Part shown: positions 1 through 64,000 of the stretch, piece by piece | How positions within the stretch are numbered: position 1 is the stretch's first letter | Layout: the number at the start of each line of letters is the position of its first letter | Assembly: GCF_022201045.2 (NCBI RefSeq) | Contig: NC_068557.1 | Location: 9,794,501-9,858,500 of the forward strand | DNA: 64,000 nt | Reading direction: 5' to 3' | Origin: Citrus sinensis | Lineage: Eukaryota > Streptophyta > Magnoliopsida > Sapindales > Rutaceae | Translations under genes and position numbers: made by a program | Notes under the pieces: generated by a model | What the model was told of the DNA's origin: nothing | Databases searched by the model: none | What the model saw: only the letters and a program-made list of their open reading frames with translations

Positions 1-849
1 GCGTATCCGGCTTGCCGTTTATCAGCATCCGGTAAGCCGCTTGCTACAGTAAAATATTTTCCAAAATTTATAGTTTGACCCCAAAACTTTATAAAACTAT
101 AGTATAGCCCAAAACGTTATGAAACGTTACAAATAAGTCCAATTTCAGAATTTCTAAATAATTCTTTGTTAATCCCAAAACTTTCTGAAATTATGATATA
201 TCTAAAAATACTATGAAACTTTTCAAATAAGTCCTTTACCAAAATTTCAAGCAATACTTGTTTATTTCAAAGTTTTCAAAATTCTTTCAATGAAACCATA
301 AACTTTGAAAAACAACCAATTTCATAAAATCATTTTTCCATGAAATATGAAACATTTGTAATGTAAAAATAATAATTTATTTAAAAAGAATATTAAATAA
401 TTTGGGCTTAAAAGATTAATCATTCTTAATCTTGTTTGTTATTATCAAAATCAATATCATGGAAACATATATGTTAACAATAACAGTCCATGATGCTTTA
501 TCACATGATATAATTCATCTAGGGGGACTTTCAAAAGAGTGTACTGCCCATAACCCAGGGTCTAGTCGATCATCTGCATTGACCTTTCCCTAGAGGCATC
601 GTCCTATGAAAAAAGAGAAAAATGTTTTTCTAGTATGCTAACTCTCGCGTTTCGTGGATGGTATGCTATTGAAGCATGATAATAAGAATGGTTGTAGGTT
701 TAATCGGGCCCTCTCTACTAATTTTTGGTTGGAGAATGAGGAAACTAGTGTCTGCCACATTGTAATTAAGGTGATTTCTAATGAGGCTGAAAAGGGAGCA
801 CCGACCTATTTGCACATATTCCTTGAGTGGGATGATCCTTTCGTTTGAT
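1..849. other. AT-rich non-coding sequence
   Basis: No gene could be supported here. Bases 60-330 hold loosely repeated phrases of the type CCCAAAACTTTATAAA, as in decayed LTR or intergenic repeats. A 64-codon open frame at 654-848 on the plus strand matches nothing I recognise and sits at the edge of the retrotransposon fragment that follows. Confidence 0.5.
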
Positions 850-2020
850 AGGCCGACTCCCTTTTGGAGTTTTCTTTTTCTTCCTTCTCAACTCTTCCAG
901 TTGCTCGCTCTTAATATGCGCCATTTTTTCTTCCTCAATCTCTATGTTCCTTTTCGCCTACTCATATGCTACAGAGTAAGTCTGCACATTGGGACTTCTC
1001 AAGTTATACCATAGGCGACCTATCTTTACTCATTCTTTTAGCCCCCTCAAAGCCTGAGGATGGGTGAAGGCTCCGAGGTTAAGAACAGCATAGTGGTACC
1101 ACTTAACGAACACCCTGAGGGACTCGCTCTCAAACTGTTTCATGCTCATCAACTCCATCATGTCATCTTCTGGGGCCATTGCTCCTCATAATTGTTCTGC
1201 AAACTCCTGTCACATCTGCTCAAAAGTCTTAATGCTCCCTCTTGGCAGCTTCCGGTACCATTCGCATGCTCATCCCTCTAAAGTTAAAGGGAACATCCTG
1301 CATCTCTAGGCTTGTGATAGACCTTATATTTCGGTCATGTCGTTAAAGCGCTCGATGTGTACTAAAGAGTCGGTTCTCTCGGCATACTTGAGGTCGGAAA
1401 AACAGAAGTCCCTCGAAATTACAACGCTTATGATCTCTGCTGAGAGAGGAGACTCGTTGTCCAGCTTTATTCTCTAACCAAGTGCTCTATTTCAGCCTTG
1501 CATCTCGTCTATCACTTGCGCCAATCTACGTACTTTTCCCTCCAGCTCCTTGGCTCGATCAGGATCACGAGCAACAACCAGATCTCGCTCTTGTTGATGT
1601 CATGTAAGTGTTATCTGAGCTCTTTTTCCTCAACATGGGCCATTCTATCACCATTGCCAGCATTTTGCTGTCTGGCGAATTGGTTCCATGTCACATGGTT
1701 AAACTCCCTTGAGAATTTATCACCAACACCACTGGTAGATCCCCACATATTTCTGCCAGGGATCCCTCTTTGCTCATTCCTTAGCTTGTGCAGGATGGTT
1801 GTTAGGGTCTCCATTTGCTTTTCCATTCGCTCGATTCTCTCGTGGATTGCTCTTTCCTTTGCTTCATTTGCTATCTCTATTAAAGTGATGAAATCACTAA
1901 GCCCAGGCTTGCCACCATGGGCGTTATTTCCTCTCATATTCATAATTATCCTTTTTTTTCTCCGTTTTGCCCTGTTGATGGTAGCTTTTCGTTCAATTCC
2001 CCACAAACAACGCCAAAATG
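850..2020 (-). mobile_element. Decayed Ty3/gypsy-type gag region
   Basis: Read on the minus strand, several broken frames match the gag of plant Ty3/gypsy retrotransposons. Segments include KQFESESLRVFVKWYH (about 1092-1142) and HIERFNDMTEI (about 1328-1359), both familiar phrases of the retrotransposon-gag domain. The upstream N-terminal part (open frame 1611-2006) is rich in Arg, Lys and Glu. Just before it, at about 2000-2020, the minus strand reads TTTTGGCGTTGTTTGTGGGG, which resembles the LTR/primer-binding-site junction of this superfamily, so the LTR would lie at higher coordinates. Stops and frame changes make it non-functional. No reverse transcriptase or integrase part is visible. 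Confidence 0.7.
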
Positions 2021-3391
2021 TTGATACAAGATTTTAGGTCTACTCGTTCGCAACCAAAATTCCTCCTCAACACTTCAATTTGTAGTTGGTAGGGGATAAC
2101 TTCACGCTGCTCTTTTTTAACGAGCAAGGCTTTAAAACTTGCAACTTTCCTAGGAATTCGGTCTCCATGACTCACGTTCATCACTTTGCCTAGTCCCCGG
2201 TTGTGGATGCTCAAACGTTGTAATTGTGGCTGAGCGAGCCTCGTGCCTAAATTCTCGGAAAGCAACACACGTTTTGATAATTACCATTAATTGGATCTCC
2301 GGCCGTGGCCCAAACAGAAGGTCTCCTTAGCGTCGAATAGAAGACTCCTACTCATGGACGCTATATAGCTCCTCCCACGAGAAGGAAATCATTGTTCGAG
2401 TGCAGCTGGTCGCGTCGTTATATACCCCAAATATGTACCATGTTTGATTCCATTTAGCATGTGTTGCTGCTTTTATATTTAAAAACTTTGAAATGTTAGA
2501 TGATTGTTGTTGTGAATATTAATTTTATTGTGAAATTTTTTTTAGTTATTAGAAATAGAGGACAAGACTATCTACATTGAAGAAGTCAATAACTATTGAC
2601 ATAATTATTTTCTATATTTAGTTCTCATTGTAACATGTATATGATTTTTGTTGTTGATAAAAGCACGTATATGATTTAATTCAATCATAGATGGCTGAAA
2701 TATTGGATTTTGTAGAGTAAATTAAATTGATTCTTTCCAAAAAAAATAATTAATCGATCTTTCTAATGATGGATTTTGTCTTTATATATCACTTTCTCTT
2801 TTCCAGATAATTACCTAATAAGCAAGAAGGATCAATCATTGTTGGGGATGAAAAACAAGAATCAAAATGGTTCCATCAAAATTTCTTTGAAAGTTTTTCT
2901 TTCAAAGCACTTATTGGAATATTCTAACCGAGGTAGATGACATGAGGTCCTGTAATGACTCAAAAAATCTGTAAACAATGTGATGGATGTCCATTTAAAA
3001 GGGGTCAAACGAAATTTACCCTTCATATGATATACATGTACTCGCGTGTGATGTCAACCAAAAGCAAATTACAAAATCAATTTCAGTTCACCACATTACT
3101 TTTTGTCAACTTTCTATTTTCTTTCCTTTAACTACTAATTCTCTCTCTATTTTTCAACCTCAAACTCTTCTCACACACACACACAAAAATAGCCCAAAAA
3201 TAAACTTCCCTTCAATTCACAGCCAAAAGAAACCCTTCGCATTTCTATCCATCCTCCCAATCTTTTATTTCCAAATTTCGTCACAAGAAAGAAAGAAAAA
3301 GCAAAAAAAAAAAAAGGCACAAAGAGGCACCATTTTCATACTAAAAAACAGACGTAGAATTAATTTAACGCAAAAAATATAAAATAAAAAC
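2021..3391. other. Possible LTR remnant, then upstream region of the DUF579 gene
   Basis: From 2021 to about 2450 the DNA is less AT-rich and could be the LTR of the adjoining Ty3 fragment in minus orientation. It has TATA-like stretches near 2368 and 2437. I could not fix its ends. From about 2450 to 3391 I see AT-rich upstream sequence with a short CA repeat at about 3172-3184 and A-rich DNA just before the start codon at 3392. This is presumably the promoter and 5' leader of the next gene. Confidence 0.35.
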
Positions 3392-4246
3392 ATGAAGCCT
3401 CCTAATCGGCGATTTGTTGTAGAGCGTCCGCTAATCCTCGGCGCGCTTCTAACCTTCGCAGTGACAGCCGCATTCCTCATAACCGGCTTGAGCCGAACCA
3501 TGAAGGCTTCGATTCCACGCATTTACGCGATTGATTCAACCCCAGCGGCGATGCAAACACAACTCCTCGCCATCATTCACTACGCCACGTCACGAGACAT
3601 CCCCCAATTGACCCTCCCGGAGATACGCGTCCCTTTCGACGCGCTCCTCGGCCTCGCGCCGTGCAACCTCCTCGTCTTCGGCTTGGGCCACGACTCCCTC
3701 ATGTGGGCCTCACTGAATCCACGCGGCACCACAATCTTCCTCGAAGAAGATTCGAAGCTGGTCCACACGATCCTCGCACGTGCCCCCGCCCTGCGCGTCC
3801 ACACGGTGACGTACCGGACGCACCTCTACGAGGCCGACCACCTCATGAGCTCTTACAGGTACGAGAAATATTGCTTGCCCCCTCACGTGCACCTTAAAGG
3901 TAACACCAGGTGCAAGCTAGTGCTGAACGAGTTGCCTGATGACGTGTACAACAGAGAGTGGGATGTCATATTTATAGACGGGCCACGTGGGTATTACGCA
4001 GAGGCGCCGGGTAGGATGGCGACGATTTTTACGGCAGCGGTGATGGCACGTGCGAGGAAGAGCAGGGGTGTGACGCACGTGTTCTTGCATGACGTGGACA
4101 GGAAAGTGGAGAAAGCATATGCAGAGGAGTTTCTGTGCAGGAAATATTTCGTTAAGGTCGTGGGGAAGCTTTGGCATTTTCGGATACCGCCCGGTGCTTA
4201 CGCGATCCCGGGGAAGGGGCAGAGAGGCATTTCGGTTTTCTGCTAA
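3392..4246 (+). CDS. DUF579 polysaccharide methyltransferase, arabinogalactan methyltransferase (AGM)-like
   Basis: An intact single-exon gene of 284 residues. Residues 12-34 form one hydrophobic segment after a short basic N-terminus, so it is a type II Golgi membrane protein. The lumenal part is a DUF579 (polysaccharide biosynthesis) domain. CNLLVFGLGHDSLMW (91-105) is the SAM-binding loop. An acidic FLEED patch lies at 117-121, a FIDGP motif at 194-198, and VFLHDVDRKVEK at 230-241. Family members methylate the 4-O position of glucuronic acid in xylan (GXM) or in arabinogalactan proteins (AGM), or affect xylan (IRX15). The phrases GVTHVFLHDV, EEFLCRKY and LWHFRIPP agree best with my recollection of the Arabidopsis At1g27930/At1g67330 (AGM) branch rather than IRX15. 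The subfamily call is inference, while the fold-level call is firm. The coding DNA is markedly more GC-rich than its flanks. Confidence 0.9.
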   Translation: MKPPNRRFVVERPLILGALLTFAVTAAFLITGLSRTMKASIPRIYAIDSTPAAMQTQLLAIIHYATSRDIPQLTLPEIRVPFDALLGLAPCNLLVFGLGHDSLMWASLNPRGTTIFLEEDSKLVHTILARAPALRVHTVTYRTHLYEADHLMSSYRYEKYCLPPHVHLKGNTRCKLVLNELPDDVYNREWDVIFIDGPRGYYAEAPGRMATIFTAAVMARARKSRGVTHVFLHDVDRKVEKAYAEEFLCRKYFVKVVGKLWHFRIPPGAYAIPGKGQRGISVFC

Positions 4247-4280
4247 TGCAAAAATTATAATTGAAAAAAAAAAAAAACAA

Positions 4281-4288
4281 TGTGGAGA

Positions 4289-4321
<33 letters not shown>

Positions 4322-4361
4322 ACCTTAATCTGGCGCCTTAGACCAACTCGGCCATCTCCAC
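4281..4361 (-). tRNA. trnL-AAG: tRNA-Leu (anticodon AAG)
   Basis: The minus strand folds as a class II tRNA of 81 nt. The acceptor arms GTGGAGA and TCTCCAC pair over 7 bp. The D-arm and A-box region reads TGGCCGAGTTGG. The anticodon stem is CCAGA/TCTGG around the loop TTAAGGT, giving anticodon AAG. There is a variable arm, and the B box is GGTTCAAATCC. No intron is present. It lies 34 bp after the stop codon of the methyltransferase gene, on the opposite strand. A run of T downstream on its own strand (A-run 4263-4277 on plus) is a suitable pol III terminator. Confidence 0.97.
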
Positions 4362-4864
4362 GTTTAGCGCTTTTATTAGACTTAATTAAAGTTTTTTCCT
4401 TCTCTTTTGGTTCTCAATGATATCGAATCCAATGATACCCACAAATCCCGTTTACAATTTTGTTCCAATTATTGAAAGAAATGTAAAATAGAAAGTAATA
4501 GCATGCAAAATTGCAGGGACATTGTTAGCGTCAAAATCGAGACAAGCTTCTTCACATGTATCTATGGAAAGAATTGAGATCATGGGGTGGAACCTGTCAA
4601 ATTGTTATGCATACAACTCGACTCAGTTCATTGCTCTATTCACTATCAGATTGGTCTTATATCGATGTAGGAAAATCAAGATGAAAATGATGAAGATGCA
4701 TTCATTTACTTGGTTAGATATAATTGAAACATAATTGTGCAATTCCGAAGTGTAGCTTGAGCAGCACATTAACTACATTAATGTAACACCACTATACATG
4801 TGGAACATACAAAATACAAATCGGCCAGAAATGAAACTAGATTGCTGGGAGAACCAGTCCCCAA
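4362..4864. other. Intergenic, including the 3' end of the following minus-strand gene
   Basis: Nothing coding could be supported here. A 70-codon open frame at 4522-4734 on plus has no recognisable content. The part near 4740-4864 is probably the 3' untranslated region of the minus-strand gene that ends at 4865. Confidence 0.5.
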
Positions 4865-7800
4865 CTACCTTGACCTAAATACAGGTGACACCCTCCTTCG
4901 AACGATCTCCTGAATTTGCTCTGAAGACAAAACTGATGCTGCACTTTCAAAGTTGGCATCTTCCATCTGGTGGTGCAACTGTAAAAACAGAAGAGTACCC
5001 TCAGAAAGGGAAGAAGTCGTCATTTCCAACAACATTTCTATAGATCACATAATCATTTGAATTTCAAAGTCCAACACAACATAGAGATCTTGAGTTGTTT
5101 TCAAGATAAATCAATCATCTATTTGAATGCTGGTCTGAATTTCTTTCTATCCTGTTCCGGGTAAGTCAAACATAGACAAATAAAGACCTTCTCGAGAATT
5201 GCAGACTGATCATCCAGGTGAAATCTACGCATGTAATTTAGCATCTCCAGTTGCTGCAAAAGAAGTTATCTTTAGATTCAGCAATACTACATTACAACTA
5301 ATTGCGTTTTCCCAAATTTTGGTCTCAAAGTACCTGTTCTTGTAGTTTTTGTTGACTATCCATCCTTTCAGCAAATTCATCTGGTCCATGCACAGCTTCA
5401 TCACAGACCATCTCTTCCCTAGCACAAGATAGAGTGAGTAATATTATTGAAAGAGAAAAATTAGATAAAGATCCTTAGTTAAAGAGAAAAGTTAGAAAAA
5501 TTAGATTGATCCTTATTTAAAGAGAAAAATCAGATATAGCTCCTTTAAAAAATTTGAACCCGACAGTAATCATATGCAAAGAAGTTCATCCATCAACAGA
5601 AGCTAAGAGATAAAGAGGCTAAAAATATGGATAAATGAATCTAAGTAAAACAGATGCTAAAATAAGCAACGGCTCATCTCAAAAATGAGTAATGCTTGCA
5701 TGAAAGGAATTCTGTAACCAAGACAATTTGTCTTCATCAAAATAGAAGGCCAAGCGAACTACACAAATTTTTTACTGATGATGTCAAAGAGCTATAGCAA
5801 AGTCCACCAAACCAGCCAAGGATATGTTCATGTTCCGTTTGCGTATGCAAACCATTTAAACTGTCAACAAGCCCGTCGTCTTTCATAGGACCAACAAGTG
5901 GTCTATTTCTAATTCTTATACCAAATTTTAAAATGTTGGAATAGAAAACAGATGCTTCAGCATTTGAAAGAAGACAATTCCAAAGTTCACACAAATCACA
6001 GAGCTTAAGAGACAATATGCAACCAAAAGCAGACACACTGGAGGATGTCCTTCATGTCATGAAGGGAATGAGTTAAAAGTCTCAGTTCTGTGCACTAAAA
6101 GAATAAGTTCACATAGTGGAAACAGGATACTTTTCCCCTTAACAGATCAAAGAAGACTGATGATGGTATCTAAAAGTCAAAATAGTACAGATAAAAGTGA
6201 GAGATAAAGAGAGCTTACGTTGCCACAAATTTATAGAATTGTATCATCAAATCCTGATCGTTCTCATAAGTCAAATTCACCTTCCCCAGGCAAGTGAGAC
6301 CAAAACTTGGATCTACAACAGAAAAACTGGCATACTTTGAATAATGTTACACCATGTATGCATCTTAGTACAATGTCATCTACATGTAGAATCTTTCAAA
6401 CTATTACAATCTATTTGATTTCCAGTTGAAAAATTATAATTTGTAAAAAATAAAACCGGCGCTCGCAGTCCAATATTACATCTTTGATCCAGAATCCTCT
6501 TGATTTTTAACTGGCATTCTATTACCTGGAAGTATCATAGTATGGGGTTTATGGCTGTCTTATGCAGTTTTGGGGACAAGTATTATATCTAATACAAAAG
6601 CAGGGCACATACAGTCTTATCCATAAATGCATAACCTTGTCAACATTTTCAAACCATACTGCAAGCCGAATCAGTGATGAAATGTCTTCTGCAATCCTAA
6701 TTCCAGTTCGAGTATGATCAAAATAAAGGATGAAGCAGGAATATATGTAACAAAGTGTATATAGATGCATGATAAATTATGTCACTCACTAAGGCAGGGT
6801 GAAGTAGTACATATTGCATTTGATTCACAAGGCTCTAACGAAGCTGTGCTAGTAGATAAAAATTTTCACAACTAATATTACAATCAAACCAACCCTGAAA
6901 AAATAGTGCCACCAAGACTAAGGTTGAGAGTGCATACTCTTTACACAATGATAAATGTTTTTCTAGTATTGAAAAGTAAATGATACAGTCAATCACTGCA
7001 CAAAGTTGATTACTTCTGAAGCAACAATCAAATTTAAACAGAATTCAACACAAGTAGAAATCTACAGTGTCACCTATGACAAACTTACCAACACCCATTT
7101 CCTGAAATAGCTCTTCCTGGATTTCAGTAGTAACAGCAATGGCTTCCTGCATACAATCTAACTTCATTTTCAGGAAAAATGAAAAAAAATGCAACAAGTA
7201 GATGGACTATTTACAGACTCCTAATGCAGAAACACCACTTTATTAAGTTTAAACACTTAAATCAACAAGCAGATTACATCAACAGAAATCTTACAAGCCA
7301 CCAAAAACATGGTTCTTACTTTTACATCCATAAGTCAAATTAAAGGGGCTATGTGGTATGAGGTCTAATATATTCAAAGACAGCTAAAATTGAGATCTTT
7401 ACACACTGTTCATTTTTTATGCAATGAAAGCAAGCACTTCTAATATCCAAACAAAACTACCATTCCAACATCAGCAAAGTGGAATAACACTATGCCTTCC
7501 ATTTGGATAAATACACATCAAGGAGAAAGCAGAAGACGAACAATTTTTAGATTATATCACTTCTGTTTCTTATTGATAGAAATCTCACTAAGACAGCTGA
7601 TATTTGCATTATGCAAAATTGAGATAAAGGTCCTATTTTCTTGTGTCTTCAAGTTCAGAGACTCAATCTTTTCCCTGTTCCTTCAGGTCCAAAGCTAGAG
7701 AAAGGAACTATGAAATGGCGGTGAGTACCGCATATATTAAAATAAGCTACATGAAAATGGACTACAATAAAGAGTCTGCTGCATATCAATTGAATCAATT

Positions 7801-8256
7801 CCTCGAAAACCCATTACATAAGCACTCATCAACAAAGAAATGAAACATTGTCGCATTTTCTACCAGTCAAGCAACGCATATGAATTAACCAGAACCCAGA
7901 TACCAACATGAAGACAGAATGACATTTCACGATGTAACACATTTCAAAATAGAATGAATATAAAAAGCATAAAACAATGAACAAAGAATGAAATAGTGAA
8001 AGAGAAAGAATTTTCCTTTTCGTCTTCCACAGCATCAGCAACCCTTTTCTTTACATCTAACAAAAACAAAAAGGGAAAGATTATTCTATCAAGAAAAGAA
8101 ATGGCAGTAAAAAAATAAATAAAAGGTAAACGGAAGGGAAAACGTACCAGGCTGAGATGTGAGGAATGAAAAGCGGTTGAAGAGATGAAGTAACTGTTCT
8201 TTAGAAAGCATTCCAGAGGTTTGTAAGTAGGGAGTAGGCATTGATGAAGATGACAT
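4865..8256 (-). CDS. Conserved plant protein of unknown function, seven coding exons
   Basis: Coding exons (minus order): 8148-8256, 8016-8056, 7089-7146, 6219-6312, 5334-5418, 5188-5253, 4865-4978. They join in frame to 188 residues. I chose the start at 8256 (MSSSSMPTPYLQ) because it opens a compact conserved-looking N-terminus; an in-frame ATG further upstream at 8319 is less likely. The product is soluble, acidic and mostly helical, with no signal peptide or membrane segment. Phrases such as GMLSKEQLLHLFNRFSFL, TYENDQDLMIQFYKFVA and HLDDQSAILEKL suggest a conserved single-copy plant protein, but I cannot name a family or function. All junctions are GT-AG except after exon 2: at 8015 the intron would begin with GA (AAG followed by GAAAATTC), as if the T of a GT donor were missing. 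The exon 2 to exon 3 join is inferred from frame continuity. Confidence 0.75.
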
Positions 8257-8322
8257 TGCAGAGATTCCTATCAATGCAATGCTTTTTGTTTTGGAAGCGT
8301 AATAATATTCAATATTCACCTC

Positions 8323-8358
8323 TCTTTTTTCTTTTTCTTTTTCTTTTTCTTTTTCGCT
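8323..8358. repeat. CTTTTT hexanucleotide microsatellite
   Basis: Four to five near-perfect copies of a pyrimidine unit (CTTTTT) followed by a T-run. It lies about 65 bp upstream of the chosen start codon of the minus-strand gene, in its leader or core promoter. Confidence 0.85.
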
Positions 8359-8538
8359 TTTTTTTAAGAGAAAATAGAAGCCTATAAATTACTTTATTAT
8401 TTGAGGCCAAAAATAAAGACGGGTTCTCAATGAAAGATATATTTTAAATGTCAAAATTAATAAATAAAAAAAGAAGACTTATATACGATCGCATAAAAGA
8501 GAAGAGGGAATAAGGACTTGTTTCCGTACGAAATCTTA

Positions 8539-9060
8539 GGGCCTGTTTGTTATTATTTTTTAATTTAATTTTTTTAAAAATAAAAATAAGAATGAAAATA
8601 ATATTTTATAATTACTGTATTTTAAATTTAAATATGCATATGTTATTATTTTTTATATTTTATATTTTAAAATTAAAAATATTAATATGTGTTTGGAAAG
8701 CACAATGAAAAAATAAAAAATAATAAATATATGTTCGGTATGATTATTTTTAAAAATAATTTTTACTAATTATTGTCATACTTATAATTAAAAGGTAAAA
8801 AAAAATTTATAATTGATATTTTTATAATATAAAAGTGAGAATGAAAGTGATATTTTAAAATTATTATATTTTGAAATTGAATATGTATTTGGGATTATTT
8901 TTTATATTCTATATTTATAATATAAAAATAATAATATATGTTTGGTAGCCAATTGAATTTTTTTTAAAAATAACTGAATATGTGATCGGTGATATTATTT
9001 TTAAAAACAATTCTTAATAAACATTTAAGTCATAATTGTAATTAAAAAGTTGAAATAATG
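8539..9060. mobile_element. PIF/Harbinger-type element end with duplicated subterminal region
   Basis: It starts GGGCCTGTTTG directly after a TTA trinucleotide (8536-8538), the target preference of PIF/Harbinger elements. The following 250 bp align by eye with the reverse complement of the right end of the element at 54965-57073. Shared features are the T-rich stretch, TGTATTTTAAATTTAAATATGC, and repeated phrases like ATATGTGTTTGG. A second, diverged copy of the same subterminal block follows (about 8835-9057), so the region is an imperfect tandem pair of about 245 bp. I found no opposite terminus, so this is a partial or rearranged copy. Confidence 0.6.
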
Positions 9061-9621
9061 AAAAATAATATAAAACTGATTTGATTAATCTCCATAACTA
9101 CGATTAAATTTTTAAATAAATATGATTTACAAGTTAGCAATAAAATTTTAAGGTAAATAATATTACCATAATTACACGCTCTCGTCTCCAATTACTTTCT
9201 TGTTATGTCTTCTCCGTAACAAGGAAATAAAATTGTACATTAAAATTTCATTTGCTTTGAATTCATGTATTTTCCGTTATTTAAAGAACAAGTGCAGCAA
9301 ACACTTAAATGGCCAGGCTATACTCTCAGATTCAAGAACCCCACAACTCTTACCCACATGCTTTTAAGTTGGGAAAAAAGAAAAAGAAAAAAAGAAACTA
9401 AAGACTATACAGGACCGGAGATCAAGATCCAACTTGCTCACTTGGGAGCCGTTTAAGAGAATAAAATATGCTAAAATTAATATATATTTATATAATCTTT
9501 CAGTCTCTACTATATTTGGATGAAACCTAATTGAATTAAAAATATTTCTTCTTTTTATTTCCACTCCCGGGTTGCTTGTTTTGGCCACCGGTTGGGGTTT
9601 TGGCTAGCGATGGGAGATTAG
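9061..9621. other. AT-rich intergenic DNA
   Basis: No supported gene. The 63- and 74-codon open frames that overlap antisense to each other near 9265-9588 have no recognisable protein content. Confidence 0.5.
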
Positions 9622-9736
9622 TCACCAGAAGAACTTGCAGCCTTGCTCCTTCAAAAGCTCATACGGTGTCGCTTCCTCGAGGAAAGACTGCTTTCTTGAC
9701 CCTTCCCTCATGCTTGTTTCAGGAGCAGGTACAGAT
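9622..9736 (-). pseudogene. Orphan terminal exon of an unidentified gene
   Basis: On the minus strand a good acceptor (CTGCAG at 9737-9742) precedes a 37-codon frame that ends in TGA at 9622-9624. It contains VPAPETSMREGSRKQSFLEE and finishes PYELLKEQGCKFFW. The composition, the acceptor and the clean stop look like the last exon of a real gene. I found no upstream exons on the minus strand before the copia-like remnant at 10-11.5 kb, so it is probably a gene fragment. I do not recognise the parent family. Confidence 0.4.
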
Positions 9737-9742
9737 CTGCAG

Positions 9743-11057
9743 ACAGTGATTTCAAATACTTTTTTGTTTAAGAACTGAAAAAATAAAGATGGGGAATGAG
9801 AAAATGTTGGATGACCCCAAAAATTAAGTAGAGCTATGTATGAGACAAAAGAAATTAGAGTGAAGATTCAAAAAATACTTGAAAATTTGGTTTTGACAGA
9901 AGAAGAAGATAAGATGTGAAGATGAAAAATGAAGAATAAAGTAGCTACAAAAGAGGAAGAGAGTGGAGATAAATGTGAGAAAGATAAAGAAGAATCTGTG
10001 CTGATCGATGAGAAAGAAAATATGAGGAAACTTGTACTTAATAAATTCTTTATGTGATAAAATTATTTTGATTTATTCTCATAAAATACTAATTGGCATG
10101 ATTACACATATATGATTATTAAAATATATGTCCTCAGGTTATGACCGGCTTTCTTACATAAGCGGTCACCTCAGTTGTTAATGAAAGTAAGTTGAGATGA
10201 GACACAAGATTAAGAGAAAGTACTTGATACGTTCTCATGAAGCTTATATCTTGAAAATGTCGCATTGATTGGGTCAAGATGAAGAACCTGATTAAGTCAG
10301 ATATGAGTTCATTTGGTATCTTATGAAGGCAAGCTTATTGAGACTCAAATTGGGCACTCAAATAAACAATTGATTTAAGATCTGTACAGTGGATAGCCAG
10401 ACATATGCTCTTACACAAAGAGAATTCAATATAACGCATGATTTATACCATGCATGCTTTTGTGACCAAAAAGAAAATGAGTGAATGAATCCATGATTTC
10501 TCATTGTGTAAGTTCCTTCGAGGTATAAAAAGGACCTTAACAGTTTCCTTAGTTACCATCAACTATATCTTAAAGGAAAAGATTGGTGATAGCTACTTTA
10601 GCATGTTCTTTCTATGACTATGATGTTATTCGGTCTATAAAACTTGTCTAAGAAAACAGCCAGCCTAGAACTAAAAGATATGAGTAGATTGGGAAGATTT
10701 ATTCTCCTTACATCTGGCTTATGCATCCACCAGTCGACCAGTTGTATAATCTGCCTAGGGATGGATACAGTTATGAATACACAGAGTGCACAACGTCAAA
10801 CATAATTTTTGTTAAGTGATTAAATATGTTTGTACCGATGTAAAGGATAATGAAATTTAGGAAATATAATGAACAAGTTATTTGAATCTCTTACAAAAAG
10901 TGCAATTGAGATTTTTTGCTCTACAAGCTCCAAGTTATGTTGTTCATGGGTCACACGTTGCATTTGCTCGTATGATACTGTGGTTGTGGTTTTATGTCAA
11001 AAAACCCTACTCTTGTTGCTCTAGTTACTTAATCATCCCATCACGTGTGAGTGGGAG
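9743..11057. other. Probable decayed retrotransposon interior
   Basis: No intact frame is present. The stretch ends in a purine-rich GTGAGTGGGAGG (about 11046-11057) immediately before an LTR-like TGTTAG. That is what the polypurine tract of a copia element looks like, so at least the last few hundred bases are likely retroelement interior in plus orientation. The protein content is too decayed to recognise. Confidence 0.35.
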
Positions 11058-11571
11058 GTGTTAGATTTAACACCTATGATGGGATGAATTAATCTAAACG
11101 TAAGTGATAAGATAAACTTAGAGTTTGTCTAGAATTCTTATAAGATAAAATTAGTATTTTATCTTAAGATGTAGCTTATCAAATAACTCTAAGAAGTTGA
11201 TTTGAATTAAACTACACTTATTGTACTATATAAACACTACATGGGTGAGTGATAGCACATACAATAATAATCATAAGAATCAGAGCAACATCAAAAGAGA
11301 GTGAGAAAAAAGGGAAAAAAGGCAGTAGGTTCTTACTTCATGAACTGAGGGGATTTTCTGAATACGTGATTGTCCTCCGATCATCAGTGACATAAACTCG
11401 TGACGATCCGTTCGTGAAGGAGATTTGCTCGTAAAGGTTCCAATCCCTAGCAATCAATTCTTATTCGTTACGATCTGCACGTGCTAGTTCCTGACTTTTG
11501 GAGATTTGAGGGAGCTTATTCTTTATTCTTGTAGATTCGTTACGATTAGTTTCCGCATCAACCAATAAGGT
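11058..11571 (+). mobile_element. Copia-type 3' LTR remnant
   Basis: It begins TGTTAGATTTAACA (the short inverted TGTTA/TAACA start typical of copia LTRs), preceded by a polypurine tract. A TATA-like ACTATATAAACACTAC lies at about 11226-11241, followed by a transcript-like A-rich leader. It ends near TTTCCGCATCAAC at about 11571. No target-site duplication could be matched, so the exact right end is uncertain. Confidence 0.5.
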
Positions 11572-12924
11572 ATGGATTTGGTTGAAAAAAATAAATTGCA
11601 TGATTTATTTACAAAATTATCACTTTATTTATAAAAAACAAATAAGATGTTACTTATATTCATATATTCAAAAGGAAAAAATAAACATATAATTCATATA
11701 TTCATATTCAGAACCATTCAGACTTCAAAAAAAGTTCAGACCATTCATATTTCGAACCAAAAAAAAAACTCTAAGTGAACATTGGCAAATATGTTAGTAC
11801 AAAAAAAAAGGCAAAGCATATACAAAATAGTATTTATTATCAAATATTTAACTTTAGTTTCTTTAATAATTTGATAAGATCTTATAGTCTCAAATTTTAG
11901 GTTCTCTTTAGTATAAATTTTCAAATAAAGATTATTTAAGTAGAGTTTTTTTAACTAAATTGTCACTAAAAAAATTTTAGTTGATTAGTTAACAATCAGA
12001 GCTTTTATATAAAAAAAAAAAATTACTTTAAGAGGCAAGTGTTTGAAAGTTATATATGAAATGATTGAAATATAATTATCAAATAAATAAAGCATATTTT
12101 TTACATTTCAACATTTAAAAAAAATCAACTCTACTCTTAAAAGCCAAAATTTAAATTTTTGCTAGTACATACAAAATAGCTTATTTAATCATTAAAAACT
12201 CTACTAAAAAAATAACCAAACAACAACAAAAAATTTAAAAGAAACTTATGAGATTAAATAATCATTAGATAAGGCTCAGTTGAGTATAGTCTTTCAATTA
12301 CAACTTATTTAAGTAGACCTTTTGTTAATCTATTGACGCTTATTTTTTGTCAACCAGAAAATTGAATAAAGGGGATGATATAAAGAGTAAAACATCAAGG
12401 ATTTACGTGGTTTAGCACTTGACCTACGTCCATGGGAGTCACGAGAGCAATTTTCATTATTGAACAATGATTACAACGAAGTTTTTCTTTCTTGCTACTC
12501 GCCTTTTGAACTTTTTTTTTCGCTTGTCCTCTCCACCTCTAAAACTCTCAATTTATAATACAATTTTTTAGTGTCCTAAGTCGTTGCTAATTCTTTATTT
12601 TGGTCGATTTTTTCTACTTAATTAGAATTTCATTTGGAGTCTATTTTTGTCTCATTCTCAAAGTAGGTTCCGAAGCTTCTAGATTAATTAGAATTTTATT
12701 ACGCTTTGCTTCTGAAGCTTCCGTTGTTTCTTACATGATATGTTTCTTTTTATTTTTTGCTTTTCTAGTTCCTGGTTCCTAGTTCTTAGACATGACTTTA
12801 AAATTATGTGTGTCCTTTATTCTTCACGTGAATTTTTTTATGCTTCAAACGTGCTTACTTTGCTCCAAAGTCAAGCTTAACTTTATTGCATGGTTCCTGG
12901 TTCCTTTTGACTTTCCATGCTCTT
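11572..12924. other. AT-rich DNA with LTR-like segment
   Basis: 11572-12330 is AT-rich without genes. At about 12345-12440 the phrase GGATTTACGTGGTTTAGCAC followed by CCTACGTCCATGGGAG matches a phrase common in LTRs of plant retrotransposons (a wording I remember as TTTACGTGGTTCGGC). This may be the LTR or leader of the element whose gag-like frame starts at 13847. Open frames at 12600-13031 are low-complexity. Confidence 0.35.
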
Positions 12925-13330
12925 ATGCTTCATGCTCCATGTTCCATGTTCCATGTTCCATGCTCCTTGCTCCCACTTTAATTAATTCTTTTTCATGCTC
13001 CCATGCTCCATGCTCCTTGCTCCCACTTTAATTAATTCTTTTTCATGCTCCCATGCTCCATGCTCCATACTCCATGCTTCCACATGCTTCATGCTTCCAC
13101 TTTAATTAACTCTTTTTCATGCTCTTATGCTCTATGCTTTATGCTTCCACTTTAATTAATGCTTTTTCATGCTCCATGCTCCATGCTCCATTCTTCCACT
13201 TTAATTAACTCTTTTTCATGCTCCAATGCTCCATGCTCCATGCTCCATACTTCCACTTTAATTAACTCTTTTTTATGCTCCCCTGCTCCATGTTTCATGC
13301 TTTCACTTTAATTAACTATTTTTCATACTT
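12925..13330. repeat. Compound minisatellite of CATGCTC and TTTAATTAACTCTTT units
   Basis: About seven higher-order units of roughly 50-65 bp. Each has several copies of a 7-bp ATGCTCC phrase followed by CACTTTAATTAACTCTTTTTC. The number of inner ATGCTCC copies varies between units. It sits in the presumed leader of the retroelement at 13847. Confidence 0.9.
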
Positions 13331-13846
13331 CACTTTTTTCTTTGACATTAGCTGTCCCTAGCTCTTTTGGAGCTTTATTGTTCAAGGCTTCAAGCTCAAA
13401 AAGAGTTATTTCCTCACCTATTTATACATTGGTTGTTGCCTCTTCTTCTACCCACCCACTAGTCTAACTCTTACTTATAGAAATTGGTCTTCTCTCTCTC
13501 ATTCAATAATCAACTTTTTTTTTAATCTCTTAGTTTTGTTTATCCATTTTTTTGTGAGTATTTGTTGTTGTTTTTCCCTTCTCTTTTTTTTTTTTAGCAA
13601 CTTGGAATACACCTCCCCCTTCCACTATAACCTCTGATAATGAGAAAGGGCTGCTGCCGAGTATCCTTAATATTCCACCAAAATTTAGATCTTGGACATA
13701 TCTCTCCCAACCTAGTTTTTCTAATTAATATTCGGTTTTATCTCCCTTGTACACCTTATAGATTCTTCTAAAGGTGAGTTTTTTTTTTCTCTTTTTTCAT
13801 ATTTTTGAGCACATAGTAACATGTATGCTTTTTTTTTTTTTTAGCT

Positions 13847-14770
13847 ATGTCTTCCGAGAATGATGGAGCTCGCAAAAAGAAGATTGAAAAGCTTCCTCTT
13901 GCTAAGATTAGTAGAAAGCTAAGAGATAAGCCTACCTTTTATGTTGGAGGGTCCTCTTCCCAAGCTGTTATTCCTAATCATCCTCAGCAAGAGACCTTGC
14001 CTCTACTAGCTGTTAACTTGGCTATGTATCCACCATCTGTTAGCTCTTCTTTCACTTCCAACATATCGGCTTCTGCTCATTTCCCATCAGATTCCAGCCA
14101 AGGGACTTTGCTTATGATGGAGGACTTGCCCAACTTTGCTTGGGAGGACTCTGCTAAAACATATCTCAATTCTTTCAACCAATTTTGGCCTCAGTACATT
14201 TCTTCCAACGACGTGAGGCATATTGAAAGTTGTGACCCAGTCGACGTCATGCTAAATAACATTTGTCAGATACCTTGTGTTTCCTTACTCTTGGTGTTTC
14301 AACAAGCTGTCTATCTATTAAAATTTCTATTCATTTCACTGCAGCTTTGTTGTGCCATCCAAGTATCCAAAAAAAGAATTAAAAATTTGATGTTAGAAAG
14401 AAATACTTTGATTGAATCTGGGCGAGCTTTTGAAAGGGGAATTGTTGAGCTAAAGGAAAGCTTGACTGAAGAAAAAGCTCATGTGGCGTAGCTAAAGGAA
14501 AACTATGAAAACCTAAAAACCAATTATGACAATCTAAGGGCTCAATCCCAATTTGAGATTCAAGATTTGTCTAACTCCCTTAATGAACTCAATCTTCAAA
14601 TGTCAACTGCAAAAGCTTCAGCTGTGAAAGAATACAAGACTTCCGCTGAATTTGCCAATATTATTGATGATGAATTTTTTAAGGGTGCTGCCAAGGTGAA
14701 AGCAATGATGGAAAGTCATTATCCCCACCTTGACTATAGCTTTCTAGAAGGTAATGAAGATGATGACTAA
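13847..14770 (+). pseudogene. Gag-like retrotransposon protein with one in-frame stop
   Basis: A single long frame runs from ATG at 13847 to TAA at 14768-14770. It is broken only by one TAG at 14489-14491, and both halves are in the same frame. The N-terminal third is Ser/Pro-rich and basic. From about residue 180 onward the protein is a heptad-like coiled coil (LKESLTEEKAHV, LKENYENLKTNYDNLR). The C-terminus resembles a phrase common in gag-like proteins of plant Ty3 elements (YKTSAEFANIIDDEFFKGAA, then an acidic tail). This family assignment rests on the coiled-coil plus tail pattern. A hydrophobic insertion-like stretch (about residues 145-168) may be retained intron or decay. It is not a cellular gene. 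Confidence 0.55.
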
Positions 14771-14939
14771 TCCTGGCATAGTGCTCCCCTCTTTTTTTGT
14801 ACCAGGCTAGTGGGATTATATGATGCCTTTATTTCCCACTCTTCTTGTTATGGACTTAAGAAGTTGTCTGTTTTTAGAAATTTTAATTTTGACTTTCCTT
14901 TCTTTTACCTTTGTTGTCACTCGAATTTCTTTAATGTTT

Positions 14940-15295
14940 TCTTGAATTTGCTTAACTTTTCCTGCACCAAAAATTTGCTTAACTTTTCCTGCACCAGGAA
15001 TTTGCTTTACTTTCCCTACACCAGAAATTTGCTTTAACTTTTCTTATAATTTACTTAGAATTTGCTTAACTTTTCCTACACTAGGAAATTTGTTTTTACT
15101 TTTATTTTAACTTTTCCTGCACCAGGAAATTTGCTTTAACTTTTCCTGCATCAAGAATTTGCTTTACTTTTCCTGCACTACGAATTTGCTTAACTTTTCC
15201 TGCACCAAGAAATTTGCTTTAACTTTTCCTGCACCAGGAATTTGCTTAACCTTTCTTGTACTTTGCTTAGAATTTGCTTTTAGCTTTTCCTGCTT
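14940..15295. repeat. Minisatellite of about 28-32 bp (TTTTCCTGCACCAGGAATTTGCTT)
   Basis: About ten imperfect tandem copies of AACTTTTCCTGCACCAGG plus AATTTGCTT. The unit contains an inner inverted repeat, TCCTG/CAGGA. It lies directly downstream of the gag-like frame. Confidence 0.9.
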
Positions 15296-15479
15296 CTTTC
15301 TTGTTAGAACAAGAAACTTAAAAATATATATATACTGAAGTAATTGAGAAAAAACGGTTTTATTAATAAATAGTTAAATTTTGACTGCGAACAATCCTTC
15401 GGTAACAATTAAACTTTCTGATAACTCAAAGAGGGCCTTATTATGATTGTTGAAAGATTAACAAATTTTATATTGATAG

Positions 15480-15967
15480 TAATCCTTATATGCTCTGCAT
15501 TCCAAGGACGCAGGAGCATAACTCCACTCATATCTTTTTTTTTTTTTTTGGTCTTAACCACGAGGTATCTTGGGGATGGTCTCAATTGTGGGAGTCACCT
15601 TTAAGCCCGTACCACAACTCAGACTAGAAGCCCCTGCTCGAACCGGGAGGCACAGGTTCTCCCAACAAAGGCGACTTCCCTGCGACTCAAACTGGGGAGC
15701 AAACTCAGTCAAGTCACTTAAGGAGACTCCACTCATATCTTTTATCCTATAAGTTTCAGGACGAATAATTTCTGTTATTTTATAGAGAGCCTCCCAGTTC
15801 GGGCCTAGCACTCCAACATTCTGCTCTCTAGTGCTCTGAAATACTAGCCAAAATGTTATATGGTCAAAAGTGATCTTCATGTCCTTTATTGAAAATTTGG
15901 GAGGTGTATATGACCATTTTCTCAAACAGTGGGGGTGTAGGTCTTCTTTCTTGTTTATAGAGGGCAA
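15480..15967 (-). mobile_element. C-terminal fragment of a Ty3/gypsy polyprotein, interrupted by a SINE
   Basis: On the minus strand, 15744-15967 encodes GVLGPNWEALYKITEIIRPE followed by TYRIKDM. This is the tail found after integrase in many plant Ty3/gypsy polyproteins (usual form: GKLGPNWEGPYRV ... AYRLKDMDG). The frame appears to continue into unrelated residues only because a SINE is inserted at 15539-15725. Orientation is opposite to the gag-like frame at 13847, so this is a separate element. Confidence 0.7.
15539..15725 (-). mobile_element. SINE with 18-bp target-site duplication
   Basis: The 187-bp insertion ends (minus strand) in a poly-A tract, seen as the T-run at 15539-15550 on plus. 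It is flanked by perfect copies of ACTCCACTCATATCTTTT at 15521-15538 and 15726-15743. Inside, on the minus strand, are two B-box-like phrases, CAGTTTGAGTCGC and CCGGTTCGAGCAGGG, as expected for a tRNA-derived pol III retroposon. It shares TTGGGAGAACCT with the SINE-like element at 54582-54740. Confidence 0.88.
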
Positions 15968-17580
15968 ATTTATTTTTTAGATTGTGATAAAACAATTAAT
16001 TTAAGATAATTTTGATTAAATTAATATATAAAACATATTAGTGACTATACAATCTGATGGCATGCCAAATGCAATAGTCCAATCTTAAGCTACACCAAAC
16101 ACAACATAATATTATATCTAATCTAATCATATCTCATCTCATCCTATCTTCTCGTATCTTCTCCTATCTTGCACATCAAATGAATCTTAGTCATTTAGGG
16201 TTTGTCTTCTTTCTTTTTAATGTAAATCAATCAAATTTGTTGTTCGGTTGAGTTTTATTCTCTATTTTCAAACCAATCAGTTTTTGGGATCAAATCAAAC
16301 AGAACTAAAAATTGAAATAGATTCAGGGTTCAATTTGTTCACCTCGAATCGAATGCCAACCCTTACCTAAACTGTAAAATCATAGTTGAACCTAATATTG
16401 CATAATGTGATATATATACACTGACCTTATATTATTACTATTATGGTGCGTTTGGTTAGAGGATTAAAAAGGGGATTGGATTATTTTCATCCTAATCACA
16501 TGTTTGGTGCCATTAAGAGTATTAAGATTAACTTATCCTCGGCCTATAGGATAATCTCAAATTTGTAAAGGAAGCTATCTCAAGAGGGGCCATGGGATTA
16601 GTTAAATTAAAATTATGTTGTAATTTATAAATATTAAAATTTTAAAATATGTTTTTGAATTTTTATTAAATGAGTTTTTATTTGTAATTAGATGTAAATA
16701 TTTAAAAATCAATCATAAATTACAAAAAACAAACAAATAAATTTAAAAAAGATCTAAAATTATAAAATTTCAGATTTCAAAAATTTAACAAATAAACCCT
16801 CGTTTGTCAGCCAAATAAGTACAAGAGAATAACTCGTAGCAGTAGTACTATATTCTTTTATCTATGAAAGATATCAAATCAAATGCACTGAATAGTCAAA
16901 TTTAGTTGACTAAGTGGCATGCACATATAACGATTGCCACCCGAATTAAGATGACTATTTTAAAATAAATTTTGAGATGTATTTTAGTATCATGCATAAA
17001 ATTTTAGATGTGAAATAATACAAAAAAATTTATTTAATATTTATTTCAGTTTCAAATATATTTAATATTTGTTAATTAACAATGGACGGTATTACATTAT
17101 TTTCTTTCAAAAAATTTTATATTATATTAAGTCTTAGAACTTGATTCACTTTTTAGCCAAAAGAATTATACAGAGCAGTGATAGAATCAAGATTAAAACG
17201 TTGCGAGGTTATCGTTAATTGGAAAATAATTAAAGAACACGTTAAAATCATGTGGGTTTACCATAAATTTAAAAAAATAAAGGAAAAAAACACATTAAAA
17301 CCTTTGTAGCCCTTTTGGTTAAATATCTTCTTTTTTTTTCCTAAAATTATTTCTTTAAAAATATTGGTCCAATTGAAGCACGCATACGGGATCCCATTCC
17401 CACCACTCGCATCTCATTGGATGGAATTAGACATCATGAAGATCTTTTGATAAATCTTGGCAGCTGGCACTAAACCTATCAAATAACTACCTTTAACCAA
17501 TAAGGCATCAGCTTCTTCTTCCTTTCCCGCCCTTGAACGTTCTTCTTCAAACCCTCAACAAATCGTAAACCAACTCTTCA
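15968..17580. other. AT-rich intergenic DNA and upstream region of the FLA gene
   Basis: No gene supported. At about 16445 GGTGCGTTTGGTTAGAGGATT, followed by a second TGTTTGGTGCC at about 16501, looks like one end of a small DNA transposon. I could not find the other end. The last 200 bp, with CT-rich leader sequence before 17581, are the probable promoter and 5' leader of the FLA gene. Confidence 0.4.
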
Positions 17581-18603
17581 ATGGCTACTACCCTCTTCTT
17601 CTCTCTCATCATCTTCTCTCTCATCTCCATTGCTCTTGCAGTCTCTCCTGGAACCCTATCAAATGCTGTGGAAACACTCTCAAACTCAGGCTACTTATCG
17701 ATGGCACTGACCCTTCAAATCACTTTCAAGACACTCAATCTTGAATCAAAAACACTCACCATTTTCTCCCCATCAGATTTTGCCTTTTCTCAATCAGGCC
17801 AGCTCTCTCTTTCTCAGCTTCAATATCACATATCACCTTCAAGACTCTCCCAAGATAGCCTCAAGACTCTTGCTTTTGGCTCAAGATTACCGACATTGTT
17901 GTCCAATCACTCACTGATCGTTACTGCTTCAGATTTTAACAATGCCCATTTGTCCATTAATGGGGTTTTGATTCAAGAATCACCCATGTTTGATCAAGAA
18001 GAACTGGTTGTGTATGGTATAGATGAGTTCTTTAATTCTTCATTTGGGGTCATGATTAGCCCCCCTCCTCACTCAGCTCCTGCACCGAGTCCTGTTCCTT
18101 CTCCAATTGAACCGATTGGCTTTGATGTTGATGTTTTTGGTGAGGCATCAGATTTGTTAAATTCAAGAGGCTATACCTTAATGGCCACCTTTCTTGATAT
18201 GCAATTAGCGAGGTTTACAAATCAGACAAGATTGACTATCTTTGCACCAGTTGATGCAGCAATGGAGCCATATGTGAAGAACATTACTGATTGTGTTTCG
18301 ATTTTTAAGCAACATGTGGTTCTCAGGTTGCTTCGTTGGCAGGATCTGATTAGGCTCGATGGAGGGACAACGTTGCCAACTTCTTCAGAAGGATTTAAGA
18401 TTACTGTGGCTTACTCTGGTGATGTGATTTTGCTTAATGGTGTCCCAGTTGTCTTTCCAGATATGTATAGCAGCAATTGGCTTGTTGTGCATGGCCTCGA
18501 CAGTTTGCTCGCGGTGTCTCCATTAGACGAAAAGATAATTGGAGACTCTTTCTCAGAACTTAATGGGGATGATTATCAGAGTCAAGCTGATTATGGAAGA
18601 TGA
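17581..18603 (+). CDS. Fasciclin-like arabinogalactan protein, FLA20 type
   Basis: An intact intronless gene of 340 residues. Residues 1-20 are a clean signal peptide ending in ALA. Two fasciclin (FAS1) domains follow, at about 24-157 and 185-315. The second carries the typical LTIFAPVDAAM (218-228) and the closing LVVHGLDSLL (301-310). The first has LTIFSPSDFAF (59-69). The linker (161-178) has Ala-Pro and Ser-Pro dipeptides (SAPAPSPVPSP), the glycomodule that receives arabinogalactan after proline hydroxylation. Several N-glycosylation sequons are present. There is no hydrophobic GPI-attachment tail, which fits the FLA19/20/21 subgroup and a secreted wall protein. The role is extracellular matrix adhesion or signalling by family analogy. 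The start is fixed by the signal peptide. Confidence 0.92.
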   Translation: MATTLFFSLIIFSLISIALAVSPGTLSNAVETLSNSGYLSMALTLQITFKTLNLESKTLTIFSPSDFAFSQSGQLSLSQLQYHISPSRLSQDSLKTLAFGSRLPTLLSNHSLIVTASDFNNAHLSINGVLIQESPMFDQEELVVYGIDEFFNSSFGVMISPPPHSAPAPSPVPSPIEPIGFDVDVFGEASDLLNSRGYTLMATFLDMQLARFTNQTRLTIFAPVDAAMEPYVKNITDCVSIFKQHVVLRLLRWQDLIRLDGGTTLPTSSEGFKITVAYSGDVILLNGVPVVFPDMYSSNWLVVHGLDSLLAVSPLDEKIIGDSFSELNGDDYQSQADYGR

Positions 18604-19175
18604 ATTTGGGTGGCCATCGGAAACTTTTGGTTCACTTCTCTGCAGCATTTCTTCAACTTTGTTTTCCCTGTATTAAACTTTGGATGGATGATTTGGCGAT
18701 TGTATGCTAACAGCAATGCTTCTGTTTCTAAGTTGTACTTTTAATTCATTAGCCTAGTTGAGTTTGATTCAACCAATGCTATTAATAAAAAAGATCAGCT
18801 TCAGAGCAAGTTCTCATATCTGTTTTTAGGCTAATGATTACTTTATATTTGCAACATTTATAGAGGATACTGTAGTCTGAGTTCAATTTTATTTCAGTAT
18901 CTGTTAGATATAGGGCTAGTTTACCTGTTTCCTACTAGGGAAACATGTGCTGGAATAACAAGGCAGCATTCTGGGAACTCTGAACATTCATAAATTTCAA
19001 AATTTCAGTTACTTTATCCAACTATAAGGAATCTGCATTTCCTATTTTCTGTAAGCGAAAAATTTATACAGAAGATCTATCTTACAGGTCATTTAAATAC
19101 ACAAACTAAAAAACAAAAAAAAATGGTTGAACCTTAGCGTCCCGTCCCTTTTGGTTAGCCTCATTGTGTTTAACA
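18604..19175. other. Convergent intergenic region
   Basis: Contains the 3' untranslated regions of the FLA gene (plus) and of the large membrane-protein gene (minus), which end 572 bp apart. AATAAA-like signals occur near 18783. No other gene seen. Confidence 0.6.
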
Positions 19176-22100
19176 TCATTGTTTGAATTTGGAAGTGGAG
19201 GCTTGAGAATTTTCCACAGAGGTTTCAGCAGAAACAGATTGCTGCCTAAATGCGTAACTGGTACTAGTTTCCTCACCCTTTGAATCCCCAGAAAAACTAG
19301 CTCTTGCCAACTCTCTTAGCTTCTTCAGGTCACTCTTTGGCTCCAACTTCAGTCCCTTTGCCTGCTTCCCTTCTCTGGCTCTCTGCTGGGCTAGGGTTAG
19401 GTCTGTAGGTGTTGAACGAGCTGCTTGAGCAACATTAAGGCCTGGGGAGCCAGGACTCGACACAGGGACTACTGTTGCTGTCATGGCACTAAAAGGGTCA
19501 GCATTAGATCCTCCTGGACCTCTTCTTCCACATTCAGTTTCCGGGCTTTGAGGAAGGACTGGAGCTAGGCCTGTTAGCGGTCGCGACGAACCAGGCATGA
19601 CTCTTGACCAGTGCCTCCTTGGTAGCAAAGGCAACACAAGGCCTTTAGCAACAAACTTCAATCCGAGTCTGAAAGAATTTTTCTGGGGCTGAGAGAGTCC
19701 TAAAATGCCTTTTATCATAGCATACCACTCATTAATTATCTGAGCAACAAACATGAGGAACAGGAGAGCCAGCATTAAAAAACCCAGAGTTTTTGCTTCA
19801 GTTGGATTTGAGCCATTCAATCTGATGCATAGAGCAAAGATGCCCACCTCACATAGAAGAGAAACGCTTTCCACTGTGTGGACTCCTCTTTGGATGTATG
19901 GCTTGAGAGTAAATAAACTTATGAACTGTATAAGCGTGATGGCCAAAGCAAGAAGGCTTTGGCTTAACTTATTTGATGGGTATGCCCCAGATATTATCCC
20001 TATACTGACTCTTCTCAAAAGGTCAAGAATAATATAGGAGGACCTGGCACACCCCAATAGCTTAACGGATGTGCGAATTCTCACTTCTTCATTGCTGTCA
20101 TCTGAGCTGATAGCTCTCATTCTTCCAATCCCACTTCTCCCACTTTCAGTCCACTTGGTTATGGTGTTAGGATCATTATCTTCAGCAAAAACTAACAATG
20201 GAGGCCCCTTTCGATTCTCAAACAGAATCCCAAAGATTGGGAAGAAAATTGAAGGCAGCCCTTCCCTGTAAAACCATTTTCCAGTAGCAGGCCTTCCCAT
20301 GAAGAAAAACCATAGTTTTACATGCCACTTTTCACTCGTAGCCACATGGGTGATTTCTTTATATTGCACAAAACTGCCTAAAAAGATTGCAATTATGACA
20401 AATAGAAGCACTGACAAAATAAGTGCTGCAGGGATGGCCAACAATAAAGCCCCAGTGATTATTCCCTCTGTGGTGCCACCTGAAAAATTGATGTAGCCTT
20501 CAGTTCATAGAATCCAAGAGGATGTTTAATCGAAATGAAATCATTGTTCTGATTTTCTTACCTCTGATTACAAACGCTGAAGACTGAGAGATGCAAGGTA
20601 GCATAAGAATTACAAAAAGGAGCTCAAACCTTGGAACTGAAAGCATCCCCTTCACTGAAGTCCCCATCCTCCACCTTAAGAAGAGTAGTGTTAGAAAATG
20701 GACTATAAGTAAGCTGCCCCCTCCCACACCAAGCCAGAACAAGTTCATCTCCAAGTCTCGCCATCTGTCAAGGGAACAATTTTAATGAGAATTTCAAACC
20801 ACTACCGATAAATAACTCTTACTTGTAGTGAACGCAAAATTTGAAATTATCCAAATGCTGATTATATTAGCAGCTGATTGTAAAGTTACCCGGTATAGTT
20901 ATCCAATTTTTTGACCACATTGCTAGCAGATATTGGCTCTCCTCTCTGCATGACCATTTGTACAATAATTAACATACAAAATCAATGTACTCGTTAATGC
21001 AATGCTGTCTTTAAAGTACAAAATTTATAGAATTTAGTAATACTAACCAGGAAATAAGTGAAATATTCGCTGGAATTGAGAAATTGTCCATAAGGCGCAT
21101 TTTTAATGCTTACGTTGTACCGTCCATCAGGCCAGCTAAACTTCTGGTTTGTCACAGTTGGAAAAGGTAGCTCACACCGAATGCAAGATGAGCTGGTTAA
21201 ATTTAAGCCAATCTGATGATAAGATCCTTCATGAGAGGATCCAATTGGCAGATATCTGAACTGTTCTGTGAGTCTCTCTTTTGCCAAATAAACATGGTTA
21301 GGCCAAACTGAAGCACTATCATTTCTCCAGGGAAGTTTTTGACGAGGTATGAGCCACCTAAGACCTTTAGTTGTCTCAGAATATTCAATAGGTTGGTTAG
21401 CTAAGAACCAGTCTGAGAGAACAAAAACTTGTAGATGTCCAACCATTCCCTGTGATGAAAATGTTCGAGATTTTTAACCAAAGTAAAATTATTGCAAAGA
21501 GAATACATAATGTGTGATCAAGAATCTAAATTTTTAAAAGTTAATTGCATGGAAATTTTTTCATTATAACCTGCAGGTTCATTGATGGATTAGAGGCAAC
21601 AAAATCAGTACTCCCGGAATTGAGAGTGCCTAGTATTCCAAGGTTTGCAGAGGAAATTGATAGAATAGCAGCGGCCAGTGATGTTGCTAACATACCCGCA
21701 GTCACAAACGAGTGTAGTGCAGTTGACATTGCAGGGGTTGAATCTGAGCAACTTCAAGTCTTAAGTAGAGAATAGTATTGAAAGCATAGATACCAAATAT
21801 CTATAGAAAGAAAACGTGGTGTTTGAAAGAAAATTTTTCTCCAAAGACTTGGCTTGCTGCATTAAACAAAACTCCAAAGAATTTTCAATCCAAAAGATCT
21901 ACATATCTCTGATTAAATGCAAAGTAACAAGCAGCATAGAAATATCAGGAGAGTTATTCTTACAATGCTTCACTTCAAGTACGTTAGAAGCCAAATTTAG
22001 GTTTCCTGATATGTCACGGACTTTATTCTCAGGAATAGAAATTCTAACTACATGCTGAGTTAATGCCTGAACAGTCAAAGAGTATAGAGCCCTTGAAAGT

Positions 22101-25100
22101 TCCTTAAAACTGCATGGAGCAAAAGGTAAAATGTCACATATTTTCCATTAACGTTCTATGTACTCCTAACTTAACAACATAAGTAGCTACGACATGATTC
22201 ATTGTAAATACAGGAGATCAATAGTTTAGTAATCATTTTATGCACCTGCCTTTTAAGACTCCCACCGTCCACGTCTACCATGGAAGACTCAAATCCAAAA
22301 ACTGGCTTAGAGAACTCAACTATCACTTTGATGTTCGGATCTTTTGTAATGCTCGGTGAGCTGGTACTCAGCCCTACCCCAGGTTTAGTGGAATCTTAGA
22401 GGAAAATCCATCATTTAGCTCCATGGTAAGCGACAAAAAAGGAATTACAGGAACTGTTCTGAAGAGGGAAAAGTGCTGACTAGCATACCATAGAGGAATA
22501 TAAGCGAGGGAACAGGTGAGACAGGGGTTCCTGTTATGCCTAAAAGAAAGCTCGCTTGTAATGCAAGTGTGATAATTTCAGTTTGTGGTATATCTTTGAG
22601 CTACAAAACGAAAAGAATTTGTATTACATTATTCATTTGACTCAGAGAAAGTGGCACCCATAATAAAAATTACGCGTGTGTATATAAATATAAAAATGTT
22701 TCAATCTAAAATTTTAAAGTACGGTAAAGTCTTAAAAAACACATAAATCCTGCGTTTTAAGCGCTTTAAATTTTAAGACTTCAAAACTTTACGGTTTTAA
22801 ATCTTTTCCGGACTTTTTTCTGCATTTTAAGATCCCAAATCAAAAAACTACCATATATATATATATATATATATAAGAAAATAATAATAATTAGCGCTTA
22901 CTTTAAATACAAACCGGCGATTCACCCGCCTCCTACCGTGAACAGCTATCAAGTTACCAGAATTCAATCGAAAAATATCTAGGATCTGTTCTGTTGAATT
23001 CATGATGGGAATGCTGAAGTCCAAGAAAATTTTCACGTCCTCCAATTTATTAGAGGCAAGGACAGTTCTAGAGACACCATTGAATTCCAACTCGTATGCT
23101 GGAATGGACACCCATAAATCAACCAGCACGGGTCTTCTATCTATGTCAAAGATTCAGGCAAGAGTAATAGAATTAACCAAATGAAATATGATTTAATTAG
23201 GGGTGTTGTGGTTTGGATTTCAAGGATTCGTCGTAAATTCATATATGATCCACTATTTTATATATTATAAATTTTTAATTCAATTTAATCTAATTTTTGA
23301 ATTGTTAAAATTTAATCCAAATTTAATTTATGGATGGGATATAAATTTGACCCATTTCATATTCAATTCACTAGTTTACATATTCAATTCACTAGTTTAC
23401 AGGTTGGTTTAAAGATTAAAGTTTTTTTAATTCTATCTAATCCACAAACTATTAAATAAAGCAAATTTAATATGAAATAATTTTACTATCGATTAAATTC
23501 AAAATTAAATAAGATTAAAATAAATTAATTGTTTAAATAAAGGTAGAATAATACATTGTTTCAAAATATAACACATCGAATAAGACAAATCTCATTTATT
23601 AAAATCAGCACATGAAAATTAACTAAAATTATAAATTTAAATCTCTACAAAAGTTAAACATCTACAAGTTTTATTTTTTTAATTAAAGAAATAATTTTTA
23701 TTTTTTTGGTTGATTTGCGGATTTTTATAAATTTACAAAAGTAAATCCGTGTTTCGATCCATCGATTGCGAATTTTCAAATTCTCAATCTAATCTAATTT
23801 ACCAATTCAAATATTTGATTTTTACAAATTAATTTTTTACGAATCAAATGATTTGAGCGGATCAGATTTGATTATGAACATCCTAGATTTGATAAACTGA
23901 TTTTGTATTCTCAATAGGTTAAAATGGTGTCCAATGCCTTACCAAAGCGAATGACTATGATGGAACCATTTGTCCTTGTAAAAGCATTCCCTGCTATATC
24001 TGTACAAAACTTATCTGCCATTCCAATTACCACACGCCCATATATACTTCCCGAGGAAAGAATTATATCAAGGCTATATCTGATATTTGGTTCAGTGATT
24101 CGAAGTGAAGATTCCTGTACATGTGCTGGGCCATCTATGATGACCTACGAAGGAAAATAGTTATATTAAAAATAAACATCAGAATTCATGTAATCTTCAT
24201 GCTACACATAAGAACTCTTTCGTAGATACAGAGCATTCTGCTGGCAACTAGCATGATTTATTTTGAAGGGAAAATATCCACAGTTCACTTATTTTTTATA
24301 ACTTTTTTAAAAATACACAATTCCTTCTTTTTTTAGATGGAATCTACCTAAAGTTACATTTTGTTTCACTTTTCCACTTCCGTTTGGAATCCGTTAAGAA
24401 AACTAACGGAAACTTAAAAAAATGATCATTTTACCCCCAAAACGAAAATTACAATTTCACCCTAAAAATGCCAAAAATAATCAGATTTAATAATGAATAT
24501 CATTATTGGTACATTAATGAAGTACAAAAAAATCTTAACTACTAGAGATTATAACTTAATGAATAATAAAACTCTACTTATCTTAAATTCAATTGATGAT
24601 TTGCGAGATTTAACTATTTTTAATACTACTGCTATAATTTAGCATTCTAATTACAGACATATTTAAAAAAAAAAACTTGTATTTGATGGTTGTGGAATTA
24701 ATTTCTTTATTGACCTATGGGAAAAATAATTAGATTTAATCTGATTATTTTTGGTAATTTTTGAGGTGAAATAATAATTTTCGTTTTGAGAGGTAAAATG
24801 GTCATTTTTTTAAGTTTCCGTAAGTTTTCTTAACGGATTCCAAACGGAAGTGGAAAAATAAAATAAAATATAACTTTAGGTGGATTCCAACAAAAAAAAA
24901 ATATATATATGTATTTTTGAAAAAGTTGCAAAAAACGGGTGCACGGTGAATATTTTCCCAATTGTGAAATACTAAGTTATGAGCACAAGAACTACTCACA
25001 TTACAGTTTGACGAGTTCACACATGTGAAACCACCTTTTCCAGTGCAAGCTTCACTGAATTTAATGTCAATTGTTATTTTCTCCGCATTCGTGTAATTCT

Positions 25101-26110
25101 GTTTGCTTAAAATTGTTGCAGTCGGTGGAAGGGTATCTTGTAGAAAAATATGAACACCAACAAGAAGTAAGAACTTAAAACATAAAATTTTAGAATCAAA
25201 ATTCTAAGTCTACATATAGTTCTCTTTCCATGCCCTGAGATTAATCACCTGCTGCATTAACAGACACATTGAAGTTGTTATATGAACCCAGAGAGAGTAA
25301 ACTGGTCACCCAATGGAAAAAAAATGCACTGAGGACAGGTATACTTACCAATGAACCATGAATAAGATGATGAGTTTCTTTCTCCACTGCTGGTTGTCAC
25401 ATTGAGAAGAAAATCATGCTGACCATTTAGTGTTAAGTTTTTCAGCACGACAACATCAGTAGGACAAGGCCTCAAAATTTGGTCATCAAGCTGCACAATT
25501 TAGTTACATATCTGAAGTCAAAGCAGTAGACCTAAACGAAGTGAATATATCTCATAGCAGCCGATCATTACGTTGACATTTGCTGACCAAGGAATTTTTA
25601 GAGGACAATAAAGAACTTGATGGCAATTGTCTCAAAAAAAATTTTAGCTCCGGATTAATAAATAAAACACTGTCCCCAAGGGCATGGTCGGATTGGTAAT
25701 AGCATAAAGTTTGTAGCTGCTCACCACCCGAGTTCAAGGTGAGGAGAAAATAAAAATTATTTGGGTTCATCTTACCCCTTTACCTTTTAAAAAAAAATAA
25801 AAAAATAAAACACTTTAAGATTACCCACATTGCTAAATATTGCAAAATTGAGCATGACAAGAAAAGGGAAAAGTTGAACGATGAAGAGAACTGATACCTG
25901 ATAATGAACAGAACACTCGTTGTTTTGACAAGCATCAGAACCATCGGGCCTTTTAACTGAGAACTGAAAAACAGCAGTAGAGAACCTTGACCGTGCCGGG
26001 GGAGCTCGATCAAAATGAATTAAAACTGTTGAATCAGCCGAGTTTAATGCTCCAACCATCACCATCATTGCAAGGCAACCACTTAGTTTAAGAAACTTGA
26101 ACCACCCCAT
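19176..26110 (-). CDS. Large plant membrane protein with Ig-like ectodomain, 13 exons, unknown function
   Basis: Coding exons (minus order): 25898-26110, 25349-25490, 25000-25136, 23943-24144, 22902-23140, 22489-22600, 22250-22394, 21964-22109, 21571-21743, 21048-21449, 20890-20945, 20562-20764, 19176-20479. All join in frame to about 1157 residues. The start MGWFKFLKLSG opens a signal peptide; an in-frame ATG 24 bp upstream is the alternative. Exons 1-8 form an ectodomain of repeated beta-sandwich-like units with many NxS/T sites and phrases such as IKFSEACTG, IFLDFSIPI and VIVEFSKPVFG, resembling bacterial Ig-like repeats. From exon 9 on there are about nine to ten hydrophobic segments, then a Ser/Pro-rich cytosolic tail (last 170 residues). 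The plan (signal peptide, ectodomain, multipass block, cytosolic tail) recalls polycystin/TRP-like proteins, but I see no diagnostic motif. The donor after 22250 is GC, not GT. Two transposons sit in its introns. Confidence 0.8.
22855..22876. repeat. AT dinucleotide microsatellite
   Basis: A run of about ten AT units inside the intron between exons 5 and 6 of the large membrane-protein gene. Confidence 0.9.
23198..23885. mobile_element. Non-autonomous hAT-type element in an intron
   Basis: The termini are TAGGGGTGTT and AACATCCTA (inverted TAGGATGTT). The flanking 8-mers are GATTTAAT (23190-23197) and GATTTGAT (23886-23893), 7 of 8 identical, which fits a hAT target-site duplication with one later change. 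The interior is AT-rich without a transposase. It lies between coding exons 4 and 5 of the large membrane-protein gene. Confidence 0.75.
24268..24957. mobile_element. Long-TIR Mutator-type non-autonomous element in an intron
   Basis: The two ends are inverted copies of each other for about 190 bp (starting GGGAAAATATCCAC on the left, with its inverted match on the right). They include the phrase CCGTTAAGAAAACTAACGGA. Flanks TATTTTGAA (24259-24267) and AATTGTGAA (24958-24966) match at 7 of 9 positions, as in an aged 9-bp duplication. By eye it is nearly co-linear along its whole length with 44236-44904. It sits between exons 3 and 4 of the large membrane-protein gene. Confidence 0.85.
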
Positions 26111-27565
26111 TGCAGGAACTTGAAAGTACTTCACATTTAAGCAGAAACCAAGAAGATGAACTTTTAATAGCTTTGCTGGGAACCACGAGAAGTGAAGCTT
26201 GAAAGGGTTTGTATCTAGTATTGCTCTTCTCCATGGCTTTTAAGTCCAGCAACTACAAAAAGAGCTAATACCAACTACCGCCACGGCTATTGTTGTTTAT
26301 AGTTGTCAGTGTCATAACTGCTTATTTAAAGTAGTTCACGTCCCTCATTAACCACCACTGGCCAGCTCTAGATCCTTATTATTTATTGTGATGTTTTCTT
26401 GTCTTTAATTATTTATTTATTGTGAAGTCTTGCTGTCGCTGCATTATTGCTCAACTTCTTGCGAAATTTTCCAAACAAGATGAATCCCCAGAGATGATTT
26501 CAGATTTAGGGTTTTGGCATTAAAGACTCGCTGTCAATGCCATGAACAAAGCATCAGACACCAAAATGTGTTAATTTTTTTGCTCCGAATGTAGCGATGA
26601 CAGCAAGTAATTCAGTGTATAAAATGCAAGTTGATATGCCTTTGCCAAGATTATTCAGCAACATGCGGCCCTTACTGCTTAATTTCTTAATTTGTTATTT
26701 ATGACTTTAATTGCTAAATCCCCGGCAACATAATTCTTACGGTTTAGGAAAATTTATTGCTTCCCACGTACTCCAGGGAACAGTCAATTTGATGAGGATT
26801 GAGGAGAGGAGAGAAATGGGAGTCCTGTGCCCTTTTGGTACTAAGGACCATCAGCTTTGAATAAATTTTATAATACATCAAAAATATCATATAAATAATA
26901 CAAAAAACAAATATACTATAACATGTGTATATCAATTTTCCAAAACTATCACGTAAATTTTAATTGTAATAAATGTAATTATACATATTATACGTGCATT
27001 AATTAATTATATTACCCCTAATGTATTCTAAAATTCTTCTCTTTTACATTACCATTCGCCCTGAATCTGTAACAAGTGACAACCATGAAATCAATTTGAT
27101 TATGGGTGAAACAAGCGGTCCTCTCAAGATTCGGTCTCTTTCCCGTGTTTCTATCTTCTAATTTATTACACGGATCTCCATCTGGACATGGCGTTGGTAC
27201 TCGCAAGCTCATCGGAGAAAATAAAACAAGTTAGTTAATAACCACCAATGATATTCATCAACTTAACAAAAGCTTCACGGTCAAATTTGATTAGCTTCCA
27301 GGCCATTTTATCTAAGCGCCAGAGTATGCACAACATTTACTGTAAGTTCTAACTGGCCTACGTACTTTAGCTTTACCAAAACTTTCTCCAGTGTAGCTTT
27401 TCTTGACCAGACATTTACAAAACATGCATATTGGTATTCGGTATGCAGGGTCATGGTAGTTCTCCAACCCAAAACCGGAATGCCAATGTAGAAAAGTGGT
27501 AATTCAACCCTGAAAGCAGATGAACCATTATTATGTACAGGCTTATGTCAAGATGCATGGTATTT
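26111..27565. other. Intergenic: promoter of the membrane-protein gene and 3' region of the YrdC gene
   Basis: 26111-26350 is the probable leader and promoter of the minus-strand gene starting at 26110. 26350-27400 shows no gene. A 64-codon minus frame at 27018-27212 has a gene-like amino acid mix but nothing recognisable. 27400-27565 is the likely 3' untranslated region of the YrdC gene. Confidence 0.5.
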
Positions 27566-30500
27566 TTAGGTAGCCGAAGGGATTAGATCTTCAATTGCTG
27601 TTGAATTAGCATCTTCCTCTTCCATCCAGTATAGTTTAGGTCCCTGAATTCCCCAATTCACAGAGAAAACATAAGTATCAACATATTCCTTAGTATTGTT
27701 TTCCAATAATTCACAGAAGTTGACCCACATAGATCAAATGAAACAATGAATACCTTTCCTTGCCGTATGATTTTTGGAGAAGTCCCAGTCATGTCAACTA
27801 CAGTGGAAGGTTCAGCCACTCTTACACCACCATCAACAACAAAATCAAGGCCCTAAAAGGAGAAAAATACACTATTAAAAGCAAGAACAAGACAGATAGA
27901 CCCCCAGCATTGCATATAAGTTGGTCTTGAGTTAACTATAGTAAATATCCTTGAATAGAAATCTGGTCAATTTTTTATTTGAGAAATACAAATTTCTTCT
28001 CATTAATCAAAACCATACCTCTGGTCCATAGGTATCAGCTATCACAACTGGATCTACCATCCATTCATTATCCTTTAGCCACTTCACACTGGTACAAAAA
28101 TCAAAAGTTCAGTTTAGGATCATAATTATAGCAAAGATACAAAAGCAGCATCTACAGTGTGTTTAACCAGCAAAGTTGTCACTTATGGGAAAGGACTTGT
28201 CTCATCAGAATTGTTTGCATCAGTAACTAAAAGAATGAGAAGAAGGGAGGGAGAAAAATATAAGGTAAACCCGTTTTCCTGTAACTGTTTCTTTTCTTAT
28301 AGCAAAAGTTGGTATTTATAAACCAAACCAACCTTGTGGAGATTAATGGAGCATCCATCTTTTGTAGTATTGCTTGGCATATGGCATCATTAGGGATACG
28401 GACACCCACATGTTTTCTCAAAGAATATTTGGCTGTCGTAGTCCCATATCTTACACACTTTTTAGGCACTTCTTTGCTGGCAGTTAAAATAAAGGTATAC
28501 TGTTCCATAGACACTTTGTCAGGATAAATTCCATCTAAACAGAAGGAGACCAAGGTACCCACAAAAGCACAGTACAAACGACTTTCAATTACAATAGGAT
28601 CATAAATTTGACAAAAGATGTGAAGATAAGAAACTCTGAACAGAGTTAGCCGGGAAACAAAACTGTCCTTGGCCAAAAATTCTTAAGATGATCAATTGAT
28701 AATAGAAATTCATTTTTTTTATACCTTTTTCCCCCTTTAAATATCCACTATGAAGTCTCAATCCATCAACATAATGTTATGATGAAAATATCACAAACAT
28801 TAGAAGCAATGCATGCGAAAAGGCATTGTATGGTGGCTCCTGCTTCAGCCTCCCTTATATTCTCCACATACAATAATGCATAGCTGTTATACAAGCTCAA
28901 CAATGACATTGATGGAGACCTTAGAGTTTGTTGCTAGCCATAACAATGGGTAAAGGAGATATTCTTACAGGCCCAGGTAAGCAATGCTTAACAGCTCGAA
29001 AGATATTTGCATGTCCTTGGCCATCACCACGAGGGAAACCAGTTGTATAGGTGTCTATATCACGGAGAGACCGGCATAAGATACTTAAAGGCTGCAAAAA
29101 TTAGGAGACGGCATCAAAATTGCAAAGGATAGTTAAAAAATTGAATATAAAGGGGATTAGGGCAAACAAATTTCCCTTTTTTTTTATAGGAAACAGAGAA
29201 ACTTTTATAGAATCTTAGAAGGGAATAAATATTACAAAAGTGAACCAGAGGTCCACAAACTAAAACCTTCTCTACAGAGTAGAACACCAAAAGCTATACA
29301 AAACTTTGAAAAAAGAAACTCTTGAAACCTGAGACACAGGAAAATCCAAGCTAACAAAATTAACCCAAAACTTCATCCCAATCAAACAAATTTCTCACAC
29401 TATGCTTTCTGCATCAACCTCCAGATAATGAAAATTGAAAAAATATCTTAACATTCATAAAGGGAGTAGAGATTAAACTAATAAGGTAACGGACGAGAAG
29501 CAATCTTCCTTACCTTAGAAGGTTCTACATTTTTTATCCTGCAATTGGAAAAAATAAGAGAGGTTCACCAAGCAAGATAGAAATGAAGTTTGTACAAGAA
29601 AAACAACATCAATTACCTACGAAGACGTTCAATCGCTGAATGGCTCTTCAAATCGCAAACTATTGCATACCTGAGAACATAGGAACAATTGACATCCTTT
29701 CAGAGTTCAGGGAAAAAAATAAAAAAGGATCACAATTGAATATTTCAATCCAGTAATGTTATTGCACAGTGAAGGGCTGATTTAATATCTTAATTCACAA
29801 CATATTGAAGTCGTGAGGGATGGCAATTCATTATTTTGAACCAAAGAACACAAAAAACCTCCAATCAAGCCAACCAACATAGGGATGTAAACTTGAAGAA
29901 CTACTTTCTTTTATCTCCTTTCCTCTAATACACCCACTAAGCACCGGATAATGTAATTTCTGGTAGGAACCACAATGGTGATGAATTTATAACAGAAGTT
30001 TAAATAATTTCAGGATTCGAAAAAGTCAATTTTCAGTCTTTCTGACGGTGCGCGATCCTCTTTATAAATCAACAACTAGCCTACAAGCTCATCATGATGC
30101 ATGTAACTTGCTCAAAAGTCAAAATAACCCACAATCGCAGCATGCGGAAATATAAATTTACAACTATAGCTTCCCAACCTTCACCAGTGACTACCCTGAT
30201 ATACAAAGTACAATGATATCAAACACAGCTTTAAAGTAACTAACAGAGCGGCTGAGGCAAATGGCAGTGGCATACAGAGTGTCAGTAGGAATGACCCCCA
30301 CAGCTCCTTCTTTCAAAAGTTCAACAACTGGCTCCAATTTCCAACTGTCAGCTCCCGATGGGTCAGCTTCAACATACATCAATCCGCCTTCCTAATATTA
30401 TTATGAAAGAAAAAGCATCATTCAACGCTCAAGTCAATAAAAAGTCATACTGAACTCCTATACAGAACCTATTAATTATGGAACCAGAAATAATTTCATT

Positions 30501-31020
30501 AATTCCGCCCAGTGTTCTGGCTGTAATCATTACCCACACAATAAATCATTACCTTAGTAACAAAAAGTTTTACAAGGATTGTACCATACAGGTGCATGTA
30601 ATAAGGCAGTCTCTACTATTTCTCAGTAGACAGTACAACAACAACACACTAGGGTTTTAGTTTTACACGTTTATTCACTCATGCAAGCAATGACGCACAT
30701 TGCAGTCCGCAAGCTAATTTTTAGACTAATAATGATAATCAATTAATAAAAGAAACTAAAAAGAGAAGAGCGAGAGAGAAGAGAGAGAAGACGACCTTGG
30801 TGAACTGTGGAGCGGAGTATTTAAGGCGCTTAGGGCTTCTTTTAACAGTCATGGCTAAGATTCGGTAACGAGAGGGTTTGGGATTGGGAGAGACGGAGGA
30901 GACTCGGCCTGGGAACGGCGCGGCTCGGCGTGTTGCTGCTTCAAGGAAGTGCGAGTGCGAGTGCGAGTGCGAGCGTAGCAGGAATGCTGTATCGCCACCG
31001 CACAACTTGGCTCCTGCCAT
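27566..31020 (-). CDS. YrdC/Sua5-family threonylcarbamoyl-AMP synthase, organelle-targeted
   Basis: Nine coding exons (minus order): 30796-31020, 30276-30391, 29617-29670, 29514-29538, 28969-29091, 28333-28499, 28019-28088, 27754-27852, 27566-27643. They give 318 residues in frame with GT-AG junctions. The enzyme makes threonylcarbamoyl-AMP from threonine, bicarbonate and ATP, the first step of the t6A37 modification of ANN-decoding tRNAs. Exon 1 is a basic, Ser/Arg-rich leader of about 60 residues, as in a plastid or mitochondrial transit peptide. The YrdC core includes GVIPTDTLYAIVCDL across the exon 2/3 junction, EPSKPLSILCRS, LPGPYTFILTAS, HVGVRIPND and APLIST. It ends with a C-terminal acidic tail. 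Exon 4 is only 25 bp. The leader holds an HSHSHSHS tract from a 6-bp tandem repeat. An internal ATG (MTVKRS, in exon 1) could give a cytosolic form. Confidence 0.92.
30946..30975. repeat. GAGTGC hexanucleotide repeat within exon 1 of the YrdC gene
   Basis: Four to five copies of GAGTGC (plus strand). On the coding strand they give the alternating Ser-His tract of the presumed transit peptide, a likely length-polymorphic site. Confidence 0.85.
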
Positions 31021-31416
31021 TTTCTTCAGCTCAGAGTCTCAACGAAAGAGAGACTGCGAGAAAGAGCGAGCTCCCTTTGCTTTTCAGTTTTTCAGTTTTT
31101 TGTTTTTTGTGCCACGTCACCCTCACCCAGAGATCAACGTGAACCTTCGTGTTCTCTCTTCCTAGTCGCTGGACTCGCCACGCCAGTGTCACTTGTGACT
31201 TGTCAATGCCTAAACGACGTCGCATAGCAAGTTCATTTTTTAATAACTAGAAAAGCTTCCATCATTCATTTTTAATATTTTAAATCGATTAAAAAAAAAC
31301 ACAATTTTCTAGATGAAAATCCATCAAATGCATTTTTCTATTTTATTATTCTTCAAAAATAAATAATTGCATTCAAATGAAATAATAATAATACATAGGT
31401 AAACAATAACCTTTGA
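31021..31416. other. Upstream region of the YrdC gene
   Basis: The first about 200 bp are GC-richer, with gene-like leader composition. Overlapping open frames on both strands here are shadows. No other gene seen. Confidence 0.5.
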
Positions 31417-32022
31417 GTGTGTTTGGTGCATGATATTATAATATATTAAAATAGTGTTTACATTAAATTAATATTAGTATTATGTTTGGAAGAACATAGG
31501 AATGGGTTAAAGTAAATGTGCTAATGCAGAAACTGCCGCATTAGCTAAACCCAACTGTGAGTCGGGTTTAAGTAAAGTCGGGTTTAAGTAATGCAGCAGT
31601 TTACCGCATTAGCTTGTGTTTTTTTTTTTTTTCTTTTCCTTGTTTTGCGTTTGCAGCTTGCTTTTTTTTTTTTTCCTTTGCGTTTGCTTTTTGCTTTTAT
31701 TTTTGTTTATAATAATAATAATAAATAATATAACTTTTTAATTTAATATGATATTATATAATATTTTATTTTATTTTTATATTATAATTTATTAATAAAT
31801 TTATAATATAACATAACTAATAATAAATATTTATATATGAATAAATTTGAATAATATTAATTTAAAATTAATAATAATATAAATATTAATATAATAAAAT
31901 ATATAATTTAAATTAATCATAAAAAAATTAATACAATACAGTGTAGCACCAAGCATTGTACAATATTATTATAATACAGTGCTAATACAATACAACATAA
32001 TACAATACAATGTGCCAAACAC
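31417..32022. mobile_element. Non-autonomous DNA transposon of about 600 bp
   Basis: The left end is GTGTGTTTGGTGCAT and the right end is the inverted match ATGTGCCAAACACAG. The flanks CCTTTGA and CCTTTAA are similar, but the exact boundary and duplication length are uncertain. The right subterminal region is built of repeated TACAATACAATA and similar phrases. The left interior (31522-31616) has two direct copies of AATGCAG...CCGCATTAGC, each with palindromic ends. Superfamily is unclear (hAT-like). Confidence 0.6.
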
Positions 32023-32350
32023 AGCCTTTAAGATTTTAACACTCAATATATTTGACGACGTGAGTCAGTGAGTGGATGGATGCCGAATAAAAAAATGCAG
32101 TCGATGCTTAAAACAAATACAGCTTTTCCGAAATAACTAAGAACATTTCAATGATTTCCATATAACAGATAGATATAGATATAGTAACACTTATTCATAA
32201 CGGTTTACACAGAGAAAATAACTAAAATAATAACTAAAAGGATCGGTACAGGCATACAGCACGGAAAATTCTCAATTCTCCTAGAATCAGACGGCTCAAT
32301 GGGACTGTGTGGATACTGAAATCTCAAAGTGCCTGAGGCACGAACAAAAC

Positions 32351-32390
32351 CATGTTCCTCCCACTTATCGCATGTTCCTCCCACTTATCT
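32351..32390. repeat. 20-bp tandem duplication at the end of the TOM20 gene
   Basis: CATGTTCCTCCCACTTATC occurs at 32351-32369 and again at 32371-32389. The second copy contains the stop codon (TTA on plus at 32385-32387), so the stop region has been duplicated into the 3' untranslated region. Confidence 0.9.
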
Positions 32391-35033
32391 CGGAGGGGTT
32401 GGGGGAGGGGTAGGCATATGGGATTTTGCAAATCCAACCCATGCAACAATGCCGACAGCCAGGATTACCCATCCAAATATGTCGTATTTGAGATCACTGC
32501 TTTTCTTCTTCTTTGAAGTCTGAGAGCAAGAAAAAAGAAGCAATCAACTTACTAAAGGACAAAGAATTCATTAAATGATCAAGCAACTGCTGAAGCAATA
32601 ATCTTCATCTTTGATGACAACCACACTATGGAATACACTAACCGATACAAAACTGTCAATGCAGACCTTAATAAACAAAAACAGTAAAAGTAATTACAAT
32701 TTGCATGTCCCTCACTAGGGTATAAATTTTAGGCCAAACATGCAATATCTCCCCACCCACATGTACACGCACAATGCACGGCTATACACACATCAGCATG
32801 TGCACTAGGCGTGGTGAAATGTAAAAGGGCAGGAAATAGTATAGTCAAGGCACCAATCCGAGCAATTACGATCATACAACATCCCATATTTTAAACCATG
32901 GTATTCCTACAACCCATTAATTATTGAATAACGTTGCATATACAACACAGAAGACACATGCATGTCAACAGAGATACAAGACAAAAACACATCTGACCTC
33001 TTTGTCCTCCAAAACGCCTGAGCAAAAGTTGTTATTAAGAAAATTTCTATTAATTTACAAATATATTGCTGAATAGATAAAATAGAAAGAATTGTGATAG
33101 AAGGACGCATTGCAACACACATCATTAATAGCAGGAAAAAAACCACAGCACAAGCATATTAGCTGCAAATAAAAAAATAAAATAAAAATAAAAACCTTTA
33201 GGTTATCACCTTTGCACCCGAAGAAGTAGAAGAAGGTCCAGTAGATGGCCCCATTGTTTGTTGACCTAAACCATGCTTGTGGATTTCCATGTGCAACTCC
33301 GGAGCCTTTGGACACAAACAAACGACAATAAGGTATCAATCTAGCTGAGAAAACTCAAAATTAATAAGTACTTACATATGGTACACAGAACGAATCTTTG
33401 CGGAGCCAATAGCATAAAGAGTTTTCAGCTGACATTTCTATGACAATGAACAAGCACATTGTAGATGTGATAAATAGACATGGCAAATGGCCATTTCTTT
33501 TGCAAAGAATATTGAAACACTCTAATTTAATACAAGCTTAAGTCAATTAGTTCTCAACCAGCAAACGTAATTGAAACTCAAACAACTCATAAAGGTGAAA
33601 CAGCCACCTTAAGATGATCAAGTCCTTGGACCACCTGAGTGCATCCAGACACTTCTATCCAATAATTCCACATGATTGTGACACTGTCACTTCAATTCTT
33701 CCAACGGAACAAGCATTATAGGTTACTCATTTACAGCAAGAACTTGACAAAAGACAACAAATTACATGTTTTATTCAGACAAATCAAAACAATGGGAAAT
33801 GCAGCTATAGTTATGTACCGCAAAGCAATGTCTAGCAGAATTCAAGAACCAATTCATTTGCAATCTCCTATCAGCATTTCAGACAACTCTAGTACCTATT
33901 TCTCACCTTACTCACCCAAAACTCATAAGGGAAAGATGCTGTATATTTCAATGGCAACCACCCATCCAATTCCACATAGCATACTGCAATTTGAAAAGAC
34001 CTCCTTAGGATTTTCCTAGAAGACAAATTTATCCAACCTACATCCAATCAATATCTACAATCACTCCTGCTCTTGCCCAAGCAGCATTATTATCAGAATA
34101 TGGGACCAGAATCCATATTTCCTCACTAAATGTAGAACCCAAAATCATAATTGAATTCTGTATTATATTTGAAAATTGAAGTCAGACCAAATTTATGAAC
34201 AAAACATGCGAGAGAAACTAAAAGACCAACCACGTGAAACATAAGCATCTTGGGGCAAACATTAATTGACAAAAGAAATGATAAAGAAGTACCTTTGCAG
34301 CCACCTCTAAAGACTTCTGATAAAGCTCATTCGAGGGTTCCTACCAAAAAAAAGCCAAATCTATTATTTCACGCATATCATACTGTCTAATATTTATGTG
34401 TCACTGCAAATAGAAAAAACAATACCTCATCAACTGCTTGCTGAAAGTACAGAGTTGCCTTATTGAAATACTCCTTGGCCTCATCCTGGTCAGGAGTCAA
34501 AAAAGCATGAGAAGTATGAGCATTTCCCAAACACCACAATGTGTCGTGTCTGTTGGGGCTAACCATCAATGCCTCCTCCAGCTTTGAAATTGCATCTGGC
34601 ACATCATTAAATTACAATTCCATATTAACAAATTTAGCATTCCAATAACCAGTAGCCCATTAATCAAATAGTTGCCAGTTATTCAAACAAAAATGGATGA
34701 CCTAAAAAATATTAAATATAAACTTGTATAAGCACCTAATATCATCTTCTTTGAATCTGGAACAGTTTGAAACTGGGACAACTCCAGAAGAGCACCGCCC
34801 CATCTCGTTAAATTCTGCGCCAACAAGCCACAAAAACAATTTAAAAAAACAATTTAAACCAAACAAACCCAGATAATGAAACTAAAATAGAAGGCAAAAA
34901 ACAAAGGGACGGATCAAAGAAAAGAATATGAACGAACATCGGCATCGAGAGGGTCCTTGGCGTAGGCAGCTTCGGCGGTTTTGCGAGCGTGTTCAAAGAA
35001 GAGCAATCTATCGAAGTCGCTTTGCATGTCCAT
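32385..35033 (-). CDS. TOM20: Mitochondrial import receptor subunit TOM20 (plant type)
   Basis: Six coding exons (minus order): 34938-35033, 34736-34814, 34426-34595, 34293-34340, 33210-33305, 32385-32519. They yield 207 residues, the usual size. Plant TOM20 is a C-terminally anchored outer-membrane receptor that recognises presequences through TPR-like helices. The start [20 protein letters not shown] is the family N-terminus. The two TPR-like units lie in exons 1-4 ([59 protein letters not shown]). A Ser/Thr/Lys-rich linker follows, then the membrane anchor [15 protein letters not shown] and a short Pro-rich tail exposed to the intermembrane space. All junctions are GT-AG. A CT microsatellite sits in the 5' leader (35041-35070). 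Confidence 0.96.
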
Positions 35034-35756
35034 GGCGTGTCTCTCTCTCTCTCGCGCCCTCTCTTTATTGCTTTGTACTGACAGATGAACGAGACTAGAG
35101 TCTCTCTGCGTGTGTGTTGAAAGTTCGCTGAAACCCTAACTCGGTGCAAAAGTGGTGCGACTTTAGTGAAGGCGAAGCTTGGGGCGGTTTGGGACTTTGG
35201 GTTTAATGGTCAAATTGACTCAAATTTCGGATCCATAATTGAAATTTCAACACTAGCTTTACTTCTTAAGAATGAATACTAGATTTTCAAATGTAAGCAA
35301 TTTAATTATTTTCTTTTTAAGATGATATTATAATGATGATTTACAAAATGTGACAATTTTCTAATTTTTCTTATTTAACGTGTACATTTTGTCAAAAATG
35401 GTAGTAGGCGCAGATTTTGAACCTTAATTACTTATATATAAAAATTTACAATAATATATTATCACATTATTCAATACAATGATTATTACGGATTTATTGT
35501 AGCATATATATTTTATTTACATTACGATATTTATCATCAGAATTTTGGCAACCTTCCAAAAGAAATTTATGTTGGTGCAATTCATATAATTAGATTTAGA
35601 ATGATCGGATCTACTTTCAAATTTTGTTTTTTAAAAAAAAAAATCAACCTCAATAATGTACATGAAAATACTCCAACTATTAACTTAAAAATTGAGATAA
35701 AAAGATGTCTAATGCCCACCGCTAAACCAAATAGTAGCATGTTTTTGTTCTTTCAG
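35034..35756. other. TOM20 upstream region and AT-rich DNA
   Basis: 35041-35070 is CT-rich (5' leader of TOM20). From about 35200 on the DNA is AT-rich with no supported gene. Confidence 0.5.
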
Positions 35757-36236
35757 TTAAGACTGATGGTTTGGCTAAGGGTAGTCCGGGGGTTTCGGCA
35801 GGTGGAGCTATTTTTCGGGCCTTTAACGGTACATTTCAAGGCGGCTTTGCCATTTCTCTAGGCCATCAAACATCATTTTTTATGCTGTATATGCCATTAT
35901 TACAACCATTGACGTTGCTTAATCCCATTAAGCGGCATTGGATTTGGATGAAGGCTGATTCAACTTCTGTTCTTGTTTGTTTTCAAAGTTCTCATTGCAA
36001 GCCACCATGGTAGCTACGTATTTAATGGTCGAACTATAAGAAGAAGAATGGTGGTATGAATCTTCATTGTCGTGAGTTTCCTGCTCATCATAAGTTTAGT
36101 GGGATACTCTGCTTGTAGATTCTTAAGGATTACCCAAATATCGTTTTACTTTGCCGTTTTGTAATTTAACATTATTCTTTCCCTTCTTTTCAATCAATTT
36201 CGCTATTATTCACTGAAAGGAAAAAAAAAAAAAAAA
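35757..36236 (+). mobile_element. 5'-truncated LINE with RNase H domain and poly-A tail
   Basis: On plus, the frame from about 35758 reads TDGLAKGSPGVSAGGAIFR, then FQGGFAISLGHQTSFF and KADSTSVLVCF. This is the RNase H domain found at the 3' end of plant L1-type LINE ORF2 (TDGA...GGxxR, then ESDS). A frameshift or stop comes after about 36013. The element ends in a 16-nt A-run at 36221-36236. No clear target duplication was found. Confidence 0.8.
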
Positions 36237-37293
36237 CACTCAAACCCTATGTCTTGAAATAAAACGAGAATATACTCATCACTAAAATTAAAGGTACATG
36301 TGGAATTCTGTTCTAATTCTTAAATTTCTCCTCCCAAGTATATAATAGTGAAATGATAGACACCTCTCACAAAAATTTAGGTGAAGTTAATAAATATTTC
36401 AATATTAGAGAAAGTAGATATATCTAGGTCGTGACTCGTGCCATGAGAAAATTAATTTAAGTTAGTCTCAGAAACTTTAATTTTTATTGTAAATATTATT
36501 AAAATTCTAATCATAAATATTAGTATATAAAAAAAATAATGGAATTTTAGGAAGGTTACGTGAGGTATGTTACGTGTGTCGTAGCACCACCAAAATAATA
36601 AACAAACTTCGAGGTAAAAGCTTAGAAATTCTTTTTTTTTAGCACTATTTTAGTGTGATGATTTATTATGGCATTGAAAAAAAAAAAATAACAAAGAAAA
36701 TTAGTGGTCCGTGGTACTGGCAACGTAATGGTTTTGATATGATTAAAGTCTTTAAATACCGTTTACTGACAAGTTATTATTGGTAGAGCGGATCGTTAGT
36801 AGTGAGATTCAACGATGCATAAATTCAATAGTTTTCAAATTTAATCGGTGAAGATATTGGAGGAAGCCATGTTTTTATAATATATATAATGATGCACGAG
36901 ATAATATGTACGATTAGGGGTGGGTATGAAATACCATGACCCATACTTCAATCTATATCCAAGGCCCTGGTTTGAATTGGGTAAACAATAAAATTACTTT
37001 GGATTTGAATTTTATTATACAAAGCATTAAAATTTAATTTAAGTTTGGGTTAACGACCTTTCTATATTACAGATTTTGTTTGTAACATAACAAATTTAAT
37101 TTAAGTTTGAGAGAGAAAAAACTGCTGATACAAAGTCATGCATGCATGCTTACCTTGCCGAAGACCCGCACATTGCCTCCTTCAAAAATCTATCCAAAAC
37201 TCAAATTTTTAATTTCAATTTCACATATTTCCACGCAAAATTAAACAGTCATAGCCTCCTTTCTCCATCACCACACCAGTCCCAACTCCCAAC
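36237..37293. other. AT-rich intergenic DNA
   Basis: No gene supported. At about 36915 TTAGGGGTGGGTATGAAATACC resembles a hAT element start, but I found no partner end. The 61-codon frame at 37142-37327 runs into the hAT element and is not convincing. Confidence 0.45.
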
Positions 37294-37564
37294 TAGGGAT
37301 GGCAAATATCCAATTATGGATGGATAATATCCATCCAAATGCAAATTCATAATTATCCATAATGGATATATCCATATCCATATCCAATATTTAATATTAG
37401 ACATGAATATAGATTTTATCCATATAACCATGGAGATCCATGGATATTTTATTTTTATTATATAAAAATAATAATATAAAATAGTTAAAATTTCAATATT
37501 AAATTTAGTTATTAAACTATTTATATATGTAATATATATACACACATATATATAAAAAATAAAA

Positions 37565-37730
37565 TGGCGGTCCGGTGGTCGGTGGCGGCGGTCCGGTAAC
37601 TTTCCGGCGCGGTCCGACGACTTTCTGGCAAAGCCGACGGTGGTCCGGCGACAGTCCGGCGGTGATCCAGGGAGGTCCAGTGATGGTCCGGCGAGGTCCG
37701 GTGGTGGTCCGGCAAGGTCCGGTGGATATC
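37565..37730. repeat. GC-rich GGTCCGGCGA minisatellite inside the hAT element
   Basis: About a dozen imperfect units built from GGTCCGG plus CGA or TGGT variants, typically 10-20 bp, in an otherwise very AT-rich element. On minus it reads as a Pro/His/Arg-rich open frame (37521-37733) that is only a by-product. Confidence 0.88.
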
Positions 37731-38060
37731 CATTTATAATATTAAATTAATAAAATAAAATAATAATTATTAATAATATTAAATAAGTTAAAAAATTAAA
37801 GGATAATTTTAAAAATTTTAATTTTTAATATAAGAGGAATTTAAAATTTTCACTAGTTAATATAATAATTTTACATTTGTTTGTTTATTATATTTTTTAT
37901 TTTTAATTTTATAAAATTAAAATTTTTTAAACTTGTGTTGGGTAAAAATAATTATCTATATCCATCCATATCCATCTGGATATAATTTTAAAATATTCAT
38001 TTCAAAATCCAAAAATTTTTGGATGGATATTATCCGATCCAATTAGATGGATATTGTGGA

Positions 38061-38594
38061 CAGTGGCGGATCTAAAAAAATAATTTACCGGGGGCTAAAT
38101 TAGATAATAGTAAAATATAAAAAATTAAAATTTTGAATATATAAAATATTTATAATTAGTCTCTACGCATTTTTATATTTTAAAAATGTTATGCAATAAA
38201 CTCATTATCAATATTATTAAATTTATTGTTTCTTATATAGACAACCAAACTATCATTTATCCCATCCGATTCCAAAGATGATTCTTCATGAGTTTTATTA
38301 CTGAAAATGTTCGTTCTACTATTATTATATAAACTGGAAGAATTAATCATATTTTTTAGAATATAAAATATTTGAGTAGTGGACTATCATTATTTTTTAT
38401 TAAAATATATGTTTTTATATTTTTTAAAAGTCAAAGTTTAAATTTTATGGGTTTTACATTTTATAGTGACTATTTTAATAAATTTAATGGGACTAATTAA
38501 AAAATTAAAATATTTTTTTCTTTTATTTTTAAAAAAAAATTTTTGGCCGGTGGGGGCTTGAGCCCCCACTAGTCATGTGCTGCATCCGCCTCTG
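38061..38594. mobile_element. Nested non-autonomous hAT element (534 bp)
   Basis: The termini are CAGTGGCGGATC and GCATCCGCCTCTG (inverted, one or two mismatches). The flanking 8-mers are identical: ATTGTGGA at 38053-38060 and 38595-38602. It lies wholly inside the element 37294-38636, so it is the younger insertion. An inner palindromic phrase GGGGGCTTGAGCCCCC lies near its right end. Confidence 0.93.
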
Positions 38595-38644
38595 ATTGTG
38601 GATATCCATTATGGAGCGATCCAGTTGCCATCCCTACTCCCAAC

Positions 38645-39604
38645 ATCCTCCGCCGCACCAAGCCGCCATTCGTCCATTATGGATAACACTTGCTTCTCTT
38701 ATTTGTTTTCTTAATTTGCAAAGGTCTCTAATCTGTGTATAATTTTAAACATGCCACTAATATATTGGCCTACTTAATTTATTTTACTATCTATCTACCA
38801 ACCTGTTTTGCCACTATGGGATCTAAATCATTCTTTACATATATGATTATGCAATCTGTAGATTGGTATCTTGTAAACCTAAGAGTTGTCTCATAAGGTG
38901 ATATTTTCAATGATATAGTGATATACGATGACTTACTGCTGAACTATTGGCACCGCTCTAAAATCCTCTTAAAACCTTCTTTCAATTATAATTCACTTAA
39001 TTTCAAAAATACTTTTTTTTTCAAAATAAACACCCCTTTCATTTTAAATCATTCACACTCTTTGAAAAACTCAAAAACACTAATTTTTCCAGAAAATATA
39101 ATAATCAATATGAATAAATAAGAGAAAAAAAAAGTTACTACAGAGATTTAAAAAAGTAAATATGGATCTCATATAAGTGAAGTTAATTCTATTGGAATTT
39201 ATCCTTCAATGTCATTATAACATAATAAGAGTTTTATGAAATTAATAAAAGGGTGCCAATAGTCCCACTCTTTTATTTCTATAGTGTCAATAAAGTCTCA
39301 GCATAATTTTATTATTGATATTAATTTGATGGGTTTGGGATAGGTGCTGTGAAACGAGTCAGGTTGAAATCGTTAATACAATTGAGTTTCATGTGATTTA
39401 TTTGATTGAATCCATCCATGAAAGGAGGAATTTTAATGGATTACAATAATTTAATTGAATCCATCCATTGAGTTTCAGCTATTTTAATGGATTACAATAA
39501 TTTAAATACTCACCCATTAACTGACAGTTTTTGAGTTTGCAATTGATGTTTGAATATACTGATTTGGTCCCTTCTCACAAGTTGTCCATTCTCACAAAAA
39601 AATT
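38645..39604. other. AT-rich intergenic DNA with a short direct duplication
   Basis: No gene supported. At 39410-39505 the phrase TTGAATCCATCCAT and a following TTTTAATGGATTACAATAAT each occur twice, a local tandem duplication of about 50 bp. Confidence 0.5.
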
Positions 39605-40322
39605 GGAAATTATCAGCCATATACTCTTAAATAACACTCGTATCAAACGTGTGTGAACACTTTTCAAGTGTATCACTCGTATACCCTAAGTTGACAAAAT
39701 ACTTCTGCCATCCACCAATCCGTTAACTTTCGTTTGCAAGCGCTGACATCATAAGGGTAATATAGTCTTTTAAGATGAATGAAACTTTGGCTAACAAAAA
39801 TGACATGTCATCCCATTTATCAGATAATTGTTAATAATTGCTAAAAAAAAACTTTACAACCGAATCTACTCCTCTAAAATTTAACCTAAATTTTTGAAGA
39901 TCTACTCCTCCAAGCTCCAATTGGAATTTTTTATGGTATAATATATATAATTGTAAATAATATGTTGTTAATAATTTTTTATGGTATAATATAGATATTT
40001 TTTATGGATAATTGTTAATATTATGTACCATTAATAATTCATTTTTTAATCAAAAAATGTATTGTTAATAACAAAATTAAAAAATTATGTATTGAAAATT
40101 TACGTTAATTTTTGGGATAAATTTATCTTTTTACCTCATTTTGAGTTTCAAGGGTGAAATAGTCAATTTGCCACAATTATGTTAACTTTCTAACGGAAGT
40201 TAACAGATTGGTGGACGGCCGAAATATTTTGTCAACTTAGGGTATACGAGTGATACACTTGAAAAATGTTCACACACGTTTGATACGGGTGTTATTTAAG
40301 GGTATATGACTGATAATTTTCC
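39605..40322. mobile_element. Long-TIR Mutator-like non-autonomous element (718 bp)
   Basis: The ends are inverted copies for about 135-140 bp with few mismatches, starting GGAAATTATCAGCCATATAC on the left. They include phrases such as GTGTATCACTCGTATACCC and TTGACAAAATA. The flanks are A-rich on both sides (AAAAAAATT and AAAAAAAAA), compatible with but not proving a 9-bp duplication. The interior is AT-rich without a frame. Different sequence family from 44236-44904 but the same architecture. Confidence 0.85.
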
Positions 40323-40697
40323 AAAAAAAAAAAAAACTCGTTAGCTACATATGTTGACAAGATGCTTCGCAATAAAATTGTACAACAAAAGAAAAAGAAT
40401 CAATTTTACTATTTCTTCTCGATTTTATATGACGTTAAATGTTTATATACATTTTTTTTTATTTGTATGGTTACAACTTACAACTAATGTAGCATACTTG
40501 GACCAAATTTATTTTGTTTATAACATTATAACAATATTCCTTTCCTTATGATTTCTTTAAATTTTGTAACTTGCCACTTTTTTGATCTAGTGAATCTAAT
40601 TGTAGATTGCCCATTTAAATTGATGATGTGTTTACTAAATGAAAATGGAAATAGAAATTAAGGAATTAAAATAATTGATGAGTTTACTAGTTAAAAT

Positions 40698-41417
40698 TAG
40701 GGGTGGGCAAATTCGGTTTGGATCGGTTTGAGACATATTCTCAAACCGATCCAAACTTATCGGTTTGAAATATTTTCAAACCGATATCAACCTAAAATTT
40801 TTTCAAACCGAACCGATCCAAACTGACTGGATCGGTTTGGATCCTCGGTTTGAGCTTATTAGCTAAAATCCCACTTCTTTTATATTATTTTACCTAAATT
40901 ATTTGTTATTTTTTTGTGTCCGTAATCTAAATTGATACCTCTTTTATATTATTCATATCTACTTTGATATCTACATAACAATTCAAAGATACATCCACAC
41001 AAATTTACAACATAATACATCCTAATAAAGAAGTTCTTAACATGTTCATTCAAAACAAACTCACAAAATTAAAATAAACTTGAACAACATTTGACAATTA
41101 AAATATTGTGCATCTTGTCCGTCAAAACTTATGGCCCAATTACTTTTGATTTGTCAAAGTCTGCATAAAATGGTAAATATAATTAGTTAGATTGTTTAGC
41201 TTAGAATATAATGTAATTACATAATATTTCTGGATTGGATCGGTTTGAATCGGTTTGGAAGGAAATCGGTTTGGAATCCTTCAAAACCGAAATCCAAACC
41301 GAGTGATGTCAGTTTGCAATCCAATAAACCGAAACCAGTTTTTTTACTAATGAAACCGATCCAAACCGATCCAAATGGTCGGTTTGGATCGGTTCGGTTA
41401 AAATATGCCCACCCTTA
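40698..41417. mobile_element. Non-autonomous hAT element (720 bp)
   Basis: The termini are TAGGGGTGGGCA and TGCCCACCCTTA (11 of 12 inverted matches). The flanking 8-mers are identical: GTTAAAAT at 40690-40697 and 41418-41425. Both subterminal regions consist of many copies of the motif CGGTTTGGATCGG and its complement, probable transposase-binding repeats. Confidence 0.94.
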
Positions 41418-41425
41418 GTTAAAAT

Positions 41426-42392
41426 ACGGATAAAAATAAGAATCAAATTAGTAGAAATAGTGGGAGTATGATTGTGTATAGGGGTTAGGATTCAAATTCC
41501 CATTTTCTAAGACTAATGAAAATGTGCATCCCCAAATTCCTAAAATTTTAATTTGTCCTAATTAAATCACAAAATTTATAATAAACAAATAAAAGAAAAA
41601 TCATCAAATCCCCTATTGAACTAGCAGTCATAGGGAGCAACACCCCAATGTGGGGTAGCCAAAAAAGCCCGACCCGACTCAAGCCCAACCCGCATAGGAT
41701 GGGTTGGATATTGACGGAAAAATTCAAAACCTACATCTATTAGGCTTAGAAAAAAAGGCCCAAACTTTTTAATTTATAAATAAAAATAAATTATATTTAT
41801 ATAAAAAAAGAAAAAACCTAAAATATTAAATTAATATATTTTTTTATATAAGTATTTGTGAGGCTGACAAAAATACTTGCTCGGTTCACGACCCGTATGA
41901 AGCGGGGTCAATCTTAGGCATTACTTCATAAATCCGGAACCTGACTTGGAACTTGAATTTTATTAAAAAGATATCATAAAATATATATTATTTTAAATAT
42001 TTATATTTATTTGACTCATCTATTACATCTATTATTTTGCCAACCCTAACCCCAAAATCGTTGAACCAGCACTAAAACACCTAACGTCGTCAATTGCTCA
42101 ATAGCTGATAAGTCGCTAGTCGTCAATCTTGCACCATAGCAGCAATACTTTTCATTAACCTAGCACTAAAGCAGTAGCATGCTAGCACTTACAATCAATC
42201 TCACACGCGTTGATTGATGCAGCTACTCATCGGCACGCCATTTTTTTTGTTGTTATTATGTTTATTTTTAATTTTATCATTATTGTTATTTTGATTATTA
42301 TTGTTCAACATGATGATGATGATAAATTAAGGACATTTTAGTAACATGTAATAATCTATTCTAATTTGAAGACAAAGTAAAATAGTTTATTC
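41426..42392. other. AT-rich DNA, possible further hAT-like element
   Basis: GGGGTAGCCAAAAAAGCCC at about 41654 and TTTTGCCAACCCTAACC at about 42035-42051 could be diverged inverted ends of another small element, but no target duplication supports this. No gene. Confidence 0.3.
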
Positions 42393-42412
42393 TTATTTCG
42401 ATTGCTATAGTT

Positions 42413-42788
42413 TTTTTGAAAAGAGATTTCAATTAATTCAACGAGGAGAAAAGATACATCACTTGTGAAGGGTATGAACCCTTCCACACAACAGTTTCGC
42501 ATTTCTCTAAAGCTAACTTAGCTAAAGAGTGGGCAATGACATTACAAGATCTAGGCGTATACTTGATACTAACACGCTCGAAGCTTTCCCTTAACTTCTG
42601 AATTTTCAAAACTACCCAAAAGATCTCAGATTTGCTGCTCTGCCTGTTGTTTACTAAGCTGACCACACCTTGAGAATCTGATTCCACAATTACAGCTTTC
42701 ACTTGAGCTTCTCTCGCCACCTGCATGCCCCATTCCATAGTTTCTGCCTCAGCATAAGAAACATCTCCATGGAACTTGGAAATCTTGA
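42413..42788 (-). mobile_element. 5'-truncated LINE insertion with 20-bp target duplication
   Basis: On the minus strand the insert encodes part of a LINE RNase H domain: AEAETMEWGMQVAREAQ, then VESDSQGVVSLVNN, and YTPRSCNVIAHSLAKLAL. It then has a short tail and an A-run on its own strand. The sequence TTATTTCGATTGCTATAGTT occurs exactly at both edges (42393-42412 and 42789-42808), which fixes the 376-bp insertion as one target-primed event. Confidence 0.93.
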
Positions 42789-42808
42789 TTATTTCGATTG
42801 CTATAGTT

Positions 42809-44226
42809 AGAGTAAAATAATTATTCTCATTCTCATCCCTCATTTCGATTTCAATCCATTCCAATTATCATTTGGTAAACATAGCATTAAATTCTATTTA
42901 TCCTAAATAGTAATGAATGTAATTTTTAAAAAATTCCCAATTATGTTATTTATAATATTACGATAGGATAATTCCTTATTTTATTAAAATAAGAGACAAA
43001 CCCCCGATATAATTTATTTTATCTTAAAATTTGTTAAAATACATGTTTTTTTTAAATCTTTTAATTTATCTTTATTTTATTAAAGTAAAATAAATAATAA
43101 ATAATCGTTCAAATCATCACATGTTCTAAAAAGTTGGCGGTCGGCTGCTCACGAGACATAACAAGGAGCCTGTGATATTTATTTATTAAAAAGACCAATT
43201 TGGATGACTAAAATTATTGGCTGGTGCCCTCATGAAACAGCGGATATAGACTCAATAGCTCATAAGAAAATGATTTGCCAGCTAAATTCACTAAGAGTGC
43301 GTGAATTTTGTTTTATTTAATATATAAATAAATGCGAGTACACTATTGCCCTAGAATGTTTCCAACAATGACAACTATGTTTCCTTTGTTTGTATAAACA
43401 TTATTTATTCCTAATTGCCTGATTCATAAATATTCAAGATATTTTTTGAATAGTGCAGTTCAAGTTTATAATTTTATATTGATAATACAATAAATAATTT
43501 GAGACCAACATTAATTATCAGTTATCATGCATCGTTTCTTTTTCACTTACTCATTGTTATGTATATAGTATATACTTCAACTAAACATAATAATAGTCAT
43601 ACACAGATAGTCTCCCTAATAAAACTTCAGAAGCGCCAAAAACTCTCTCCAATTATAATGAATCTTAATTTATGAATTATGTTTAAATCTAATCTAAAAA
43701 TGTTGGTTAAGATTATCAATTTATATGCACTATTTCACCAAAAATGATATAAGGATCATTATAAATTTATTATCCAATAATGATAGCATACATGTTTAGT
43801 GTATATTTCAAATTAACGTAATTCAAACAGAGTTTCTATTAATTATGTAGTTTTCAAAAATTTATTTCAAATTTGTGTAATTCAAATAAAGTTTCATAAT
43901 ATGATCCAAAACATGCATTTTCATAATACAAATATCAATATTATAGTCTATTATACATGGGCTTAACTCAATACCTATCTTGGCATATTAAAATTGAAGC
44001 CTAACCTAAAAATTTGAAACTTAATAACAAGTGTAATGAATCCTATTATTGGAATTTAAAATTAGGGATGGAAATAGAGAGGGGAGGGGATCAACATTCT
44101 CATACTCATCCTTAATACTCTATTTATATTCTCGTACTCTTCTTATTCTCACCATAGTTGTTTAAGATGATTGATAAGGTCACAAAATAGTAAAAGAGGG
44201 TCCCTTGAGGGTACTCAATTCCTAAA
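42809..44226. other. AT-rich intergenic DNA
   Basis: No gene supported on either strand. GGGATGGAAATAGAGAGGGG at about 44064 resembles a hAT element start without a partner. Confidence 0.5.
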
Positions 44227-44235
44227 TAATTTATA

Positions 44236-44904
44236 GGAAAAATATCCACCGTTCACCTGTTTTTTCTAACTTTTTTAAAAATACACAATTTTTTTTTTAC
44301 TGGAATCCACCTAAAATTACATTTTATTTCACTTTTCTACTTGCGTTTGGAATCCGTTAAGAAAACTAATGGAAACTTAAAAAATGACCATTTTACCCCC
44401 AAAACGAAAATTATAATTTCACCCTAAAAATGCTAAAAATAATCAGATTTAATGATGAATATCATTATTGGTACGTTAATGAAGTACAAAAAAATCTTAA
44501 CTACTAGAGATTATAACTCAATGAATAATAAAACTCTATTTATCTTAAATTCAATTGATGGTTTGCGAGATTGAGCTATTTTTAATACTACTGTTATAAT
44601 TTAGTATTCTAATTACATACATATTTAAAAAAAACCTTGTATTTGATGGTTGTGGAATTAATTTCTTTATTGACCGATGGGGAAAATAATTAGATTTAAT
44701 CTGATTATTTTTTATAATTTTTATGGTGAAATTATAATTTTCGTTTTGGGGGGTAAAATGACCATTTTTTTTTAAGTTTCTGTTAGTTTTCTTAACGGAT
44801 TTCAAACGGAAGTGAAAAAGTGAAACAAAATATAACTTAAAAAAAAAAGAATTGTATATTTTTAAAAAAGATTGAAAAAACAGGTGGACGGTGGATATTT
44901 TTCT
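44236..44904. mobile_element. Long-TIR Mutator-type non-autonomous element (669 bp)
   Basis: Inverted ends of about 190 bp starting GGAAAAATATCCACCGT. Flanked by identical 9-mers TAATTTATA (44227-44235 and 44905-44913), the duplication length of Mutator-like elements. There is no transposase frame. It is a sister copy of the intronic element 24268-24957, co-linear from end to end with scattered substitutions. Confidence 0.95.
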
Positions 44905-45103
44905 TAATTTATACTTTATTTTCTAAACTTCATCTATTTTAATCATATTAAAATGGAAGTATAAAATTGTATTACCAATGCAAAAATAGCAAAATAAACT
45001 AAAGTAATTAAAATCATTTCCATCAAACTAAATCAATTTTATCAACATTACAAGATAATCTATAAAATTAAGTAAAAGTAAAGCTTCAAATTTAAACATA
45101 TCT

Positions 45104-45352
45104 ACAATGGTGATAAGGATGCTGTTCCAGTCCCGGATTGGAACAGCATCAGGGAAGAAATTTGTGGCCGTTGGATTCAAGTCCAACGGCCCCAAATTCC
45201 TTTTTTTAATTTTTTTTGGGTTGGCTGCACATGATGGGCTCCACCATGTGCAGCCGCAGGTGGCCTTTGGATTTGAATCCAAAGGCCACCAGCCTCCCTC
45301 CAGGACGTTGTTCCAATCCGGGATCCGGGTTGGAACAGCACTCATGGCGATA
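45104..45352. repeat. Array of five consecutive hairpins (foldback-type element)
   Basis: Five separate inverted repeats lie back to back in about 220 bp. H1: 45118-45150, 12-bp perfect arms GATGCTGTTCCA. H2: 45166-45191, 10-bp arms GGCCGTTGGA. H3: 45223-45255, arms of 15 bp with one mismatch, GGCTGCACATG core. H4: 45259-45290, 15-bp perfect arms GGTGGCCTTTGGATT with a 2-nt loop. H5: 45310-45336, 12-bp arms GTTCCAATCCGG with one mismatch. H1 and H5 are also related to each other (TGCTGTTCC / GGAACAGCA), giving a loose overall inverted symmetry. The 6-mer ATATCT lies just outside both ends (45098-45103, 45353-45358), a possible target duplication. The segment is far more GC-rich than its surroundings. 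Confidence 0.88.
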
Positions 45353-45358
45353 ATATCT

Positions 45359-46436
45359 CTTGCATTAGAGAAAAGAACATTTACACCTTCAAGGTTTGAG
45401 AAAATAGTCATATAGATTCGCAAGTTCTAAAAAATAGACACCAAAACTCATTTTTGATCATAATACCTTTTAAATATATTAACTAAAAGATTAGCTTTAA
45501 AATTTTAATAAATACAAATATTATATAAATAATATAATCTATGTAGTACACTAATAATTTTAAAATGCTTTAACATTTATATAAATTTAAATATGTAAAT
45601 TATTATATTTATTTTAATAATATGTTTGTATTTATTGTAAAGACTTTAAATAAATATTTGCGTTGAATACATTTTACAATTAAAAAGAATCTCAGATACC
45701 AATAAAGTTAAAATTATTATTTTACATAATATTTAAAATAATTTAAATTTTAATACATTTATTTTAATATTTTGTTTCTGTTTATTATAAAATTTACTTT
45801 AATACAATGAAATATATCTAATAGATTGTAAAATATTAAAATATTTTTAAATATTGAAATTATTTTAAAATGTATATATTGTTACATTTATTTTATTATT
45901 ATATTTCTATTTATTATAAAACATTGGAGTCAATTTTTTTAGAATAATAGAGAAAAAAGGATATTATAGTCAAAGAGGGTCTCAATATCTATTTTTCAAA
46001 ATTGGGGGTATTGGTGACCATTTTCCTAATCTTTAAGAGTATAAATGTCTTTTTCCCCTTGCTTTAACATTAATCTATCACACAAATTGAATTATCTCTT
46101 GTTTATGAATAAAATAATTATGGCATATCACATTTATATTTAAGTCTTAGTTCCAATTCTTATCTATATTATTTTTTTTATAAATAATATGATATTTTTT
46201 TATTTACATTCACAATTTAAATTTTAAATATATTCGCTAAAAATTTTTTAAAAATAAAATAAAAATAAAAATAAAAATAGAAAAGAGAAATGGGGAGGAT
46301 GAAATGACGATTTCAACAAATCCCATCTTTTTCCAAATAAAATGTTAAATTACCCATGTTTCTTTCTCTCAAATAAAAAATTAGAAATAAATTTCTCTCG
46401 AAAATTGTACCCTCTCCAAATACAAAAAATTCCTAA
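45359..46436. other. AT-rich intergenic DNA
   Basis: No gene supported. Sequence is very AT-rich with repeated TTTATTATA-like phrases around 45590-45920, suggestive of diverged local duplications. Confidence 0.45.
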
Positions 46437-46439
46437 TAA

Positions 46440-47170
46440 GGGCATCTCCAATACTTAACACCATTTTAATGTAACACTAACACAAAAAATGTACATTTTT
46501 CACACCAAATTATTATTTCATCTCCAACCCATTTATACCAAAAAGAATATTCTTCTTTTTATTCTTTTAATTCTCAAGAATTAATTCAATTAACACAATA
46601 AATATTACTATTAATATAGATAATTAAGTAATAAGTAATTTTATGTCAATTAACAAAAAAATATAGAAAATTATTAAATTTGCATTTAATTAACTAAATT
46701 AGTACATTATGAAAATTAATGATCTCCCAGATTATTAAATAATGGTTCTAATTTATGCTAGTAGTAGTAGCTTTTTTAATTTGTGTTAATTTAATTTTGT
46801 ATTTTTAATTTTGTAATATGTAATCTAGTAATTAATGTTATTGGCATTTTATTATTATTATTAATTTTTGTGTTAAATATTTTTTATTTAAAATATTAGT
46901 ATAATATTCAAAAATTAAAAATGAAATAAAAATAATAATAATAACTTAAAATATTATATAAAATAGGACATATATGTAAATAATAAAAAATAATAAGAAT
47001 ATTTGAGACTTTTTTTTCCTAACACTAAATGAATAGTGTTGTACTAAATATGGTGTAATACTATTCATAACACCATTTTAGTATTGATTTTGGTGTTACA
47101 TTGAAGAAATATTTTATATTAAAAATAATATAAAAGATAATTTGATGTTAGTTTTAGTGTCACGATGACC
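46440..47170. mobile_element. PIF/Harbinger-like non-autonomous element (731 bp)
   Basis: It begins GGGCATCTCCAATAC and ends in an imperfect inverted counterpart (GTGTCACGATGACC). It is bounded by TAA on both sides (46437-46439 and 47171-47173), the 3-bp duplication typical of this superfamily. Subterminal phrases AACACCATTTTA and ACACTAACAC recur in inverted form at the other end. The interior is AT-rich without a frame. Confidence 0.7.
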
Positions 47171-47173
47171 TAA

Positions 47174-48791
47174 GAACCCTCGTTAGTGAAAATTTCTGCC
47201 ATTCCCGTTTGAAACTTGAAAGTGGATTTGTAAATTAATGGCACACACCACAACACACATTTCGATTTTTGAACTTGAAAACTGTTCTGTCGCCACAAAA
47301 AATAAAAACCCAGAAACAAAAATTCAAAATTCAAAATTCAAAGAAACCCAAAAAATAGTGGGCCTTATCGGTTATCGCCAAAAAAAAAAGAAAAAGAAAA
47401 TTAGTGGTCAAAAACCGAAAAACACATAACCACGAGGGGTATTTTCGTCATATAGAAATATAAGTACAATAAAAATCCTTAGCCCACCTCTCACAAACAC
47501 ACACACACTCACTCTATCCGTCTCGTGCGAATAGCAATAGCAGGGAGGTATCATCACAGACTTGACAGTATTGGCTGGCAAAGAAAAAAGGTACACTTAC
47601 TGTTCTTTTATGGATCCCCAAATCTAGGGTTCCTTTTCCATTTTGACTTCAATTCCCATCTCAAATCTGTCCTCAATTTTGGCATTTAAGCCCAAAAATC
47701 GAAGCTTCCAACTGTTTACTTGGTACTGGGGTTTTTTTTTTCTTTACTGAATCTTTGCTAGATTTTCTTGATTTTATTTTTTCAATTTGTTCTGTTTTGT
47801 AGCTTAAATGTGCTTGTTGGGTGTTGATTTTAGCATCCTGTGGTATTTTTTTTTGAGTTTATTAGTTCATAGTAGAGCTAAATTTGCTGAAATGTTGATT
47901 TGGAGTCAAAAGGGGTTGACCATGAGTTTCAGTTTTTGTTTTTTTAGAATTTGTTGTTGTGTTGTGTATTTATCACGACATGTGAAGCGTATTGCCCTGA
48001 ATTGTGTTTTTTTTTCCCGATTTGGTTGATTTGCATTTGGATTTAAATGATGATCTTTCGTATTTAAGTTGCTTTGTTTTGTAGGAAATTGAATAAACTA
48101 ATTTGGGTCTGTTTGGCTCTGTTAATAACAAGCTGAAATCTCTTGTTGAAGTATTTGTCTGGTATTACTTTTTCTACATGCCTTCCCACTATAAATTTGT
48201 TTCTGAAAGTTTCTGTTTTGTTTACGGCTATTTGATATTTGCTTTATCAAATTTCTGAGATTTTGGGTTTCTTTTACTCTTTAAATTGTTGGAAATTGCT
48301 TTCAACTATAATTGTGAGTACATCTAGTATTTTCTTTCCCTCTCTCCTTATTTTGCGGTGTGGACAAATGTTCAAGGTTAAGAATTGTTTTTTATGTCAA
48401 ATACTGAGTTTAAGTACTGAGTTGTTCATTACCGCTATTTTGTTATTTTGTAGAATTGCTTCTCTTGTTTTCTTCCTCCATTTTCTTGAGATGGTTTACC
48501 CCATTTGTAGAACATTTGGTCTGTCGTACGCCCGCATAAGTCCAATTTACATATTATGTTATGCTTAATGATAGGAATTTTTTTTTGGGGGTTTGTGGTT
48601 GTGATTGGGTTGTTGGGGTTGACATGCTATGTTTCCTTCCATGCTTACTCTGTGCTATAATTTTTTGCATGGATCTATTTATTTGTCTACTAATTATGAT
48701 CACTTTGCTTCTTTATCAATGCTCTTTAACTTTTCTAAAGGAAAAAAATTAAATAAGATTTGTTCCGTGTTACCATATTAGGATTTGCAAG
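47174..48791 (+). other. Promoter, 5' leader and leader intron of the NRP gene
   Basis: 47174-47500 is the probable promoter. A leader exon ends at 47590 (AAAAAAG followed by GTACAC). A T-rich intron of about 1.2 kb runs to the acceptor ATATTAG at 48781, and 10 bp later the ATG at 48792 begins. The intron is T-rich and GT-rich, as in leader introns that raise expression of plant genes. The open frames inside it are not coding. Confidence 0.6.
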
Positions 48792-50440
48792 ATGGACAAC
48801 ATGCATAGCTTTTGGCAATTAGGTGATGAACTTCGAGGGCAATCAAGAACCTCTGAAGATCAATCATGGCTACGGGCTGCCTCAAGGTTGGCTGAGCAGA
48901 CAAGGTTTAAGGGCGAACGCATGAACAATCTTGATCTTTCAAAGGGTATGACAGAAATAAGGCCGAGGGATAAAATCATGTATCATGAAGATAATAATTT
49001 TGAGAGCTTTAACTTCAACTTCAACATGATGAATCTGGACAACAAAGTTGTTGAAAATGTTACAAAAAGCTCCTTGAGGAATGGTATTTACAATATGAAT
49101 TCAGTGTACCAGAAAAACAGTGGGCACAATATGGGAAACCTGATGGTTAATAAGTATGGGGGTAATAATCTCAGTGTTAAGGAGGCTGAAAACAACAACA
49201 ATAACAACAACAACAACAATGATAGCAACGCAAACAGTGCGCTTGACAAAAGGTTCAAGACTTTGCCTGCAACAGAGACACTTCCGAGAAATGAGGTGCT
49301 AGGAGGGTACATCTTTGTCTGCAACAACGACACAATGCAGGAAGATTTAAAACGCCAGCTTTTTGGTAATTGTTGTTTTCTCATTTTCTTTTGGTCATAA
49401 CTTGAGGAATGTACCCCTATAAAGACATTTATCAATTTTGCAGTATTTCTCAGATGTAAATTCATAATTAAGGTCATATGACTCATTCGTGATGGGCAAA
49501 TTATTTATTGATTTTATTGTGTATCAAGTTGTGAATGCCATAGTCATTGCGTTGATATCTTTAGCAATATAGTTTTTTTATAACCAGTTTGCATGTGTTT
49601 TGTCTAAGAATTTAGCTTACTTTGTTGACAGTATTAATATGATTCTTATGTGCTGATTGTTGTATTATTTTGATAGGTTTACCTCCAAGATATAGGGATT
49701 CCGTCCGTGCTATAACACCAGGCTTACCTCTTTTTCTCTACAACTATACTACTCACCAACTGCATGGAATATTTGAGGTTTGTTCTTAACTTTAAGCCTT
49801 TTTAATATATTAACAGCCATTAATTCAGAAAACCTTGATTACATCAGGGATTAAATGGAACTATGATTCTTTTCTTATGCTGATGTTTTTGACCAGTGGT
49901 TTCTACTTTGCCCCTACCTTGTACACATTTAATTTTTGTGAAACACTTGAGCTTCACAAATTGATTTAATACAGGCAACTGGTTTTGGAGGCTCCAACAT
50001 TGACCCAACAGCCTGGGAGGACAAAAAGTGTAAAGGGGAATCAAGGTTTCCTGCTCAGGTAAAATCTGCATTGATGACATTTGGACTTTGTTTTATTCAA
50101 TGCATCTCACAGTTTTTTACTTAGCACAAATCTTTTTTACTCACTGCTTTCTGAAATCATAAACAGGTAAGGATCCGGGTAAGAAAACTGTGCAAGGCAT
50201 TGGAAGAAGATGCTTTTAGGCCTGTCTTGCATCACTACGATGGTCCTAAATTTCGTCTTGAGCTCTCTGTTCCTGAGGTATCATAACCATGCATTTCCTT
50301 TCCAGTTATTGCTCTCACTTTTTTATTTCCTGCAGGTTTCTATATGTACTGGCATTTTAACCAATATTGTGAATTTTATGGTGGTAATGCAGACTCTTGA
50401 TCTAATGGATCTTTGTGAACAAGCGGGCTCTGCTGCATAA
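48792..50440 (+). CDS. NRP: DCD-domain Asn-rich protein (NRP/B2 type)
   Basis: Coding exons 48792-49365, 49677-49777, 49975-50058, 50167-50277, 50393-50440 join in frame to 305 residues. Residues 1-165 are low-complexity and Asn-rich, opening with MHSFWQLGDELRGQSR and containing a ten-residue Asn tract (134-143) coded by AAC/AAT repeats. Residues about 168-300 are a DCD (development and cell death) domain: LGGYIFVCNNDTMQEDLKR, LFGLPPRYRDSVRAI, PLFLYNYTTHQLHGIF, FPAQVRIRV and FRPVL. The family (soybean NRP-A/B, Arabidopsis NRP1) acts in ER-stress and osmotic-stress signalling to programmed cell death. That role is taken from the family. All junctions are GT-AG. The protein is a little shorter than Arabidopsis NRP1 as I remember it. 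Confidence 0.94.
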
Positions 50441-51720
50441 GCATAATATTTTAGCGGAATTGGCAAATGTGGTAGGATGTGAGCTGCCTGCTTTTCACCG
50501 ATTTTCCTCAAGAGCGCAAGCTATGGTAAAAGTCTGGTTGTATGAATCTTCCTGTGAAAAGTAGGAAATGTTGTGTGAGTCAACTAAATAAAATATTTTC
50601 GTCTCATGAAGCTACTTCTTGAGCATTTGCAGTATGTATTACATTTGATAGTAATGCAGTCTTAAAGACAGACTTGCAAGATGTGAAAGAGAAAGAATGT
50701 GCGCGCCTTTAAACATGAAGGCTTTAATATCTCTGTCCTGTGTATGTAATATGAGTTTCTGATGATTGTCTTGTGTTTTATGATGTTTGGATAATTTGAA
50801 AGGATTGAGACCTTGTTTAACTCTCTGGAAACTTGAGTGTTCTGCTTTCTAGCCATATACGTTACAATCGGCCAAACTTGGAATCGACTACCATGGTTTC
50901 CTTAAATACATATGGATAAATACCGCATGTTTGGAAGACTAGGCGAGTTGAACGCTTGATTGTTAAGCGTGCTCTTCGTTGCTGTGTGTGGAAAGCTACG
51001 CCCAAGTTACACTATCCGTTCTGTAGTGGTGCCCTTTTTTTTTATCACATCATAGGCACAGGGCTGCCCAAAACCCATACATCCAAATGAAAACATTGCC
51101 TTTCTTTAGACGTGAATAGTTGAGCAAATGCTACACCTGGATTGAGCTTTAGTATTGACTCAAAAGACTGTTACTAACTCTGTCTGTAGTTCTCGACTCA
51201 AAAGCATTGGACGGGTCACGGGTGTACAGACCTCTTGCCCAAAACAAATTGGTTGTCTTTTCCTGCAAACTTTGAACTTTGAATATAAAAATTAAATGAA
51301 AGAAAATTTTGCATGAACCAGAACACTTGTTCAATTATCGAACTTAAATTATTCAGAAGACTACAGCCCACGGGTTCATTTCAAACCTGGCAACTTAGTA
51401 CTACAAAATCAACAATCCACAGCCAGACATTCGAACATTAAGTATGAAAACATCAAAACATTTGTTACAAAGTGTGAAAACAACAAATTGATTTTCAGAC
51501 CCTATGCTAACATCATTGTATGATAAAACCTTCTCTTGCTTCGTTGCGTAATATTGTATTTCCTCAATTTTGCGGCATTCTGCTATTCCTAAGCGAATCA
51601 TAGCAGCCTCCACCACACAGAAATTATAAGTATCTAAATATGAAAGCTACACAGAATTTTTCCCAAAACCACTGGACAATAGCTTCATGACTTCACACAA
51701 GTCAAACCATTCTGGTGCAT
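50441..51720. other. Convergent intergenic region between NRP and ENY2
   Basis: 50441-50900 is probably 3' untranslated sequence of NRP. 51300-51720 lies downstream of ENY2 on the minus strand. Antisense open frames (50323-50511, 51149-51334, 51401-51616) have no recognisable content. Confidence 0.5.
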
Positions 51721-53537
51721 TTAAAGTGCAGCCGATGCAAGAAAAGCACGAATTCTCAGCAACAGCTCAGTCTTTATGGAATCAGGAATTGAAGCTGCAT
51801 GGTAAAAAGTGACAAGATTAACATCTGATATACCAATTCTTTACACCCAAAAAGAGGGGGGAAAAAATGAAGGGAAAATATATCAGTATAATTAAATTAC
51901 AAAATTAAAAGATTGCATTGATTTTTCTTAAAGCGTGATAGTTCATCGATGCTAGTAAGGATTTACCAAATTAACTTGGGGAAACCACATTCCTCTTCCT
52001 TTATTATTGGTTATTAAAACCCTAAATTGATAACTAGCCTTAAGCAACATATGGATGTGCTAAACACTGCAAGTAGTAGAGAAAATTTCCAAGCAGATGA
52101 TCATAAATTTTTATTTTTTTTAAAAAGAAATTTGGAAAAGAAAGAAATCCTTACCTCTGCCCTTTGGGGTGATTACATGTACAAGATCATCCACAGTGAC
52201 ATTATTTGTACCTTTCTTCTTTATATATGCCCTAATGAGTCAAAAGAGATTTTCAAATGTTGAAACAAAACACACTAGAATCAGAATCATGCAAAGCTTC
52301 ATCTAATAAACTTATAGGACAAGAAAATGCTATTGGCTGTTTCTTTTCAGCAAGTCATATCTCGTGGACACAATAAGGAGAAAAATGTCCATGTTTGTGG
52401 GAAGTATTATAGTCAACAAAACTGGTAGTTCTAAACTGTCTTAAGAAAAGGCAAATGATCAACCACAATTAACACCTTCCTAAATCCTAAGCATGATTCG
52501 AGAGCTACCACATAAAGCATATGTTTTCACAACATTGGATTTAAACTTTTTGCATTGAGCAATCGAAGACACTGCATTAATGGAAATTCACTATCATTCA
52601 TTACACATCATCCTTCACTGCATCCTAGCAGTCCTCATCCCCATGTGGCTCCCTCACTTGCATCTTAATCCTAATCCATGCCTGAACCAAATATGTATTA
52701 TACTGTGCGTTTTTGGTTGAATTTGACTTGGTGTCCCAAAATTTTTTCTCCTCCTAAGATGTATTAGAATTGCATAGGCTTCTAACACATCTTATTCAAA
52801 TCATCCACTCTCATTGGCTACACTAACTACCATTATCACTTCCCACCAATCAACCACGCCTTATCTTGGACACTACTCCTTTAAAACTATCAAATTTTCC
52901 ATTTACATTTTCGTATTAAAACACCCCACAAACCAGCCTAAGAGTTGCCAACAAACAAGAAACCAGGGCAATCATTAGACTTGATACAAACAAAAGTCAT
53001 GTAAAGAATAAATAATTAATAGCTAAATGAAGTAGCTAAAACCTGCAAAGTGCTTTCATTTCATCTTTCCATCCGCACTCAACAAGCCTTTCCCGCAAAA
53101 GCTCCATTAACTTCTCCTTTTCTCCACTCTCAATCATCTATCAATAAAAACAAATGATACCCATTTAAAAAAGAAATTCCACCAAAAAACAATCAAAATA
53201 TCCATTGTAATACCAATAATTACTGCTAAGTAACATAATATTAAATAGAAAAAAAGTTTTAAAAAAAAAACCTTGATGTTGATAATTTCTTGAAGAGTAG
53301 GTTCTTTTTCTTGGTCTTCTACTGCATCAGGCGTTGGGGGCCGATTCACCGAATTTCTCCTTTTACCCACAACATAAAAAGACATCAAATACAAAAGAAA
53401 CGACACTTGTTATTTGTAAATCCGTTAATTTTCATTTTCACGATTGTAAAAAAAAAAAAAAAAAAATCCCTGAAAAAGCTGAAAGTTTTTATTTTTCAGA
53501 CATTAGGAATTGAAGAATATTAGAGAATTACTTACAT
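51721..53537 (-). CDS. ENY2: Transcription and mRNA export factor ENY2 (Sus1 homologue)
   Basis: Coding exons (minus order): 53536-53537, 53272-53359, 53043-53137, 52155-52231, 51721-51794. The product has 111 residues. ENY2/Sus1 is a small helical protein of the SAGA deubiquitination module and the TREX-2 mRNA export complex in the nucleus. Recognisable parts are [69 protein letters not shown] and the C-terminal RAFLASAAL. The start codon is split: exon 1 ends ...ACGAAT before a strong donor GTAAGT, and exon 2 begins GAGAAATTC, so AT plus G makes the ATG and the product starts MRNSVNRPP as in other plants. An unspliced in-frame ATG upstream of exon 2 ([13 protein letters not shown]) is the less likely alternative. 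Confidence 0.94.
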
Positions 53538-54581
53538 TCGTTAATGGCTAAAGGCAAAGACCCAAATTTTAGAAATCTAGAACTCTCTTGAGATTTTGCC
53601 CAACTTCAGAAGAAGAGATGAGAGGCGGAATTTGTGCCCGATTAGACACTAAACGTACCGTTTTTATACCTCTGCTCTGCCGAACTGTTTCTCTGCTGTG
53701 TTATTTTTATAATTTTATGAATAAGGATTTGCACAAACTCATTTTTTACAAATTGATATCGTATAAACAATACTTATAATGGAGCTAGAAATAATTTTAT
53801 ACAAATTAATTATGTAAATCGATGTGTGATAGAAAAATTCATTAAAAATAATAACAGTTATTTTTTTAAATTATGTGAGCCTATAGTAATTTTATAACAA
53901 TGATCTCCTCATATTATATTAATTTATACATACTTATTCATATAAAATGGTTGTAACTCTATCATTACTCTTATATAAATGCGTTTGTTAAAACAAATTA
54001 TGTGTGTCATGAAGTATTTTTATCTAATAAATATAGTTGTGATATTTAATTTTTTATACAATAAATTTATATAAGAATTTGTGACTCAAAATTATTATTT
54101 TTATTTTCCAAGGATGAATCAAGTATTTGTACCAAACATAAATATAATTGTGACAGATAACATACCAAGACACCCTATGCCCACAGTACGGAAATCGTCA
54201 AATGATAAGATTTTATTAATTTTTATTAATATATAGGAAGGAGTATGGTAAACCCTAGAAAGGTGCAGTTGTATAGTAGTCATATTACATGTATCTAGTT
54301 GAAATTAATAACATGTAATATAAATGATGTTACATTTGTGGTGCGTTTACTTCACTGAAATTAGAATGGACAGAAATCAAAATGGGTGAAAATTGCAATA
54401 AAGAATGAAAATCAGAATCATTGTTTACTTGAGTTGCACGGATCGAAATCACAATGAGTTGTATTTCTATTGATATATATATTTTGTTTTCTAATTGGAA
54501 TGAATTATTACAAATTATTAAAATACCCTTAGTTACAATTATGTATTTGTTCACTAGTAAAATGTCAATTCATTTTTTTTT
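53538..54581. other. ENY2 upstream region and AT-rich DNA
   Basis: 53538-53700 holds the ENY2 leader and promoter. Further on the DNA is AT-rich without genes. At about 54340 GTGGTGCGTTTACTTCACTG looks like one end of a small DNA transposon, again without an identified partner. Confidence 0.45.
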
Positions 54582-54740
54582 GTATATTAAATCATATGGT
54601 ATCCGAAGATCGCATTGGGTCTCGACTAAACCAAATTCGAGTCGGGTAGAACCACTAGAACGACAAAGTTCTCCCAATAAGCATTTAACGTAACTGCATT
54701 CCCAAGACTTGAACCGAGAATTTTGGTTAAGACAGAACAG
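54582..54740 (-). mobile_element. SINE-like retroposon
   Basis: Read on minus, it carries a B-box-like phrase CTCGGTTCAAGTCTTGG, then TTGGGAGAACTTTGT (shared with the SINE at 15539-15725). It ends with an A-run, the T-run at 54573-54581 on plus. The 5' end and target duplication could not be fixed. Confidence 0.65.
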
Positions 54741-54964
54741 TTGATGAGCATATAATATATACATATTTTACCCTTAATTACATAATTGCTAGTTATTTTT
54801 AAGTAAGTAAATTATTTTGTTGAATAGGGAATTAATTGGAAAATATGGATAAAAAGGGCATGAGAAAGTTCAATTTGAGAGCATTAAAGATTAATTGATT
54901 TTGGAAGTAATTAGACATACATGCATGTGGAAGTGAAACTGAGGAAACCAAAGCTAGTAAATTA

Positions 54965-57073
54965 GGGCCTGTTTGGTACCCTTTTTCACCCCTTGTTTTT
55001 GTTTTCGTTTTCAGAATCCACAAAGATACATGTTTGGTGCATTAATTTCATAGAACAAATTACAAAATAAGGAATCCAGATTACACTTTTATAACTACAA
55101 TTGTGAAAACATGTTAAACATGTTCTCTAAATATTACAAGTCTAAACTCAAAAATAAATTAAAAAACAAAATCATGAGCTCATGGCTATATCTCCTCATC
55201 TGTTTCTCTTCGTCAACAGCTCTCTCTCCCCCCCACCCCCATTCTTTCTCGATCTTACAGCAGATCTTTGTCCTCTCTCTCCTTATCTTCATCCAACAAC
55301 ACACACTCTCTCCTTATCTCTCCCGATCTACTCTCTCACGGTGTGCCAACTGTTGTCCTTCGTCTCTGCTACCGCTGCAACTTTATCTCAGCCACTATTG
55401 CAGCTCCGTCTCCGCTGTGGTCGCTGCTGCTCCGTCTCCACGTAGCTACTGTTGTTCTGTCTCAGTCTAGCTGCTGCTGCTCTGTCTTGATCGCCTGGAC
55501 TGCCGTTGCTCTCTCAGCCTTTTCTCTTGCTGGTATTTGTTTTATTTAAGCAAATTTTGAGTAATTATTTGACTAATTATTTGAATAATTTTGAGAAATT
55601 GTTTTTTAAAGCATGTTATATTGTGGATTCCCTTAGTTTATGCCAAAATTTTGGAATTGATTATTTGTTCATACTTTCGTAGCATGGACAAGGACATGAA
55701 GTTTGTTCTCAATCAATTTTAAAAATGGCAGGGGACAAGAAGATCGGAGTGGCACTGGACTTTTCGCTGAGCAGCAAATTTGCTCTATCATGGGCTGTTA
55801 ATAACTTGCGTCTTGCCCTGTGACCATCGTCAAGAATCCAAGCTTCGCCAAGCACTGATCAAATATAAATAGGGCTTTAATTTACACCCAATCTTATGTT
55901 ATCCTGGGTGAATTCGGGTTTCTTGTTTAGATTTGAGTATATTTAATTCACTTGGGTTGTAAAGAATTTGGGTGAATAAAGGATGATAATTCTAAAAATA
56001 GTGCAATGGCAGATAAATAGTTGAAGGTTGAAATAGAGTTGTCTGGGGATAGAAAGAATGACTTCTGTCAAATAGGCTTGATTAATTCAAATGGCAGATA
56101 CTTAGTTGAAATTACTGCAAAATGGTTGTGATTGGATATGAAATACACTGGGCACCTATGTATACATATACCATATATTATTTTCAGTTCTGTGTTTTGG
56201 ACAATTTGGTTTTGTGTTGGCTTTATGTTATGTTTGGAACTACTGTGCTTTTGCATCTTCTTTGCTAAACAAGCACTTTTTACTTGATGGCTGATGTCTA
56301 CCAACCACCCTCACTTCATAGGTAGTTATTGCATTCGACAAAGCACCTGAAACCCAAACGAAGTCACAATGGCAAGTGAGACTGAAGCAAGGCCTTCCAT
56401 CGCAGCAAGCAATACTAAGGGCATGGTCCCAAGCTCTGGATTTGTAAATAACTTAAATTGTTACTGTATTCGCCATTGATTAAATGTGAATATTGTAAAT
56501 TACATATTGTTGTATTTTAATTCTTTTAATGAATGATTTGATATGAAATCTGAATTGCAGAGATGAATGGTATAGGAAATAGAATTTCAATATGGCATGA
56601 GTATACATGTAATGCATGACGTCCATTATGTAATTTTTTATAATTATTATGTTTAAATCATGTGTTATAATATCTTAATTAGTGTAAAAAAAATGACAAT
56701 ATAAACATTTTTTAATTAATGCTGATACTCAAATTTTATTATCGTGTAATTTTTTATAATTATTTTGTTTAAACTATTTGTGGAATAGTTGTGTATGTAT
56801 TAGTTAAACAATTACTTTTTATTCATAAATATGACTTAAATATTTAATAAAAACTGTTTTTGAAAATGATATTACCAAACACATATTCACTGTTTTTATC
56901 CTCTTAAATGTGTCCACCAAACGCATATTACTGTTTTCAATTTTAAAATACAGGATATAAAAAATTATACCAAACGCATATTTAAATTTGAAATACAGCA
57001 CTGCAAAACACCATTTTCATTTTCATTTTTATTTTTATAAAATATAAATTCAAAAACAATACCAAACGAGCCC
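54965..57073. mobile_element. PIF/Harbinger-type element (2.1 kb) carrying a captured gene fragment
   Basis: The left end is GGGCCTGTTTGGTA and the right end TACCAAACGAGCCC (12 of 14 inverted matches). TTA flanks both sides (54962-54964 and 57074-57076). The subterminal regions hold repeated TGTTTGGTGCAT and ACCAAACGCATAT phrases. There is no transposase or Myb-like frame, so it is non-autonomous. Inside are a CT-rich, leader-like stretch (about 55200-55540) and a universal-stress-protein exon (55725-55823). At 56369-56479 there is a 36-codon frame of unknown origin. Confidence 0.85.
55725..55823 (+). pseudogene. Universal stress protein (USP) exon 1 fragment inside a transposon
   Basis: An ATG-started frame of 32 codons encodes MAGDKKIGVALDFSLSSKFA, then LSWAVNNL, and stops at TGA soon after. 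This is the N-terminal beta-alpha unit of plant UspA-domain proteins (usual start MAG/D-R-KIGVAMDFSPSSK-AL-WA-DNL). The homology ends just past the first helix. The rest of the domain, including the ATP-binding GxxG loop, is absent, so it is a truncated copy captured by the surrounding Harbinger-type element. Confidence 0.8.
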
Positions 57074-57076
57074 TTA

Positions 57077-58779
57077 ATTTCGACACCGTTCATCTATCAT
57101 TCTCACTCACCACCATTTGAGCTCCACTAGAACTCCTCATTGACTGCCATTGTTGAAGACTTCACTCTTTTTGTTAGAAATCCTAATTTTTGTTGACAAT
57201 TATCAATAATTATTTCTTGTTATTCATTTTGTCTTCTTTGTTAATGATTTTATAATGTCAATATTAATTTGAAGAATCTAATTAATTTGTGGATTTTGAA
57301 ATTTTAAATATTAAAATAAATTATAGGTTTTTTTAAATTATACTGATTATAGTTTTGTGATAAAAAAATCATTCATTACAAATAATGGTTCTAATTAGAT
57401 TTCGTACTAAAATTAGCAGTCAATTTTCTTACTAACATATGTGATTTTCCAATTCATTGTAAAAAATATTTTTGTTAATTATAAATTTCATTTTCACATA
57501 TTTAAAATTTCCCACCAAAATTTCAAAAAAAAGAAGTATGAAATTAAAAAAAAAGAGTCACATTCAAAATTGTTCTACTTTACTCCAAAAAATGTTATAA
57601 GTGTGATTGGTAATATCTATTACAAACCTTAGAAAGATATTATTTAGTCATCTTTTCTTGATGCTAGCTAAAATAATAGTAAGGACAATTGTCATTCACT
57701 TCCTAGTAAGTCTTTTTTCTTATAGTGTGAAAACATCAAGTTGGCACAAAGTGATTGCCCACTTCGTCCAAACCCACTTAAGCAAAACCTTCAAATCCGA
57801 CTGCAGCTACCTTCACTTTTGACATTGATTTTGTGTGATTTACACATTTGACAACTTTCTTTCTTCGATGACAGTTGAACTTTCTTTGACATTTTTGTTC
57901 AGCTTCATTTCGTGATCACATAAATCAAATCAAATATGTCCTCTTTCTATGGCAACTTCCTTTATTTGATGGTCGCTTTACTTTCTTTAAGAGTTTTGTG
58001 CAACTTCAAATCATGGTTTTTCTCCTCTTAATTTAAGATCTTGCTTAGCTTCATTTCGCGATGTTATTTTGTTTCCATTAGTTTTGTTCATTAAACATTG
58101 TTTAAGTTGTTTATTGAATTAATATTGGTGATAGTTAAGCATTAGGACATGTATCAGACATGAAAATGGAAATCTTCTTAACATTAAGGTTTGTAAAATG
58201 CCTTTAAGAAATTTTTACTTAAAATGTCTGTTAAAATGAGTTTGAAGAGAAGATTGATATGCCAATCTTTCAAGATATAGTCATATGGCTTATGTTACCC
58301 AAAAACGGTGTGCGCATTTGCCCATGCCAAGCTTCGACAATGTGAGTAGAATGTCTGCATTAACTATTTGTTATGTGCATTTTGCTCATGCCAAGCTTTG
58401 ATGGCTTAGGTACTTTGCGCAATCCTAACTTGGGCAATGTGGGCATGATGTCAGTGTTGCCCAAATGGCCTATTTGCCCATAGGCGATCGCATGCCAACG
58501 CCTATTGCAATATAGGCGACAACATGCCGTCTACCATTACTTTCGAACTTTTTAGAATTATAAAATTAAAAAAGATATAGTAAAAATAGAAGAGTGGTAG
58601 TAAAAATGAATCGAATTTCAAAATCAAGTGAGATGACAACTTGCCAAAAATTGAGCGATAAGGACATTGCTCAAGAATTTCCTGGTCATAATATCTTTCT
58701 TCCTGCTTATAATATCTTTCACTTGCAAGATATTGCGCAGGAAAAAAATGAGACGAGATGCCCGTTACTTAAAATACTT
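57077..58779. other. AT-rich intergenic DNA
   Basis: No gene supported. At 58315-58460 related phrases (TTGCCCATGCCAAGCTTCGA and TTGCTCATGCCAAGCTTTGA) repeat, and at 58470-58530 GCCCATAGGCGATCGCATGCC and CAATATAGGCGACAACATGCC repeat, suggesting small local duplications of unknown origin. Confidence 0.45.
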
Positions 58780-58787
58780 GTTGTCAC

Positions 58788-59167
58788 TATGGATGGCAAT
58801 TTTTCCCGATGGGATGGGATCCTGCGGGATCCCATCCCATTTGGGACTGGATTGAGACATATTTTTGTCCTATAAAAAAATTTGGGACGGGAGTGGAATA
58901 TTTTTTTATCCGAATTACATATGTGGGACGGGAGTGGGATTGACAAATTCCGTCTCATCCCGTCTCATTACCGATTAATAATGAAATTTTTTCCAATTGG
59001 GATGGGATCCCGCAGGATCCCATCTCTTTTGGGACGGGATTGAGACATATTTTTGTCCTAAAAAAAATATAAGGACGGGACTAGGACGTTTTTTCATCCC
59101 ATTTGCATATACGGGATGGGTCTGGGATTGGTAAATCCCATCTCATCCCGTCCCATTGCCAACCCTA
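58788..59167. mobile_element. Non-autonomous hAT element (380 bp) with internal duplication
   Basis: The termini are TATGGATGGCAAT and ATTGCCAACCCTA (11 of 13 inverted matches). The flanking 8-mers are identical: GTTGTCAC at 58780-58787 and 59168-59175. About 70 bp around a palindromic GGGATCC(T/C)GC(G/A)GGATCCC core occurs twice (about 58808-58875 and 58999-59063), separated by about 190 bp. Confidence 0.94.
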
Positions 59168-59175
59168 GTTGTCAC

Positions 59176-59639
59176 CCGAGCAATAGGCATTAGTCACCTA
59201 GATCACAAGGGCTTGTAAGTCTGGCTGACGCATTTATTACTCGGATTGTGGGTTTTGTCTTTTAAGATTGTGAAACACCTGATTTGGTCAGAGTTTTACA
59301 TAATTTTACTTATTTATAAATCTATCAACTCACATTAACCATTTAATGTGGAAAGAAAAGTTTAAAATTACTTAATGGCTTATGTGTGGAAACAAAGAAA
59401 ATGATAAAAATTTCTTTTTCAGATCTGAAAAATATTATTCAACTAATAAAATATCTAATACAGGCGCTATTTATCATTTTAGTTCTACATAAAATAAAAT
59501 CTGCTATTGACTAAATCTTATTAAAGCATGTGATGGAAATGCATAACAGAATGTCTTGAGTTAGCAAGGTTGAGCTATCACTGCTAGGAAGCTGAGCTTC
59601 CACATTTGACTGCTCCTGACTTTCCTTATTTGGTTGCAC
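59176..59639. other. Probable LTR of the copia element
   Basis: The minus strand reads AAGTTTGAGGGGGCAG (polypurine tract, about 59649-59664) followed by TTAAGAGAGTGCAACC. That is the expected order of polypurine tract and 3' LTR for the copia element to the right. The left end of the LTR is not resolved. Confidence 0.4.
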
Positions 59640-62600
59640 TCTCTTAACTGCCCCCTCAAACTTAATAGGTAAGGTTGCACATTAAGTTTGGCTTTAAAAA
59701 AAATTAAATTGGATGAATAAAAGTAGTTTGCTTAAGATGTTTGGAATTTGCTCTTCACTTGGTATATAGTTGATTTCAAGCCCTTTTGCAAGTACTTTGT
59801 CTCTAAGAAAGTGTATATACAACTTAATGTGTTTAGTTCTTGAGTGATAGATTGGATTTTCGGCTAACTTAATGGCACTCTTATTACCACACCAAATATG
59901 TGAAACTGATATACAATGTACTCCCATTTCACTGAACAATTATTGCAGCCATGTCAACTACTCACTCTCTGCATTAGATCTAATTGCTACAAATTGCTTC
60001 TTTGATGACCAGGAGATTAAATTATTTCCTAAATATATACATTAGGCCCAATAGATTTTTTCGTCATTTAAGTCACATGGCTAGTATTCATTTGTGAATC
60101 AGTCAGTTTCATTTCTCATTTTGAACTAAACTTCGAGCCATAATCTTATGTCTCCTTTAAGTATCTTAATACTCGCTTGTAAGTCATTAGATGCTAAAGT
60201 GTAGGACTACCCACATATTGACTTAGCTTATGTATAACAAATGATATTTTTGGTCTGGTTAAAATGAGATATTGCAAGCCACCATCTATGCTTCTATAGC
60301 ATCTTGCATCAATGTATCGTCCTAATAGTCCCTTTACTTCTCTTTAAAGCTTAAACCTTGTGCTTATAAGTGTTTCAATTCTTTTACAATTTAACATTTT
60401 GCCTTAGTGAGTAAGTCTATGATATATTTCTTTTAAGACAAATAAATTTCTCAATCTGCATACAAAACTTCTATACCAAAAAAATAAGATAGAATACCCA
60501 AATCTTTCAACACAAATATAGTGCTAAACTTTGATATAAACTCTTCAAAAACAACTTATGAGTGCTTGTAATAAGAATATCATCAACATATATCAATACC
60601 CTGATCATGGAGTCTTTGCCTATTATAAGCCCTTGAGTTTTGAATGCCCCCTGTATTAAATAACTCTTGAGTTTTTCATACCAATCTCTAGGGACTTATT
60701 TCAAGTCATAGAGAGCCTTTTGCAACTTGCAAACATATTCAGGATATTGTGACTTTTCAAACCCTTTAGGCTGATGCATATAAATTTCATCAGCAAGCTC
60801 TCCATTTAAAAAGACATTATTAACATCTATTTGTCTTATCTTCTAGTCGTATATCACTATTAAACTCAAAACAACTCTCATTGTTGATGGTTTAACTACA
60901 GGGCTAAATATTTCAAAGTAATTTACTATAACTTGTTGGAACCCTTATGCAACTAGTCATGCTTTGTATTTAGTTACATTGCCGTATGTGTTGTACTTAA
61001 TTATGAACACCTATTTGTTATCAACAATTCAATAAGGAGAAGTATTGGGAACCATGATCCATGTACCATTCTTTATCAAAGCATCATATTCATCTTTCAT
61101 GGCTTGAAACCATTTTTTATCAGCCATTGCTTATTTCACTTTATTTGGTCATTTGTTCACAAGGACAACTGTATAAACCTTTGGTTTGAATACACTTATT
61201 TTGTTTTAGGCAATCATTTTACGTGTGTTTTGGGAATGATTTAGTTGAGTAGTGTTTAAAAGAAGTGAATCATTTGTTGGTTCTTGGTTAAGTGGATTAA
61301 GTAATCAGTGTTGGATTATGTTTCTTGTGATTGATGTATATGTGAAGATTGTTGCTGATTTCCTTGATTATTTGTATGTGTAGTTCTTACTGAGTTTTTG
61401 ATATCTCTACTATTAGAACTTGCTAATGGACTAAGATTAAAGCTATCATTAAAATAATATTGAAGAGTATACAAGTTATTAACTTGCTGTTATGTATATA
61501 TGTAAGATGAAGAAGATATGAGAATATGTGATGACTGAAAAATAGTATCAGTAATAAAAAGAAACATATTCTCATAAGAAATGACATGCCTAGCAATATA
61601 AACTTGACCTAAGGGATGTAAACACTTGTATCTTTTGTGGGAAGGGTTGTAACCAATAAAGATACATTTACTGGAATGATAATCAAATTTATGTTTATTG
61701 TAGTCTTTCATATACGGATAACAAATAGAATCAAGACATTTTAGCATAGTGTATTTAGGTTTGTGTTTAAAAAGCTTCACATATGATGACAAGTATTTAA
61801 GTATAAGAGTGGATAGCCTATTTACATGATAAATAGCTATATGGAAAGCATCCCACCAAAACTTGAATGGTAATTTGGCTTGAGCAAGTAAAATAGGCCA
61901 AATTTAACTATATGCCTATATTTTTTTTTCAACTAGGCCATTTTAGTGGTGTATGTAGGGATAAAAGTGTTGGAATATATCATTTTGTTTTAAAAAGTTA
62001 TTGAACACTCTATACTCCCTCCTCCAATTAGATTGTAGCATCTTAATGGTTTTATTGAACTGATTCTCAACCAGCAATTTAAACAGCTTGAATACTTTTA
62101 AAGCTTCATATTTATGTCTTCAGGGTAAATTCAAGTGTATTGACCAAAGTCATCTAAAAAACTAATATAATATCTATAGTTATTTTCGAACAAAGCAAGA
62201 GAGGGTCCCCATAATTTGTATTTATAAGTTCAAACTCTTGAGTAGTTATTGTTTCGATAGTAAGAAAGTGAAGCTTATGATCTTTACCTAACTAACATGT
62301 TGCACAAAAAAATAGTAAATAACAACTTGAGATCCTTTTGAGATGATAGTGCAAGTTTTCAACAAATGCATCAATATTTGATTGCTTTAATAACCAAATC
62401 TCATATATAGAAGAGTTATTTCATTAAAAATTTGATAATAAGGAGTTGTAGTGGTATGAAAGCAATGTTTAAAGGACTGAGCACTTTTATCGACAATAGT
62501 TTTAACAAAATTCAAAACAGAATAATAAAGAGACTTAACATCAAAATGAAAATTGACAAATGACGGCATGGACAAAGGTGTACTAGATTGAACTTGAGAA

Positions 62601-64000
62601 AGACAGGATTAAGGAATTGCAGTAGATAATGAATTAGAATGATGTAATAGTCTATAAAGTCCCTTATTAGGAAGACCTTGTAGAAGAACATGCCCCCTTA
62701 GTTTGTCCTTCGGAAAATAAATATTACAAAGAAATTTAATAATAAGTTTTACATGAGTTGTACGTTTTGAAATATTCAAAGGTTCTTTGTAGTAAAAGGA
62801 ATAAGCAATATATCTTTTAGTGTAATATGTGTGTGATTTCGATATTGTAGTGAACCTTTACAATATAGACATGTATTTCAAATACGAGTAATAGACAAAC
62901 ATTGTCCATTTCTTGTAGCTGATCTTCAACTTTTAAACTCTTCTCACGAATTTATATATTAGCAATACCATTAGTAAGATGGTAAGTACTACTATCAAAA
63001 TACTATCTATTATCAGCAACTCTTTTAAAATTTACAACAAAAACAACTTTAACTTCAGGCATGTATGTTGAGTCTAGTTTGTAGGTACATCGAGGCATAT
63101 AAGCATAAGGTTTTGGTGTGTAAGCATAACAACTAGGATAGAATTAAGGACTATTTTTATAGTTGGCTATAACGTAGTCAGGAGAAGAACCCCTAAAATT
63201 AAAACCAAGATCATAGCTGGTCATATCTCACACTTTTACCTTTTTTAAAATGTTTTGATGGTGCATGTACAAAGTTCTCATGATATCAATTTCAGAAAGC
63301 ATCAGCTGTATGATTTAACTTAAAACCAAATCTAACATTGTAATAGCCAATGATTCATCAGAAGCTTCATGGAAACATAGCTGCACCAATTGACATATTA
63401 GAAAAGGAACACATAGTTTAGATTTTGTTGGCATATTGTTGCGGACCGCTCAAACACTCATCCAGTGACAATATGTTGTCCTCTATTAAAACTATTACCA
63501 AATAGACCATGATTAGAAGGGAAGCCTCTGAGGTAAATATTGTGAAACATTCCCCTGTTATCAACATTGCCCTGGCCACCAAAAATACGATAAAAATGGT
63601 CCTAGTATCTACCCTATACCCTTTTCTTTTGGCATTTCCTCTTATATGAGCATAATTGGCATTAAACACACTATTAACATTTTGATCTTTTTGAGCTTGT
63701 TCTAATTTAGATTCATGTATTAACAATAATGTGCATGCATCATCGAAGCCCATAGTAGTACTAGTAATTAAGGTAGCAACATCAAGATAACGAGGCCCTC
63801 AACCATTTAAGATACGTGACATCAAATCTTTCTATGATAATGGACTGCCAACGATAGGCTAATCTATCAACCATAACTTTCATTTTTAAGCAATAATCCT
63901 CTAGACTTAGTAAATCGTTCCTAAATAAACTCACCTCATATTTTTGTTAAAGGACTTTAGCATGTGATTGAACTCCAAACTTCTTTTCAATTGTTTTCCA
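59640..64000 (-). mobile_element. Decayed Ty1/copia retrotransposon (continues past the window)
   Basis: On minus, in the order expected for copia, come gag-like residues (63418-63753), then integrase and its C-terminal phrase YMKDYNKHKFDYHSSKCIF with HPLGQVYIARHVI (61490-61792). Next are reverse-transcriptase pieces between about 60000 and 60850, including MHQPKGFEKSQYPEYVCKLQ and VLIYVDDILIT. RNase H follows with the closing WCGNKSAIKLAENPIYHSRT and EINYIPSEEQIPNILSKLL (59694-59939). The coding region is broken by many stops and frameshifts, so the copy is dead. Gag and the 5' LTR lie at or beyond the right edge. Confidence 0.88.

Follow-up and report, generated by a model that had tools for sequence, protein, structure and literature searches.

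The question raised by this locus is what kind of structure places five inverted repeats one after another within a short piece of the Citrus sinensis genome. In the 64,000-nucleotide stretch analysed here (the window), they could represent a mobile element, a gene for a multi-hairpin RNA or a mere cluster of palindromes. We consider it very probable that the five hairpins are one copy of a MITE, a non-autonomous DNA transposon, belonging to the Mutator-like elements that target microsatellites. All five hairpins reported by a preceding reading of the letters alone (the sequence-only reading) could be located. The RNA fold of positions 45090-45365 has an energy of -139.3 kcal/mol compared with a mean of -82.6 kcal/mol for shuffled sequences (z = -10.3; none of 200 shuffles was as stable). 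Folded as DNA, the other strand gave z = -12.4, and in this predicted structure the arms of hairpin 1 pair with those of hairpin 5, enclosing hairpins 2-4. The 64-kb window contains 18 hairpins with a short loop and arms of at least 40% GC, five of them inside the element, and five order-1 Markov controls yielded 5, 7, 6, 5 and 8 such hairpins in all. The description as a GC-rich island in AT-rich DNA was likewise correct, with 52% GC in the element against 22% in the 500 bp to the left and 16% in the 500 bp to the right. The sole open reading frame of at least 110 amino acids across the element (45028-45423, minus strand) had no Pfam match.

With the terminal motifs in other copies defining its ends, the element covers 227 bp (45117-45343) on the plus strand, the plus orientation being that in which a T-rich spacer lies 5' of hairpin 3. 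In the left terminal repeat, hairpin 1 (45118-45150) is the outer module and hairpin 2 (outer helix 45151-45206, palindromic core 45166-45191) the inner one. Hairpin 3 (45223-45255) is a central palindrome. On the right, hairpin 4 (45259-45290, with perfect arms of 15 bp) forms the inner and hairpin 5 (45307-45339) the outer module. The outermost hairpins are related to each other, as had been read from the sequence, and the same is true of hairpins 2 and 4; the first ≈75 bases (hairpins 1 and 2) can be aligned to the last ≈80 (hairpins 5 and 4) in reverse complement. Composite terminal inverted repeats of ≈80 bp, each made of two palindromes, thus enclose the palindromic centre, and these two modules per terminal repeat together with the central palindrome account for the five hairpins. 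The statement that this is not a simple two-TIR MITE is thus right insofar as each terminal repeat is built of two palindromes, and wrong insofar as hairpins 1 + 2 and 4 + 5 are mutual terminal inverted repeats. Their alignment comprises 79 columns in the window copy; among six copies examined the repeat was weaker or shorter in others (19 columns in copy L029, a low score in copy L041).

Copies were searched for in the same genome (299.7 Mb in 11 contigs). The segment 45090-45365 gave at least 91 matches at no fewer than ≈40 places, with 40 of 62 candidates scored. Pattern scans allowing up to three mismatches returned 27 forward and 26 reverse matches for the hairpin 1/5 pattern, 28 and 27 for hairpin 4, and 35 and 35 for hairpin 3; the patterns are nearly palindromic, so that most loci are counted twice in these figures. 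A second form of the left end was matched 4 + 1 times, and reversed control patterns had zero matches for all four hairpin patterns. In 69 of 70 fetched loci we found 77 clusters of at least two hairpin modules, a few of them weak. With T denoting hairpin 1/5 and B, C and D hairpins 2, 3 and 4, the module orders among the copies include T-B-C-D-T (the window type), T-C-D-T and T-B-C-T; hairpin 2 is absent from a short subfamily. The element is a dispersed repeat whose ends are constant and whose flanks are unrelated and variable. This bears out the suggestion of a foldback-like mobile element. Fifty-three copies chosen from the 77 clusters were aligned, with segmental duplicates (copies in L016, L048 and L051/L052) and short fragments left out. 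Divergence from the closest other copy lies between 2.7 and 26% (median 11%), and the window copy differs by 6.5% from copy L011. Some copies have spread by local duplication and not by transposition, as indicated by a local array at L051 and L052 (G000:C5:34668800-34680000) that carries one short copy with it, four times ≈1.44 kb apart and once more in inverted orientation. At L077:4616-5200, a diverged copy is located inside a longer inverted duplication that takes in its flanks.

Sixty stretches were examined for their ends, and in 26 of these both ends were recognised by motif search. Typical left ends are GGAGGCTG or GGACAGTG, and typical right ends are CAGCACTC or CAGTACCC/CAGTTCCC. Judged on flank stretches of ≈28 bases, 22 of the 26 two-ended copies have microsatellites on both sides, one on one side and three on neither. 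In comparison, only 13 of 945 24-mers taken at least 300 bp away in the same loci were microsatellites. Under a stricter flank rule one further copy (L066, beside GT and a G run) is unclassified on one side, and the 26 copies correspond to ≈24 independent insertions, since L015/L016 and the two L053 copies are apparently duplicates of each other. The flanking repeats are mostly (TA)n. On one side they are sometimes (TATG)n, (CATA)n or (TG)n, pointing to compound microsatellites as additional targets, though (TA)n is usually present on the other side.

In all three two-ended copies without microsatellites, a direct duplication of 10 bp adjoins the ends precisely. In the window copy it reads ATGGTGATAA (45107-45116) and ATGGCGATAA (45344-45353), a 9/10 match that can be written ATGGYGATAA; L029 has ATCCAAATGT on both sides (10/10), and L039 has AAGAATTGAT/AAAAATTGAT (9/10). 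An agreement of at least 9/10 was seen in 299 of 718,830 random 10-mer pairs from the same flanks (P = 4.2e-4 each), although it should be kept in mind that only three copies show the duplication, two of them with one mismatch. Lying outside microsatellites, the window copy is one of the few that reveal the duplication length. The other copies place the ends at 45117 and 45343 instead of the formerly proposed 45104 and 45352; those boundaries were wrong, whereas the notion of a repeat with constant ends was right. The word ATATCT, taken as a flank of both ends, is literally present at 45098 and 45353. It occurs, as such or as its complement, 73 times in the window, and the real ends are bounded by the 10-bp duplication; a role of ATATCT as flanking signal is therefore ruled out, and its position is incidental. 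At the right flank of the window copy no empty site was seen, because the neighbour on this side is another high-copy repeat that starts only 20-25 bp from the element.

The 10-bp duplications, the inverted ends, the small size and the targeting of microsatellites together match the Mutator-derived MuTAnT, SaTar and Ac-mMITE families. By analogy with these, the element is presumably mobilised by a Mutator-like transposase and presumably moves by a cut-and-paste route. Provided in trans, the enzyme would recognise its substrate by the terminal repeats, of which the palindromic modules would be parts, and integration would duplicate 10 bp of the target; (TA)n and similar repeats are where most of the observed copies lie. 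End-motif scans, a search with PF10551 and Pfam searches of open reading frames did not yield an autonomous element with the ends of the family, and the assignment to Mutator therefore rests on the duplication length and on analogy. A 21-base end motif (up to two mismatches) had 57 matches, all within fetched loci and either inside or next to short copies or fragments. A further end-motif scan counted 203 matches, against 36 for the reversed control, and there was no partner among the ≈100 matches listed. For PF10551, 150 of 899 candidates were scored, and the nearest lay 13.8 kb from the closest of 99 places matched by the family or the end motif. No Mutator domain was detected by Pfam in ten long open reading frames from six of nine loci of 9-10 kb.

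The evolution of the stems bears on the role of the hairpins themselves. In the alignment of 53 copies 90.5% of the stem cells are paired, and pairing falls to 26-48% if the 3' partners are slid by 1-3 columns. Both sides have changed in 28 of 79 pairs, compared with 20.3 after shuffling (1 of 500 shuffles as high), and the number of cells with changes on both sides is 103 compared with 56 (none of 500), with lower values in the sliding controls; these compensatory changes largely reflect the split into two subfamilies and represent far fewer independent events than cells. Hairpin 1, with 14 of its 21 pairs, and hairpin 5, with 8 of 17, account for most of them, and hairpins 2-4 contribute six. 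The outer stems carry compensatory differences between subfamilies, and pairing of the outer modules presumably matters during amplification; the distribution of the changes nevertheless speaks against a strong reading of the hairpins as selected structures. Of the gaps of at least five columns, 84 of 92 touch a hairpin, and hairpins make up 169 of the 239 core columns. This is a hint of deletions during replication at palindromes; since many gaps are inherited (an identical loss of hairpin 2 is common to 14 alignment rows), however, their placement is suggestive only. Two ideas have been offered for the preference for microsatellites, namely a transposase specific for TA or circular intermediates that recombine (PMC5907723). 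A more far-reaching proposal is that the palindromic modules function in an unusual route of integration, in which hairpins extruded on single-stranded or circular intermediates would join microsatellites by pairing or recombination, and the compensatory change in the outer stems would record selection for the fold. We regard this as unlikely.

A transcribed multi-hairpin small-RNA precursor, i.e. a miRNA or siRNA locus kept for its RNA fold, had also been considered in the sequence-only reading; it finds little support here, and we judge it very unlikely. The very stable fold would suit such a gene, and MITE-derived miRNAs are reported across plants (PMC12550479). At Rfam gathering scores no family was matched; there were five weak matches, four of them to miRNA families, and the copies reside in unrelated flanks. 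A DNA palindrome that decays after insertion is expected to show similar totals of G-T and A-C changes, and selection on the RNA of one strand should favour G-T. Relative to the paired nearest relative, 78 G-T and 53 A-C changes were counted in hairpins 1-4 (nominal p 0.036), the direction expected for selection on a plus-strand RNA. Hairpin 5 shows the opposite (17 vs 25), and over all hairpins the difference, 95 against 78, lacks significance (p = 0.22); the counts share ancestry and are not independent, so that these p-values are too small. The raw mismatch cells amount to 153 G-T and 84 A-C in hairpins 1-4 and to 43 and 68 in hairpin 5. There is no consistent sign of RNA selection on the stems, in particular no consistent wobble-pair preference, even if the wobble test is not proof against it, and the evidence for an RNA role of the element is weak and mixed.

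Membership in another superfamily, as a foldback element or MITE of, for example, Tc1/mariner (Stowaway), PIF/Harbinger or hAT, appears highly improbable. TA adjoins most ends, which superficially fits a TA duplication. These superfamilies duplicate 2, 3 or 8 bp, with a 2-bp TA for Stowaway, a Tc1/mariner MITE, and 8 bp for hAT, whereas the three copies outside microsatellites have duplications of 10 bp; Stowaway and hAT MITEs were rejected for this reason. That the inverted repeats cluster by chance, or that the structure is single-copy, can be regarded as virtually excluded, both being already refuted by the fold statistics, the dispersed copies with conserved modules and the failure of reversed control patterns to match.

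The preferred reading, a Mutator-like MITE that targets microsatellites, has close precedents, and the view that no standard plant element has this layout was overstated. MuTAnT of Medicago truncatula (PMC4486113) is mostly 200-300 bp long, has modular foldback terminal repeats, resides mostly in (TA)n and reveals duplications in copies outside perfect microsatellites. It differs from the Citrus sinensis element by a duplication of 9 instead of 10 nucleotides, by a known autonomous partner and by one foldback hairpin instead of five local palindromes, a comparison by description and not by sequence. The SaTars of guayule, rice, sorghum and citrus (PMC5907723) are non-autonomous Mutator-like elements in microsatellites with, in guayule, 10-bp duplications outside them, and in both cases neighbouring families are joined by microsatellites. 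They are larger (380-1900 bp), the word 'hairpin' is absent from the main text of that report, and autonomous partners exist in guayule. Ac-mMITE-2 of pineapple (PMC8449440) shares the size (210-270 bp), the (TA)n flanks, terminal repeats (40-70 bp) and duplications of 9 or 10 bp in copies without microsatellites; no autonomous partner was found there either, and 'hairpin' is again absent from the main text. Its 24,588 copies contrast with the dozens seen for our element. Micron of rice (Akagi 2001, as described in citing papers) is also a short element in (TA)n microsatellites, though of about 380 bp. Tm1, a Mutator/Foldback element of root-knot nematodes (PMC3169594), has composite terminal repeats and duplications of 8-10 bp, but the repeats consist of tandem units of ≈14 bp and its authors do not infer a preference for particular targets. 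The element type as such is already described. The five-palindrome family itself was not found in the literature searched (Repbase and paper supplements were outside the scope), in which only one 13-letter string out of six hairpin strings was matched, in two unrelated papers. The five-palindrome layout is unusual, though the modular foldback ends of MuTAnT come close.

Other repeats were noted in the course of the analysis. Another multi-hairpin element (40698-41417) with repeated CGGTTTGGAT/ATCCAAACCG and ends TAGGGGTGGGCA.../...TGCCCACCCTTA lies between the two copies of a perfect 8-bp duplication, GTTAAAAT (40690-40697 and 41418-41425), and looks like a non-autonomous hAT element. Just left of the five hairpins, an inverted repeat of ≈215 bp with 82% identity (44234-44453 and 44694-44906) probably represents the ends of a further transposon. 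The AT-rich repeat on the right (≈45364-46056) had 601 first-look candidates genome-wide, and the best copies among 40 scored are 83-85% identical. The window further contains a gene with an IRX15/GXM domain (Pfam PF21729), which we take to be a plant family. At L082:1053-2918, two open reading frames with plant-pararetrovirus domains (movement protein, coat domain) mark an endogenous viral fragment near one end-motif fragment. Other short inverted-repeat families lie in or beside (TA)n at L011, L014, L043, L049 and L081. Some of these end in motifs such as TTTTCCAATCAGGGATC or TTCTGGTCAGGAA, which resemble the end TTCCAATCCGGGA of the five-hairpin family, and these families are possibly relatives in one microsatellite-targeting group.

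As a mobile element the five-hairpin copy is otherwise ordinary. With its family, the Mutator-derived elements concealed in microsatellites would gain a further plant member, and three copies of the family allow the duplication length, normally masked by (TA)n flanks, to be read directly. Its composite palindromic ends may provide a natural test of whether the hairpin structure of a terminal repeat, beyond its sequence, plays a part in transposition.
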